Both the position numbers and the translations under genes were made by a program. 64,000 nt of DNA from Paracyclopina nana (taxonomy: Eukaryota > Arthropoda > Copepoda > Cyclopoida > Cyclopettidae), in assembly GCA_019096065.1 (NCBI GenBank), contig JAGUCH010000003.1, positions 3,534,001 to 3,598,000 on the forward strand. Reading direction: 5' to 3'. Positions 1 to 64,000 of the stretch are shown one piece after another; position 1 is the stretch's first letter, and the number at the start of each line of letters is the position of its first letter. The notes under the pieces are model-generated. The model did no database searches. It saw only the letters and a list, made by a program, of their open reading frames with translations, and was not told the DNA's origin.

Positions 1-98
1 GAAATGCAACCTTTTCAAAATCGTGCATAAAGACAAATTGATTTGTAAATCTTGTATGACTCTTACCTGAATGCAACTGGACTAAAGAATTTATCGAG

Positions 99-1614
99 CT
101 AGCTTTGGCGTTCTACTTTCATCACTTTTCCATCAAAAAGCACTTCGCTATCATCAAGCGCCTTTCGTTTCACTGGTTGCCTCTGGGAGTGGTTAGCATC
201 CATGTCTTTGGACGATTCTGCAGTTGCTTTTCGGTAGTTTTCAATAACCTCTATAGGTGGATAGGGAAAGCCCAAGTTTCTCAAGGACTCATAGCCAATG
301 ACACCAAAGGTGACCAACATCCTATTGGACTTTTCTAGGCTCTCCATAGTCCAATTTTTAAAAGTTGCTCTGGCATGAGAGTCAGACAGAGCCAAAAACT
401 CGAGCTGATCAGCGTTGAATAATTTCATCACAGACGCATTAATTGCAGATAAATGGCTGATTTGATCGTGTGCTGCCTGCAATTCAAGAGCATAGTCCTG
501 ATTTTCATCACCAGGGTCAAACTTTATGCTGTTGGCTCGTTGGATTTCCAAAGGATCATCAACGAAGGCTGCTGTGGGATCGTAGAAATCATCATCATCT
601 GAGCTATCCATTGAATTGGCCATGAGCGGATCACTGTCAGGCGACTCGTTGTTTGCAGACATGTATTCAATAATGTATGACTTGACTTGCCTAAAAAATA
701 TGTAATTTACCATTGAAGAATTTCAGCAAAGGGTTCAATTCTACCTGAAACACTGGCCCACGTAGAAATTGTGATTTTCTAACTCAAGGAATTTGGCAAT
801 ATCTTTGCTCATCTCATTCAAGGTGTTGTGACCAATAACTTGACCAATGAATAACGTCGCACCCTCTAATTTTCGCCTTCCCGTGTAAAAAACAGGGCCT
901 GATTTCAGCTCTAGATTAGGAACATCCTGGCACAAAGCCTCAAAGTAATTCTTGACAATTGAGGCATAACAAGGCGATTTGCTCCTATAAGGTATCATAA
1001 ACTTGACACTTCTTTCCCTCTTCTTGATTTTTCTTGGGGCGTATGTCACCTCAAAGCCCTTCGGCGTTTCCTTGATGTTTCGCATGTCTAAAGAGCGAAG
1101 ATCTTGGAATTTGACTTGACCACATAGGGAGAAAATGGCTGCAGCTTTGCGCACCAAATAGTAACGATTGTCGTCACTGGCTTCAATGAGAAATCTGTGG
1201 ATTTCTTTCTCTTTGAAGCACAACTTTTTCTTCTTGTTTGCACTCGCGTTTTCGTCACATTGGCAATCCTTAATGTACTCACTCAATAGAGCATATTGCT
1301 GAAAAGCAATCATCATTTCATTCCGCGAACACAAAAAAGGTTTTAAGAAGAAATACCTGCAGTTTGTGCTTGTGAAGGAGCTGAAAAACTTTGTTTAAGC
1401 AAGAGAAAAGGTTGTACAAAGACGAGCTGGAGAATTTGTCATTTTCCCTTTTGTTCTTGAAGTATTCGAGAAAATGGCGCTCGACTGGAACTTCATCTTC
1501 CGCCAAATTGGAAAAACTCACAAACTCATTCCAACATCTGATGTATTTTGAACGAGTCGTAGGATTCATGGATTCCATGAAGTGCTCAAACTTTGGGCTA
1601 CCTTTTTCCTCCAT
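99..1614 (-). CDS. Tyrosine-recombinase-like protein (Crypton-type), catalytic residues lost
   Basis: Three exons: 1614-1357, 1298-745 and 690-99, both introns GT-AG; 467 residues. Exon 1 matches the helical core-binding domain of eukaryotic tyrosine recombinases (a TRSKYIRCWNEF stretch, then SSSLYNLFSCLNKV). Exon 2 holds the start of the catalytic fold. Where active enzymes have a G-x-R motif this protein has CGQVKFQDLRSL, with K at the arginine position. Where they have GH-x-FRR it has YVGQCFR, with Q for H. Splicing then leads straight into VKSYIIEYM, so the usual segment between the HxxR box and the tyrosine box is absent although a Tyr is present. The rest of exon 3 is an acidic, low-complexity tail ending in a basic patch (QRQPVKRKALDD). 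The start was taken at MEEKG; an upstream in-frame start at 1701 is possible. It probably keeps DNA binding without recombinase activity (inference). Family call moderate; loss of active-site residues seen directly. Confidence 0.6.
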
Positions 1615-1919
1615 GGTTTTCAATTTCCAACATAAACGTACGTGAAGTTTTATCACTTTTATGACACTTGTAAACAAACCGGATCGAAAATATGTCGTCA
1701 CAAGAGCGAGAAATATAAATGAAGCGATCTAATCTATTTTGGGCTTTTCCAGTCCTAAGCGACCTCTCGATAGTTTATTTTGAGAAACGCCAAAATTATA
1801 TTTTTTCTCATGTTTTATCGCTTACTAGAAATTGAAGTTGATATTTCAGTGCTGAAGAGGTTTAAATAAATACATGACGTTAGTCATCACAAATACCAAT
1901 ATATTGAATAAGCGGACTG

Positions 1920-2738
1920 CTACCCGCCTAAGCGGTTCCCTTGACCCCATTGGTGACCTCTGAATCGTGGACCATCGTTGCCATCTCCAGCAGCTTGAGC
2001 AGCACTTGGAGCTTGACCATACATTTCCCCACCTCGGCTGGGGAACAAGTTGTACAAGAACTGAGGAGTTGACAGCAGGCTTGGTCCACCGAAATCTTGA
2101 GGGTACTTGAACATCAAGAAGAAATACAAATGACCCACAAGGATTCCGATGAGCTCCATGACGCCCCCGCCAGAAATGACAACGTTGAATGCGAACAAAA
2201 CCCATGGCAAGTACATGGCTTTGAACTGAGTGCCGAACCAAAAGTTGACGATGGTGTCTTTGTTCAACTGGCACCAGATGTAGAGCACGGCCAGGACCAA
2301 GGGATCCATCAGGACCATGATGTTCATAAATAATGCAACGATGGTGGAGCAGATCCAAAGAAAGCCGAGCATAAATGCATAATCTGCTGGTCGCCCCGCA
2401 AAAACTCCCGTTTCCAATCTAAGAATTAATCCGCATTATTTGATTTCTTCCATTTCCTACATTATGAATACATACCTAAGAGAGTAGTTGTACAAAAAGT
2501 ACAGGTTGATGAGGAAATGAAATCCGGTCTTTGGTGTCAAAGGGTAGTAGAAAATGGCTGTGAAAGGCCTCCATATGTGGAATTTGTACCACAAGGGCTC
2601 CCAGAACAAGACTAGCCAATGAGCTGGCAGAATTCCAAACCTTCCTAGCAAGGTTAACAAAACGGTGCCACCAAACCAGTGTCTGGTAAAAAAAGGCAAG
2701 CTCTTGAACCAATCTTGAATATCTCCTCCCATTGGCAT
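1920..2738 (-). CDS. DERL1: Derlin-1
   Basis: Two exons: 2738-2476 and 2418-1920; the join falls at YNYSLR/LETGVFAGRPADY, which aligns with metazoan derlin-1. About 253 residues, the usual family length. It begins MPMGGDIQDWFKSLP, followed by the derlin core with several membrane helices (GTVLLTLLGRFGILPAHW, IWRPFTAIFYYPL, LINLYFLYNYS) and the conserved LNKDTIVNFWFGTQFKAMYL and STPQFLYNLFPSRGG stretches. The C-terminus GHQWGQGNRLGG is the typical derlin-1 p97-binding tail. Derlins are rhomboid-like pseudoproteases of the ER membrane that serve in retrotranslocation of misfolded proteins (ERAD). Several ORFs read on other frames here are shadows. The recombinase-like gene lies downstream on the same strand; nothing suggests a shared function. 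Confidence 0.95.
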
Positions 2739-2759
2739 CTTCTGCAATTTTTAAGACGG

Positions 2760-3505
2760 CTTTAGCAATACTAACAACAATATAGAAAATAATAGGATTG
2801 ACATTACGTTTTACGCGCGTTCTTCAGGAGATAATCAATCGACTCCAGGATAATGATTTTATGGCCAATTCAGTTCTAGTTGATATGAAGCACAAAAGGT
2901 GAGTTCCAGAAGCTATCACAAGATTTCGAGGCGATCGTGATTCACTAAGCTACATCATCACTTCACTGTCCAATGTTTTGATTTTTTGCTGTTGCAGAGT
3001 TTGTAACTGCTCTCGTTAAATGGCATCGATTTTCCAAGTCTATCAATACTGCCTCTAGATCGAAGCTCATTATGCAAGCGTCGTTTAGCTTGAGTTGGAT
3101 GTCTGGGTCTGATTTTCTATTTATCCAAATTTTCGCCCCCTTTTTTCAAGCCCTATTTAATTATTAACTAGGAAAGCAATGAAGCTTTTTGCCCAAAAAA
3201 TTTAGAAACGGTTTGTGTAAAAATTGAGAAGCTGACGTGTTGCCGGAGCAGTAAATTGCTGATTTAAAACGGGCTAAGTGATGCAATATTTCACTATAAT
3301 TACAATAATTGCTTTACTTGGGCGCTTGCTTGAGGTAGAAGTTTTTGGAAAACCAATGGTAAAGCGCAAGATCATGCATCTGCTTCACTTAACTTTGTGG
3401 GAGCATCGTTTTGACCATTTAGAATCCCACGTTAAAAGTTTTTGTTATGAAGCAATTGTTACCATACAGAGTCCCATCCTTTTTACCTCTCGTCATTTGC
3501 CCTAC
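2760..3505. other. AT-rich intergenic DNA upstream of derlin-1
   Basis: About 0.75 kb with no coding exon I can support. It contains the derlin-1 upstream region. Small ORFs (for example 3278-3514) have no recognisable product. Confidence 0.5.
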
Positions 3506-3912
3506 CCCCACTAAGTGTTTCGCCTTACCTTCAGTTGGATCTAAGTTGGATGTAAGTTGGATTTGGTAAGCCTTAATGCCAAGTTTTTTATATAGTGATA
3601 TGTGACATATAAGTTGGTCATGTAAGTTGAAGATCATTTTTAAAATTTCTCTGAAATAACTATTTATTGCATCTTATAAATTCAATTATAAGTTGAAAAA
3701 TTTCGGTAATGTAAGTTGTCAGAAAAACATTAGTTTTGCTCAATGTCAAATTATAAAGTTGATTATAATTTGTTTATACACCATTGTAATCTGAAAATCA
3801 GTCGCTTGAAAAAAATAGTCATTTTCATATTGCTATATACCATAGAATGTTTTATTTAATGCAATTCATAGGTTGAATGAGAAATAAGCATTTGATATTT
3901 TGTTGAAATAAC

Positions 3913-4196
3913 CCAACCAGAAATTTTCCTAAGTTTTCTGAAAGTTATTGTAACGTGTTAGCACTCCTTCGTTTTACCCAGGTTGAGTTTATGTCATTAT
4001 GTAACATTAACTTCCATACCACCTAAGTAAAAAAATTGGAAAAAATCGAATGTGACAAGGAAAATGGGTGTTTTCGATTTTACCTAGGTGTCAAGGCAGT
4101 TAATGTTACATAATGACTAAAACTCAATGTTGATAAAACGTATAAGTTTCACTGAGAGTTTTTTTGGTGTATGAGGGCTCAGAATTTCTGGTTGGG
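3913..4196. mobile_element. MITE with CCCAACCAGAAAT terminal inverted repeats
   Basis: The 13-bp ends CCCAACCAGAAAT and ATTTCTGGTTGGG are exact inverses, 284 bp apart. The interior is also partly self-complementary (TTAATGTTACATAATGAC against GTCATTATGTAACATTAA), so the whole unit folds back. A partial second copy lies at 26160-26349. No clear target duplication was seen. Confidence 0.65.
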
Positions 4197-4209
4197 AAGG
4201 TAATATTGC

Positions 4210-4690
4210 CATTATCAAACTTGAACACTTGATACAATCCCTCTCTGCTTGGAGCAGCTCTAGCTTCTCATAGTCAAGAACTGTCTTGTCATCTCTTTCA
4301 GTAGTTGTTTCCTCTTCTGCTCTCTTAGAAGAAGGCTTGTCCCTTTGAAGTAATTATCAGCTGATTATTAATTTTTTTCATTTGAAATGTACCTTTGCTA
4401 AGACATATTCAAATGGAAACTTCATAGGAGACGATACAAATGGCGCCTTGGATTGGATAGGGTTGGTCACCAAACACTGAACTTTCATGCCGATCGCTAG
4501 GTCGCTCCTCTTACTTGAAAACCCAACCATTGGATTGAAGTTGACTATTTCCAAAATCGGGTTTTTTAAGCATACCAAAGCATCATCCAAAGCCAAGTGG
4601 GTGACAGGCAGGCTTTTTATCAAATAAATTACAATCACCTGAGTGTATTCTGCTCCAGGAATCTCAGGAGACAAGCTTTTTGCATCTTGA
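4210..4690 (-). pseudogene. Fragment of an unrecognised host-like gene inside the CCCCAC element
   Basis: The stretch 4674-4392 reads as a convincing coding segment (SLPVTHLALDDALVC, NFNPMVGFSSKRSDLAIG, SPMKFPFEYVLAK) followed by a GTACAT donor-like site. About 50 nt on, 4343-4210 again reads open in a lysine/glutamate-rich frame (SSKRAEEETTTERDD, LDYEKLELLQAERD) and stops abruptly at the MITE border. The only acceptor giving a continuous frame is poor, and no start or end is visible. I do not recognise the protein. It is either a captured host-gene piece or the remains of the element's own gene. Confidence 0.35.
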
Positions 4691-5310
4691 ACGTTGGATT
4701 GCAGTGATTTTTAATGATTTTATCTTTGTAGGCAGTTTTTTTAACTTTGGTTTTATCCACCTTTGATTTGGCGAATTTATTTATTATTTTGGCAGCTGAA
4801 TATTTCAGCAGCTGAATTCATTGGGGTCAATTGTTAAATTATTGGTCACCTTAAAACCATCCCTTATAAGCAACTGAAAAATTCAATTGCAATTGGTTTT
4901 GTAAGTTGTCCATTGGTCAAATTATTGTAATTTGTGATGATTTCATTTATCACCAAATTATTTCCATAAATTATAATAATTTGAAAATAATTTGTGTCAG
5001 TTACGGCCAACTTATTCGATTGGCAAATAAGTTGAAAATTATACTTTTATAAGTCATGATAGACAAATTATCGGCCATAAATTACAGTAATTTTTAGGTA
5101 AGCCAAAAATCAGTTTGGCGGCAAGAGCGAAAACACTTAGTGGGGACACAGTAAGGTGGTCGTAAACCCCCAACATGTACATTTTTTCTGAAGGCTTTTC
5201 AGGGCTGCATATGCCTAATTTGATTCCGGCGCCCATCACAACAAAAGAATTTGAAAACGGGTTGTCTAAAACCTGCGTTGACCCGCACCAAGATGCACCG
5301 ACCCGATATT

Positions 5311-5380
5311 TCCCTGACAAGCCCAACCGCGATTCAAAGCGGAGAACACGGTTTGCAGTTCTTGTATACTTTTTGATCCC
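5311..5380 (+). repeat. First copy of a ~70 bp direct repeat flanking the 5498-6039 MITE
   Basis: Begins TTCCCTGACAAGCCCAACC and recurs at 6064-6136 with roughly 85% identity by eye. The two copies lie on either side of the 542-bp inverted-repeat element. Origin unknown; the open frames across this region look spurious. Confidence 0.5.
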
Positions 5381-5497
5381 AAATGATCCTAATGATCCCA
5401 CCCAAAATGAAAGACAGATAAAAAATATGGGAGTCAGGTACTTAGGCAAAGTTTCGCGCATTGCTCAGCAAACCCCAGTTCACTTGACTGCAGAGAA

Positions 5498-6039
5498 GGG
5501 TCACTCCTAACAAAAAAGTTGCATCCATTTCATAGAAACAATAGTCGAATCGACCATCAGAAATTCATCTCCAAATTGCTTCCAAAGCTTCAAAAATACT
5601 CTCTTTTATGTTTTTGGGTTGCATAAATAATAAGTTCTTTTATGTAGCTTCAGATTTCCTTATGAATTCTGTACAAAATGGTTGCTTGAAAATAAGGAAC
5701 GAGTAATTTTTCTCCACTTCCCTTGGACTTCAGCATTCCTCAAAAATACTTTCTAAAAAACACAAGCTGGACAATTTGGAATGATTGTTCATATATCTGC
5801 AATCTTTTGAGATTTGGTGCAATTTTTGTAAGCTATTCTATGGCTATTTTTTGGTATATTTGCATGTTTTGATCAAGTAAGGCCAATGCCTGCTTAAAAA
5901 TCTAATAATATGACATTTTTCTGGGTAAGGAATGAGTTTCATACGATTCATCAAGTTAGGGGAATTTTTACCAGTTTTGAAGTTACAGTGCATTTTTGCG
6001 TATCTTTCACTGATGCGACTTTCTTATTAGGAGTGATCC
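5498..6039. mobile_element. MITE with GGGTCACTCCTAA-type inverted ends
   Basis: The left end (GGGTCACTCCTAACAAAAAA...) and the reverse complement of the right end (GGATCACTCCTAATAAGAAA...) agree over about 28 bp with five differences, bounding 542 bp of non-coding AT-rich sequence. The element sits between two copies of a repeated sequence (see 5311-5380 and 6067-6136). No transposase and no clear target duplication. Confidence 0.5.
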
Positions 6040-6063
6040 TATTGTGGACCGCGGTAAAATGAC

Positions 6064-6136
6064 ATTTCCCTGACAAGCCCAACCATGATTCAAAGTGGAG
6101 AACACACTTTGCAGTCCTTGTACATAATTTGATTTC
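6064..6136 (+). repeat. Second copy of the ~70 bp direct repeat
   Basis: Matches 5311-5380 (TTCCCTGACAAGCCCAACC, then CAAAGTGGAGAACAC). Between this copy and the kinase start at 6462 nothing else was recognised. Confidence 0.5.
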
Positions 6137-6461
6137 GGTAAAAATTAAATGTCCCTGGTATGCTAAACTGCGTGAGAAAGTTGTTTATTTTTATACTATT
6201 ATGACTTCGTAACTTATAATTTGTTAAGATTAACCGTGCATCAAAGCATTGAGAAAGGCAGGTTTTCATTGCATTTGTAGACTGGCTCTGCAGACGCTGC
6301 TCTGCTGAAAATCCCAAATCTTGTCCATAAAGGCCGCTGGGGTCGCCCTACGTCAATGCTTTTGTTATGATACTTATGTGATATATTGACTGACTGTGTC
6401 TTTCCGTCTGTGATAAGATAGCAAAGAATTCGGTGATAAGCCATAATCCTTAGTCACAAAA

Positions 6462-9400
6462 ATGGCTTCTGATCCAGGAGTTAGGTATTTTATAGAATGT
6501 AAGCAAGATAAAATTAGCTTCTATATATTTCCTGTAGTGAACTTCTGGAAGGTGAGGAGTCTTTAAGATTCCTCAAGGATTACAATCCAGTTGAGCTTCT
6601 TGGGTCGGGAGGATTTGGCGTAGTTTTTGAGGCACAGGTCAAGCTGACTTCAAAAAGTTATGCAGTGAAGATCACAAAATTCGCAGACGATGATAAAGAA
6701 AAAACCATGAGAGAGATAGATGCTCTCAGCCAATTGCGACATGATAATATTGTCATGTATGCAACCGCATGGACAGAAGAAAATACTGAAGGTGGGCCAT
6801 AAAAAATGTTTTAAAAATTACCTTAGAGCGAGAGAGAATTGAAAAAGAGTGGCTTCTCATGATTAGGATGGGGTGAAAAGCTTATCCAAAAGTTAAAGAT
6901 AGGGGAAAGTCAACTGACAGCTAGGGAGTTTCTGGAAGGAAAATCTGATCTTGAGCCAGACGATGGTGATGGTTCATCAGACGAGTCGGATTTTGAGGGC
7001 TTGGACGACAGTGGTGGCCTGACAGAGGCCTCTGCTGAAGCTCATTCAACTGAGGAGATTTTGCATGACATGTCAGGAACCAATCTTCTCTACATAGTCA
7101 TGGAGCTGTGTGAGAAGAGAACGCTTGAGGACTACCTGAGGGAAGGCAAAAGAAATGTGAAGGACTCTTGGCTGTTTTTCCAGCAAATATGTCTAGGAGT
7201 TGAATACATCCACAGCAAACTGCTTATTCATAGGTAAATATGAAAATAATTTGCTGTTAGAGCATCCGTTACAAATTTCAAATTACCTCAGAGACCTGAA
7301 GCCTTCCAATATCTTCTTTGGGAAGGATGGAAAACTAAAGATTGGTGACTTTGGACTAGCTAAGAGTGCATCATTGAGCCAAGAAGAGGAAGTCTCGTAC
7401 TGTCATGGTGCCAATAATCATAACCATACTTTTGATGTTGGCACCACTTTCTACATGAGCCCAGAGCAGATAAAAAGGCAGCCGTATGACCACAAAGTGG
7501 ACATATTTGCAATGGGACTTATTCTTATGGAGTTGTTGAATAACTTTTCGACAACCATGGAAAAACTCAATTTTCTTCAGTCAAAGGTGAAGAGCAGGTT
7601 CCATTTCAACGCTCCGCCGGATGATATCGACTTCATTCGTGAAATGATATGCGAGACTCCAGCAAAACGCCCTGAAGCTAGCGAATTACTCAACAATGAA
7701 AAGGTAGACAGAGCCCACAAATCGGGAGTAGCCATCGTGAACATAGTTCACAACAGAAAATTGGCATTCACCGCCAAGGATTTGGGGTCAGCTACGCTTG
7801 ACTATGGCAGACCCAAGTAAGTTAATAAGGGTGAACTTTTTAGGTTAGGAAGTCAGGTCCCCCACCAATTTTTTCAAGATGAGATTTGACAGAAAAGTAG
7901 TACTTGGATTTTCTATCCGGGGCTTATGCTGGACTAAACACTCTAGTGTTTATGCTGGACTAACTTATAAGTAGAAAAGTGCATAGGTCGGTAATAAGTG
8001 TCACTAGTCGAAACTGGCCGGGCCGGGCCAGCCAGCTTTGTAGACAGGAACAGGTTCACTTTGTAGTTTTTGACTAAACAACTTGTTCCGCCTATTAAGT
8101 GTTCAGGTTATGTGGATGGCTTGTTGTGCACTCTTATAATAACTCTATTGCCGTACTAGTAAAAATCGACAAATCTAGTAAGTCAAGAGTAAGTGTTTTT
8201 TTCAGCTGGTGCTGCCCCTGCCCACGCACTCGCATAGCCACGCCCACCCTAGCATCGTTGCCCTGATGCAGGCCCATTGCAGGCCCATTACAGGCCGTAG
8301 GCATGCCTGTTAGGCATAGACACAACTCTGTTTATTAAAGATAAGAAATTTATTTTCATATCAGAGATGCAAATAAATAAATTGACGTCTTATAGGATAA
8401 GAGATCTTCTTGTCTTCTCCTGCTCATGTCAATGTAGTCACACGAAAAATTTGCATAAGATGTCATCTGTCATCTTCATCAACTGATCAGCCGGACTCAG
8501 AGGATTCGCTCAACAAGAGTGTAGGCACTTCCTGTAAAAGTAAAAGGTTATAAGTGAGTTTGCTAAAGACATAGCAATATTTAGAACAAGTTAGGTATCA
8601 TTTCAATGGGCTTACAGGAGGGACAGTCGTGGAGGACGATGCTGTAGGAGGTTCAGTTGTTCGTGCTCTCTTTGACATGGACGGTCCTGAGTCCTGGAAC
8701 AGCACAAAAGTAGTAAGTAACTATTAACATGCAATACTGATAATAGATGGCTTACTTCATCATCGGTGCCAGAGGAGGTGTCACTGTCGTCGTCAGACAA
8801 GATGTCTTCCTCTTGAAGAATGGCCTTTTTGGCAGCTTCTTTGGCCTTCGCAGTGGAACCAGAAGGGTAAGTCACCTTCTTCACTGGGCTTCGTCTTTTC
8901 CCAGGCTTGCTCTCGTCAACAGCCATGACAATGTCCGGCAAGTAGTTCACTGCATCAGCATTAAAGGCTTGCACCAATGGAGTGATGTCATCTCCTATCT
9001 CGTGGAGGACTTGAGCATGCAGTTGGGGGAACTGAAAGCAGAAAACATGAGGTGCACTACTACTCATGACTACTTCTTTCGAGAACCTACCTCAGGGACA
9101 AATTCCATCCGATCCCAGGTCATCGTCTTGAAATCCTCGCCGTTCAAATGACCAGCAACGAGGATAAGCTTGATCATAGTCTTAGGATCTTCAATTTCCA
9201 TGGAGCATTTGTAGCTCAGTTCCTTAAAGATATCTTGGAATTCAGGCATAGTCATGTTTTGGTTCAAAGTTCCAGCCAATTCATCTTTGAGTCCTGCCTT
9301 CAACTCGGCTCGTTTCTTAGTGGCCAGCATGTGCTCCTCATAAGTTGGGATGACCATGTTCAGAGGGTGAGTGTGCTTGTTCCACTCACGGAACTCAAAG

Positions 9401-12400
9401 TCGCACTCCACAATGGCTCTTGCAGCCTCGTCATTGCTCATCGTTCGCTTGACAGCATGTGTCAAGAAATTGTTGCGCTCCGTATTAAAAGTTCCAGCGC
9501 ACGTTTCAGCAATATCGGAAATGTTGGGCAAGGCCATTCCTGGCTGCAAGTTCAGCTGGTAAGTGATACGAGGGACAATGCACTTCTTAGTCAAGGTAAA
9601 GAACCCCTCAGGCAATGGCCTCTTGTTGAACTTGAGCATTTTCCGAGAACTACAGTGGTCAATGTTATCATAGCGGAAACTTAGCCTACTTAAATCAAAG
9701 AACACTTACTTCTTATTTTCACCAAATATCATGTGGGCTCGTGCAAGAGGCGTGAAACATGTGAAAATACATGTCCTAGAGATGACTGCATGCAGTGTTG
9801 GAACGCTTACGTTTGCAAAGTAGGGAGCAATTAGTTCCGTGACTTGATCCTGAAAACAGATCATTGCAAGTACTACTTCACGGCTGCTCAAGCAAAAACA
9901 ACTACTTACTCGCACAAACGGTGAACCAAAGAAAATGTCACAGCCCTTGCCGCACTTGTTGAAAGGCAGGCATCGAAAGAGAAGGCTTTTGCCTTTGCCT
10001 TGGAGAACAGCATTGCCTCCAGCACTCTTGGTGGGCGTCTTTGGCAACTGGTCCTGCTTGATGCTCATGTCAGACACAATTTCGTACGTGTCCTTCACCT
10101 GCTTCTTAGTACGCTAACAAACGAGAAAGAGGAGACATCTACATATGAACGATCAGTGACATGCCATTGCACATTGGTGTTACCTTTAATCCATTGAACT
10201 TGTTCTCCACCTTCGTCTTGAGGCCACTGATCTCACGGCGGACTTCCTTGTTCTCCGCTGTTAATGCTGCCATGAGCCTCGCAAAGAAATCATCCAGAGC
10301 TTCCCTCAGGTCCGTTTTGGTGACGAATTGACTAGATTGGGCAACATCCTATGAGAAAATATTAAATGTACCTAAGGCAATTAGTGAAACACTAGTCAAG
10401 TTACCACAAGGACTTCAGAGACAACTTCGCCTTCAACCTGTGCTGGTCCATCTTGAACGCCCAAGAAAGTGAAGTTTGGATCTTCTGACTCTCGCACGGC
10501 TGCTACGCGAGAAATATCCATGAGTGTAGCATTAGCAGATGAGATGTTCATGCTTGACGTTTGTCCTCCAACAAAAGCGGAATCCAAGATGCCTGGTGTA
10601 TTGGAACCAGAGCTATTATTGCTCGAGGCAGTACTGCCAATTGTTGCCAATGAGGACCTTTTCTCAATCATCCTGTCGAACTCGTCCGGAGAGTTCTCCT
10701 CCGTCTCAGTCATGGGAGGTGGCATTAATGCTCCATCGATGACATCTTGGCTGCTCATAGCAGCTTCGCAGGAGGTGGCTGCTATCGCAGCCTCAGTTTC
10801 AGCAGGAGCTGTTGGCTCCGTACCTGATGGCTCCGGATGCGTGGCTGAAGCGGCTTGAGGCTCTTGCCGTTGCATTTCCTCAGAGATGGCTGCAAGTGCC
10901 GACTTCTTGGCGTTCCTTGGCTGAGACTTGCGAATGCCAACGGAGGTTGGCCTCTCTGGATCGGGTTCCGAGTCCTCGGTCATCGCAAGCTGGCTAGCTT
11001 GTTTGTTGCTCCTCAATGCCATTCCTTGCCAGGGCTTGAATTCAAATGAATCCGTGACTGGATTACGCCGTGAGTAGTCGAAGTCGGTCACAACCTTCTC
11101 GTAGAAGTCATGAACCAATTGCTTCAGGGCCTTGACTCGGTCGTCCACGTCAAATTTTGCAATTTTGTTGTTCAGTTCTCGCAAGATTGAATTCAAGCGA
11201 AAGTCCGGGAATCCTGAGCATACATGGGCGATAAAATACTAGTTGCAAAAGTAATACCAATCAATTTTACCTTTTTCAACACGAGCAAACACTCGCCAGG
11301 TCTTCTCTCCACCAAACCAATTGATTTCCACCGGCATATTCCGAAGAACATCTTCCAATCTTTTTGTCGGTTTGAAGCCGAGAACCTGCTGGAGATTTTT
11401 GCCGTCTGGAGTCGTCCAATCCGTATTCACAATTTGAAAAACGGGGTCGTCGGTGAGGCAGGCAATGATAACCTTATCATAGGTACCTTTTGGCTTCCTT
11501 TCTTCCATTTGTAGCCTCAGATTTCAAAGATTTGAAATGATGCGACTGTAGATTTTGGCGGTTATTTTAACGCTGCACGTTTTGACGAGAAAAATATTAT
11601 TCTCAAACATATAACGGAAATTTGCGCTTGTACTATTTTTGGCTGTAGAAGTCGAAAATATTTTGACAGGTAGTAAGTTGAGAGGAAGAGTGCAGGGCTC
11701 TACGCAACGCTGAGCGACGCTACTCAGCTACTGAGTTGTTTTGACTTACTCTTAACAGAAGTAGCGATTTCAACTCCAAGTGTCAAAAAAGAGTAGTAAT
11801 TTAATAAGATTATTAAAATTGGGAAAAAGTTTGATTGTCTCAGTAATTTCCGCTTCCTAACTCATTTTTTGAGGAAACGGCGACAAAATGAGTCGTTGCT
11901 CACAATTGGATATGGAACCCGAGGCTAAAACTGCTCGCCATGAGTTGGCAATAGGACGAAGAAAAAGCCGAATTGCCACTCGTGTGTTAGATCAAGTAAA
12001 TGGAGCAATTTCAACAATCAAGGCGAACATTGACTGAGAAACTTCTCGTCTTAACCGCCATTACGGCAGGCAAGACGCTGCGAACTCGTAAGATCTAGTA
12101 TTACCTGTAGCTTACTTTCTTGTCTCCACAGTACATTTCATTTTCAGATCCACTGACGACGACAGTCCATGCAGAAACTTGAATCAGCAGGCTCGTGCTT
12201 TGAAGGACGTGAACAGGAAAATTGTACGGTACTTGGAGAAAGATCTGAGATCAGAGTCTGATGACTCTGAAGAAGGCGTTGCACCCGTTGGATTGAGCTC
12301 AAACGCTTTGCCAATTCCTTTATCTGATGAGGAAGAACCGATTGTTGTCAACAGGCGAGATGAAGCCAAAACTCCTGTACCACGTGGTCGGAGATTTTCT

Positions 12401-15400
12401 GTTGCCACGACCTCATCAGTTGTACCTTCAAGCGAATTGACAAACATGGAAGGATTGCCAACTTCATTTGAGAAAATGAAAGTCTGGATTCAAGACGACA
12501 ATGTCTACACATCAGGCGAGTCAGAGACAGAAGAGCAAGCGCGAGACAATTTGAATGCGGAGATTGAGAATGGCCGATATGACTTTCCGGTTTTCCATCA
12601 CTTGTTTTCTGATGAGCGAAATGCCCCAGCAGAGCTGGGCAGTGGCCTTGAAATGGTTGTCGAACACGAAGACATCATCATGTTGGATGCTGGCGAACCG
12701 ATGGTAGATGACTCTACTTTTGTCGAGATGGAGGACAAAGTTTTGCCTGATGTGGATGCTAATGTTGGAGCAGCATTTGACTTGAGCAAGAAGGGAATGC
12801 GAAAGTACTACCAACTGGAGCAGCAGCTGGCAACTGATGAAGAGAAGAACCTGTCAATGTTTGAGCTTTTTGACGAGATTGCTAGCACTACATTCATGAC
12901 TGAGAATGCTCAGAGAAAGATGTGGGAGTTCCATCGAACTTACAACGCCCATCGTTCACTGAAGAGGTTGGAACGCTGCAGGAAGACAATGTTGAAGCAA
13001 CATCCGGATACGCTCATGCACTACGAAATGAAGCACTTGACCACTGGAGAAGTAGTCAAGTTTGCAGCCTCTTCATTCCCAATGAAGAAATACCCAAGCT
13101 CTGAGTGGCTGAAAGTGTCAGAGTATGCTGAAGTCTCCTTAGAAGAGGTGTGGAAGCATGCTCAAGAAGTACACAAAAACAAGCTAGGCTTCAACTGCTC
13201 GTGTAAGAAGATTGACTTATTCTTCGATGGCATTTCTGTGACTAGATGTGGCGATGAACAGGTCAACGTATTGCAAGTCCGCTGCATTCCATGCCGGAAG
13301 ATCTTCATGATCTCTATGCATTGCTACCGCAAGGAGGCCAATCTCAATCCTGTTAAGATTATGGCTCACTTCTTGCATTACTGCAAGGACAATGGCTTCG
13401 AGATTAACCAGGTCATTGCTGACGGTGTCATGCGAGCAAAATTGAAAATGCTCAAGCAATTTAATGGCACCTTTTCATGCGAGTTTTGTTTTGCTCGAGG
13501 AGTACGAAGCGGCAATAAGACTGTCTTCCCGGCAGATACAAAGGGTGAGCAACTGAGATCGGCTTACTGGTGGTTTGACATGGCCAAGAAGATCGAAAAG
13601 GATGGCATACACGAGTTCTCGCCAGAAGAGCTCAAAGGTATGCAAGGTGCGAGTCCATTTGCCCTGGATGTCACATTTGATATGACAACCCAATTCATGG
13701 GGGAGCCAATGCACAATTTTACGGGAGTTGCAAAGCAATTCATTAAGCTTATGCTGAAGTTGGGCAAGAACCAAGCCTACTACACTGCTGCTCAATCTCG
13801 AGTGTTGGCTGCCATTGACAAGCGTTGGACAAACATGCGGATTCCACGTGAGTACAACAGAAAATGCCGTTCCTTCAAGAGATGCTTGAAGACGTTCAAG
13901 AGCCAAGAATTCATTGCTGTTGTCATCTGCGGTTTATTTGCTTATGTCGAAGCGTTTGACATGGTCGATCACTTTGCTGAAAGAAAGGCTTGGCTACTTT
14001 TCGCCTACTCCATGCGTGCGATGCTCTTTGATGATGTCACCTTGAAGGCCATCAACGAAAAGTTCAAGATTGAGGGCTTGCTGTCCCGATTCTATGATGC
14101 TTTTGAAGAAGCCTTTGGGGAAGACAACTGCAGCTGGAATGTTCATACTTACCACCACACGAATCTCATGCGAAATGTTTCCAGACTGCCGGCACTCAGT
14201 GCCCTGCCCTTTGAGGGAGATTTAAGCATTTTGCGGAAAATTGTCAAGCCGAACACGCCCAGCTTCTGCAAGCAAGTTCTCCAAAGTCTCTTTAGAAGAT
14301 GCAAGAAGAATCACTCATGTGAAAACACGGTGACTTTCAGTCCTTATTGCACGACTACTAATGGCGACAACTTGGTGTATTCCAATGATGGCATTTTCGG
14401 CGAGATTCAAGAAATTCTGGCTGATTCGTATTGGTGCATTATGATCAACACCAGCAACTTTGCTTCCATTGATGTTCCTGATCTCGATTGGGGCCTAGTT
14501 GGCATCCAAAAGTTCAACTTCTACACTAAAGAAGAAGTCATTATTCCAAAGATCAATGTCATTGCGAAGGCAGTCATGGACAACAACCTCATCATTGCTG
14601 TCCCTTTTGACGCTTTGTTCGTGTAAAGAATATGTCTCTATGTCATTTGATACTACAACTTGACTATTCATGTATATTTATGTTTTTCGGCCGATTGACA
14701 CTACTTTCTGCATAGTTGTTATTACATATGCGTAGTCGTCACAAAATTCATTTGTGTTCAATTAGAAAAGAAAAGAAGCTCTATAGGCATTAAGGCCTCC
14801 TAATATGATAACTCTGAGTGAGAAATAAAGAATGTGTGAAACAAAATTTGCATTCACGTATCTGTAATGTATTCTTGGCTGTGTTTTGATTCGTCGTGGT
14901 TGAGAAAAGCTATCATTGCATTTATTTCAGAAGAGTTGCTTTGCGCCTCCTTATTTCTTCCATTATTCAGTTACGTAACCATGGTCCAGCGGTTTCACCT
15001 TGTACTTGCATTGTAAGTCAAGAATAAGTGTTGGCGGTCACTTCTGCAATGGAAACAAATAATTTTGCTGAAAAATATTTGTTCCATCTGCGCCGAAATT
15101 AGCATATGTTCATTTTCTTAAAAAATTTCCATAAACTAGTACCTGCTTTCCAAAAAAATACAACTACTACTTCTTTAGAAAATAAAAATAGAGATCATGT
15201 TAGTGACGACATAACAAACTAGCTGCCGCTTACCACTAGTCAAAAACAGCTACAGCATTCTCGGCGAATAAGAACAATTTACTAGTACTAGTTAAAAAAA
15301 TTGAGATTTAGTCAAAAATGACTTGCTCCAATCGCCGGAAAAATTGGTGGGGTCGTTTAAACTTAGACACGCCAAGTTCTGTTTAGCTTAGACCATGTTT

Positions 15401-16464
15401 ATGCTTTAGCTTATACACCTATTGACAATGTCATTTTAGCCTAGACAGTCGAGATGTTTTAACTTTTTTAAAAGACACATTTTGGGATGGTCGTTTTAGC
15501 TTAGACACTTTTAATTGGTGACTGCCATATTTAAGACAACATGACTATACAGCAGAACTAGGTTGGACAAAATATTGGTGACTGGAACATTTTAAGTAAG
15601 TTACCTTTTGGTATAGTCATTCTATCATAGACACAATGCTAGTGATAGGGACGTTTAAGGTTGTAGACGCCTTTTACCTTAGTCTTTTTTTTCTTAGACA
15701 CCACGCAACTGTGTAGAAAGGCGTCCAACCTAAAATGGGAGAGTCACTAACAAAAAAGTGTCTCAGCAAAAATGACTTTGCAAAAATCTATCTAATCTAA
15801 AAGTACTACTTTGCTAGAATGTCTAAGCTAAAAGCAACTATATAACCAAAAGGTGTCTTATCAAAATTGCGGCAATCACCAAAAATGTGTCTATGCTAAA
15901 ACGACCGTCTCTAAAGGTGTCTCAATTATTCCGGCTGTGTCCAAGTTAAAGATGGCATTTGTTAGTTGCACCCTTTGTGAATGCTAGCGACTTAATCACT
16001 AATGCATTTGCAGGAAATGGACAGTTGTGCCAAGTAGATTCACAAAGCAAAAAATATCTGCAAACCATTACTGGATTCCAAAAAATTCTTACATGAAGTT
16101 CAAGTTTTATGGTAAAGCTGTCGGAGGAGAAGTTTTTCTGTTCTTGAACAACATTGAGGCTGTGAGACAAAGAAGCACCTGTTTGAACTTCATAGACAAA
16201 GTTGGAGAGGAAATTGCGATAATGAAGATCAATGAGACATCTTTTTATGGAGTGATCCTTGATTTGGACGCGCAATTCTCAGAAGGGAAGGCTAAGTGCG
16301 TCAACATCAAGCCAACGGTTGGTGTAGGCTACGCTGGGCGTTTAACAGTTGTGGATTTTAAGAAGAAAAATGTATTGGCTGAAACTTTTCTGACTCCAAA
16401 GAGAATTTCAAATTTCAAAACAGAAAGTCAGAAACTCACCGATGATATCTATTTATGCTGGTAA
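6462..16464 (+). CDS. eIF2-alpha-kinase-family protein kinase with unknown C-terminal domain
   Basis: Five exons: 6462-6484, 6538-6791, 6867-7233, 7292-7816 and 16014-16464. All borders are GT-AG and the length is exactly 540 codons (539 residues). The kinase domain starts within about 30 residues: LLGSGGFGVVFEAQ (P-loop), YAVKI (lysine), HRDLKPSNIFF (catalytic loop), IGDFGLAKS (DFG) and GTTFYMSPEQ. An acidic insert of about 70 residues (DGDGSSDESDFEG) sits between strands 4 and 5, as in PERK, PKR, HRI and GCN2. There is no N-terminal sensor domain, transmembrane segment or RNA-binding domain. After the kinase comes a roughly 190-residue, probably beta-rich region (KFKFYGKAVGGEVFLFLNN) that I do not recognise. 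If the last intron is not spliced, a TAA at 7818 gives about 389 residues. Poly(A) signal AATAAA at 16484. A role in eIF2-alpha phosphorylation is inferred from the family. Confidence 0.8.
8487..11508 (-). CDS. Transposon partner protein, unrecognised (about 856 residues)
   Basis: Exons: 11508-11271, 11213-10405, 10348-10184, 10113-9910, 9849-9091, 9031-8756, 8693-8616 and 8531-8487. All introns are short GT-AG, and all after the first are phase 0. Order: an N-terminal domain (LTDDPVFQIVNTDW, NWFGGEKTWRVFARVEKG); a long Ser/Ala/Glu-rich linker; a predicted coiled coil (exon 3); a Cys-containing core (RCLPFNKCGKGC, then LIAPYFANVSVPTLHAV); a large conserved-looking block (ITYQLNLQPGMALPNISDIAETCAG); and a C-terminal basic patch (KPGKRRSPVKKV) beside an acidic tail (LSDDDSDTSSGTDDE). 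One TAA at 9706-9708 interrupts exon 5 in frame; the alternative, a 24-nt intron beginning GTAAGT there, seems too short. By position it resembles the accessory DNA-binding product of two-gene transposons. No family was recognised, so the function is inference. Confidence 0.6.
11509..11887. promoter_or_regulatory. Bidirectional promoter region of the two-gene transposon
   Basis: This 379-bp gap separates the divergent starts of the transposon's two genes and must hold both promoters. It contains repeated words such as TTGACTTACTCTTAA that also occur in the subterminal DNA (AGTAAGTCAAGAGTAAGTG near 8176 and a close copy near 15013), compatible with a shared protein-binding site. Confidence 0.4.
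11888..14626 (+). CDS. CACTA-like transposase
   Basis: Exon 1 (11888-12087, begins MSRCSQLDMEPEAK) and exon 2 (12148-14626) join in phase across a GTAAGA...TTTCAG intron, giving about 890 residues. The long second exon alone encodes over 800. After an acidic N-terminal region comes a transposase core: FFDGISVTRCG, then IADGVMRAKLKML followed by CEFC (the D-P-A-R and CxxC pattern of CACTA Transposase_21 proteins), FMGEPMHNFTGVAKQFI (compare D-MH-GV), and NVHTYHHTNLM with LPFEGDLSILRKIV (the N-x-H and F-E segment). Candidate acidic triad: the D of FFDG, the D of IADG and the E of PFEG. One in-frame TGA at 12035-12037 interrupts exon 1, so this copy may be inactive or may start further in. Assignment rests on motif order, not on a database hit. 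Confidence 0.62.
15357..15950. mobile_element. MITE made of repeated TTTAGCTTAGACAC-like words
   Basis: The left end TTTAAACTTAGACACGCC and the inverse of the right end TTTAACTTGGACACAGCC match with a few differences. Between them the word TTTAGC(T)TAGACAC recurs in one orientation in the left half and in the opposite orientation in the right half (GTCTAAGCTAAAA), so the 594-bp unit folds back along most of its length. It directly abuts the right end of the two-gene transposon within the kinase intron. Confidence 0.6.
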
Positions 16465-16967
16465 ACAATTTATAAAGCAATTCAATAAAATAGCGGAGCT
16501 TTTATTAAGCATAAATGAAGTGGCAACTATGCTGGCTCAAGCTTGCGAGAATGAAGTTACCAGATCAGGCAATCTCAACTTAGTATCTGATCCATTAATT
16601 TGAGGGCTTGGGTCAGTAGTGCAAAAGTAGCTGAAAGCGTTAATCAATCAATTAAAAATTGTGCATTTTGTATACTGTGATACGATTTCATCGTGTTATA
16701 ATTCAGGTTACTAATCCGACTCAGCTCTTTTATATCACATTTCTCAGCCGGTAACCAAAAATCCCTGGTTAGGTTTCAATTTCCAAATAGTTCTCAGTTT
16801 ATTGCGCTTTGTTCTTATCAATCAATCTGGTACGTAAGGAAAAACCACTGACAGCAAACAAGATTTTCATTGAGCAAAAACGCTTCTGGAATTGATGAAG
16901 AGTAAGGGTGCACAAACACCCTTGAAATTTTTACAAAGATCTGAGCACACTTCAAGCCTTTATTAAT
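16465..16967. other. Gap between the convergent kinase and ARV1 genes
   Basis: About 500 bp holding the kinase 3' end (AATAAA at 16484) and the ARV1 3' untranslated DNA. I see no further gene. Confidence 0.5.
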
Positions 16968-17835
16968 CTACAACACACTCACTAAAATGTCAGAATTAAA
17001 TCGAATCAAGTGAAATCCAAGATGGCCAACCAAAATATGAGCAACACTGGCTTCCAATCTGGATCCTTGAGTGACTGCAACACAAAGAAGTAGGATTAAA
17101 CAAACGATTGGCTGACCAATATAAGCGAGCTTCATTATTACCTTGGAAAACTCTGACGGATGAGATGAAAAACAAGGCAGAAATAAAGGTCCACATAACA
17201 TCAGGACTAGTGAAATAATCAATGAGGCTTAATTCAGGCTGAAAATGGGTGGGCACCCAAAGAAGGGCTATCAAATTACAAAATTGACTACAGTAAGACA
17301 ACAGCAGTCCAAGGAGAAGCTTTCCAAGGTTGACAGATGAACAGCATGGGATCAGAATGATGCAAAGAAATGCCAGCAAGGCTGAAAAAAAGAGGCAAAG
17401 CTGTTTTTTTTAGCTTTTTCAAGGACAAAAAATTATGTAGCACATACCAATTACTAGTTTGAAGCACATCAAATAGAACTCATATTCTTGCTCGAAAAAT
17501 TCACCTGCACCCGCAGATTGAGCCCAGGCAATGTAGCCATCACAAATCAAGGTCAAAAGAGCCATCCTGATGATGAGACTCTCATAACCGCCATTGAAGA
17601 GCACATGCCTGTACGCTTCCTTGGACTGCAGCACGAGGTCAATAAGCAGCAAAGGCCCGTCGCACTCTATGTACTTGTCACCCACTTGGCTACAAGCATT
17701 GCAAAGCATCAACTTCAGAATATTGGACTTTTTATGCAGTTCTTCATCGTAGAGTTCAAACACTGGCTTGCCATTTTTGTCCAGCAACTTGGCAGCGCAG
17801 TGCGTGCAAAACTTAGCTTGCTTTTGGCATTTCAT
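16968..17835 (-). CDS. ARV1: ARV1 lipid-homeostasis protein
   Basis: Exons 17835-17448, 17381-17142 and 17074-16968 join in phase to 244 residues. The N-terminus carries the ARV1 zinc-ribbon homology: CTHCAAKLLD, then LMLCNACSQVGDKYIECDGPL with LLLIDLVLQSKEAYRHVLFN, the family signature. Exons 2 and 3 encode several hydrophobic segments (LLAFLCIILIPCCSS, LLLGLLLSYCSQFCNLIALL, DVMWTFISALFFISS). ARV1 is an ER multi-pass protein implicated in sterol trafficking and GPI-anchor synthesis. Its ATG lies 2 nt after the MRPL53 stop (TAG-TG-ATG) on the same strand, so the pair is probably made from one precursor RNA. Confidence 0.92.
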
Positions 17836-17837
17836 CA

Positions 17838-18309
17838 CTACTTTTTGCGCGTCATCTTGCCAGATGGTTTTCCTGAAGCGGATGTCTTGACAATATCATC
17901 TTTCACCATGGGCAGCACAATTTTGTTCATTTCGTAAATTATCTCGTGCTCGGTTAAGTGAGCAGATTTAAACACTAATTTCTTGTCACTGTCATGAAAA
18001 GTTAGAGTCACTGTGGGCTCACTACGATCAGACACAAATTCGTTTTTAAATGTTGTTTTTGGCCCTGTTCTCACTATTTTCTCATTGCTTATGATCGTCA
18101 TCAGCTGGAAAATTGCAAATTGCGTTAAAAGATAACAACTTGCCAATCATCACATTTACCTTGCGTATTGAGTGTGAATTGGGGTGTAGTGGATCCACAC
18201 GATAAGAAATGCGCTTGACAGGCTTCAAATTGATGGCCTTGATTTGGCCTCTGTTGAGGGTGTTCTCGGTAATACCAGTGCCGTAAATAAAGAGGGTTTC
18301 GTGAACAGC
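17838..18309 (-). CDS. MRPL53: Mitochondrial ribosomal protein L53, 5' end unresolved
   Basis: Two exons, 18309(or within)-18160 and 18104-17838. The core NLKPVKRISYRVDPLHPNSH, followed by RKLMTIISNEKIVRTGPKT and FKSAHLTEHEIIYEM, matches bL53m/MRPL53, a large-subunit protein of the mitoribosome. Total about 130 residues, the usual length. The open frame begins after a TAA at 18310-18312 and has no ATG before the conserved core (LFIYGTGITENTLNRG), so the start is on a missed upstream exon, uses a non-AUG codon, or depends on a trans-spliced leader. It lies immediately upstream of ARV1. Confidence 0.82.
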
Positions 18310-18312
18310 TTA

Positions 18313-19758
18313 CTCAGCTTTTGCTGAATATAAGGTTTTGCCGAAATATCAGTGCATTGCTGCCATTAGGTGTTTGGCCGGCCTGTGCTAGGAGGCAAGC
18401 TGCCAAGTACACTAGAAATTGCCAAAAACAAGCCCTTTAACTGAAACTATGTTGCTATTTTTGACTGGGGATCGCATTTTTTCACTAATGCCTTCCTACA
18501 ACTACCTTCCATGCAGTGAAAAAGTCTAGAAATTATAAATAAAATCATTGCTGGTTTTCATCCCACCCTCACCAATTCCTCACCCCCCTCTCAATTGCTT
18601 CAGTGTGACATGAGTCTCAAACAAAGTTTCAAAATGTGCCAGGTCTAAGGCTTGATTTTTTACAGAAATTGAGCTTCCCTGCATTACTTAAAGTAGTATT
18701 TTATTCTCTTTGTAATGACACCCTTTTAAGACATTTCTAACCTGTAATTTCTCTGTTTCAATCCAATTTTGCTAGAACTATTTGCAGAGAACCAAGACAG
18801 CTAGCCAGCATTCCATGCCATGCCAGTACAAAAACTGTAGCATGAGCAACAGCATTTCTTGACAGCAATGTTTTAGGGGAATATCTAAATATATGGCTTT
18901 TTTATCAAAAAAGTGGCCAATTTAGAACCATAGTGTCCAAAGCTACAAGTTTGTTGTGAACTCTTGAGCTATCTGATCAACTAAATGTAAGGCAATTTTC
19001 ATCATAATTCGATCTGTCATGCCAAAGACAGGTTTCTGGATATGAAGTGACTGAATGAAGCAAATTGCCTTGACTTTCATGAAAATTGACCAAAAGTATG
19101 CCAAATGAATCCTAAAATAATTAGAAAAGCTACAAGCTTAGTCACAGCTCTTTTCTTGGCCAGTTAAATGAGGAAATAGGCAAAAAACATTTGTTTACTT
19201 TTCAAAAGTGATGTGATGACATCATGGGTGGGTGGGCCAATGGTGTAAGAATTTGCCCTATTTTCATAATGGCTGCTGTGGTATGGGATGGCAGTGTTTT
19301 AGACACATCCTTTTAGAGACAAATTTTACTGCAATTTTGGCACTTCTTGGAACAAAATAAGAATTTGCAACTAATAGTTCAGAGCTCCACTTCATGCTAA
19401 TTTGGCGGAAATTTTAAAAATCAAAGCAAATGCAAAAATGCAAATATTTCCTTGAGATTCAATCAGAACTTGACTTTAGTTAAATATTTACGTACTTATT
19501 TCACAATTACTTAATTCCTTGACAATTTTTTCTTCAGCAAAGTTGTTTTTTGCCTTCTGTTGTAGTATTTTATTTTTCCATCACTGACTTTTAGCTGCTC
19601 GGTTTGTTATACTCTAATATGTACAGCTCTGGGTAATACGAGGTATACGGCCTTCGAAGGGCAAATAGCCATAGTGTGACCTCGATGGGGCCGTGGAAAA
19701 AATCAGTGGGTTCAAACAACGAGTCAAAAATGTGGTGGCCATGATGCTTTTACTGTGT
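18313..19758. other. Intergenic DNA with no supported gene
   Basis: About 1.4 kb upstream of MRPL53, AT-rich, with no ORF, repeat or RNA gene I can support. Confidence 0.4.
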
Positions 19759-19920
19759 CTACTTGGTCACCTCAATGCCGAGTTGCTCGAGAAAATATGG
19801 CGAAATGTGAATGGTGGCACAAACGATGAAATAAGTCAAAGTGGTTCCCACAACTGCAGCGTTTGCAGCCTTAATTTCTTCTTGCTCGTCCAAGGCGGAT
19901 GGTCCTCCCATGCGAATCAT
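19759..19920 (-). CDS. TOMM5: TOMM5-like small mitochondrial import protein
   Basis: A single-exon 53-residue frame. It begins MIRMGGPSALDEQEEIK and ends ISPYFLEQLGIEVTK, with one hydrophobic helix between (VGTTLTYFIVCATIHIS). The layout matches animal TOM5: an MFRIEG-like start, an L-D-x-E-E stretch, about 20 apolar residues, then TPF-L-KKLD at the C-terminus. Length and order agree (the human protein has 51 residues), but pairwise identity over so short a protein is low. TOM5 is a tail-anchored subunit of the outer-membrane TOM complex. The isolated position with no introns could also fit a retrocopy. Confidence 0.6.
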   Translation of the reverse strand: MIRMGGPSALDEQEEIKAANAAVVGTTLTYFIVCATIHISPYFLEQLGIEVTK

Positions 19921-21690
19921 TCTGCGACCGCTCTGTTTACTGTTAAGCGGAAAAAGTACCTCTGTTTATTGACGTTTATTTAGCCATGAAAATCGGAATA
20001 ATATTATTCAAAAGTCACCCAACCTCTCCCATACGGATGATCGTTTAAATGAAAAAAAAACCTTAATGAATGCTATAGTTAGCCAGAAATCCGAAAACAA
20101 TAATCAATCAATTGAAGTGAAGTCGACTCTTTCGTGAGAGCTCCTTTAGCGTCGACGCATCTATGTAATATTTACGCAGACACTTCATGTTTTAATATCG
20201 ATGCACCGTGCTTTTATATGTACTTCATATGCCTTTTAAAAAAATAGCCACATTTTAGCAGATTTCTTCAGAGCTTTCGAAACTATTTGCTTTTTTGCAT
20301 TTTTACCGTAACCACTTAGTAAAAACCTAAAAAAGTGAACTATAATATTCTTAAAAGTCTGTTAGGATGCTCAATTATGCCTCTTTTCCTTAAAATCTTA
20401 TAACAACCTTAAACGAAGTGCTCAAGTTTTCGTACTTCTGATTAATAGCTCATATGACCCAAAAGATGTGGGAAAAATGGTCTAATTGAAGCTATCAAAA
20501 GTTAATAAAAATTATCGGTACTGAAATGGGAGGCTTGAGTAAGACGCTATTTAACGGGAGGAAAATAATTCCTTTTTGAATACAGCATATATTCACTATA
20601 ATTTAACGAGCGCTCGACCCCAATAAAGTTGAAGAGTTGATTAGGTAGTGGTTATTGGCAATATGTGCACGGGTTATAACATGAGGCGCTGGGGATCATT
20701 TTTTAGAGTGCATTTTAAAACGTATTTGGTGAATAGAACTTAGGCAGATGCATTAGCAAGAATCAAAAAAGGGTCTGATTGCATGCAAGTTGAAATGCAA
20801 CGGTCAAAACTTCCCCGCAATTCCCATCAATTAAAGCCTTGCATTTACCGGTTTATTCTATGATGCCATGACAGAAAGTCGCCTACCCATAACTCTAAAT
20901 GAAAAATGCACTTGTCACTTATCGGGAACCCACTTGGCAACCGACCAATGCACTAACTGGGGCCATGACCGGGATCTTGAATGTAATTATTTCAAACAAC
21001 TCGTTCGCAATATCAGATGTGCACTGGGCCTCAATTCGTGATTCTCCAAATGCGTTTCGTTTCGTTGGTACTTTTAAAAGTGCGAAATAATAAGACGCGA
21101 ACCTCAAATGGTTGTAAGTGGAAGAAAAGCACAGTGGATTATTTGCCGATAATACTCGGGCGAAAAAAAGTCGCGAAACCATCGCAGTCTTTGTCTTTCG
21201 CAACAGTTTTTAATTGGGTTCAATTTGAAACAGAAATTAAGTTATGCAGGCCTGAAAACATGCACAAAATGGCAGTTCTGCCGTTTTCTCTCTAGAAGAT
21301 ATAAAATCCGATATAAGATATAAAACTTCAAAATCTAACTTTGCTTGAAATAGTGCTCTTCAAGGAAAATGGCAGAATACCCATTTTTGCTCATTTTTTG
21401 GGCATACCTAACTTTTGATTGGAACCAAATTAAATTGTTCTTTAATGGAGGTCGGTCAATCAGACCCCATTTAATGATTATTCATCAAAATTGGCTGCAG
21501 AAAGCCGAATTTGGAGCTCTCAATGTCAGTTTTTTACTCACGACACTATGAAAATTGACTCACGCGACTTTGCGAGTTTTTTTCCCGTGCGCGGAAGGAA
21601 GGCATATTGAGCCACTTTGGACCCAGAACTTTTGGAGGTCATAAAGTTGTACTAACTGTCACCGGTTTTCCGCGCGAGTAAATTTGCTTA
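19921..21690. other. Intergenic DNA, no supported gene
   Basis: Opposing short ORFs at 20.9-21.2 kb overlap each other and have no recognisable domain or splice partners; I treat them as chance. No RNA gene seen. Confidence 0.4.
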
Positions 21691-22297
21691 GGGGATGTCT
21701 CACAATCGGCATTTGGCGCGCGGGATTTCTCTACATATGCATAAGAGGACAGAAGCGTTTGGTCGACTGGAAAAATAAAAAATGCAAAACATGGCTGAAA
21801 AAGGCCTAGAAACTGAAATTTGGTCGACTGGAAAAATCATAAATGCAAAAAGTAGCTGAAAAAGGCCCAGAAACTGAAATTTGGTCGACTAGAAATATCC
21901 TAAATTATTGGGTCAAAAATGCAAAAAATGGCTGAAAATGGCCTAAAAACAGAAATTTGGTCGACCAGAAATATCATGAATGCAAAAATAGCTTTAAAAA
22001 GGCCTAAAAACTGAAATTTGGTCGACCTGAAAAATAATGAATGCAAAAAATAGCTTAAAAATGCCTAAAAACAGAAATTTGGTCGACCAGAAATATCATG
22101 AATGCAAAAATTACCTTAAAAAAGGCATAAAAACTGAAATTTGGTCGACCAGAAATATTATGAATGCAAAAAATTTCTCCACATATGCATAAGAGGACAG
22201 AAGCGAAGTTTAGCGAGCTGCTGAAGCAGCCTCACTACTGACCTAATGTACATGCGGAGAAATCCCGCGCGCCAAATCCCGATTTTGAGACATCCCC
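21691..22297. mobile_element. Inverted-repeat element with an internal minisatellite
   Basis: The left end GGGGATGTCTCACAATCGGC (continuing through GCGCGCGGGATTTCTC) is repeated inverted at the right end (GAGAAATCCCGCGCGCC... to GAGACATCCCC), about 40 bp with few mismatches, enclosing 607 bp. A second word, ACATATGCATAAGAGGACAG, occurs in direct orientation on both sides of the internal tandem array. No coding capacity. Superfamily not determined. Confidence 0.65.
21761..22172 (+). repeat. Minisatellite, about seven units of ~60 bp
   Basis: Each unit begins GGTCGAC(C/T)(A/G)GAAA and continues through AATGCAAAAA and AAAGGCCTAAAAACTG to AAATTT. Unit length is about 60 bp, with one longer unit (about 76 bp). 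The units are diverged from one another. Confidence 0.85.
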
Positions 22298-22486
22298 TTT
22301 GCTTTCACGATCTTGTCTTTTTTAATCTTTTTGGTTTTGAAGATAACGTAAAATAGAGCCTCGATCGCAAGATGAAAAGTGATACAAATTGTTGTATGAG
22401 GCAAAAAATATTTATTTTCTTGACAAGTTCGTTGATGCGTGATGAAAAGACTTTAATTGTTATAATAGAAAATAGCTATATCATCA

Positions 22487-24073
22487 TTAAGTTGAGCAAG
22501 GCAACTGTCGAAAGTTCACGTTAAAGAATCCATTATCGATGACGCCGCCTCTCATGAATACATTATTATGAATCACAGTGAATCCAAAAGTCGGACCTTT
22601 GGCTGAAAAAAGGTACGGTTGTCAAACGTTAATCGTGTGCCCCTGATTTGGATGACATTATGCAATTACCAACGACCACACCAGGAGATCCGGAAGCTAG
22701 AAAATTGTTCCCAGCCGCAACTCCTCCTAGAGTAACTGAAGCGGTCGCATCAACGTCCTCAGACAAAACCATGCCACTGTATGCGTACAATTTTGAGCCG
22801 GGAATAATCAAGAGTGAACTTGCTGCCCCAAGCTTCACAATCCTCTGCGCAAAAATGTTGAGTTAGCAAATCGCCACTATTGTGCAAAGTAGTCTCTCAA
22901 ATGAGGAGCTTACGTTCAACGTCAAAAAAGCGGCTCCCGTGTCTTGCAGAAAAAATCCGCTAGTCCCGCCTCCCATAGTGGCGAGAAAGGCTTCGGAGTA
23001 TGCAATGGAGCAAAAGCCGACTTCTCGGCGCATGCACACGCTGTAAATCATCGGGTACAAATATCCAGTGGTGGCTGGGCCGAAATTGAACGATTTGACG
23101 TTCCCAGTGGTTCCCGTGTAATATTGAAGGCATCCTCCAGGAGACCTGAGAATGATTTTGACAATTAATGCAAGCATGGCTTTTCCGGCTTAGCAATTAC
23201 GCGCGGGGATTTCCACATTCCATTTGAGTGAGCCTGAGCCTCCAGATCGCGGGGCCAGGACCAGATCCTCCCACAGGGGCTGCAATTGCGGTGGTAAACA
23301 GAAATGGAATGGGCAGGGAGAGTCGACCCGTCTCCAGGTAGACTTGAAACCACACAAAAAGCACTCTAATAACAGCTAATGATCATGCAAATTATCAGGG
23401 ACATACTGTGCTGTCCGTCTAAGAGTCCGCACAGGATTGGAGGCTCTGTTCCGGATCCTGTTGTAATCGTGAGGCTGTCAACGCAGGTCGCTCTTCCAGC
23501 GCCTACGGCAGCATTTGGAGTCGTTCGTAGATTGAACCGTGCGAAGTCGACCCGAATTTGGCAAATATCTCGGAGGAGAAAAAAGCCGATGTAAATTTGC
23601 CACCGAAAAATGTAATATGGGTTTAGTTTTACCTGCACTTTGAGGCCTCACGTTGACAGTAAAGGTGGTCGCTGGGAGTGCCGCGGGAAGCGCGGCTGCC
23701 TGGGGAAATTCTGGCCAGGAAAAAATGATCTTATCGTGCAAGATTCGACAATTTTGGCCAACTCACCCGGATTTGTGATGAATGTCAGATTCTGCCAAGG
23801 AAAATGTTTTAATACGACTGCTAAGAGCATTGCATGAGATATAGTACCTCAGTTGCTACGGAGCCACTTGTCCTCAACCTTGAAAAAATGCATTGTTACG
23901 CAACTTAGGTCGTTAGAGCAAACCTGCAGGAAAAGGCTTACACAAATGAGCAACATACGCCGAAGCCAGATGCACAATTCCCGATGACCATTCCATTTTT
24001 GGATCTGCATTCTTCGGTGGAATAGCAAGTGCCTATTTCGCCACCATTATTAGCGCCAGCGCTTGAACATTGG
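22487..24073 (-). CDS. CUB-family secreted protein A, 5' end unresolved
   Basis: Nine exons fit in phase: 24073-23942, 23878-23848, 23791-23767, 23710-23633, 23568-23407, 23342-23201, 23145-22914, 22844-22670 and 22602-22487 (stop 22489-22487). Order: a Cys-rich head (GEIGTCYSTEECRSKNG, ASGFGVCC); first CUB-like domain (NLTFITNPEFP, then DICQIRVDFARF, CVDSLTITTGSG, ILCGLLDGQH); IWRLRLTQMEC; GGCLQYYTGTTGNVKSFNFG with YSVCMRREVGFCSIAY; and a last domain ending GFFNVNFRQLPCST. This architecture is widespread in arthropod secreted proteins of unknown role. The last domain lacks the usual CSDYL and DRFCG cysteines. No signal peptide exon was identified. The paralogue at 27.5-29.6 kb is divergently oriented. 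Confidence 0.78.
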
Positions 24074-24460
24074 CTAGAATGACAAATGGTTACATTTACA
24101 CTTAACCAAGCTAATCAATGAGAGAAAATGGGCGTGCACTCTGGATCGGGCACAATTTGGTTTTTTGAAAGTACCGGAAGAACTAACGCGTCAACAAAGG
24201 TGCGCACATGAACGGGACATTATAATCAACATTTTCAAGGTGGATGGGTTGGAGTAGCGCAAACGCTGAGACAAAGCCAGTCTAATTTTCGCTTATGATC
24301 AATTCTTCTACGTCATTTCTTTTCCATTCAGGAAAACATTGCTACAAAATTAAGCGCAATTTGAATTTATCTTGTGAGAATTGAATAGTGAAAAAATGTA
24401 ACCGAAAGAAGGTCCGGCTGCATTGCTCAGTTTTGGCTCAGCATTTGTGATACTTCCCTA

Positions 24461-24532
24461 CTCTTCTCTGCTCTTTTGATACGGCTCTTCTCTGCTCTTT
24501 TGATACGGCTCTTCTCTGCTCTTTTGATACGG
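24461..24532 (+). repeat. Three perfect 24-bp tandem units
   Basis: The word CTCTTCTCTGCTCTTTTGAT plus ACGG occurs three times head to tail without mismatch. Pyrimidine-rich, non-coding. Confidence 0.9.
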
Positions 24533-25693
24533 AGCAAAAAACCAAAGCTTGATTTGGATGCCATTTTGACAATGTGAAATAGAACCCGAGGATCGATAAA
24601 TGTATTATTTAATCTTTATGCTGTATGTACTCCATTTTCACACTTATTTTCTTGTACGTTACCTGTTAGGAAATTGGACGAGAGAAAAGAGAGAGAAAAA
24701 CTCTGAAAAGGGAGAAATATTAATTTACAATTGCAGGAAATTGAATTTTAATATACTTTTGTTTCGATTGCGTTTTTCTAAAGAATTGCAGCTACTGAAG
24801 ACGAGATACAAAGCTAGCAGAAAATAGAGGGATTTAACTTTGGCGTCCAGCATTGCAGAAAGCTGAAATAATAATGAACCTACTCTTATGTGAAAAGGGA
24901 AAATCCCGACCAAGAAATTTGGGCGTGCTCAGATGCATTCATTTATATAAAAAAGTTTGCTGGAGGGAACTATAACCTTGATTGCTTATTATTACGAAGG
25001 TTTTATGAGTATGGATGGAAAACAGCAGGCATTAACAAGGACAAAAAATGATAAAGCAAGAGTGAGAAAAGCATTACGAATACGAAGGTATTTTTAGGTT
25101 ATATTCAATATAAGCTTTCATGCAGCAAGCTAAGCCAAAAAATTCACCTTGATTAGCTCAGCATTGCAATCAAAAAGTAACGAAGCGCCCCCGTTGCTGA
25201 AAACTGCACATGAAAAATCCTAGTTTCGATTCACTTAGGCTAGCGACTTCGAGAGGCGAATATGTTTTCGAAGTTAGCCATTATATTGGGTACATTTAAA
25301 GCATCCAAGTTTGTACATCTACTAACTAACACTAAGCAAAAGCTACAATACTTTGAGGTATCAAAGAGTAAATAATTTTAAAATTATTAGAGGAATTCAC
25401 AGCCTTGAAATTCGGTGGCTATAATTCGCAGGGCTACAATATACTAAGTAATTATAAGTAATTAGATTAGTATTGACGACTTTCGAAAGAGCAAAGCTCT
25501 GCCGCGATTTGCGTAAATCTATAAGGATTTCGGAAATAATTAAAATATGGTTAATGTAACATACGCTACATCGCTGTAAGTTTTTAGTGTTCGGTCTCAA
25601 ATAACCGCATTGAATATAAGAGACTGGTCGTTTGCTCGATTTCGAAATTAAGTACAAGTCAAGGTACAAATAATTAAACGTACTTCGCAAGGT

Positions 25694-25797
25694 TTACGTA
25701 GGGTTCTAGATATTCCTCCGCGACTTCGTTTTACTACGTTAGATTTTATTACGTAGTAAAACGAAGTCGTGGAGGAAAATCTCCCTAGGGTTACGTC
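25694..25797. repeat. Hairpin repeat, arms about 47 bp
   Basis: CGACTTCGTTTTACTACGT is followed after about 11 bp by its exact complement. Imperfect pairing (CCTCC, ACGTA-GGG) extends the arms outward to about 47 bp. Possibly a small MITE; no target duplication identified. Confidence 0.7.
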
Positions 25798-25998
25798 AGG
25801 GCAGTCTGTGCGAAAATGATAAGCCCTAACAAACAAATAAGGATATCCCAACGGATAATAAGAAAAAATTAATTACAAAAAAAATAATTTTCAAATGTTT
25901 CAATAGTCTAACGAAGATTTTATTTTCATTTTAAACAAATCCTATCACATTATTCTTAAAATAATAAAGTCAGTATGGTCAAACCAATAGATTTTGGT

Positions 25999-26029
25999 CA
26001 GAGACTTAGAATTATAATCTAAGTCTCTG
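25999..26029. mobile_element. 31-bp palindromic hAT-like terminal-repeat-only element, copy 1
   Basis: The sequence is two copies of CAGAGACTTAGA in inverted orientation separated by only 7 bp. It is flanked by ATTTTGGT on the left and GTTTTGGT on the right (7 of 8 bases identical), consistent with an 8-bp target duplication. CAGAG-type ends and 8-bp duplications are typical of hAT transposons. The same palindrome is at 29803-29832. Confidence 0.7.
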
Positions 26030-26159
26030 GTTTTGGTTAAACTAATTTGCGATGTCAGAACGCCCTTCAAAGAACAAAACACAAAGATCCAAGCTCCAAT
26101 TATTAATCTATTATTATATTAAAAATAAAGTAATGCTTTTTAAAACATTTCATGAACAT

Positions 26160-26349
26160 AAAGTTAGTGTCATTATGCAACATTAACTGCGCTGCCACCT
26201 AAGCAAAATCTGAAACACCATTTTGCTGCTTTTTTTAAAACCTTCGACTTTTTTGCGTAGGTGGTGAGGTAGATAAAAACTCAACATGGGTAAAACGTGC
26301 TAACATGCAACAATAACTTTTATCGCACTTGGGAACATTTCTGGTTGGG
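26160..26349. mobile_element. Partial second copy of the CCCAACCAGAAAT MITE
   Basis: Shares with 3913-4196 the words GTCATTATG-AACATTAACT, CCACCTAAG and AAAACTCAAC, and the right end ATTTCTGGTTGGG. The left terminal repeat is not found, so the copy looks 5'-truncated. Confidence 0.6.
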
Positions 26350-26611
26350 TCATCTAGCGAGACATCTATCGCAAGCAGTCAGCAGTATTGTTATAGGCAA
26401 AATCTTTCAATTCCTTTCTAAAAAAGGTTCTCATTCAGGTTTCATTAACAAGCGCTCGCGCCGTTAACACGGGAAGAGCTAACCTGCTTAGAAGCAAAAT
26501 CTCACCATGATCTCAGTCTGAGTTTAGTGAGCTCGTGTTGCTGTTGGTTATAACATCATGCGTAAAATTGCCCCAAAAAGTAGCTACTTATGTTTAAGAC
26601 AGAAGAGCAAA

Positions 26612-26765
26612 AGCCCAGTTCCAACACGGGATATCAGCATAGTATAGTACGGTAAACCAGTCAAGTCAGGTTGAGCTGAGCGCGCGAGCTAGCTGTGACC
26701 TGACTATGCTAAAAAGTCAAGTTACGTCTCCTGACTATGCTGATTTCCCTTGTTGGAACCGGGCT
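26612..26765. mobile_element. 154-bp MITE with AGCCC(A/G)GTTCCAACA ends
   Basis: The left AGCCCAGTTCCAACACGGGA and the inverse of the right AGCCCGGTTCCAACAAGGGA continue together through ATCAGCATAGT: about 32 bp with three mismatches. The spacer is about 90 bp and non-coding. Confidence 0.7.
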
Positions 26766-27476
26766 AAAGACATATCTTATTTTTTGGTGACTCCACTTTT
26801 ACCCATCTCAACAACCAAATGGTAATTGGGTTTAAATTGCATGCCGAAAATCATTAACTGCATCAAAAGGTTTTTGGTCTTTCTCAGCGGGACCAATGCC
26901 AAATAAGCTCTGTAACTGCAAAATTGTGCCATTTTCAGGTGCTACCACTGAAACAAGCATACCGTAATATACCGCTCGAAATTAGGTTGCACTTATTAAC
27001 AAACGTTACTTTTTTTATTATAAAACTCAAACAACTTCTGGCGTTGGTTTGGCTAATAATGTCATAAGCAAATTGACGACTAAACGTCAACATTTCAACT
27101 CTCTGTTTTTTAGTTTTTTTTGTCTTAATGAATAGTTTTGCTTACAGGCATTCTGCATATTTCCGCAGCTTCATCGTCGAACAACGAAAAAAGGAACAAA
27201 AAGGGTGAGCTCAACATTTGCATGACCGGCAAATTATATTTTTTCCTACGAAAACGCCGCTGGGATTCAAGCTGAACCCGATGGCAACGAAGATAGCGTT
27301 CAATTTCACCCTTCTCGGAAAAATTGGGACACTTTCAAAAATGCAAAAATGCAAAAAACACAATCTTTTTTCTCTTTCCAGTTCTGTCCCTATTTCAAGT
27401 GGTATCATTTCCGGTAATATGGATTTTTTAAGCGCTTTCCCACTTCAGGCATCAGCTATAAATGGTCTATTTTTAG

Positions 27477-29623
27477 AACGATCCTTGTCCAGCTACGCCA
27501 CGAAACGGAACTTGCTACACTAGCGATGAATGCTCTCAGAAAGGTACAAACTCAAAAATGGCATGCAAAAAAGTCACTTCTAGATTGAAGACCTGCTTTC
27601 GTAGGTGGAACATCGGGAGGATCCTGCGCCAACGGCTTCGGAGTGTGCTGCATAAGTAAGCATTCTTTTCTGGGTTGAGATTCATGCTTCATGTATTTTA
27701 CAGTTCAGTTGAGGTGCGGACAATCAGCGAGTGACAACACCACTTACTTGACAAACACCGCCCCCTTGCAAAGCTCAACCTGCTCCTACAAAGTGTGTCC
27801 CTCAAATGCAAACATATGCCGAATCAGATACGACTTCATGGTGAGTTCATCCTGATCTCCAGTACCGAACTTTGAGGACCTTTTCTAGTTGCTTTTCCTC
27901 AGGCTTTCAATCTAGCGCAGCCAACGAACGTTCAGCCGGTTGCTACAGTCGCTCCCATAAAAAACGCACCAGGTATTTTCCAGAGTTGAATGTTAAAACC
28001 AGCGATCTCATCACGAATAGTATCATTCAGCCGTATCAAACGGAAACTGCGTCACGGATACATTTTCCATAAGTGCGCCCGGAACCGTGGGTTCGCCCAT
28101 AATTTGCGGCGATAATACAAACTATCACAGTAAGTGGAAAACGCGCATGCTTTTCACAATTATCCGCCATCACCTGATTGTTTTCGCAGTGATTCTCGAT
28201 GCTAACTCGGAATGCCACACGGTGACGTTCAACATTGGCGCGGCCGGCAACGCGCAACGAACTTGGGACATCGCAGTCAGACAATACGGCTGCGGAGCCG
28301 AAGACATTTCCGGTGAGATAAATACGTCCACTTCAAAGGTAATTGATTGACAACGACCGATTTAGGGCCCCCGGGATGCCTGCAGTTTTACACCGGAAAT
28401 ACTGGAGTCATTCAAAAGTAACTATTAAATTGCCGCACTGCTGGCGTAGCTGCATCATTTTGTCCATTCCAGCTTCAACTTCCAGCCAGGAGCGACCAAA
28501 GTCGGGTCAAACTGTAAGCATGCAAGCTAGCTTATTTGGAATGCAGAGACAGAAAAACAGGTTACTTTTGCAGTTCCTCATTTGGCCAACCAATACTACG
28601 ACATATGCTTCAGACGAGAAGTGGCCAAAAATGTCATTTGCTATAGTGTTGCGATTGGCGTTGTCGGAGGAGGAGGCGCGGCATTGGCCAACCAAGATTC
28701 TTTTGGTCTAAGGTACAAGTTTTAAGTTTGCTCGGGGTCAAAATTAGGAGCCCGTTGAGACAATGCATTGAGTTTTTGCCAAAATGATTGAAGGGGTCAA
28801 TTTTCGGGCTGAAGATCGTTCACGTCCCCTCCCTATTAAGCATACACAAGCGCCTTAAAAACATTGCCGTTGAATGCTCTTTCGGTTTGGGCAGAGCAAC
28901 CGATTGATTGATGAACTCCTGACTTTCAGGGTTGCCTTCAATAAAAATAATGCGCATGCCAAAATCCTTCTCCAATTTTAGCTCGGTAAAATCCGTCGTA
29001 GTCGCAGGAGTCGCCATAGCAGTCGCCACAAGCGGAACGGATGACGCATGCTCCTCTGATTACATAGAAGTAAGCATATACACCATCTTGAGCGCTAATT
29101 AATTGCATAATGAGGCGAAGTTTCATCCGATGAGCAAATGCACAAACTTGCGCGTGACTTTTACAGATTCCCAATGGAGAATTGAAAGCTGCTGCTCTCG
29201 CATCAGTGATGAATTTTCGAGCTCCTTTGGTACCAATACTGTTTAACGCAGCAACCACTGCAACTAAGTTTTGCGGGCGTTTCTTATCCAACGCCGTAGG
29301 TGCCGCGGCCAATGTTTCAATCTGCAGTAAGTATTCAACATTTCCTTTTCCTGCGCTGAATTAACGCGGCCAAAAATAACCTAGCGCGCTTTCCGGGGCC
29401 AATTTTGATTTGGTGACAGCCAAGGGACTTTTCTGTCTTTTCAGCTAAAGTGGCTCCTTTCAAGCTGAGGGTGAATTTTGATGAAGTCGAAGTCACCAGC
29501 TTGGGTGTCGTAAACGCAGGCGCAGGCGGAGCGGGAATAACTCCCGCTGAAGCAGCTGTTTTGGAAGATCAGCTGTTTCCAACCGGAATTGTCGGTTTTC
29601 AGCTGGCATTCAGCCAATTTTAG
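27477..29623 (+). CDS. CUB-family secreted protein B, 5' end unresolved
   Basis: About 12 short exons read in phase from 27477 (NDPCPATPRNGTCYTSDEC) to the TAG at 29621-29623. Successive pieces: GGTSGGSCANGFGVCC; CSYKVCPSNANICRIRYDFM; NGNCVTDTFSISAPG with SPIICGDNTNYH; TWDIAVRQYGC; PPGCLQFYTGNTGVI; VPHLANQYYDICFRREV; CSSDYIEIPNG; and FCGRFLSNAVG, then a last exon ending GIVGFQLAFSQF. This is the same Cys-rich head plus CUB-like architecture as the gene at 22.5-24.1 kb and, unlike it, keeps the CSSDYIEIP and FCGRF elements. The function of this arthropod family is unknown; secretion is expected. The start codon and signal peptide lie upstream on exons I could not fix. Internal ORFs in other frames (for example 28087-28350) are shadows. 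Confidence 0.8.
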
Positions 29624-29802
29624 CTGCTAGCTAGCTCGCAAGAATTGAAAGTCTAGCCGAAAATTGACTAGTTTGTTGATGCGTGATAAATAAAGATAAT
29701 TGCAAATTCGACTTCTTGACCGTTTGCTCATTCTACTCGACATGTAAATGAAACAGAATGCGTTACTAAAAAACCCCACTTACCACAAATTGTAGCCGAA
29801 TG

Positions 29803-29832
29803 CAGAGACTTAGATTATAATCTAAGTCTCTG
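29803..29832. mobile_element. 30-bp perfect palindrome, hAT-like terminal-repeat-only element, copy 2
   Basis: CAGAGACTTAGATTA is followed immediately by its exact complement. It is bordered on both sides by the identical 8-mer GCCGAATG (29795-29802 and 29833-29840), a perfect 8-bp target duplication. It matches the palindrome at 25999-26029. Confidence 0.8.
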
Positions 29833-30499
29833 GCCGAATGGCAGCTCGTTTACTTGTTTGCCGGCTTTAGATTCTGTAGGCTTGTGACTTCTCCATTCCA
29901 AAGAATTTCCTTTTCCAACCCCAAGAGAAAATCAACTGTACTCATTTAAAATTGGTCCAGTAGAGATCTAAGTAGGGTACATGCTGTATTTTGGAACTGA
30001 GTTGAGTTCTGAGAAAGATCTTTTAATCAAAATCATAGTCAGTACCGCTTAAAAACATTGACAAAAAAAGTCATTAAAACATTTGGGATAGTAAATCCGT
30101 TAATGACTACTTATTTTGCGGCAGTTGCCTAGCGAGGATTTAGGACAACAGCCGGTGGCGAAGAAGCCGCACAAGTAACGTAAAACTTTTAAAAATAACT
30201 TGATCCCTTCTCATCTAGGCAAGTAAGCATTGCACTGCACTGCACTGCTAAGGCGTTACGTGATTCTGCGTAAAATTCAACTTCAGAGTTATAAATGAAG
30301 TTCATTCGGCCATTTAAAAATATCGTTAAATGGCAAGTGTCAATAAATGACCATGCCAGTAGCTCGTTTTGGAGTTGATCAAAAATGGGTCTTTTTGGCT
30401 GTTTTGACTACTTTTCGGCTCTTAAAGTGTTAGCAACATCGAAATCTCCAAAGTGTGGCCAAGTTACTAGATAGACATAGAAGAGTTGGCAATTCCAAC

Positions 30500-32015
30500 A
30501 TGAAGTCAGGACTCATTTTAGTCTTGCTTTTTGCAATTGCCTCAATTGGCCTCATTGCTGCTTCCAATGTTGACGAGGATTTTGCCGAGTTTGATTTGGA
30601 TGAGGATGAAGCCCAGCATCGAGCAAAGCAACTGGAAGAGGAAGATGAAGATGATTTTGACGACGAGGAGCCGGCTGTGAAAAGCTCCGACACCGATGAT
30701 GAAGCTGTCGTCGAGGACGTCGATAGTGAATTCAGCCATTTCGCCGATGAAGAAGAGTTCGAAGGCTTCAACACCGACGATGACCATGAGGATGAATTCG
30801 AGCACATGAGCACCAAAGGCCGAGGAGCCAAGGAAAAGCCTGCCGCCGCTCCCCCAAAGACGATCAAGATCACCAACATTCCGGCCCATTTGAGGACCAA
30901 TTGGGAAAACTACTACCTTGAAATGCTCATGGCAGCCGGAATTGTGGTGTATTTTCTCAACTTTTTCACTGGAAAGGCCAAAAACCAGAAAATTGCCAAT
31001 TCTTGGTTCACTTGCCACAAGCCTTTGCTCGAGAGCAACTTCAGCTTGGTGGGTGACGATGGAGCCAAAAATATGGAGGAAATTGAGAACCAACTTCAAA
31101 AGGAGTCGGAAAACGTATTCACTCTGTGGTGTTCAGGAAGGGTTTGCTGCGAGGGCATGCTTGTCGAGCTGAAATTGTTGAAAAGACAAGATCTTGTGTC
31201 GGTTATCTCCAACATCATGAAGCCTGCCCATGATCAAGTCAAAGTCAAGGTTCACATGAATGCCGAGGATATGGATACCTACGTGTTTTGCTTGGCCCAG
31301 AAGAAGGCTGCCCTCAAGCTGGCCAAAGAGATGACCGATGTCATGACTTTCTGCCCTGAGAAAAGACCAGCCCAGGAGAAGTATGGGCTGCCGGCAAATT
31401 CATCCTTTTTTGTCATGTCTGAGATTCCAGAGGTGACCCAAGCTATGTTGACTGATTCTAAAATGTTGGCTATGGTAACAAAGTTTATTTTTAATATTGG
31501 CATTTCGATGCAGGACTCTTCATTTTCAGCTCAACAAATATCCCGATGCCATTGATTCTGTGCACTTCAGTGACCAATACGTTGGAGTGAAGCTTCCCGA
31601 TGATCAAGCCCCTGCTGAACTGCCCGAAGGAAAGAAAATGCTCATTTTCACTTTCAACATTGCCGGCTTGAAAGGCAACCGTTCCGTTGACGAATCCGTG
31701 GAAAATATGAAGCCCTTGATGATGCTTGTCTTTTACTTTATTGAAAAAGTCAAGCGCTTCCGATTGTCTAGAGAAGCAAAGAACAAGGCGGAAAAGAACC
31801 GTAGCAAGGTTGCTGAGGCTTTTTGGAAATCCATCCATGCTGCCAAAGCTGAAAAGGCTGCTGAGGAGAGGGAACGCAAACGTAGAGAGCTTAAGGAGCG
31901 CATTCGTGAAATCGAAGATCCTGACCGTCAACGAAAACTTGAAGAGAGAGAGTTGAGGCGTGAAAGGAAGAAAAATGCTCCCAAGATGAAGCAACTCAAG
32001 GTTAAAGCAATGTAA
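30500..32015 (+). CDS. CCDC47: CCDC47 (calumin), ER membrane-protein biogenesis factor
   Basis: Exons 30500-31474 and 31530-32015 give 486 residues (human 483). N-terminal signal sequence (MKSGLILVLLFAIASIGLIA); a long acidic lumenal region; a transmembrane helix (MLMAAGIVVYFLNFFTG); then the conserved cytosolic domain (ENVFTLWCSGRVCCEGML, DSVHFSDQYVG) and a C-terminal charged coiled coil ending MKQLKVKAM, almost identical to the animal consensus. CCDC47 is part of the PAT/multipass translocon that aids insertion of multi-pass proteins, and binds calcium. The acceptor at 31529 was chosen over an AG at 31513 because only it keeps the frame and the LNKYPDAIDSVHFSD join. It converges with PGAP1, 260 bp away. 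Confidence 0.95.
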
Positions 32016-32275
32016 ATCCTTCTGTTATTTATTCGTTTCTTACATTGATGGCCATTATTACCTTTCGTTGATTAATTATGTACTCCATTTGATTTCATGC
32101 CAAATTAAGCAATGCTCTAGCATTATCCGTTTACTCATGATATTTGATTAAAAACCTTACAGCATCCCCAAGCGTTACTCAGAAACTCAAAAAATGGTGT
32201 GTAGGCACAATGAGTGTATTTCATTAAAAATAGCCAAACGTTCGCTAGCGTTGGAATGTTAGCACAAATGTATTA

Positions 32276-35095
32276 CTACTCTTTCTTTTCCTTGTCGCTC
32301 TCGCTGTTCACAACAGCTTCAACGCCTTCTTCTATGAATGACTTGTTCAGGTCAATTGGTGCAAAGGTCTGATGCCATAATAGTATAAGAGTGACAATGG
32401 TAATGATATAGTTGATTCTATAGGGATTAATCAACCCATAAAGAATAATGTTGATACTTGCAAATTGCAGCGCATGGCCCACGTAGTTATAGTGCTTTCT
32501 AAATTTGTGTAGAGCATCGTTCTTCCAAAAGCAAGTTGTAGCTAATGTCAAAATGAAGCAAGTGACGAAGGAATGATCGAGGTTCAGGGGCTTGTAAATG
32601 CCTAAGCTTAAATTGTGACTCCAGGCCAACAATGAAGGCAAATTCAATGCTAGCGTCAACGCCAACAATAAACCAAGAGCCATTTGGAAATGGATGTTGT
32701 CAAAGTTATGAGAGGACTCGTCTTGAATCCCTAGACTTTTTTTGGCCAGCCACTCGAGGTAGTTTTTGTGTATCTTGAACAGGCGCAGGAAATGGAGCAG
32801 AGTGCACAAGCACAGAGTCAGGGTGCCACACGTTGTCATTGCAATGATTGCAAAAATCACCAAGGCCACCGAGGGATATCTTATAATTCCACTAGCTGCA
32901 GTCTCCACAAGCTCTGTTTGATTAAACATCTTTGAGGTAAACTTGTTGAAAAGATTTCCAAACAAGATCACTGTAAAGTGAGCAGCAAATGTGAGGACCA
33001 GCATGAATCCAATAGAGGTGAAGTACATCATTATGGGGAGCATACCAAAATCCAGACCTTGGTTGAGTAAAATTTGCAAATCATGCACAGGTAAGAATTG
33101 ATGAAAGACTGTGGCTGCCACTAGGCTTCCAAGCATTCTGGCTGGCATCACTGAGCTGATTGGTGACACCTGACTCCATATGATTTTGTAGCAGGGATAA
33201 ACACTTCCTTCTGTCTCTAAAAGCTTCAGTTGGTGTGCCATAACCATGAGGGCAATGCTGATTGACATGGGCAGAAGGAATGGGTAGTAAAATCTGACTA
33301 TTTGCCCGAACATGGCTTCCAAGGCTGGCCTGATTGAAATTGCATATCTACAGTCAGGATCAAGATAGGCAACAATCTCTGAATGAAAATCAGTGCTACT
33401 CTCTGGCTTTGGCACAGAAAGCATGGCCATTATTGAGTTGGTCATGTTGGGCCCAATCAGTGAGTAGTGGGCATCATTTGCCCAAGAATTGGACATCTTT
33501 AGAAGGCCCAAATGAGAATTTTTCTGATCACACTGGAGCACCTCAAAGGAAATCCTATATGCTTGCCAAGGTTGATCCAGCTCAGCCAAGCTGATGTTGT
33601 AGAACAGGCTGTTCTTCAAAGTCATTTTTAGAAGCCTAGAGTCAAACCAAAAGCTGATCCATTTGGGTAAAACAGCCGAGACAAGCCTTTCTCTGTCATT
33701 GTACACATCTGTGGTCACCCTGATTTGGTGCATGCCTTTGGTCATGAACACAACGACATGCGTGTGTTCATCCCTGAATTCAGACAGTTCGAGAGTTATG
33801 CTTTTCCTCTTCCCATTTGATGGAATGATGGCACTTTTGCTAGACAAATTAATTCCACTCCCACATTTGCCTTCAGTATTTGCTTTGCAAACGAAAATCC
33901 AGTTATCTAAATCCATGTTGACAGCATCTATGGTAAGCTTGTCGTAAGACTCAAAGTCTTCATTGAGAATTGGAATCATTAAATAGGTGTTTTGAGCAAG
34001 CTTCTTATCTTGGATGAAAGTGTGCTGCCTTTTGTCAATGGTTCTCCAGTCTCCGACTTTGAGGTCAAAGGCTTTGGACTCTGGATGCATGTCAGCCTTG
34101 TATTTTTTGCCGCCAGACCTGTGCAGTAGGTGGTACTTGAACACAGCATGTCTTGTATCTTTGTCGGATGATAATTGCTGGGTTTTGCCATCAATCAAGT
34201 CAAAGAGAGCCCTGTTAATGGCCAATATGAGTTGCTTGCACCATACTATGCACCTATGATCAGCAGATACCCATACTCCAGACGCAGATGTAGTTTGGAC
34301 ATTGATATCGGCATGTTCTGACACAGTCAGTCCTGATCTGACTTGGGCATCCTTGAGGCCTCCACCAACGGACACCATAGTGATATGATCCAATTCAGCG
34401 GTGCTTTGGTTCCAATGAGTATGAATTACATTATAAAAGTCATTCAGGTACTTGTCAGCATTGACCACAGGAGCTTGATGAGGTGTGGCTAGTGTGATGA
34501 TCGTACTAACAGCTTGGGCATCAAAACCAGGATCAATGAATAAAGACTTGGCAATAAGGCCACCGATGGAATGCCCGATGAGAACAATTGATTGGGGCTT
34601 ACTCTTTTGGCTATTATACAGTCCCAAAATGGCTTTTACACTTGATCTGACAAACTCAGACTGATCAAATAAGGTTCCTCCATAAAGGGCTGAATATTCT
34701 TCTTTGAAGTCAACGGTGAAGTAGTCGAAATGCAATTTGTAGCGAGACTCTTCAACAGCCTTTCGCAAGGCTATAGAAGCTAAGGACCTCACCTGCTTAT
34801 ATGAGCCGGCATTGCCAGGAATGAAAAGCACGGGAATGCCCTCAAAAATGCCATCTTTGAGAGCTGCAGCAGATTGCCCCTCTCCATAAGCGAATAGGTT
34901 GTACTTCTGATGATCAAGACCCGGCACTTTTATGAACTCTGGGACTTCATACATGAATGACATTGCACATTGATTGTCTTCCTTTTCTAGCAGAAAATCA
35001 TAGATGCCAAGGCAAAACAGTCCGGTCAGAAGGGTACTGATCCATAATGTTGGAGTTGCCTTTAGAGACACTTTCGTAGGCGCTGCTTGAGCCAT
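32276..35095 (-). CDS. PGAP1: GPI inositol-deacylase PGAP1
   Basis: A single uninterrupted frame of 939 residues. After an N-terminal membrane anchor (LWISTLLTGLFCLGIYDFL) come CAMSFMYEVPEF and the alpha/beta-hydrolase region PVLFIPGNAGSYKQVRSLAS, then VLIGHSIGGLIAKSLF with the catalytic serine in G-H-S-I-G and a candidate histidine in TLATPHQAP. A large lumenal domain follows, then several C-terminal membrane helices. PGAP1 removes the inositol acyl chain from GPI anchors in the ER. The start MAQAAPTKVSLKATP is the first ATG. The lack of introns is unusual in this intron-rich window. The upstream gap to lipin (divergent) is about 0.9 kb. Confidence 0.95.
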   Translation of the reverse strand: MAQAAPTKVSLKATPTLWISTLLTGLFCLGIYDFLLEKEDNQCAMSFMYEVPEFIKVPGLDHQKYNLFAYGEGQSAAALKDGIFEGIPVLFIPGNAGSYKQVRSLASIALRKAVEESRYKLHFDYFTVDFKEEYSALYGGTLFDQSEFVRSSVKAILGLYNSQKSKPQSIVLIGHSIGGLIAKSLFIDPGFDAQAVSTIITLATPHQAPVVNADKYLNDFYNVIHTHWNQSTAELDHITMVSVGGGLKDAQVRSGLTVSEHADINVQTTSASGVWVSADHRCIVWCKQLILAINRALFDLIDGKTQQLSSDKDTRHAVFKYHLLHRSGGKKYKADMHPESKAFDLKVGDWRTIDKRQHTFIQDKKLAQNTYLMIPILNEDFESYDKLTIDAVNMDLDNWIFVCKANTEGKCGSGINLSSKSAIIPSNGKRKSITLELSEFRDEHTHVVVFMTKGMHQIRVTTDVYNDRERLVSAVLPKWISFWFDSRLLKMTLKNSLFYNISLAELDQPWQAYRISFEVLQCDQKNSHLGLLKMSNSWANDAHYSLIGPNMTNSIMAMLSVPKPESSTDFHSEIVAYLDPDCRYAISIRPALEAMFGQIVRFYYPFLLPMSISIALMVMAHQLKLLETEGSVYPCYKIIWSQVSPISSVMPARMLGSLVAATVFHQFLPVHDLQILLNQGLDFGMLPIMMYFTSIGFMLVLTFAAHFTVILFGNLFNKFTSKMFNQTELVETAASGIIRYPSVALVIFAIIAMTTCGTLTLCLCTLLHFLRLFKIHKNYLEWLAKKSLGIQDESSHNFDNIHFQMALGLLLALTLALNLPSLLAWSHNLSLGIYKPLNLDHSFVTCFILTLATTCFWKNDALHKFRKHYNYVGHALQFASINIILYGLINPYRINYIITIVTLILLWHQTFAPIDLNKSFIEEGVEAVVNSESDKEKKE

Positions 35096-36016
35096 TTTGA
35101 TCGACTACTATTCTCGAAGAGGCGTTACAGTATGTTGGCCATGTCACCTAATTTGTTTATCTGTTGGAATTGTTTACGATTGCCCATTTGGCGACAAAAG
35201 GCAAGACCGAAAAGTGAGACTAGCTAACAAGTGGCAAACTAATAAAGCGAGTTTTATTTTTTAAGGCTGGCTGATGTCTTCAAAAAGTTTTATCTAATTG
35301 AGCTTTAATAGTCAATAGCGATCATCAGAAGCCGAAAAATCATTATTTGCAAGTATTGTAAGGACTTGAAAATTAGCATCGTTTATTTTTCGCTTTATTT
35401 CAAAAGGTACAATAATTTTTAGGCTCAGCTTAAATTTCGATCAACTTTTGGTCCTCTCAACAATTCGACCAGGGTAACCAGATGTGGCTGTTTATAGCCA
35501 AAGTGGCTATAATTGACCATTTTTTTGGCCGAATAGCCATCGCCATTTGTGGCTATTTTTGAAAAGCTCTAAGATTTGACTCAATAAACGCTTAAAAATC
35601 GTCAAAAAAAGTAGAAGAAAAAAATTACAAAACTGGCTGACTTTCTATACGAAACTTTTGCCACCAAAATTATATGGAAATCATTATTTCATTATTTTCT
35701 AAATGTCTGTCTAAAAGCCACTCAAATTATCTGGTCACACTGAGTCAATTTCTTAGAACTTATCTGTCAACAAAGAAGAGAGAGCTGCATACTCGCTACT
35801 CTGCAACGCAAATCGCTAGGAAAATATCCTGTTTGAAGAGTTCGGAGGTCAACTGTGTGGGTCATTGCGGCCTCAGCACTTAACTCTGCTGATTCAGAGC
35901 ATTCAGCCCCCTAGGTGAATCAAGTTATATTTTCCTCCTGATTCGGAAGAGCTCAAGTTTCTCTTTCAGCTGAGTCATCATGTTTTGTTTTCTGTGATAT
36001 CCGATCTACTTAAATC
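35096..36016. other. Divergent PGAP1-lipin intergenic region
   Basis: About 0.9 kb. It includes a short run of GTGGCTAT words near 35.5 kb. The 69-residue frame at 35674-35883 has no recognisable product. It should hold both promoters. Confidence 0.4.
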
Positions 36017-39013
36017 ATGAGTATCCGATCGGTCGCCTCGGTTTTGTCTAGTATCAAGCATTGGTACAGCGAAATCAACCCTGCCACTTTGACAGGCGCC
36101 ATTGACGTCATTGTTGTCGAACAAGAGGATGGGTCCTTCGTATCTTCACCCTTCCATGTCAGGTTTGGCAAACTTGGAGTCCTCAAAGCCAAGGAGAAAA
36201 TTGTGAGCCTAACAGGCATTTTAATTTTTTAGCTCATACTAATTAGCCTTCTTTTATTGATAAGGTTGACATTGAGGTCAATGGAACTCCAGTGGATATC
36301 CACATGAAATTGGACGATAATGGAGCTGCATTTTTTGTTGAGGGTCTGGATGATTGTGATGAAGTTCCACCAGAATGGGCTACTTCTCCATTGCCATCAA
36401 GTGAACCAGATGATAAATCCTACGACGAGGCTCAACTGGAGGCATGCAATAGATCATTGCTGCAAGAATTCAACGAAGATGATGAGTTACCTGATGAAAT
36501 GGAAGATTCCATTGATGATGCTTCTTCCATGATTCATGAGCAATCTGAACCGGTTAGCAAGAGCAAAGTTGTTGGCAAAAGCAAACGCAAGAAGAAAACG
36601 CGTTCCAAGCATAGTAGAACTGGCTCAAAATCATCGTTGAAGGAATTGAAAGATGCCATCAATTTGAATAGCCATCCGTTGCCACAAGAGAAAGAGGAAC
36701 CAGTTGTTGCAGTCGAGGAAGAGAAAACTGAAGATAGGCCAAAAGCTGTCAATCAAGATGCATTGGAACAATCATTGCTGTTGTCAAGGTTGCCTTTGTC
36801 TACCAAGGACTTGGGTAGTTTCGTCGTGGAAGATGACGATCCCCGAGCTGCTAGTGCACTTGATACCAAGAGACAAGTGCAATATTTCAGCGAACCTGAG
36901 ATATCTCCTGGTACATCTCCAGCTGGCTCCAGGCCAGGTTCACCTGTCATGTCTGACTCTGAGTACGAGAAACGAGGACAAAGAAGCTCCATAAGCAGCG
37001 GATCATCCAAAAAGGAACCTTTGGCTGAACAATCGTGGGAATGGGGACAGTTACCTAGCTCCGCGACGCCAAAGCATCAAGCTAAAGATCAAAAGGAATT
37101 GAAAGAGCTGAAGACCGATGATAGGAAAACTTCAGGCTGGGGCATCTCTGCCTACCTTTTTGGTGGTCAGAAAAGTGATATTTCCAGGAAGAATAACGAG
37201 GAGGCTCCAGGTGTTTACTTAGATGACTTGAAAGGAGACGAGGAAATGCTGAAAATCTACTTGGGTTCGCGTAGCAGATCAAATACCATTTCAAGAGATA
37301 ATGAAGATGCCGAAAGTGGCACTGGGCCCTCTTTGCCCATGAGCCCTCACTCTGTAGAAGGTGCAATTGGATACACTAATAGCACTTCCAGTCACGAGGA
37401 TGAGTGCAAGATTCTTCCGTCTGTGGATATATCTTTTTGTGGAGGACTCGTTGAAGGAACCGAGTTCTCTACCTTGCTATTCGAGCAAAGTAGGGTGAGC
37501 TTTGACGATTTTGTGATGCAAATTGAGGAGAGGCCTGCTGATGTTCTCTTGGACCCTAGTTTGGTTGTCAGGATTGGCAACTATTACTACAAATGGGAGC
37601 AAGCAGCTCCCATCATTATGAGCCATATCCTGTATGGCAGATCGCTGCCCCAACATTTGATAGAAAAGCTTAAGGGGAAAGATGGCAAGAATAGCCAACT
37701 GAAAGATGGAAAGTCCACAGATGAAAGGAAGAGGTCTTCCTGGTGGCCTTTTGGCTCTAGATATGAAAAGGAAGAGGCCAACAATATGGTAGGAACTGAG
37801 GCCTCTGTGGACGTCAACCCTGAGATCAATGAAGCTACGACTCCCCTCAAAACAGCTCCTAAACCTCCGGCTAATGTTCCTGAGGTGTCGATCGAAGATG
37901 AAACTTCAATTTTTAACAAAAAGAAGAGGCTGGATACAACTAGCTCATCATCTGATGCTGACATAATAGTTGAGAAGTGCAGAAAAACTCTTCGCATTTC
38001 CTCAGATGCCATAGTAAGTCACGATTAAGATTTTTATAAATTGCCTCTTGCACATATTGTCTTGTGATTTTTTCTAGAAATGTCTCAATTTGAAGAAAGG
38101 TGCTAACGAGGTGCAGTTCAGCGTGACAACTGCTTACCAGGGCACAACCAGGTGCTTTTGCCATGTCTACCTTTGGCACTACCAGAGCAAAATTGTCATC
38201 TCTGACATCGATGGAACCATCACCAAGTCAGATGTTCTTGGTCATGTCCTGCCTATCATAGGCCGCGATTGGGCTCAATCTGGAGTGGCCTCGCTGTTCA
38301 CAAAGATTGTCAACAATGGGTACAACATTGTCTACCTTTCTGCTCGAGCTATAGGCCAGGCCTCCATCACGAAGGATTATCTAGCCTCTATCAAGCAGGG
38401 CGAAGTGAATTTGCCTGACGGGCCCATCTTTCTCAATCCAACCTCTCTTGTGAATGCTTTCCACCGTGAAGTCATTGAGAAGAAACCCGAGGAGTTTAAA
38501 ATTGCCTGCCTCAGAGACATTAAGAGGCTTTTCCCCGAGGATGAAAACCCTTTCTGTGCAGGTTTTGGAAACAGAGTGAATGTAAGGTGTCATGTAGTCA
38601 AAAGTATGGATTACTATAATGTTGTATTGCAGGACGTCTGGGCTTACCAAGCAGTTGGCATTCCAATGTCCCGAATTTTCACCATCAATCACAGGGGAGA
38701 GCTGAAGCACGAATTGACAAATGTTTTTCAGACATCGTAAGAGTTTTCTCTTTCATTAACCATGTATGTCTATTCATGAGCGTTACTTTCAAGGTATGGC
38801 AGCATGGTTTCCATTGTCGATCACGTTTTTCCGCCTACTGATGCTCGTTCCAGTCCCTCGACAGCTCTAGGCTTTTCAAGCTTTACTTATTGGAGAGAAT
38901 CCCTACCTAAAATAGCAGATGATATGATTCCTGATCAACCTGAGCAAGAGACATCAGACAAAAATGAGGAGCTGCCGTTGCCTGACAGCGAAGCAGGCTC
39001 AAAAGATGCTTAA
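36017..39013 (+). CDS. LPIN: Lipin, phosphatidate phosphatase
   Basis: Exons 36017-36202, 36265-38013, 38078-38581, 38633-38736 and 38794-39013 join in phase to 920 residues. The N-LIP domain opens [20 protein letters not shown]...[13 protein letters not shown] and [18 protein letters not shown]. The middle is Ser/acidic-rich with a basic stretch ([12 protein letters not shown]), the expected nuclear-localisation and membrane-binding site. The C-LIP phosphatase domain has [18 protein letters not shown] (the D-x-D-x-T/V motif) and [13 protein letters not shown]. Lipins convert phosphatidate to diacylglycerol for triacylglycerol and phospholipid synthesis and act as transcriptional coregulators in vertebrates. 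Most of the regulatory middle is in one 1.7 kb exon. The gene appears intact. Confidence 0.95.
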
Positions 39014-39312
39014 TTATTCACTAGTACAAAGAAGAAAAAGCGCAAAATTCCTTCGTTATCATTTGGATTATTCATCAGTTTAGAACTTCGCGTGCTATCA
39101 ACTCTGTCATCATTAGTTACTATGTTATATCTTTCGATTATTAAACAAGGCATGAAAAAAACATTCTCTGGTAGCTCTAGTGTGCCTGTCATTGGGAACA
39201 GACTACAGAGACTTAGATCAAATCATGCTCCCAAGCCTCTTATTTGTGAATTGATGGCATTGCATTTATCTGCTTTTATGTCATTTTGAGTGCAAGGCTT
39301 TTTAAAAAAGGG

Positions 39313-40201
39313 TACATACTAAATACCGCACACAAACGCAACGCAACGAACACTACTAAATACCGCACACTACTAAATAAAAATACTGCTAAACTACTTT
39401 TAATATTATACTACATATCATATCAATGAACTTATCAAACAGGCTTGAAGAAAACACAAATTATTTTTTAGTAACTAGAAACACGAGTAAGCATTAGAAC
39501 ATATTTTAACTTTTTGCAGTTTTTTAGTGTGTGCGGTATTTAGTATGTTTGCCTACTAAATACCGCACACTATGTTAACAGAAATGAATTAATCAAAGGA
39601 TGAAAAATTTGTCTGAAAGAAAGTCCTTTTGTTGTCCAAAATTGCGAAATTGCAGCCCTATAGTTTATATGCCAAAATTAATGATTTTAGCTTGTTCTCA
39701 TATAGCTCAGTAAGGCAGGCAGTAAGCAAAGCAAGGCACTTTGGAAGCTCATAACTCAGTAAGTACTGAGCTGATTGGAACCAAATTTGGAAGTATTCAT
39801 TAGAGTATATTGAATAATGCTGATTTTTCTCCCTTGCTTAACTGATTTGCCTCACTTTCCAGATGAAAATTGGCATGAAGACTCTTCAATATGTCCTTAT
39901 GAATTCCTCCAATTTTGGTTCCAATCGGACAAGTAGATGCCAAGACATAAGCGCGCAAAGTGCCTTGCTTATCTTACAGAGATGTTTATGAGAACAAGCT
40001 TTTAACTAGCCGTGTGAAGCACTAAGTGAAAACAATTTATTTAAAATATGAGAGTATAAGAATAATTGCCAGTCAATTTTTTCAACTGCATATCCATTTT
40101 TTAGCTGTGTGCGGTATTTAGTAGTGTGCGTTGCGTTGCGTTTGTGTGCGGTATTTAGTAGTGTGCGTTGCGTTGCGTTTGTGTGCGGTATTTAGTATAT
40201 A
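39313..40201. mobile_element. 889-bp foldback element with TACTAAATACCGCACAC repeats
   Basis: The 17-bp word TACTAAATACCGCACAC, often followed by AAACGCAACGCAACG, occurs in one orientation at the left and the opposite orientation at the right, with further copies in the middle (about 39527-39571). Inside, AGCTTGTTCTCATA and a GATTGGAACCAAA stretch also pair with inverted copies, so most of the unit can form one long hairpin. Non-coding. It lies between lipin and CEBPZOS. Confidence 0.75.
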
Positions 40202-40336
40202 CGTTAAAAAAGTGATAAAACGGTAGGCTTTATGGAGCTCAACTTTTATCCTTGTTTTCAAGTTAAAAATTTCCGCCAAATTATATGACGTCACTGCACT
40301 GTCGTCACTTACGAAATGTAAACAAAGTTGATCAGG

Positions 40337-40606
40337 ATGAAAAAGTCGTCAAGTGGCACATCATGGTCCAAAATTGCAACCAGATCGGTAGGTGGGATCA
40401 TCATTCTGGAATTATCCTGTCTCGTTGGCGGATATCTGTGCTACCGAAAAATTAACCATGATGCTCAATTCCGATACACACTTTACAGTGGCCGTTTCGC
40501 GCCAGTTTTAGAGGGCTATTACCAAATTGGCGAAAAATTGAATCCCAACCTAAAAATTCGCGAAATGGATCTCGAGTTTTGGAGGTCAATTGGGAAAAAA
40601 GTGTAA
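40337..40606 (+). CDS. CEBPZOS: CEBPZOS-like small mitochondrial protein
   Basis: 89 residues in one exon. It has a short basic N-terminus (MKKSSSGTSWSKIATRS), one membrane helix (GGIIILELSCLVGGYLCY), then FRYTLYSGRFAPVLEGYYQI and IREMDLEFWRS. This aligns with human CEBPZOS (MARTLEPL..., FRQTMSKKYPFILEVYY, GIREQDQKTWL). The family is a single-pass mitochondrial protein of poorly known function. The stop lies 35 bp before the polymerase eta ATG on the same strand, in a different frame, so the two are probably co-transcribed. Confidence 0.8.
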   Translation: MKKSSSGTSWSKIATRSVGGIIILELSCLVGGYLCYRKINHDAQFRYTLYSGRFAPVLEGYYQIGEKLNPNLKIREMDLEFWRSIGKKV

Positions 40607-40641
40607 ATTAAAGACTTCTGAAGTAGTGCCAATATAGAAGA

Positions 40642-42255
40642 ATGACGGAAAGAGTGATTGCTTTAATTGACATGGACTGTTTCTACTGCCAAGTTGAGGC
40701 GAGAGAAAATCCAGAGCTGAAAGGCAAGCCAAGTGTGGTCGTTCAGTACAATGCGTGGAAAGGTGGGGGCATAATTGCTGTCAATTATGAAGCCAGGGAA
40801 TTCGGTGTAACTCGAAACATGAGGGGCGACGATGCGAAGGCAAAATGTCCCGATGTCATACTTGTCAAAGTGCCCGAAGTTCGCGGCAAAGCAGACTTGA
40901 CTAAATACCGTGATGCTGGCAAAGAGGTCATCCAGGTTTTGCTTCAATTTGGGGCTATAGTGGAAAGAGCGTCTATTGATGAAGCTTACATTGACTTGAC
41001 TGCTTTAGTGAACGAAAAAATGAGTAGCATAAAAGTGACGCCCGACGACATACCCAATACTTTTATAATAGGCAGCGAAGAAAATAAGGAGGAGTGGCTC
41101 AATAACGCTTTCAGTGAGGACAACCTGAGAAGTGACGATATCAGACTGGCCATTGGAGCCAAAGTCGTGGAGGAAATGAGAGCTGAGGTCTACAAGCAGA
41201 CTCAATTCCGCTGTTCGGCTGGAGTCGCACATAACAAAGTTCTAGCCAAGCTGACTTGTGGAATTCACAAGCCAAACAAGCAGACTATGTTGCCGCAAAA
41301 CCAAGTGAAGAGCCTTTTTCGCAAGATCAAGGTGGGCAAAGTGCGAGGTCTCGGTGGGAAGCTGGGAGATGTCGTGACCGAGGAGCTCAACTGTAAAACG
41401 ATGGCTGACTTGAGCACCCTTTCCATGTCGCAGCTGAAACGACATTTTGATGAGAAGACGACAAGTTGGCTTTACAACATAGCTAGAGGAATCGATTACG
41501 AAGAGGTCAAGGAAAGAGATTTGCCCAAGTCCATAGGTTGTGGCAAGAATTTTAGGGGCCCAGAAATGCTGGATACCGTGGAAAAAGTGGAGAAATGGAT
41601 GGGCACTTTGTGTGAAGAGCTAGCAGAGAGACTGAATCGAGATCAAGACGAGAACTCTAGAATGGCCAAGACATTACATGTGAGCATAACCCAAGAAAAT
41701 ATTGGCCAACTATCACGTTCGGGTCCTCTTTACACCTACATTGCTGAAAAGTTGGCAAGCCAAGCTCTGCTCTTGATTGCCAAGGCCAACGATTGCCCCA
41801 ATACTCTAAACTGGAGGCCAAAGTTGATTAATATGTCCGTGTCAGCCTCGAATTTCGATGAAAATGCTGGATCATCTAACACGAGGGCAATCACTTCTTT
41901 TTTTAACAGGAAGCCACATACATCGTCATCTACTGACAATGATGCTCAACCAGAGAAGAAAGAAGAAACTCCAATTGTCGCACTCGAAGAGCCTGAGCCA
42001 GAAATAGAATTAGTGAAATGTGACAAATGTGGCAAAGATATATCTCCATTCGAGTTGCCTGAGCACCTGGACTATCATATGGCTAAAGAATTGCAAGAGC
42101 AGCTTCGCCGTGAGAATATGACCACGACGGGTCCCTCTGTTGAAAGGCCACAACAGCAGTCAAACTTGAGCCACAAAAGAAAAGGTCAAGTAGTTACGCA
42201 AAAAACCGACGTGAAAAGGCAAAAAACGATCGCGAGTTTTTTCGTCAAAAAATGA
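40642..42255 (+). CDS. POLH: DNA polymerase eta
   Basis: A single-exon frame of 537 residues. The Y-family catalytic signature is present: VIALIDMDCFYCQVEA, WKGGGIIAVNYEAREFGVTR, CPDVILVKVPEVRGKADLTKYR and ERASIDEAYIDL, with the catalytic acidic residues in DMD and SIDEA. The QYNAWKGGG and RGKA-LTKYR wording is eta-specific rather than kappa or iota. The little-finger domain follows. C-terminal: a UBZ finger (CDKCGKDISPFELPEHLDYH) and a terminal PIP box (KTIASFF); a second PIP-like TRAITSFF lies upstream. It bypasses UV dimers at PCNA-marked stalled forks. Intronless, unlike most neighbours, and directly behind CEBPZOS. Confidence 0.95.
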   Translation: MTERVIALIDMDCFYCQVEARENPELKGKPSVVVQYNAWKGGGIIAVNYEAREFGVTRNMRGDDAKAKCPDVILVKVPEVRGKADLTKYRDAGKEVIQVLLQFGAIVERASIDEAYIDLTALVNEKMSSIKVTPDDIPNTFIIGSEENKEEWLNNAFSEDNLRSDDIRLAIGAKVVEEMRAEVYKQTQFRCSAGVAHNKVLAKLTCGIHKPNKQTMLPQNQVKSLFRKIKVGKVRGLGGKLGDVVTEELNCKTMADLSTLSMSQLKRHFDEKTTSWLYNIARGIDYEEVKERDLPKSIGCGKNFRGPEMLDTVEKVEKWMGTLCEELAERLNRDQDENSRMAKTLHVSITQENIGQLSRSGPLYTYIAEKLASQALLLIAKANDCPNTLNWRPKLINMSVSASNFDENAGSSNTRAITSFFNRKPHTSSSTDNDAQPEKKEETPIVALEEPEPEIELVKCDKCGKDISPFELPEHLDYHMAKELQEQLRRENMTTTGPSVERPQQQSNLSHKRKGQVVTQKTDVKRQKTIASFFVKK

Positions 42256-44730
42256 TATGATGCTAATAAAATTTAAGATGGCTGCACAATTCAGATTCTC
42301 ACAGCTGAGCTCTAAGTGAGGATTTACGACTTTTCAGGATTAGTTGGACAAGAAAAATAGGATTTTATTCAAGGTGATGTAGCGTTTTTGTTCAACTTGT
42401 CCATATTTTTAACATGTGTGAGTGTGTTGCAATAGTTTTAAAAGTGCTTTGAAAGTAATTATTCATCAGATGTTTTCATGTGTGCCTATCAATCTCATGT
42501 TGTGACTATTCCTTCAGAATCCCAATGAAGGCAATTATTCATGCACACAACTGCATTGTGATAATTATCTCTCGAGCGAGATGCTATGATAGGTGCTTGG
42601 ATGATGAAAGTACGAAGTGCATTGGGTAGTAACAAGCATCTCAAGTCCATCTTATTTCACATGGTGTGAATCCTTTGTCAAAATCCTCAACTTGACCTTA
42701 CAGGTCTGCACGTGAAAACTAACTCGAGGGGTCTTGAGGGTATTTTGCCGACCGTGAGATATGTGAGAGCCGCACCCATGAACACGCAGAAGAAGGGACC
42801 GCCATTTTTAGCCGGACTCTCCTGTAATTTTTTACATCTCTTCGCGAGACAAAGGATAATGGTTTGCGTGGATTTTTCTGCACCCTGATCTCAGAGAAAA
42901 ATGACATTTTAGTCTGTGAGTTAAAGTAGCTCATGGGCTTTTTAAAAGTAAACTTAGATAACCTTCAGGCATTTGTCAATTCTTATGACTTTTTTGCTGA
43001 ATGGCTAATCCTTCAATTGTGCATGATTTGCATTATTTATAGCATTGTCCAAAGCTAGCAGCCAAAGAGCTAACAGAAGACTTTTTTGCAAAGAGCCATA
43101 ATTTGAACCCTACCAGACTTCTTTACGTGAAGGATTGGGTTCCACCCTGCGCTGCAACCAGCAAAAGGTTACCAAAATGTTTAGCTTCTTTGTGGACCAA
43201 AAACAGACATTTAACTTGGGTTTATACTGCAGACAATCGTCAATGTTGTTTTATGGGAAAAAAGGGTAGAGACTCTAATGGAATGCATTTATTTATCCCG
43301 GACTCTTGAGAATGTTTGAGTAGCAGCCCAAAAAGTCCTACAGAGTTGAAGGATTGTGTAAAGTTTTGGAAGATGACGTGAGATAGCAAAGGAATATTAC
43401 TCTTTAGCATGCTTGACCTTTGGCCAATGCTGCTTGCCAAGCTGTTGCGACAATGAAAACAACGAGAATCTTCTTGAGCAACCATTGCAATTGATTTGAT
43501 CATGAAAAACACTCTAACAATTTGGGGGGTCAACACCTCTAGCCCCCAAAAATTAGGCAGATGAGCCATGCAGAAGGCCTTGCCAATTTTTTTCTGCACT
43601 TCAAGGTGCAGTCGATTATTCTTATTTATTTTTTAATGGAGCATTATGAGGCGGGTGAAAAAAATTGCTATAAAAAGGGTACTCCACCGATATCATTGCA
43701 TGCAAATCAGTGCAATGAAACGTTATGCTGATAGTCGTTGCTCACGCGCGACCGCGCGTTGAAATCTCCACGATTGCTTATATGTAGATTTTACTGGTTA
43801 AGTCGCGTGATCTAGGGGCATCTCGCAGGTAATTGATTGGGAATCAGCAAATTTGTACACAACAAAGGAACAATTTCATGTCAGCATACAGCGTCGATTT
43901 TGAGCTCGCCATGCATAATGGTGCACCTCTTGAAAGGCTGACAATGCCTTTAAAAGAAGGTTTTTTTATTCACCTCAACAAGCCCTTCTTTATATGTGAC
44001 AGCCCATTAAATGAGCATTCTGCAAATGGACTGGGAATTAACTCTATTTGAAATTAAAATAAAGAGCGCATCATTTAGATGATAAGCGCACCTTCGCGCA
44101 TGACACATTGTATGTTGCTACATTTGGTTGCTGCAAGCAAAATAATATTTGCAAGTAATCGCGTCGTCTGCGCAATAAGCACAATCACATCCCGAGTGCT
44201 GTTGCCCAAAATGACACAATAAATCATTACAGATCCGTTTCAGCGATTGCATGTTACTTTGAAAATAGTCCATCTTTTGCACAATCATCCCAGCTAAGAG
44301 TGCCATAAAAAAGTCAATTGCAACGGAAATTCCTTCTCGAGCATGATCATTAGCCATTATCTACAGCTAGTACCATACAAGAAGTTATATGCAAATCAGC
44401 GAGGATTTTTTTATCCTAGCCACGATGAAAAGTACTTTGTATAATGGGAGAAGCCATCTCCTTAGCTGGAAAGGCATGCTGTATGCGTCATAGGGCAGAA
44501 AAGAAGCGCTGTGGAATGTACTGCGCGCGTATGGGCTGAGATCATATGGGTACACTGGCTTCCAAGGTGTGCGGGTAATCGTTGGCGCCAATGATTGCAC
44601 GGCTTGCTATATTGCATTTGTCGCACGAATAAAAGGCATCAGCGACGCTCATCGTCGTCACAGTCTCCCTTGAGCAGTGCTCGTGTCAACCGCAGACACC
44701 TGTAGGCTCAACCTTACACAGATATTCAGC
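42256..44730. other. 2.5 kb intergenic DNA with no supported gene
   Basis: Contains the POLH 3' region and the upstream region of the Cys-rich gene. The ORFs here (for example 43103-43309, 43240-43599) lack domains, splice partners or plausible codon texture. No RNA gene or clear repeat seen. Confidence 0.4.
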
Positions 44731-45950
44731 ATGAACGGATTTTCGCAGGTTTGCCCAAACACATTACTGATTGATAACACCATTCGATTGTGGATATTTC
44801 TCATTAGCTTCTTGTGTTGGCACTCGTTGCCACGTCTGCTTTTGCCAATGGCCCAGTCAGGCAAAGTAAGAGTCTTCTCAGTACGTTCCCCTTCAACTCA
44901 CAAGGGGCGCATGACCATGCTCATCATGTTCATGACGACCACGACCATAAACATGAGCACAGCCTTGCCGTCGAACGAGCTCCCCAAATCTCCTTTGATG
45001 CCAGAAGCCAACGACAAGGCAGTGGTGACCAGGATGTAGCCCTGGATATTGGATCCATTGCCGCGGCTGGAGAAAGGTGCATTGACAAGGTTGTCATGGT
45101 CGAGGAGACCGAGTACGATGACATCATCACTTGCAAGCATAGCTACAGCGAAAAGTGCCATACTACCTACACTACCGATTTCGAGCCTCAGCAAGAGGAG
45201 GAATGCGAGGAGACCTTCACCAAGTCCTGCTTCATTGAGTACAAGAAGGTGGCGTCTGATGAGCAGATCAAGTTCTGCCACACCCCTCTCGTCTGCGAGG
45301 GCGAGGGACCCGAGGAGTGTAAGACCGTTTACGAGTCCCAATGCGAGACCAGGTATACGATGATTTAGAGGTACTTCAGTTACCTGGAAACCATATGCAA
45401 AAATAACTCCTAGGTACCATGAGCACGATGTCGAGGATGATGTTGTCGAGTGCGAGACCATCCAGGATGAAAAGTGCGAGGATGTGACTCAAGGCTACAC
45501 GACTGAGAAGAAGTGCACCAAGTGGCCCAGACAAGTGTGCCAAACGTCCAAGAAGAATGTGAAGAAGTACTCACCCGAGACCGACTGCAAAAAGATCCCC
45601 AGGCAACTTTGCGGCCCCTCTGGATGCGTCTTGAAACCCGGACCTGAAGAGTGCTTTGATAAGAAGGAGACTGTCGTCCAAGAGGTCACTTCATACCTTT
45701 CTTAAACAATTGCAGCTACGTAATACTCTATATGGCATTTTTGCAGGTTCCCGAGGAGACTTGCAACCTTGAGCCCCAAAAGTCTTGCAAGTTTGTGACT
45801 AAGCTCGTGCCAACCTTGAAGCCAACTGAGGAGTGTGTGGATATTCCCAAGGAAGTTTGCTCCAGGTCAAGGCAAAACCCCCGAAAAGTCCAAAAGCCTG
45901 TGGTCAAGAAATGGTGCTACGTTCCTACCAAGGAATCCGGATTGGCCTAA
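44731..45950 (+). CDS. Secreted Cys-rich protein with His-rich N-terminus
   Basis: Exons 44731-44748, 44808-45352, 45414-45684 and 45747-45950 give 345 residues. The tiny first exon (MNGFSQ) joins LLVLALVATSAFA to make a clear signal peptide that neither exon shows alone. Then a His/Asp-rich stretch (HDHAHHVHDDHDHKHEH) and many Cys-containing modules: CIDKVVMVEETEYDDIITC, CETIQDEKCEDVTQGYTTEKKC, ECVDIPKEVCSRSR, with the C-terminus NPRKVQKPVVKKWCYVP. Such proteins, with repeated C-x(n)-C pairs and this C-terminus, are in my recollection common in crustaceans; function unknown, perhaps cuticle or extracellular matrix. The His-rich stretch could bind metal, and the next gene is a zinc transporter, but I attach no weight to that. 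AATAAA at 46130. Confidence 0.8.
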
Positions 45951-47800
<1,850 letters not shown>

Positions 47801-48087
47801 TAGTGATGCATTTCTTAACAACTGTCGCATTTTTGACAAGGACAACCTTTTTGTAATCTTTAAATATTTTGCTATATGCCTTCAGTTATTAAAGTGGATG
47901 TATTAGATAGCCCAGCTATGTGACCAACATTTCAATAAGGAAAACATTTTTTAGGAAAAAGTTGCCTTAGAAATGGAAAGCTGTTTCCGATTGTGATAAA
48001 ATTCGATCCATCTTGTTTTGATTTCGCAACATGCCTTCGTTTTCACGGAAAATATTCAAAACAAGCTGTGACGCGTGAGAAACGTCC
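47801..48087. other. Short ZnT7-DDX10 intergenic gap
   Basis: 287 bp between two same-strand genes; an ATTAAA at about 47887 may be the ZnT7 poly(A) signal. Nothing else recognised. Confidence 0.4.
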
Positions 48088-50647
48088 ATGATGGAAAAAT
48101 CAAAGAAAAAGCGAATTTTCCAGAAGAAAAAGCCAAGTAAAAGCCTACAAATAGATGCCGTCATATCGGAGCTACATAAGAGATACGCCCAAGTAACTAT
48201 CAAGTTAAAAAATTTCGTAATTTAACCATTTGGAAGTTATCAGAAAACGTGTAGCTTGTCGAATTTTTAGTAAGTTTTGGTGTCTCTCCTCTAGATTGAG
48301 TCGAGCAAGCTGAAAACCTTCCAGGATTTGCCTCTTAGTCCATCCACTTTGAAAGCTTTGGCTGAAAATGGATTCGAGACACCAACAGAGATACAAAAGG
48401 AGACTTTGGCCTTGTCTCTACAAGGCCAGGATATTTTAGGTGCAGCCAAGACTGGCTCTGGCAAAACTTTGGCTTTTTTGATTCCGTTGCTCGAAAAATT
48501 ATTTTGCCTCAAATGGAGTCCAACTGACGGACTTGGGGCGTTAGTCATCACACCCACTAGAGAGTTGGCGTATCAAATTTTTGAGATGCTCAAGAAAGTC
48601 GGGAAATATCACGACTTCTCTGCAGGACTTGTAATAGGTAAGCTGCTTCATTAAAGTTATTACTCGTGATCAGCCGTTCTGCTGTTTCAGGTGGAAAGGA
48701 CCTGAAGTTTGAAACGAGTCGCTTGGCTTCGTGCAACATAATCATTTGCACCCCGGGCCGAATTTTGCAGCATATGGATGAAAATCCAAATTTTGACCCA
48801 TCCACTCTGAGGTTGTTGATTCTAGATGAAGCTGACCGGTGTCTTGATATGGGCTTCAGTCAATCTATGAACGCTATTCTGGTAATATCGCCTCTGACTA
48901 CCATCATGCTTAATTCTTATAGCGTTTTTTTTATAGGCAAACCTGCCGTGCGAGGATAGGCAAACTTTGCTGTTTTCAGCAACCCAAACTCGCTCAGTCA
49001 AAGATTTGGCCAGGCTTAGTCTAGTGAAGCCTGTCTTTGTGTCAGTACATGAACACTCTGAAAATGCCACTCCAGAAAAACTCACTCAGAGCTACATAAT
49101 ATGCAACCTCCATGAAAAGCTCAACATGTTATGGTCATTTATCAAGACCCACAGGAGAAAAAAGCTGCTGATTTTCATGCAGAGTTGCAAACAAGTGAAA
49201 TATGTCCAAGAACTATTCAAAAGGCTCAAGTGCAATACCTCCATTTTGGCGTTGCATGGCAAGCTGCATCAGTTGAGAAGAATGGCTATCTATGATGAGT
49301 TCTGCCAAAAAGACTCCTCTGTGGTTCTTTTAGCCACTGATGTAGCTGCTAGAGGCTTAGGTAGCACCCACAAGTGAAATTTTAAAGCAACTATTTTTGA
49401 TAACTTCCTATTTTTCAGATTTTCCTTCTGTTGACTGGGTGATTCAAATGGATTGTCCAGAGGATGCCAAAACTTATTTGCACAGAGCTGGTAGAACGGC
49501 CAGAGCTTCAAATGTCGGGCAAAGTTTGCTAATGCTGATTCCTTCAGAAGAGGAGGGCATGTTGAAACAGTTGAGAATTCATAAAATCCCCATTGAAAAG
49601 ATCCAAGTGGACCCTAGAAAAGTTGTGGACATGCAAAGAAAAATTGAAGCATATCTTGCCAGTGATGCAGAGCTGAAAGCTTCAGCTCAAAGAGCTTTCA
49701 ACTCTTACTTGAAATCCACCTTCTTGCTTAAGAACAAGCAAGTGTTCGATGTGACAAAGCTGGACATTGACAAGTTTGCTCATAGCCTTGGTTTAGCAGT
49801 TGCTCCTAGAGTAAGATTCCTGCAAAAGCACTTGAAAAAGAAAGAGTTGAACACCAATTCAGAGTCAGAGGAGGATGAAGAAGGTGATGAAGATTTGCTT
49901 ACTGTCAAGAGAAAGGATCATGAAATTGATGATGAAGGAGAGTCTGGAAAAATTATTGACGATATCTTGAGTGACAGAAAAGTCAAAGTTATCACAAAAG
50001 CCTCTTTGGCCAAGAAAGTCTTGAAGAAGAATATCCAGGCTAATCAAAAAATTACTTTTGATGAAGAGGGCCAAGGAGTTGAACAAGGTGTATCACAAAA
50101 AGCTTCTATTGAGGGCAAAAACTATGACCATGAAGACGAAGGTCAAAGTGGAATTAATCTTGAGAAGGCCAAACAAATTCTTAGGGCTGAAGACAAATTT
50201 GATCGGCAACTTGACAAAGAAAAGCGGAAGGCGAAAAGAAGGGAAGAAAAGTTAAAAGCCAAGCTAAAGAGCAAAAGAAATGCTGAAAAGGTAAAACGAT
50301 TCAAGATTTTGATTGTCTAATTATGCTAATTCTTTTTATTGCATTTAGTCTGATGATGAAGAAGATTCTGACGAGTCACAAGAGGATAAGTTGGACTGGC
50401 TTCCAGATCCTGACAAGTACTACTCCAAATCTTCCGAAGATGAAGAGGACAATAAGTGAGTCGCAATTTTATAAGTTAGTTTTTTCTTCATGGTCAATGC
50501 ATTATTACTTCATTTTTCAGGGCACCCATTAAAAGAAAATGGAAGCCTCCCATCAAAAAGAAAAAGGGTGAAAGTGAGCCCAAAAAGGCTAAAATTTCTA
50601 ATGTGGAAAACCTTGAAGATTTGGCTTTGCAATTGTTAAAAAACTAA
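48088..50647 (+). CDS. DDX10: DEAD-box RNA helicase DDX10
   Basis: Seven exons: 48088-48192, 48295-48637, 48691-48881, 48937-49360, 49419-50290, 50349-50455 and 50521-50647; 722 residues. Motifs in order: Q motif ([15 protein letters not shown]), I (AAKTGSGKT), Ia (ITPTRELA), Ib (CTPGR), II (LDEADR, the DEAD box), III (FSATQ), IV ([10 protein letters not shown]), V ([14 protein letters not shown]) and VI (HRAGRTAR). The C-terminal half carries the Dbp4/DDX10-type extension ([30 protein letters not shown]) and long Lys/Glu-rich runs. DDX10/Dbp4 acts in early 18S rRNA processing in the nucleolus. The start is one of two adjacent in-frame ATGs. It converges with the ionotropic receptor gene, 94 bp downstream. 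Confidence 0.95.
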
Positions 50648-50741
50648 ATAACTGTTTGAAGCTATTGCCAATAATATGTCAAAATTTAAGGCAGACTTGA
50701 CTTGTTTCATGCCTCAAAGAAAAGTCTTTATTTTAGATGTT

Positions 50742-52838
50742 TTATATGTATCTATGCACTTCAAGCACAAATACCATGATTGCCAGGAGAGAGCTTGCAG
50801 CATAAAATATGAATATACTGATAAAGTGCCAAGGTGTCAACAATTCGGACGTAGCTCTGGTGAGTAGTTTCTCTAAATACTTGTTGCTAAGGAAATGTTA
50901 CGAAATTCTTAATTGATTATCCCAGCTTACCATTTGGAGGATTGTACTCATCAAAGAGGCGCATAACAATACCATAATCCACTAGCCATTTTAGGATCTT
51001 GTTAAACTCATATTTGAGGTCTCTAATGAGCTTAGAAACTCCAAATCCAGCATTAATCATGAATACATACTCATCCATGTAATGAAAAGGCTGCTGTCCA
51101 TTCCTCTTCAAATATCGGGAGGCATAGTCCTGAGCTGATAGCTCCACAATCATGACTCCAGCTGCTTTAGTGAGAATATGCTCAACAATGCTGTCATTTG
51201 GCAACCCCTAGCTCGTTAAAATGGCATTGAGAAATATTTAATCTTGATTTTTTATCCCTCACCCTAACATAAAAGTTGCCCTGTTTTGCAACGTCATAAG
51301 CCTTTCTGATGCTTGTTTGGTCTGAGGTTTTTAAGCTCTCAACTATGGATGATCCAGCAGTCAGGTACACTGGAGAATTAATGTCCATAATGTCTGTAGT
51401 TGCATTTTTTTATAGTAAAAAATTCATATTTTGCTAATCATTTTGCCTTGCTACCTTTGATAGAGTTCAGCTCCTTTGTATATTGGACAGACACTAAGAC
51501 TGATCTCAGTGTAGACACATAAAAGAATGTGAAAGTGGCTGTTCCAAGGGTCCACGCTAGCAAGATGATCCAGCCAGAACCAGATCCCTTAACAGCTCCC
51601 ATCCAAGTGTGCTTCTTAAACTCATATGCCGAGAAAAGCATCACAATCGTGTCCAGCAACACCCTGAAAACTCCCTGAAAAAAACGAGGAAGCGCTGATT
51701 TTAGAGCAAAATGTTGCTTGAAGCTGATGATTTTAATTTAATCTTTCATTACACGATGGTCCAAGTTAAGTGCCATCATTGTGATCTTTGAGGACAAAGC
51801 GATTGCCAGAGCACTGATGAAATAAAACAGCCATGACCATTGATCCAGAGGTTGAATGATCTTGAAGAATGGCTGAACTGGCACTGGCTTTCTAGTCATG
51901 ACTCCAATTTTCATGGTGTAAATGAAGTGCGTGTAGTCAATGGCTTCCAGCCTGTCATTGGTGATGCCAAAATCCCCAAATCCAAATTCAGCCTCACCTT
52001 TTTGGAGCTGAAATACATAGCAGTAAGTGATCGTGAATGAGACAGCTTTATTTTCTCACATCTCCAACTATGCCAATCCAAGATCCATCTGGAAGTCTCG
52101 TACCCCATCCACGAGCAGCCTTGTAATTGATCCTGAAACCCAATTTCTGGGCTAAGATGTCTGCAATCTTGCAATCCAGTCCTCCAGCTTGGCAAAGTGG
52201 AGTCACGTAAGGTACCAGGCCAAAAATTGATGCTGTCAGCTCTTTGCCTTTGACTTGCTGATCAATCCTGGAGCAATGGCCAAAAGGATCTTGATTTGGC
52301 TTAATTTCAAAGCTGCCAGGGAACCAAACTTGAGGCTCGGGAAATGTTTCGCATTTAGATTTTATCACGATGATTCCATCATCTCTAGTGAAAATATTGA
52401 CAGCTCTGGGGTAGAACTTTCTTTCTCCAAACAAGTCAATTTTGCCCATCACTATGAAATACTTGACAAAGAAACCATATTTACTGATAAGCTCATTCAG
52501 TCCTTGCTGTTGATCATGGGTAACCAAGAAAGAGCATTTCCTTTGTCTGCTTGGATCTCCTAGGACGGTTAAGTCATCAAGGCTGACAAAAGTCAATGAA
52601 GAGTTCCTTTTCTAAAAAAGTGTGATGAAACGTGAGATGAAATTAACAATCGATTTACTAAGTATGCAGAGTCCATGGTTGATATGTTCCACAAGAAAAT
52701 GTCACAAAAATTCCCTTCCTTATAGAAAGTCAACGATTTCTCCACTAATTCCAAAACCGCCTCAGCTTGAAGAAATTTTGCCATTCCACTTTTGAATAGA
52801 AGAAGATATGCCAAACAGAAGGACAAAGAAGGGTTCAT
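50742..52838 (-). CDS. Ionotropic receptor (IR-type glutamate-receptor relative)
   Basis: Seven exons: 52838-52659, 52611-52060, 52007-51753, 51674-51455, 51393-51263, 51207-50931 and 50872-50742; 581 residues. Signal peptide-like start (MNPSLSFCLAYLLLF). No large amino-terminal domain of classical iGluRs. Ligand-binding lobe S1 spans IFGLVPYVTPLCQAGGLDCK to FGFGDFGITNDRLEAIDYT; then M1 (WSWLFYFISALAIALSS), pore region and M2 (WIILLAWTLGTATFTFFYVS), S2, and the final M3 (WHFISIFIFYAASSLLAIMV). The last exon was found by following the GTAAGC donor at 50930; without it the protein would stop at 50917 lacking M3. IRs of this design are protostome chemosensory or thermosensory cation channels. 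The divergent neighbour starts 250 bp away. Confidence 0.85.
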
Positions 52839-53087
52839 TTTCTTCACACCTTCACTCTGACATTTCCATTAATGCAATGGCATATCTTTTCAAATATTGT
52901 GACATATTCAAGCGAATGACAAGCATTCCAAGTTACTCACTTTAAAGGTTACAAATATAAAAAAATCACCAGACTTTTGTCCGATTGTCAAAGGTCAAAT
53001 GATATTTTCATTGAAAACTCGTAACCCCAAAACCTGATTTAGTTCATTTCTGCAAAAGTGATCAGTTTATGCTCTCAGATCAGCATC
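52839..53087. promoter_or_regulatory. Divergent promoter between the IR and kelch genes
   Basis: The two start codons face away from each other across 249 bp, so both core promoters must lie here or overlap the 5' untranslated regions. AT-rich; no specific element identified. Confidence 0.5.
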
Positions 53088-54637
53088 ATGGGGCTTTCTG
53101 CGACATTTCTAGTGTTGCTGGTTGTTTCATCCACAATTGGAGATCCTCTTAAAAATCTAGAAGCCAAGCTGGAAAATGAAATGAAAGTTCTGAGAGCTGC
53201 AGTTGATAACGAAGTGGAAGGTTGGGCAAGTTTAATTAAGAAAATGTCAGTGGAGCTAAGGAACATGGTGAGCCAGAATATGGGTTTTATTTCTATAAGG
53301 CTATCTTATTTTCCTATCATTATTTGGCAGAATCGAACCATAACTGATTTAAAGCAAACTGTGGATGAAAGCACTGCAAAAATAAAAGTTCTTCAGGATG
53401 ACAACCTTGAAAAGGTAAAATCGGAATGAAATTAGCACTGCATCAAATATGTAGTGTCAAATTGCTTTAGGAGCAAAAAATAGCAAAACTAGAAGATTTG
53501 ACAGCCAAGTTGCTCAACATGTCAGCCACGTGCGCTGACGGACTAAAATATGGCAAAAGTCAAATCTTGGCCAATTCCACTATGGTTGAATCGCCCATTG
53601 AAAAGCGTGAGTGATGCTAAAAAGTGTTTCTGAAAAAATAAGCCATCTAATTGAAGTGCTTTTTATGAAGCTCCAGACACCCTAATTGTCGCATCTGGAG
53701 CTCCGAAAGACCTTTATGTAAGTTCCACAGAAGCCATCAGCCTCAGCAACATGACAGCTTGCACCTCTTTGCCAAGCTTCCCTAAGAGTGTCGATAAAGC
53801 CTCAGGAGGCTTGATTGGCTCCAGGATTGTCATTTGTGGTGGCGGGCGAGGCAGCACCAGTCCATCTGCCAATTGTTATTCCCTTGGGCCCAAAGAGAGC
53901 ACGTGGACATACAATGGGAATTTGTTGTATGACCGATTTGCTGCAGCCTCAAGTGTCATCAACGGAAAACTGTTTATTACCGGAGGACAGGGTCAAAATG
54001 AAGAATTTCTGTACACAACAGAGTTCTACGACTTGGCAGCCGCATCCTCAACTCATGGCCCATTCCTTCCGATTGCAGTTGGCCATCATTGCATGGTACG
54101 AATCAATTCAACTACTGTGATGCTTATTGGTGGGAGGCAGGGAAATGTTCACTTTAAAAGCACTTTTTTCTACTCGACCTTTACCAACTCCTTTGAGGCT
54201 GGGCCTAGCATGCATGTGAGCCGAAGAGCTCTTGCCTGTGGAGTTTTGGAGTCTGGATCAAATCGATATGTCGTGGCGGCTGGAGGACATGGCACTGTAA
54301 ATCATTTAGCTGCCACCGAATACCTCGATTTGAATAACATCTCAAATGGATGGCAACTAGGCATGATGATGCAAACACATTTCGCTGCTTCCCATTTCAT
54401 GAAAAGTTTTTTATAGGTCCTGCTTTGCCGAAGGCGATAGATGATTCATTCATGGTTTCTTATGGCAATTCAGTGTTATTGGTGGGAGGCTGTTCTTCTG
54501 GTGACATTTCAGCGATTTACTCACTTTCATGTGTCACTCTTGGTTGCTCTTGGTCTGAAATGGCGTTGAGATTGGCAAATCCCAGGAATGATCATCTTGC
54601 AGCGGTTGTGCCTGAGGAATTTTTCAACTGTGCATAG
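53088..54637 (+). CDS. Secreted coiled-coil/kelch-repeat protein
   Basis: Exons 53088-53267, 53331-53414, 53471-53606, 53671-54360 and 54417-54637; 436 residues. A signal peptide (MGLSATFLVLLVVSSTIG), then a roughly 100-residue predicted coiled coil (EAKLENEMKVLRAAVDNE, DLKQTVDESTAKIKVLQDD), then kelch-type beta-propeller repeats: SRIVICGGGRG, GKLFITGGQGQ, TTVMLIGGRQG, RYVVAAGGHG and NSVLLVGGCSSG, each with the double glycine. No BTB or BACK domain, so it is not a Cullin adaptor. The last intron appears to use a GC donor (CTAG|GCATGA) with a normal acceptor; reading through instead gives a stop at 54414-54416 and loses the last blade. Extracellular role unknown. Intact. Confidence 0.8.
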
Positions 54638-55432
54638 TTCGAAATGAATTTCTGAGCCTTTAATTTGATTCGGGTCGGCATACTCTTCAAAGCAAGCAGA
54701 TCATGGACTGATGCCAACTTGCTTCTAGGAATTGACATTAAGAATTCAGCTTTTTTTGCAAGGGATTACCAAAGTTACCACATTGATTTGCATTTATAGT
54801 GCTTAAAATTGTCCATTAGTAAATGCACCGTGTTTTTCCTTTTGCAGCATAAATAAGCCACCACTCCCATTTTTTCTAATGGTCACTAATGTCCCAACTC
54901 AGCAATTTTTTCTCGTAGCTCTAAAAATGTACTCTGCAAATGCGCACACAATTAATCAAAAGACATGGCATTGAAGTAATCAGTCTCAATAAAACTATAG
55001 TTAGGTGAAAAAAGGCAAAATTGGATAGGGGTCGAAAAAAATGGAGATAAATGGCTTGAGGGAAGGTAGTCTTTGTCCTGGCATATTCTTGGTAAACTGC
55101 ATACATTCATCAATGCAATGTTGACCAGATTTTTGCGACAACTTTGGCAGATGATGATTATATGGTACACTTATTCTAGAAGCTCTAAAAAGGGCTTGGA
55201 GACGAAGAATTCCATCATCCTTCTTTGTTGCTCCTATAAAAAACTTCCAATTGTTGTTGGGTGCAGTCTTCTGGCTCATCTCTCACTTGAAGATCGACTG
55301 CCAGCGTGTAAGTACATCTAGAAATCTGGTACCCCTTTAAAAGTTATCCCATTTGCCACTAGATGGCTGCACTTTAAAGAGGATTTCCCTTTCTTTTTCA
55401 TCTGATTTAACACTGCACTTTCTAGGAGAACA
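54638..55432. other. Intergenic DNA between the kelch and helical secreted-protein genes
   Basis: About 0.8 kb. Overlapping ORFs on both strands near 55.0-55.3 kb lack domains and look like chance. Promoter of the next gene expected here. Confidence 0.4.
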
Positions 55433-57835
55433 ATGCAACTCAAAGTGCTACTGGGGCTTTTCCTGGCCATTAGTTTAGTGGCTGGCCAAGAAGAAGGATC
55501 TGGAGATAATAATGAGGCTGAGGAGCCAGAGACTAAAGCAGGCTCAGAAGACGAATGCGAAGAAGCATGGGAATACTTGGAGTTCCTCAAGAAAGAAATA
55601 AGGTGAGAACTGATTCAAAAATATCACTTATACTAGTATATCAAGTTAATTAACAGGGACAAAGTTGAGACCATTTTGCAAGAAAAACTGTTTGAGCCCA
55701 AGTCGCTTTTGGAGGCCACAGTGGCTGACACCATGAGTGAAACACTGGTTATACGTGATGCAGTTTTGGACCGCACCAAAAAAATTCGCACAAAGAGCCC
55801 TGAAATCACTATTTGCCCAGGCCAAGGCGTGAACCAGGAGGAATTTTTGTCCATGATTCGCATGGACATCATGACCGTTTTGCTCACGCTGATCCAACCT
55901 GGAGCTGCAACGCCTGAAAAATTGCAAGTAAGGAGTGGCTCGGAAAATGCAGAAATCCATTACAGCCACATTATAAGGCCTCGTTTTGGGGTGGAATCGA
56001 CTATAGCGCCATCTATGAATTTTTTTTTCAGCAAATCGGCAGGGAATTGCTCTCAGTTCGCACAAAAGTTAATGGGGAAATCACGAGGATCATCATGCTG
56101 AGGGAATCTGGCATAATCCCCACAACCAGAGAGGCCAAGGATTGTGATTGTGGAATTTTGCAAGACATTGTGGACGGGTTAAACAAAGTTGTCAGCAAGG
56201 GAGAAGGCGCTGATGGAAACTCGACTGAGACTGAGGGTGAGTCATGAGTTTTAAGCAGAAAAAAAGCATAAAAGACCATTTTGCATGATTGCTACAGGAG
56301 GCGATGACATGAATCCCGTTGAGGGGCTAACAATGGTTTTGATGACAATTGATGCTAGAATTCGAGAATTGTACAACGAAATTCTCGGCCAATTGGATGA
56401 AGAGAAGAGGCAAGTTTCCTCTGATGAACTGCAAAATCTCAAGGTGAAACGACTCGCAATTACAAAGTATTTTGCAACAGGACATAATGTTGCTTTCAGG
56501 ATATTACATCTGAGCTTAATTTGGTGATTTCTGACATGGTGGACTCGAATCCTGAAACTGACAGTGGCAAACGCAAAATTGCCAAGCTTGTCGACAAGGA
56601 CGTGAGCAAAATACGTTCAGACGTGGAGCGCCAACTGACGCAGTGCATCCAAAAGTGCCCATCAGACTGCAAAAGCTGCGGCTCTGAAAAGATCGAGGAG
56701 CTCAAGTCTAAACTGGCAGACTTCAAGTCAGTCATTGAGGACTTGGAGGAAGAGGACTCGAGAGAAGCTGTGAGAAATGAATTGATGCAATATTTGACTG
56801 AGGCCAACAAGGAAATGACCGAATTGCTCACTGACAAGGCCAACAGTGAAAATGGCTCTTTGCCTTTATGTGACGCTGAAAAGCTCAAAGTTCTGGACAG
56901 CATCAAGTATATTTCATATCTTTTTACTGGCAATATTTATTTATTAGCTCAATGATATACATTTGCAATTTTGTAGGGGTCCTTTGTGGATGCTGGTAAA
57001 TATCACCATTTTTGGAGACGAAGACACCATGAGTGAAATGATCATTGCTTTTGAGTGAGTTGTTGACCCCAAATTGCTCATGATTTACATGCAATATCTA
57101 TTTTGCAGTGAAGCCTTGGATCAAATGCGGGGAGAGTATTGCACTTCTCAGCCCAGAGCTGTCACCATTCCCACTGATGACAATACATGTGATTTGGACG
57201 AAATTGAAGCTGCCAGACAATTCATGTGGATATTCTAATGTTTAAGTTATAATAATTGATTAACTCATTTATTCCACAGTTCCGACATTGATGATAACAT
57301 TTCTGCCAATCTCTTCAAAACCAATGATGATGAAGCACGCAAAAAAGCAATGCTTGGATACATTGAACTCAAGTATGTATTTTGCATAGATACGTCGCAC
57401 TTTTGCCATTGCTATTTTTGTGTTACAGGTCTGCAATGGATGAAAGGGTGAGAACATTGTTCAGTGAAAGCTTGAGATGTTCGGAGGAAGTGAGCCAGCT
57501 TAAAAATATCTACATGTAAGCGTTCTTGAAGAAACTGAATTTATGCTGGAAGTCATGTTCATTTTCTCTTGCAGGGATCAAATCACCAATTGCTTGTCTG
57601 AAATGATGAATCCTCGCTACAGATTTGAAACCTTATCCAGGGCAGAGAGGGTGGCCTGCATCAAGTGAGTTTCACGAATGGCTTTTTTGTCCGTAGTGGC
57701 TTAATTAAATGTTGATGCTTTAGGCAACTACGTACCACAATAGAAGACAGACGAGGTGAACTGTTGATGCGGGAAATCGAGCGCAGAATCAATGAACAGC
57801 CAACTGAGGCATCAAATGATGTGCCTGAATACTAA
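55433..57835 (+). CDS. Secreted all-helical protein of unknown function (591 residues)
   Basis: Eleven exons: 55433-55602, 55657-55927, 56032-56236, 56298-56443, 56500-56906, 56977-57054, 57109-57225, 57280-57372, 57429-57515, 57575-57664 and 57724-57835. All GT-AG, exactly 592 codons. A signal peptide (MQLKVLLGLFLAISLVAG), a short acidic linker, then a long mostly helical chain with regularly spaced cysteines (ITICPGQG, DCDCGILQDI, TQCIQKCPSDCKSCGSEKIE, LPLCDAEK, MRGEYCTSQP, SLRCSEEVSQ, ITNCLSEMM). No transmembrane segment after the signal. The repeated layout of an M-R/L-E rich helix followed by a Cys suggests internal duplication. I do not recognise the family. AATAAA at 57874. Gene structure well supported; function unknown. 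Confidence 0.8.
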
Positions 57836-58092
57836 AAATGCTCAATTCTACATTATACTGCCATTTTTGACGTAATAAAATTGGGTGAAGGGAAAACTTA
57901 ATTTTTGACTGCATATTCTACTTCGTAATTAGTATCCCATAAAAAATTGGATCTAAAGCATTTTCATCATATATATTTTTAGTTAAAATACAGATCATAA
58001 ACCGATTTTAAACACTTGGGTTTGCATATGAAGTATGCTACAGGCAATACAATGGAGGGGACATAGAAAACAGTGAAAAAGAAATATCTGAT
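57836..58092. other. Intergenic DNA before the retrotransposon block
   Basis: About 260 bp holding the 3' end of the helical secreted-protein gene; nothing else seen. Confidence 0.4.
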
Positions 58093-59476
58093 GGCTGTTT
58101 TTTGAACTATATCTGTATTGTACTTTTGACTTCCTGGCAATTACTCTTTTACGCAACTAACCCTTTTCCTGCTTCCGCCTAACAACACTCACTCTTATGA
58201 TAGTGCCGTAACCTTGTGCGACAGATATATAAGCGCGAGTACTGCAATAAAGAAACAGATTTGATACTGACTTCGAGCTAGCAAGTCGTGCTCATTCCGG
58301 CTCGCCATAGTTGTAGGATCTTGGGAAGTCCAGGATACAATATTGGTGGCATCTGCCTTTTCGACCTCACGTCCTCGTTTTTAACCTGGGGGAGGGACTC
58401 TGCCCTTTTTGCTTGCTTGCAAAAGAGCAGACTTTGCGCCGGAATATAGTCAGTGTATATGCCTGGCTCAGGACGAGTTGCAGGTGAAGAAGACGTACCA
58501 GTGGAGCCTGGTAATCAAGAGGAGCCTGCGGGCAATTTGGATCAATTGGGCAGTCACAGCACTACTGCCATGGCCAACAGGGCAATCAAGGCAATCGATT
58601 TGCCTGAGTTTTCTGGAGACCGATCGACGGACAAGCTTGGACCTCGAGCCTGGGTGACACGCATAGATCACCTGCGTACAATTGTCAATCAAGGGGCTGC
58701 TGCTGCTGAACAACCCCGCTGGAGTGACGAAGCCACTGCAAGTTATGCAGCTTTGGCCTTGAAAGGCAAAGCAGGTCAGTGGTATAATATTTTGGCTGAG
58801 GAGAAGCGGACGCCCTCCACTTGGGAGGGGCCTAATGGATTGAAGAAGATTTTTCTTGCTCGTTTCCACCATGTGTGTACCTTGGCTGAAGAATCGGCAA
58901 TTGAAGACTCCTTGGTACAGGAGCCTAATGAGACGGTCAAGGACTTCTTTGATAGGGTCAAAACTGGGACCCTGACCTTAATGGAGAACTTCGCACCTTT
59001 GGAGAACACCCCCACCACTCTGGTTGCCGCGGGTAAACTGCCAGAGGTCCAGGAATTGGCGAAGAATGAGGCCTACCAATTTATGGTGAAGCGCCGATTT
59101 GTACATGGGCTCATCAAGACCATCAAGTCGCAGGTTGTGGTCCAAGAATACACCAAGTTGGAAGATATAGTTGGTTTCGCATCAAGAGTGGAAGCTTCAT
59201 TTTCCAATGACAAGAAGGCTTCAGTACCACCACCAGAGGTTAATGCCATCAAGATTCAAGATAAGGAAGATCAACCGGCCCAACCCAAGAATCAAGAAAG
59301 CCTCGAAAATACAGTGTAGAAATTCATTGACCTTGTCAAAGGTCGCCTTGGGGAACGCAGACCACCTAGGACCTCCCAGGGTAATCGCCTTAAATGCTGG
59401 TATTGCGACATTCCAGGCCACCGAGAGACGGAGTGTTTCAGCAAGAAAAGAGATCAGAAGAACAATCTATGAAGCG
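58093..59476 (+). mobile_element. Ty3/gypsy-like LTR retrotransposon remnant (LTR end and gag)
   Basis: A probable 5' LTR ends near 58.34 kb. It has a TATATAAG box near 58226 and AATAAA near 58245, and the following TGGTGGCATCTGCC could be a primer-binding site. A gag region runs from about 58459 to 59470 with a retrotransposon-Gag core (LPEFSGDRS, ALKGKAGQWY, ARFHHVCTLAEES) and a zinc knuckle CWYCDIPGHRETEC (C-x2-C-x4-H-x4-C) at 59395-59436. No pol is present: the element is broken, being cut short where a second LTR element has inserted. Left LTR boundary uncertain. Confidence 0.7.
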
Positions 59477-60069
59477 TGACATATAGTGGGGCCCGATGAG
59501 CGCAGGCAGCGCGCAGGCAGCTTCGTAGAGGACGAGAGCGAGGGAAGGCGCCGAGCAAAGAACGAGCCGGATCATCCTGGAGTCGCTTGTGGGACGCCAT
59601 ATCGCGATGTCCAATTAAGTTTTGCTGTACTTAGTGATTGCAGACTTGAGACCTGGAGGGTCTAAGATAGCAATAAAAGCAGCCTATTGAATAACAAAAC
59701 AGTGGTTTTTAGTGAACAAACTCCATCGAGAACTCAGCCTTTCAACCTGAGTTGTTCGCGTAGCGCTGACTTGAAGCCTCAGTTCATCCAGAGGCCTCTC
59801 AATTCAGTAGTGATCCTACGGTGTGGGATATCTCGCCTCTCAAGAGTCTCGTCTCCGGAACTGGAGGTGCATAGACGCTATAGAGCCTTGAGGTCACAAG
59901 GGGCCGAGGAAGAGGCCGATCAGGACTGTCGTACCGGCCAGTCCACGAGGAGACCAGAGTGGTAGACTAGAGAGGTAGAGGCCCCTCGTCCCAAGGGGAA
60001 GTCGATCCAGCCTCAGAGTGCAGAATACGTATTTAGGCCTCTGAGGCCCCGGTCATCCAACCCCTTTCA
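59477..60069 (+). repeat. 5' LTR of the second retrotransposon
   Basis: Begins TGACATATAGTGGGGCCCG and ends CCCCTTTCA (TG...CA), 593 bp, with AATAAA at about 59672. One base after it comes TGGTGCCGCGACCCGGGAG, a good match to a tRNA-complementary primer-binding site. It starts just after the gag zinc-knuckle region of the first element, so it is nested in it. Confidence 0.55.
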
Positions 60070-60840
60070 ATGGTGCCGCGACCCGGGAGTGACCTGACAG
60101 GCGGAAGGATGGGCCTGTCAGTAGACCTCTAGGGAGTCTTCTTTGTCAGACCAACTGGCTTTGCGGGGGCACGGGCGGTGCAAGTGCCTAACTCGCGGGT
60201 TGGCCGATCTCGTCTGTCTCATCCTGACAGAAGATCGCGAATAGTGTAAAGTCGGCCTTCGGTGAAGGCAAAAAGGACCACGTGCGCGAGGAGAAGGGCC
60301 CACAAGTGTGTATAAGACCCCATTTCTTGTCTCGGCGTGAGAGGAGTGCCGGGTACCCTCAAAGTCTTCGAGAGATATAAACCTTTGTAGCCCGGGCTCT
60401 GAAAATACATTAGTCAAGTGGTGCGTTTGACTGCGGGGGGATCCAGGATTCCTAGCTTACGCGACTCGAGCCACACCCTCTGCGAAGAAAGTCGAGGTCG
60501 GAAGGATTGGACTAGACTTTGGACGCCCCGATCGGAGGAATCAGAAGAAAGCTCGATTTTGGGCGGAATTTACGACTCCGCACCTGCGAGCCGGACACTG
60601 GAGTGATCCTGAGAAGAAGGAGGGGACAAGACGTTCTGTAAAAAAGAAAGCCGAACTCAGGACGAGTTCACGGGAATTGCCGCACAGTCAGACGAAAGTC
60701 GCAGTAGACCGCCGCAAAATCCCAAAAGTTAAGAATTAAAATACAGTATATTTTGCTCTGCCCACAGCTAACGATACGCTTTGCTTATTTCTAGCTCCAC
60801 GAAAAAATTAGGGAAAGTTTTACGAAAAACTTTTCCCCCT

Positions 60841-61009
60841 TCTCAAGCTCGCACTTGAGACCAGATCTGCTCACTGCTAACGTAGCTTTTCCCGGTTTTT
60901 GCTATAAAAAACCTCTTCTCTCAAGCCCAGCCTTGAGAAGTGCCCACGTTGCTTTTATTGGTTTTTGCTGTAAAAAACCATTTGCCTACTCTCAAGTACA
61001 GACTTGAGA
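60841..61009 (+). repeat. Three TCTCAAG/CTTGAGA hairpins in a tandem leader repeat
   Basis: TCTCAAG-(6)-CTTGAGA at 60841-60860, and the same arms at 60919-60938 and 60990-61009, spaced 71-78 bp. The sequence between also repeats (GTTTTTGCT-TAAAAAACC). In the retroelement leader; possibly RNA structure. Confidence 0.7.
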
Positions 61010-61205
61010 CCTCTCACACTTTGCATATACTACAGTTAATCACGAATTCAAATAAAAACGGACAAGTGATTGACAATTAAATAAAACGACTTCTCTGCTC
61101 AAATTATTACGCAAAAGTATCTCCAATTTCGCACATTTTGCGCGCTGAAAAAGAGACCTTTTTCGCAGATTAAATCAGAGTAAAAAACAGACAATAGCAT
61201 AGCTT

Positions 61206-62000
61206 TGCCTAGCAACCCACTTTCAAAAAGTTGCAGAGCCAAGTTGAGCTACAATATAAACTCTTTTTCAACCAGCTAAAACTAGTTGCCCTCAACTCAA
61301 AATCCAAGCAAGACAAGCCCATAAATAAACTAGAAGGGCCTATTATCTTGCCAACTCACGCACACAATTTTGCAACCTTATTCGCTACTCTCGAGCGTGG
61401 GCCGCAAGCTGTGTAGCCCCGAGCCATTTCAGCTCTGAAGAGAAAAACAGGTTTCCACACAGCCAAATCTGGCCATCTACTCCAAGCATTCCTGCTCTAT
61501 TTGGGACCCTTTTTCAAAAGAACCCATCATCTTGCTATAATAAACGAATCAACTGCACTCTACTCGAATTTACGCGCACTTCGCTCGCAGAAAACGAGAA
61601 CGTTTTGCTACTCAACTCGTAGAGATAATTTCAGCCTCCACACTTTTACAAGGAAAATAAAAAGTACTCTATTGAATTAAACTTTGATTCAGCTGCAACC
61701 TACTTTCAAAAGTTGCAGAGCCAAGTTTAACCACATAAAGAACCCTTTGTTACTTCAATCCAGCCATAAATTGTGAAGCCCAAAATCTTCTTACACACAA
61801 CAAGCGAAAACCGGTTCCACTCTAATCTTTTGCACACATCACGATTCAGCGAGACGGCCCAGCATAAAAAGTCTGGAAGGGCGTCCAATCTAGCTGACTC
61901 ACACCACAATTTGGCCAAGCACTCGGCTTCACGCCATCATCATAAATCTTGCTTGAAGGTTTTAAAGGAGCGGCCTAAAACTGCACCTGCCAAACCACTT
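61206..62000 (+). repeat. Duplicated ~480 bp segment in the retrotransposon leader
   Basis: AGTTGCAGAGCCAAGTT with flanking AACC(C/T)ACTTTCAAAA occurs near 61206 and again near 61690. Following parts also correspond in order (GAAGGGC..., ...CTCAC-CACAATTT), giving two diverged tandem copies. Confidence 0.55.
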
Positions 62001-62061
62001 TCTGCACACTCGAGACTTCAATAGACATAACTTGAAATAAAATCATTTTGCATAATTCACC

Positions 62062-64000
62062 ATGGCTTCCAATGAAACCGACACTCACGACACTATGACC
62101 CGCGCACTTTATATCGCGAGAATTGCCGGTCACCTTGACCAAGATGAAGGCCAGGTCGACCGGGAAATTAATGCACTCACGATTCTAAAAGGGCCCATCG
62201 AAAATGTCATGCCACTGTGGACCAAACGCGCGCATTTCCCCGAGGAGCTACCGGATACACAATTGAACCAGCTACAACTAATTGAAGCCTGGAACACAGC
62301 CAGAAGTGAGGAAAACGACATTTGGCCACGCGAAAAGTCCGCCTCGGTCTCCGAGCACATTGTGACGATCATGTCTGGCCTGAGGGAGGGATCTGCCTTG
62401 ATGCAACTTATGCAAGTCATACGCTATATCCTACATATAAAAAACTCTGGAATTGACCCGATTGTTGTTCAAATAATCACATATTTTCTTGGCCTTGAGG
62501 CACTAGCCGAGCTCATGGCCGTGAAAGAGAAGCTCACTGTGGTGGATAACATTCGAGCGGCCATCATAGCCGCACTGCCAAACCCTCGCGAAAACATACT
62601 GCCTCTAGCTAGAGGAATCGAGATTGTTTCCATCATACTCGACCAGCAACAGATGCCTCAGAAAAATACTAATGTGCAACGAGAAGCTCAATTAGGAGGC
62701 ATGAAAAAACCAGTGACTTTCGGGAACACGACAACGCTTGGAGCCCGGGACCACCTCTCGAGCACCCAAAATAACACGAGCCAACCTCAAATGCCCAGCT
62801 TTGATGCCAGCCGCTTCCACACCTCGGTAGATGAAGATACATTATCAGAGGTTCAGACTAAAGTTCTAGCAGGGGAGAATACGACCCCTGAGGAGCAGCG
62901 AATATTTTACAACCACTTACGCGATTTATATAACGATCAGATAGCGACTACAGCATTAAACGCACTGCGAGCCATCTACAGAAAATACGTAGGGAGTGAC
63001 AAAAACGCGCACAGAGCAACGGAAATTAAAGCCAGGATTGAGGCCATTACTCGAGATGGGATAGCCCTGGCAGAAAGCCGGGTTCAGCACGAATCCTTCG
63101 AGGAACCCATATTTAACAGAATCAGCAGAATGGATATCTCCAGCGTCAACAATCGTGAAACCGCTTTAGAAGCGGCCTCGCAGCTTGTCGACCCATCGAC
63201 AAACGAGCGCGACAAGCAGAGAGAAATTTCAGCCACACTATTATTACTCACGAATGAGCCCAACCTTACTAACCTGCAGAAAGCAGCTTTTCAAGAAGCC
63301 TTTGTTAAAAACAGTCAAATGCTTGCAGCCCCGTCAGGAATTAGCAGCGTGACTTACTCACTCGAAAATAACGAGCTGTACGTGCAACCTCCCCCGTGCG
63401 GAGCAGTTGCTCATCCGGATGCTAAGACTATTAAATTGATCCGACAGTCTCTGTACACAACGAAATTCGATGCGAATTCCCCTGATAATCTGGACTCTTC
63501 GACGATGACCTTTTTCCGAGCCCTAGCCGACCAAGCATCTCTCAAGCAATGGTCTTGGAAAGCCACAATCGAAGCCCTATGCCTCATGTGCTCTCAAACC
63601 ACGGTAGCAACAATACACACACTCATGATGGAAGGAGAGCAAGCCTTCCCCACCGTTTGGTCATATCTGCAATCATCGTCTCACACGAAGCCATCTTATC
63701 ATGAAATCACACGAAAAATCAACAACTTGTACAACAACAATCAGCTCGGCTTCGGTCAAGTGATGGAGCGTTTCTTAACACTCCGCACTCACCAATATAA
63801 AGGAAGATCGCTAGGCCCAGGATCAGCGGTCGCAGCCACACTCCTCGACGGTAAATCCTGGTTGGACAATTTCTACCCTAACGATGCCAACTTAATTGAC
63901 GATCAATTTGAAAAACATTTGGCCAGCTCGGGCATTAAACCCAACAGCTCAGAGGCTTACCATGCACTAATTCGACTAGTACAAAAGATGATTGGGAACA
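62062..64000 (+). CDS. Gag-like protein of the second LTR retrotransposon (partial, open at window end)
   Basis: The frame begins MASNETDTHDTMTRALYIAR and stays open to the last base, about 646 residues. It is hydrophilic and helical, with no signal peptide. By position behind an LTR, primer-binding site and leader it should be gag; no zinc knuckle or protease has yet appeared, and I do not recognise the sequence itself. Confidence 0.6.
   Translation, partial: MASNETDTHDTMTRALYIARIAGHLDQDEGQVDREINALTILKGPIENVMPLWTKRAHFPEELPDTQLNQLQLIEAWNTARSEENDIWPREKSASVSEHIVTIMSGLREGSALMQLMQVIRYILHIKNSGIDPIVVQIITYFLGLEALAELMAVKEKLTVVDNIRAAIIAALPNPRENILPLARGIEIVSIILDQQQMPQKNTNVQREAQLGGMKKPVTFGNTTTLGARDHLSSTQNNTSQPQMPSFDASRFHTSVDEDTLSEVQTKVLAGENTTPEEQRIFYNHLRDLYNDQIATTALNALRAIYRKYVGSDKNAHRATEIKARIEAITRDGIALAESRVQHESFEEPIFNRISRMDISSVNNRETALEAASQLVDPSTNERDKQREISATLLLLTNEPNLTNLQKAAFQEAFVKNSQMLAAPSGISSVTYSLENNELYVQPPPCGAVAHPDAKTIKLIRQSLYTTKFDANSPDNLDSSTMTFFRALADQASLKQWSWKATIEALCLMCSQTTVATIHTLMMEGEQAFPTVWSYLQSSSHTKPSYHEITRKINNLYNNNQLGFGQVMERFLTLRTHQYKGRSLGPGSAVAATLLDGKSWLDNFYPNDANLIDDQFEKHLASSGIKPNSSEAYHALIRLVQKMIGN

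Follow-up and report, generated by a model that had tools for sequence, protein, structure and literature searches.

The window, which is the whole analysed stretch of 64,000 nucleotides of Paracyclopina nana DNA, contains two short palindromes of the CAGAGACTTAGA type, one of 31 bp at positions 25999-26029 and one of 30 bp at 29803-29832, at the places where the initial annotation had put them. The flanks were also as claimed there, one perfect 8-bp repeat and one 7/8 repeat: GCCGAATG stands on both sides of the copy at 29803-29832 (8/8), and the flanks ATTTTGGT and GTTTTGGT of the copy at 25999-26029 match at 7 of 8 positions. The description of both copies as a 15-mer followed by its complement holds with exact arms only for the 30-bp copy, which is a perfect palindrome; the 31-bp copy is an imperfect one. 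The features are as follows, where a stub is the part of a transposon end that is present and A and B are end types described below.

25991..25998, no strand assigned: left 8-bp target duplication ATTTTGGT, 7/8 match to the right copy
25999..26029, no strand assigned: putative excision footprint 1, 31 bp (L072), with a left stub of 12, filler of 1 and a right stub of 18 (B end); 25999-26010 are 12 nt of one end, 26011 is the filler A, and 26012-26029 are 18 nt of a B-type end
26030..26037, no strand assigned: right 8-bp target duplication GTTTTGGT, from the flank comparison
29795..29802, no strand assigned: left 8-bp target duplication GCCGAATG, 8/8 match
29803..29832, no strand assigned: putative excision footprint 2, 30 bp, perfect palindrome (L073), with stubs of 18 and 18 and an overlap of 6
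29833..29840, no strand assigned: right 8-bp target duplication GCCGAATG, 8/8 match

The second of these sites was read as two 18-nt tails that have TTATAA in common at 29815-29820; the identical letters can alternatively be read as an A-type stub of 15 and a B-type stub of 18 with TTA in common. The 30-bp copy fits two B-like tails joined on TTATAA. Allowing up to two mismatches, the 15-mer of the arms occurs five times in the window (0.15 expected). Four of these matches are the arms of the two palindromes, and for the fifth, at 39206, a partner was looked for nearby and none was found.

We searched the genome (92 Mb, 10 contigs) for further copies. The exact 15-mer CAGAGACTTAGATTA occurs 96 times, while its reversed control does not occur at all, and the pattern CAGAGACT-N(0-30)-AGTCTCTG was found at 41 places, compared with 2 for the reversed control. 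A wider spacer of 31-60 gave 3 matches (control 1), namely L009, which was already among the 41 and was taken at its full 47 bp, and two new scars. These two, the 41 pattern matches and L042, where the 15-mer has a mutated partner, make up a set of 44 small sites. Flanking 8-bp sequences with at most two mismatches were found at 39 of the 44 sites and were perfect at 28, compared with 1.4% with at most two mismatches in a swapped-flank control of 42 sites. The initial annotation was right to see transposon ends with real 8-bp target duplications here, and paralogous copies that lack the insert were found for at least two of the small sites. Good duplications are absent at the remaining five sites (L074, L076, L092, L094 and L099), which weighs against the explanation that we prefer below.

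Of the 96 exact 15-mers, 74 make up 37 pairs and 22 are unpaired. Scars of 30-47 bp account for six of the pairs and elements of 557 to 6286 bp for the other 31, so that longer elements sharing the palindrome end, which the initial annotation had proposed to look for, do exist. Seven of the unpaired 15-mers lie in small sites (the window site at 25999, L028, L033, L039, L042 and L053) or in L037, an element of 451 bp whose partner end has 3 mismatches. Loci L045, L048, L051 and L060-L062 were excluded, as there the 15-mer sits within another repeat; L023, L031, L035, L038, L041, L047, L050 and L055 are single ends placed in no class; and L013, possibly a scar whose left stub is all but missing, was left out of the count.

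In family 1, 17 of the 31 long exact-end pairs are exactly 638 bp long. Among the family-1 pairs longer than 500 bp, perfect 8-bp duplications were found in 25/31 and duplications with at most one mismatch in 28/31. The two ends of this family differ at nucleotides 16-17, end A being CAGAGACTTAGATTACTAGAGAAGCGAA and end B CAGAGACTTAGATTATAAGAGAAGCGAA. A second pattern, CAGAGACTTATAT, occurs 271 times versus 3 for its control and belongs to elements of about 434 bp and 458 bp (family 2). The element of about 434 bp ends in CAGAGACTTATATAACAAGAGAAG and CAGAGACTTATATAGAAAGAGAAG, and the 458-bp element carries CAGAGACTTATATTTTAAGAGAAG at both ends, which are identical for 27 nt. Among the 19 family-2 copies fetched, 13 have perfect duplications and 18 have at most one mismatch. 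All end types have in common CAGAGACTTA and, on its inner side beyond a variable stretch, AGAGAAG, and the similarity between ends continues to nucleotides 27-28. Shorter elements of 303, 371, 451 and 557 bp are also present. One of the 31 long pairs, L052, has a left end that resembles the other repeat and a duplication with 3 of 8 positions mismatched, and may not be a true element.

Eight-base-pair duplications and a CAGAG start fit hAT transposons, and the initial annotation had read the palindromes as hAT elements cut down to their ends. The duplications seen in families 1 and 2 are common to P elements as well and are therefore uninformative on this point. L018 is a 4876-bp element with the duplication AATTAATC on both sides. 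A Pfam scan of its stop-free pieces identified a THAP domain (E 2.6e-13), TNP-like_RNaseH_N (E 2.1e-28) and the TNP-like GTP-binding domain (E 1.2e-11), that is, the THAP domain and the RNase-H core with a GTP-binding insertion that characterise the P superfamily; the C-terminal RNase-H piece is weak, with 17.5 bits against a curated cut-off of 24. No hAT domain was listed in the scan of the L018 pieces, and the sole solved-structure match of the one L018 piece searched was the P transposase 6p5a (E 5.3e-15). Genome-wide, RNaseH_N gave 11 matches, and the three best each contain one in-frame stop, which weighs against our preferred explanation. The second-best copy (1.6e-28) is on C5, where RNaseH_N was the sole domain scanned. 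It is enclosed by CAGAGACTTATATTTTAAGAGAAG ends that resemble those of the 458-bp family and are separated by 5308 bp, and ACTGAAAC stands on either side. A search of the 901 bases taken for the transposase copy on C3 gave no matching end. In two families, then, P-type transposase sequence is enclosed by these ends, so they are not hAT elements; the hAT identity was dropped after the scan of L018, and we give it scarcely any chance of being right.

P transposase cuts one strand at the outer edge of the element and the other 17 nt inside (PMC7776569), and after P excision in Drosophila the donor chromosome retains 17-nt 3' tails (PMC2895639, PMC5466332). In the junctions described in Drosophila, the two copies of the 8-bp duplication enclose up to 17 nt from either P end, which meet bluntly, over a short overlap or with an insertion between them (PMC2895639). 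We measured stubs by exact match to the known end sequences, which gave 78 stubs at the 39 sites with duplications. The shortest measures 5 nt (the mutated stub of L042); 18 stubs are exactly 18 nt long, 3 are 17 nt and 1 is 19 nt. The stub of 19 is ambiguous, as its last letters are common to its partner stub and it depends on an end variant known from a single intact copy, and none is longer. Because the pattern needed 8 nt per side, shorter stubs are under-counted and the low end of the distribution is cut. Each of the five common end sequences is represented among the 18-nt stubs (A 4, B 4, the 434-bp ends 2 and 2, the 458-bp end 6). When matching was limited to the six common 28-nt end sequences, no stub exceeded 18, a length attained by 17 of 74 stubs (37 sites). 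When one mismatch was allowed, 2 of the 78 stubs read 19 and 11 read 20, which blurs the limit; since nucleotide 20 is an A, we take these as chance letters past the limit. Of the stubs, 22 reach 17, and 19 of these also match at 18 and 1 at 19, which favours 18; however, nucleotide 18 is an A in every end sequence, A is frequent in filler, and palindromic joins are identical with 17. The tail length is accordingly given as 17-18 nt, with 18 as the best estimate. This limit points to a long staggered cut in the source elements, and the set, which comes from several P-type families, points to a long stagger of 17-18 nt that these would have in common.

As the similarity between ends continues to nucleotides 27-28, the 18-nt limit is not set by repeat length. 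This bears on the idea that a hairpin of two inverted repeats loses its loop during replication. The ends are indeed inverted repeats; however, those of the 458-bp family are identical for 27 nt, yet the matching scars stop at 18, and none of the 44 sites retains 27-28 nt of each end. We therefore regard loop loss as having next to no probability. A second alternative is internal deletion in place, in which gap repair templated by a sister copy is interrupted after restoring only the outer margins of the element, and the ends are then joined. Such repair preserves both ends as well as the duplication, incomplete synthesis followed by joining gave most products of a Drosophila assay in wild-type flies (PMC2895639), and the genome contains the elements of 303 to 557 bp listed above. 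However, interrupted repair predicts stops scattered along the element, and the stubs instead pile up and end at 18. In addition, sizes between 59 and 303 bp were absent among the matches listed, where spacers above 60 were covered through exact-end pairs only: none of the 37 exact pairs of family 1 is 48-450 bp long, and none of 36 neighbouring plus/minus pairs of family 2, drawn from 100 of the 271 places and including two pairs more than 70 kb apart, measures 60-290 bp. Internal deletion is thus very unlikely to account for the palindromes.

The junctions between the stubs were also compared. The 39 joins comprise 16 with overlaps of 1-8 nt, 3 blunt ones and 20 that contain filler of 1-26 nt. 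L082 fits two tails of the 458-bp family joined on TTAA, and L083 and L096 are each one letter off L082. Filler copied from nearby was clear in only 3 of 12 sites tested (L009, L089 and L093); L042, a thirteenth site with filler of at least 4, was left out of this test. Where both stubs could be typed to the main families without overlap, the pair consisted of one of each end in all four cases (L067, L070, L075 and L129), the typing of L067 resting on one letter per stub. L071 shows the same composition if overlapping letters are counted, as do L088 and L130, read by eye, with one mismatch allowed. L080, which has a perfect duplication, carries a family-1-like stub on one side and a stub like that of the 458-bp family (2b) on the other; this mix is not producible by one known element, would need an unsampled end type or two elements, and counts against the explanation preferred below.

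These observations can be set against the possibility that the sites are insertions of mobile minimal elements, or that a transposase inserted two short end stubs at once and the gap was then joined. The 8-bp duplications and the paralogous sites without the insert fit any insertion, and the two-family stubs of L080 would fit the pairing of unlinked ends. On the other hand, the junctions mostly vary between sites, all four typeable pairs consist of one of each end, and Drosophila P elements have been described as requiring no less than 138 and 216 bp of their ends for transposition or excision (PMC1562414). We consider this scenario exceedingly improbable.

The target sites carry further information. 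L086 and L089 have paralogous copies without the insert, so that at least two footprints are of this kind. At L125 the order is GTTGAAGC, a 35-bp scar, GTTGAAGC, an intact 434-bp element, and GTTGAAGC once more. The duplications of 36 footprints and of 47 intact copies, compared with strands unaveraged, both prefer G-T-T on the left and A-A-C on the right, and this common preference fits one kind of transposase behind both sets. Single 8-mers are not clearly more self-complementary than the columns predict (fraction of shuffles at or above the observed value: 0.63 for footprints, 0.08 for intact copies). The 8-bp duplications around the small sites were probably made by the element that has since departed.

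Because the stubs end at the known P cut depth, the joins vary and intermediate sizes are absent among the matches listed, the sites are best explained as footprints of excision. Each palindrome very probably marks the place from which a transposon of the P superfamily was excised, and this transposon was most likely either a member of the non-autonomous family of 638 bp or some longer relative. Excision is here deduced from the anatomy of the sites in one genome. Two end stubs between duplications were found at 39 of the 44 sites, and all 78 stubs except the ambiguous one of 19 measure 18 nt or less, as expected of such footprints. The view in the initial annotation that an inserted element consists only of two abutting terminal repeats is, on the same three lines of evidence, probably wrong.

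The proposed course of events has four steps. First, an element inserted and duplicated 8 bp of target, as the flanks show. Second, judging from the stub lengths and the known enzyme, a P-type transposase would make a staggered cut at each end, at the outer edge on one strand and about 18 nt further in on the other, and would leave on each broken chromosome end a 3' tail of transposon sequence about 18 nt long. Third, the tails would be joined with no resynthesis of the element, either directly or by way of 1-8 nt of overlap or of filler; the junctions themselves are seen at the sites, and the repair pathway is deduced. Fourth, the resulting scar would consist of the two duplications together with at most 18 nt from each end, and would presumably be immobile, the rest of the ends being gone.

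The resemblance to Drosophila is close. As here, the excision junctions of P{wa} have flanking 8-bp duplications, stubs up to the tail length, and short overlaps or insertions; the tail length is 17 nt for Drosophila P versus a best estimate of 18 here, and the Drosophila tables record laboratory events in Rad51-less flies, whereas the sites here are inherited and natural (PMC2895639, PMC5466332). Anopheles gambiae likewise has coding P elements and short non-autonomous relatives with the same ends and 8-bp duplications, but its P-MITEs are at least 205 bp long, unlike the tiny scars found here, and the word "footprint" is absent from the main text of that paper (PMC1562414). Zebrafish Pdre2/THAP9 also combines a P-type THAP transposase with 8-bp duplications and internally deleted relatives; its 13-bp repeats start with CATACC, unlike the ends described here, and the zebrafish enzyme produced larger flanking deletions on excising Drosophila P elements in fly cells (PMC10983969). 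In the literature searched, we found no natural P footprints outside Drosophila. The class of footprint is already known from Drosophila; what the present sites add is a large set of natural origin that spans several P-type families.

The very long staggered cut of the P type has been termed atypical (PMC10983969), and it was established with the Drosophila enzyme. To a further reading we give slightly less than an even chance, namely that the scars are a natural record of the P-type cleavage step. Every one of the five common end sequences would then be cut at nucleotide 18, one position deeper than is known from Drosophila, where a rapidly changing stretch of 7-8 nt between the conserved blocks CAGAGACTTA and AGAGAAG has its inner border. 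Since this stretch would supply the last letters of the 3' tail, it would determine what the scar looks like, and tails ending in TTATAA or TTAA would give perfect palindromes, recurrently in the 458-bp family. The footprint reading accounts for tiny genomic palindromes that could be mistaken for regulatory sites or miniature transposons, and inherited scars of this kind would allow a P-type family in any genome to be assessed for its cut depth, its repair signature and the history of its excisions, without an active enzyme.

At locus L125 (C2:7175869-7176361), GTTGAAGC was found three times, flanking a 35-bp scar (paired stubs of transposon ends between 8-bp target duplications) and an intact 434-bp element of family 2; the same 8-bp target was apparently hit by two insertions, one of which has since been lost. 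Two other scars were noted for the make-up of their stubs. In the 47-bp scar at L009 (C1:1679845-1679891), the right end is present twice in tandem, with perfect duplications on either side, an arrangement that would fit two rounds of copying of the tail. The 30-bp scar at positions 1501-1530 of L080 (C2:10947602-10947631) has a perfect duplication, and its two stubs resemble different element families. In addition, the small sites at L075, L076, L077, L081, L085, L086 and L094 were located inside intact elements of the P-type families or a few hundred bases from them, as judged by raw positions.

The 15-mer of the family-1 end was also observed behind AATTATAC in a separate repeat (loci L045, L048, L051, L060, L061 and L062), which possibly contains either a scar of very small size or an end related to those described here.

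Other repeats were found in the window and within the longer elements. The inverted-repeat stretch at window positions 25708-25782 (85%), which is also present in the interior of the 844-bp element at L010, is probably another small transposon. Repeats of the CTAAATACCGCACAC kind occupy window positions 39313-40202, and L070, L085 and L089 carry sequence that resembles them. Within the 6286-bp copy at L056, positions 4379-6029 (minus strand) contain two ORFs, one for a DDE_Tnp_4 transposase and one for a THAP domain; this segment resembles a transposon from a different superfamily nested in the copy.
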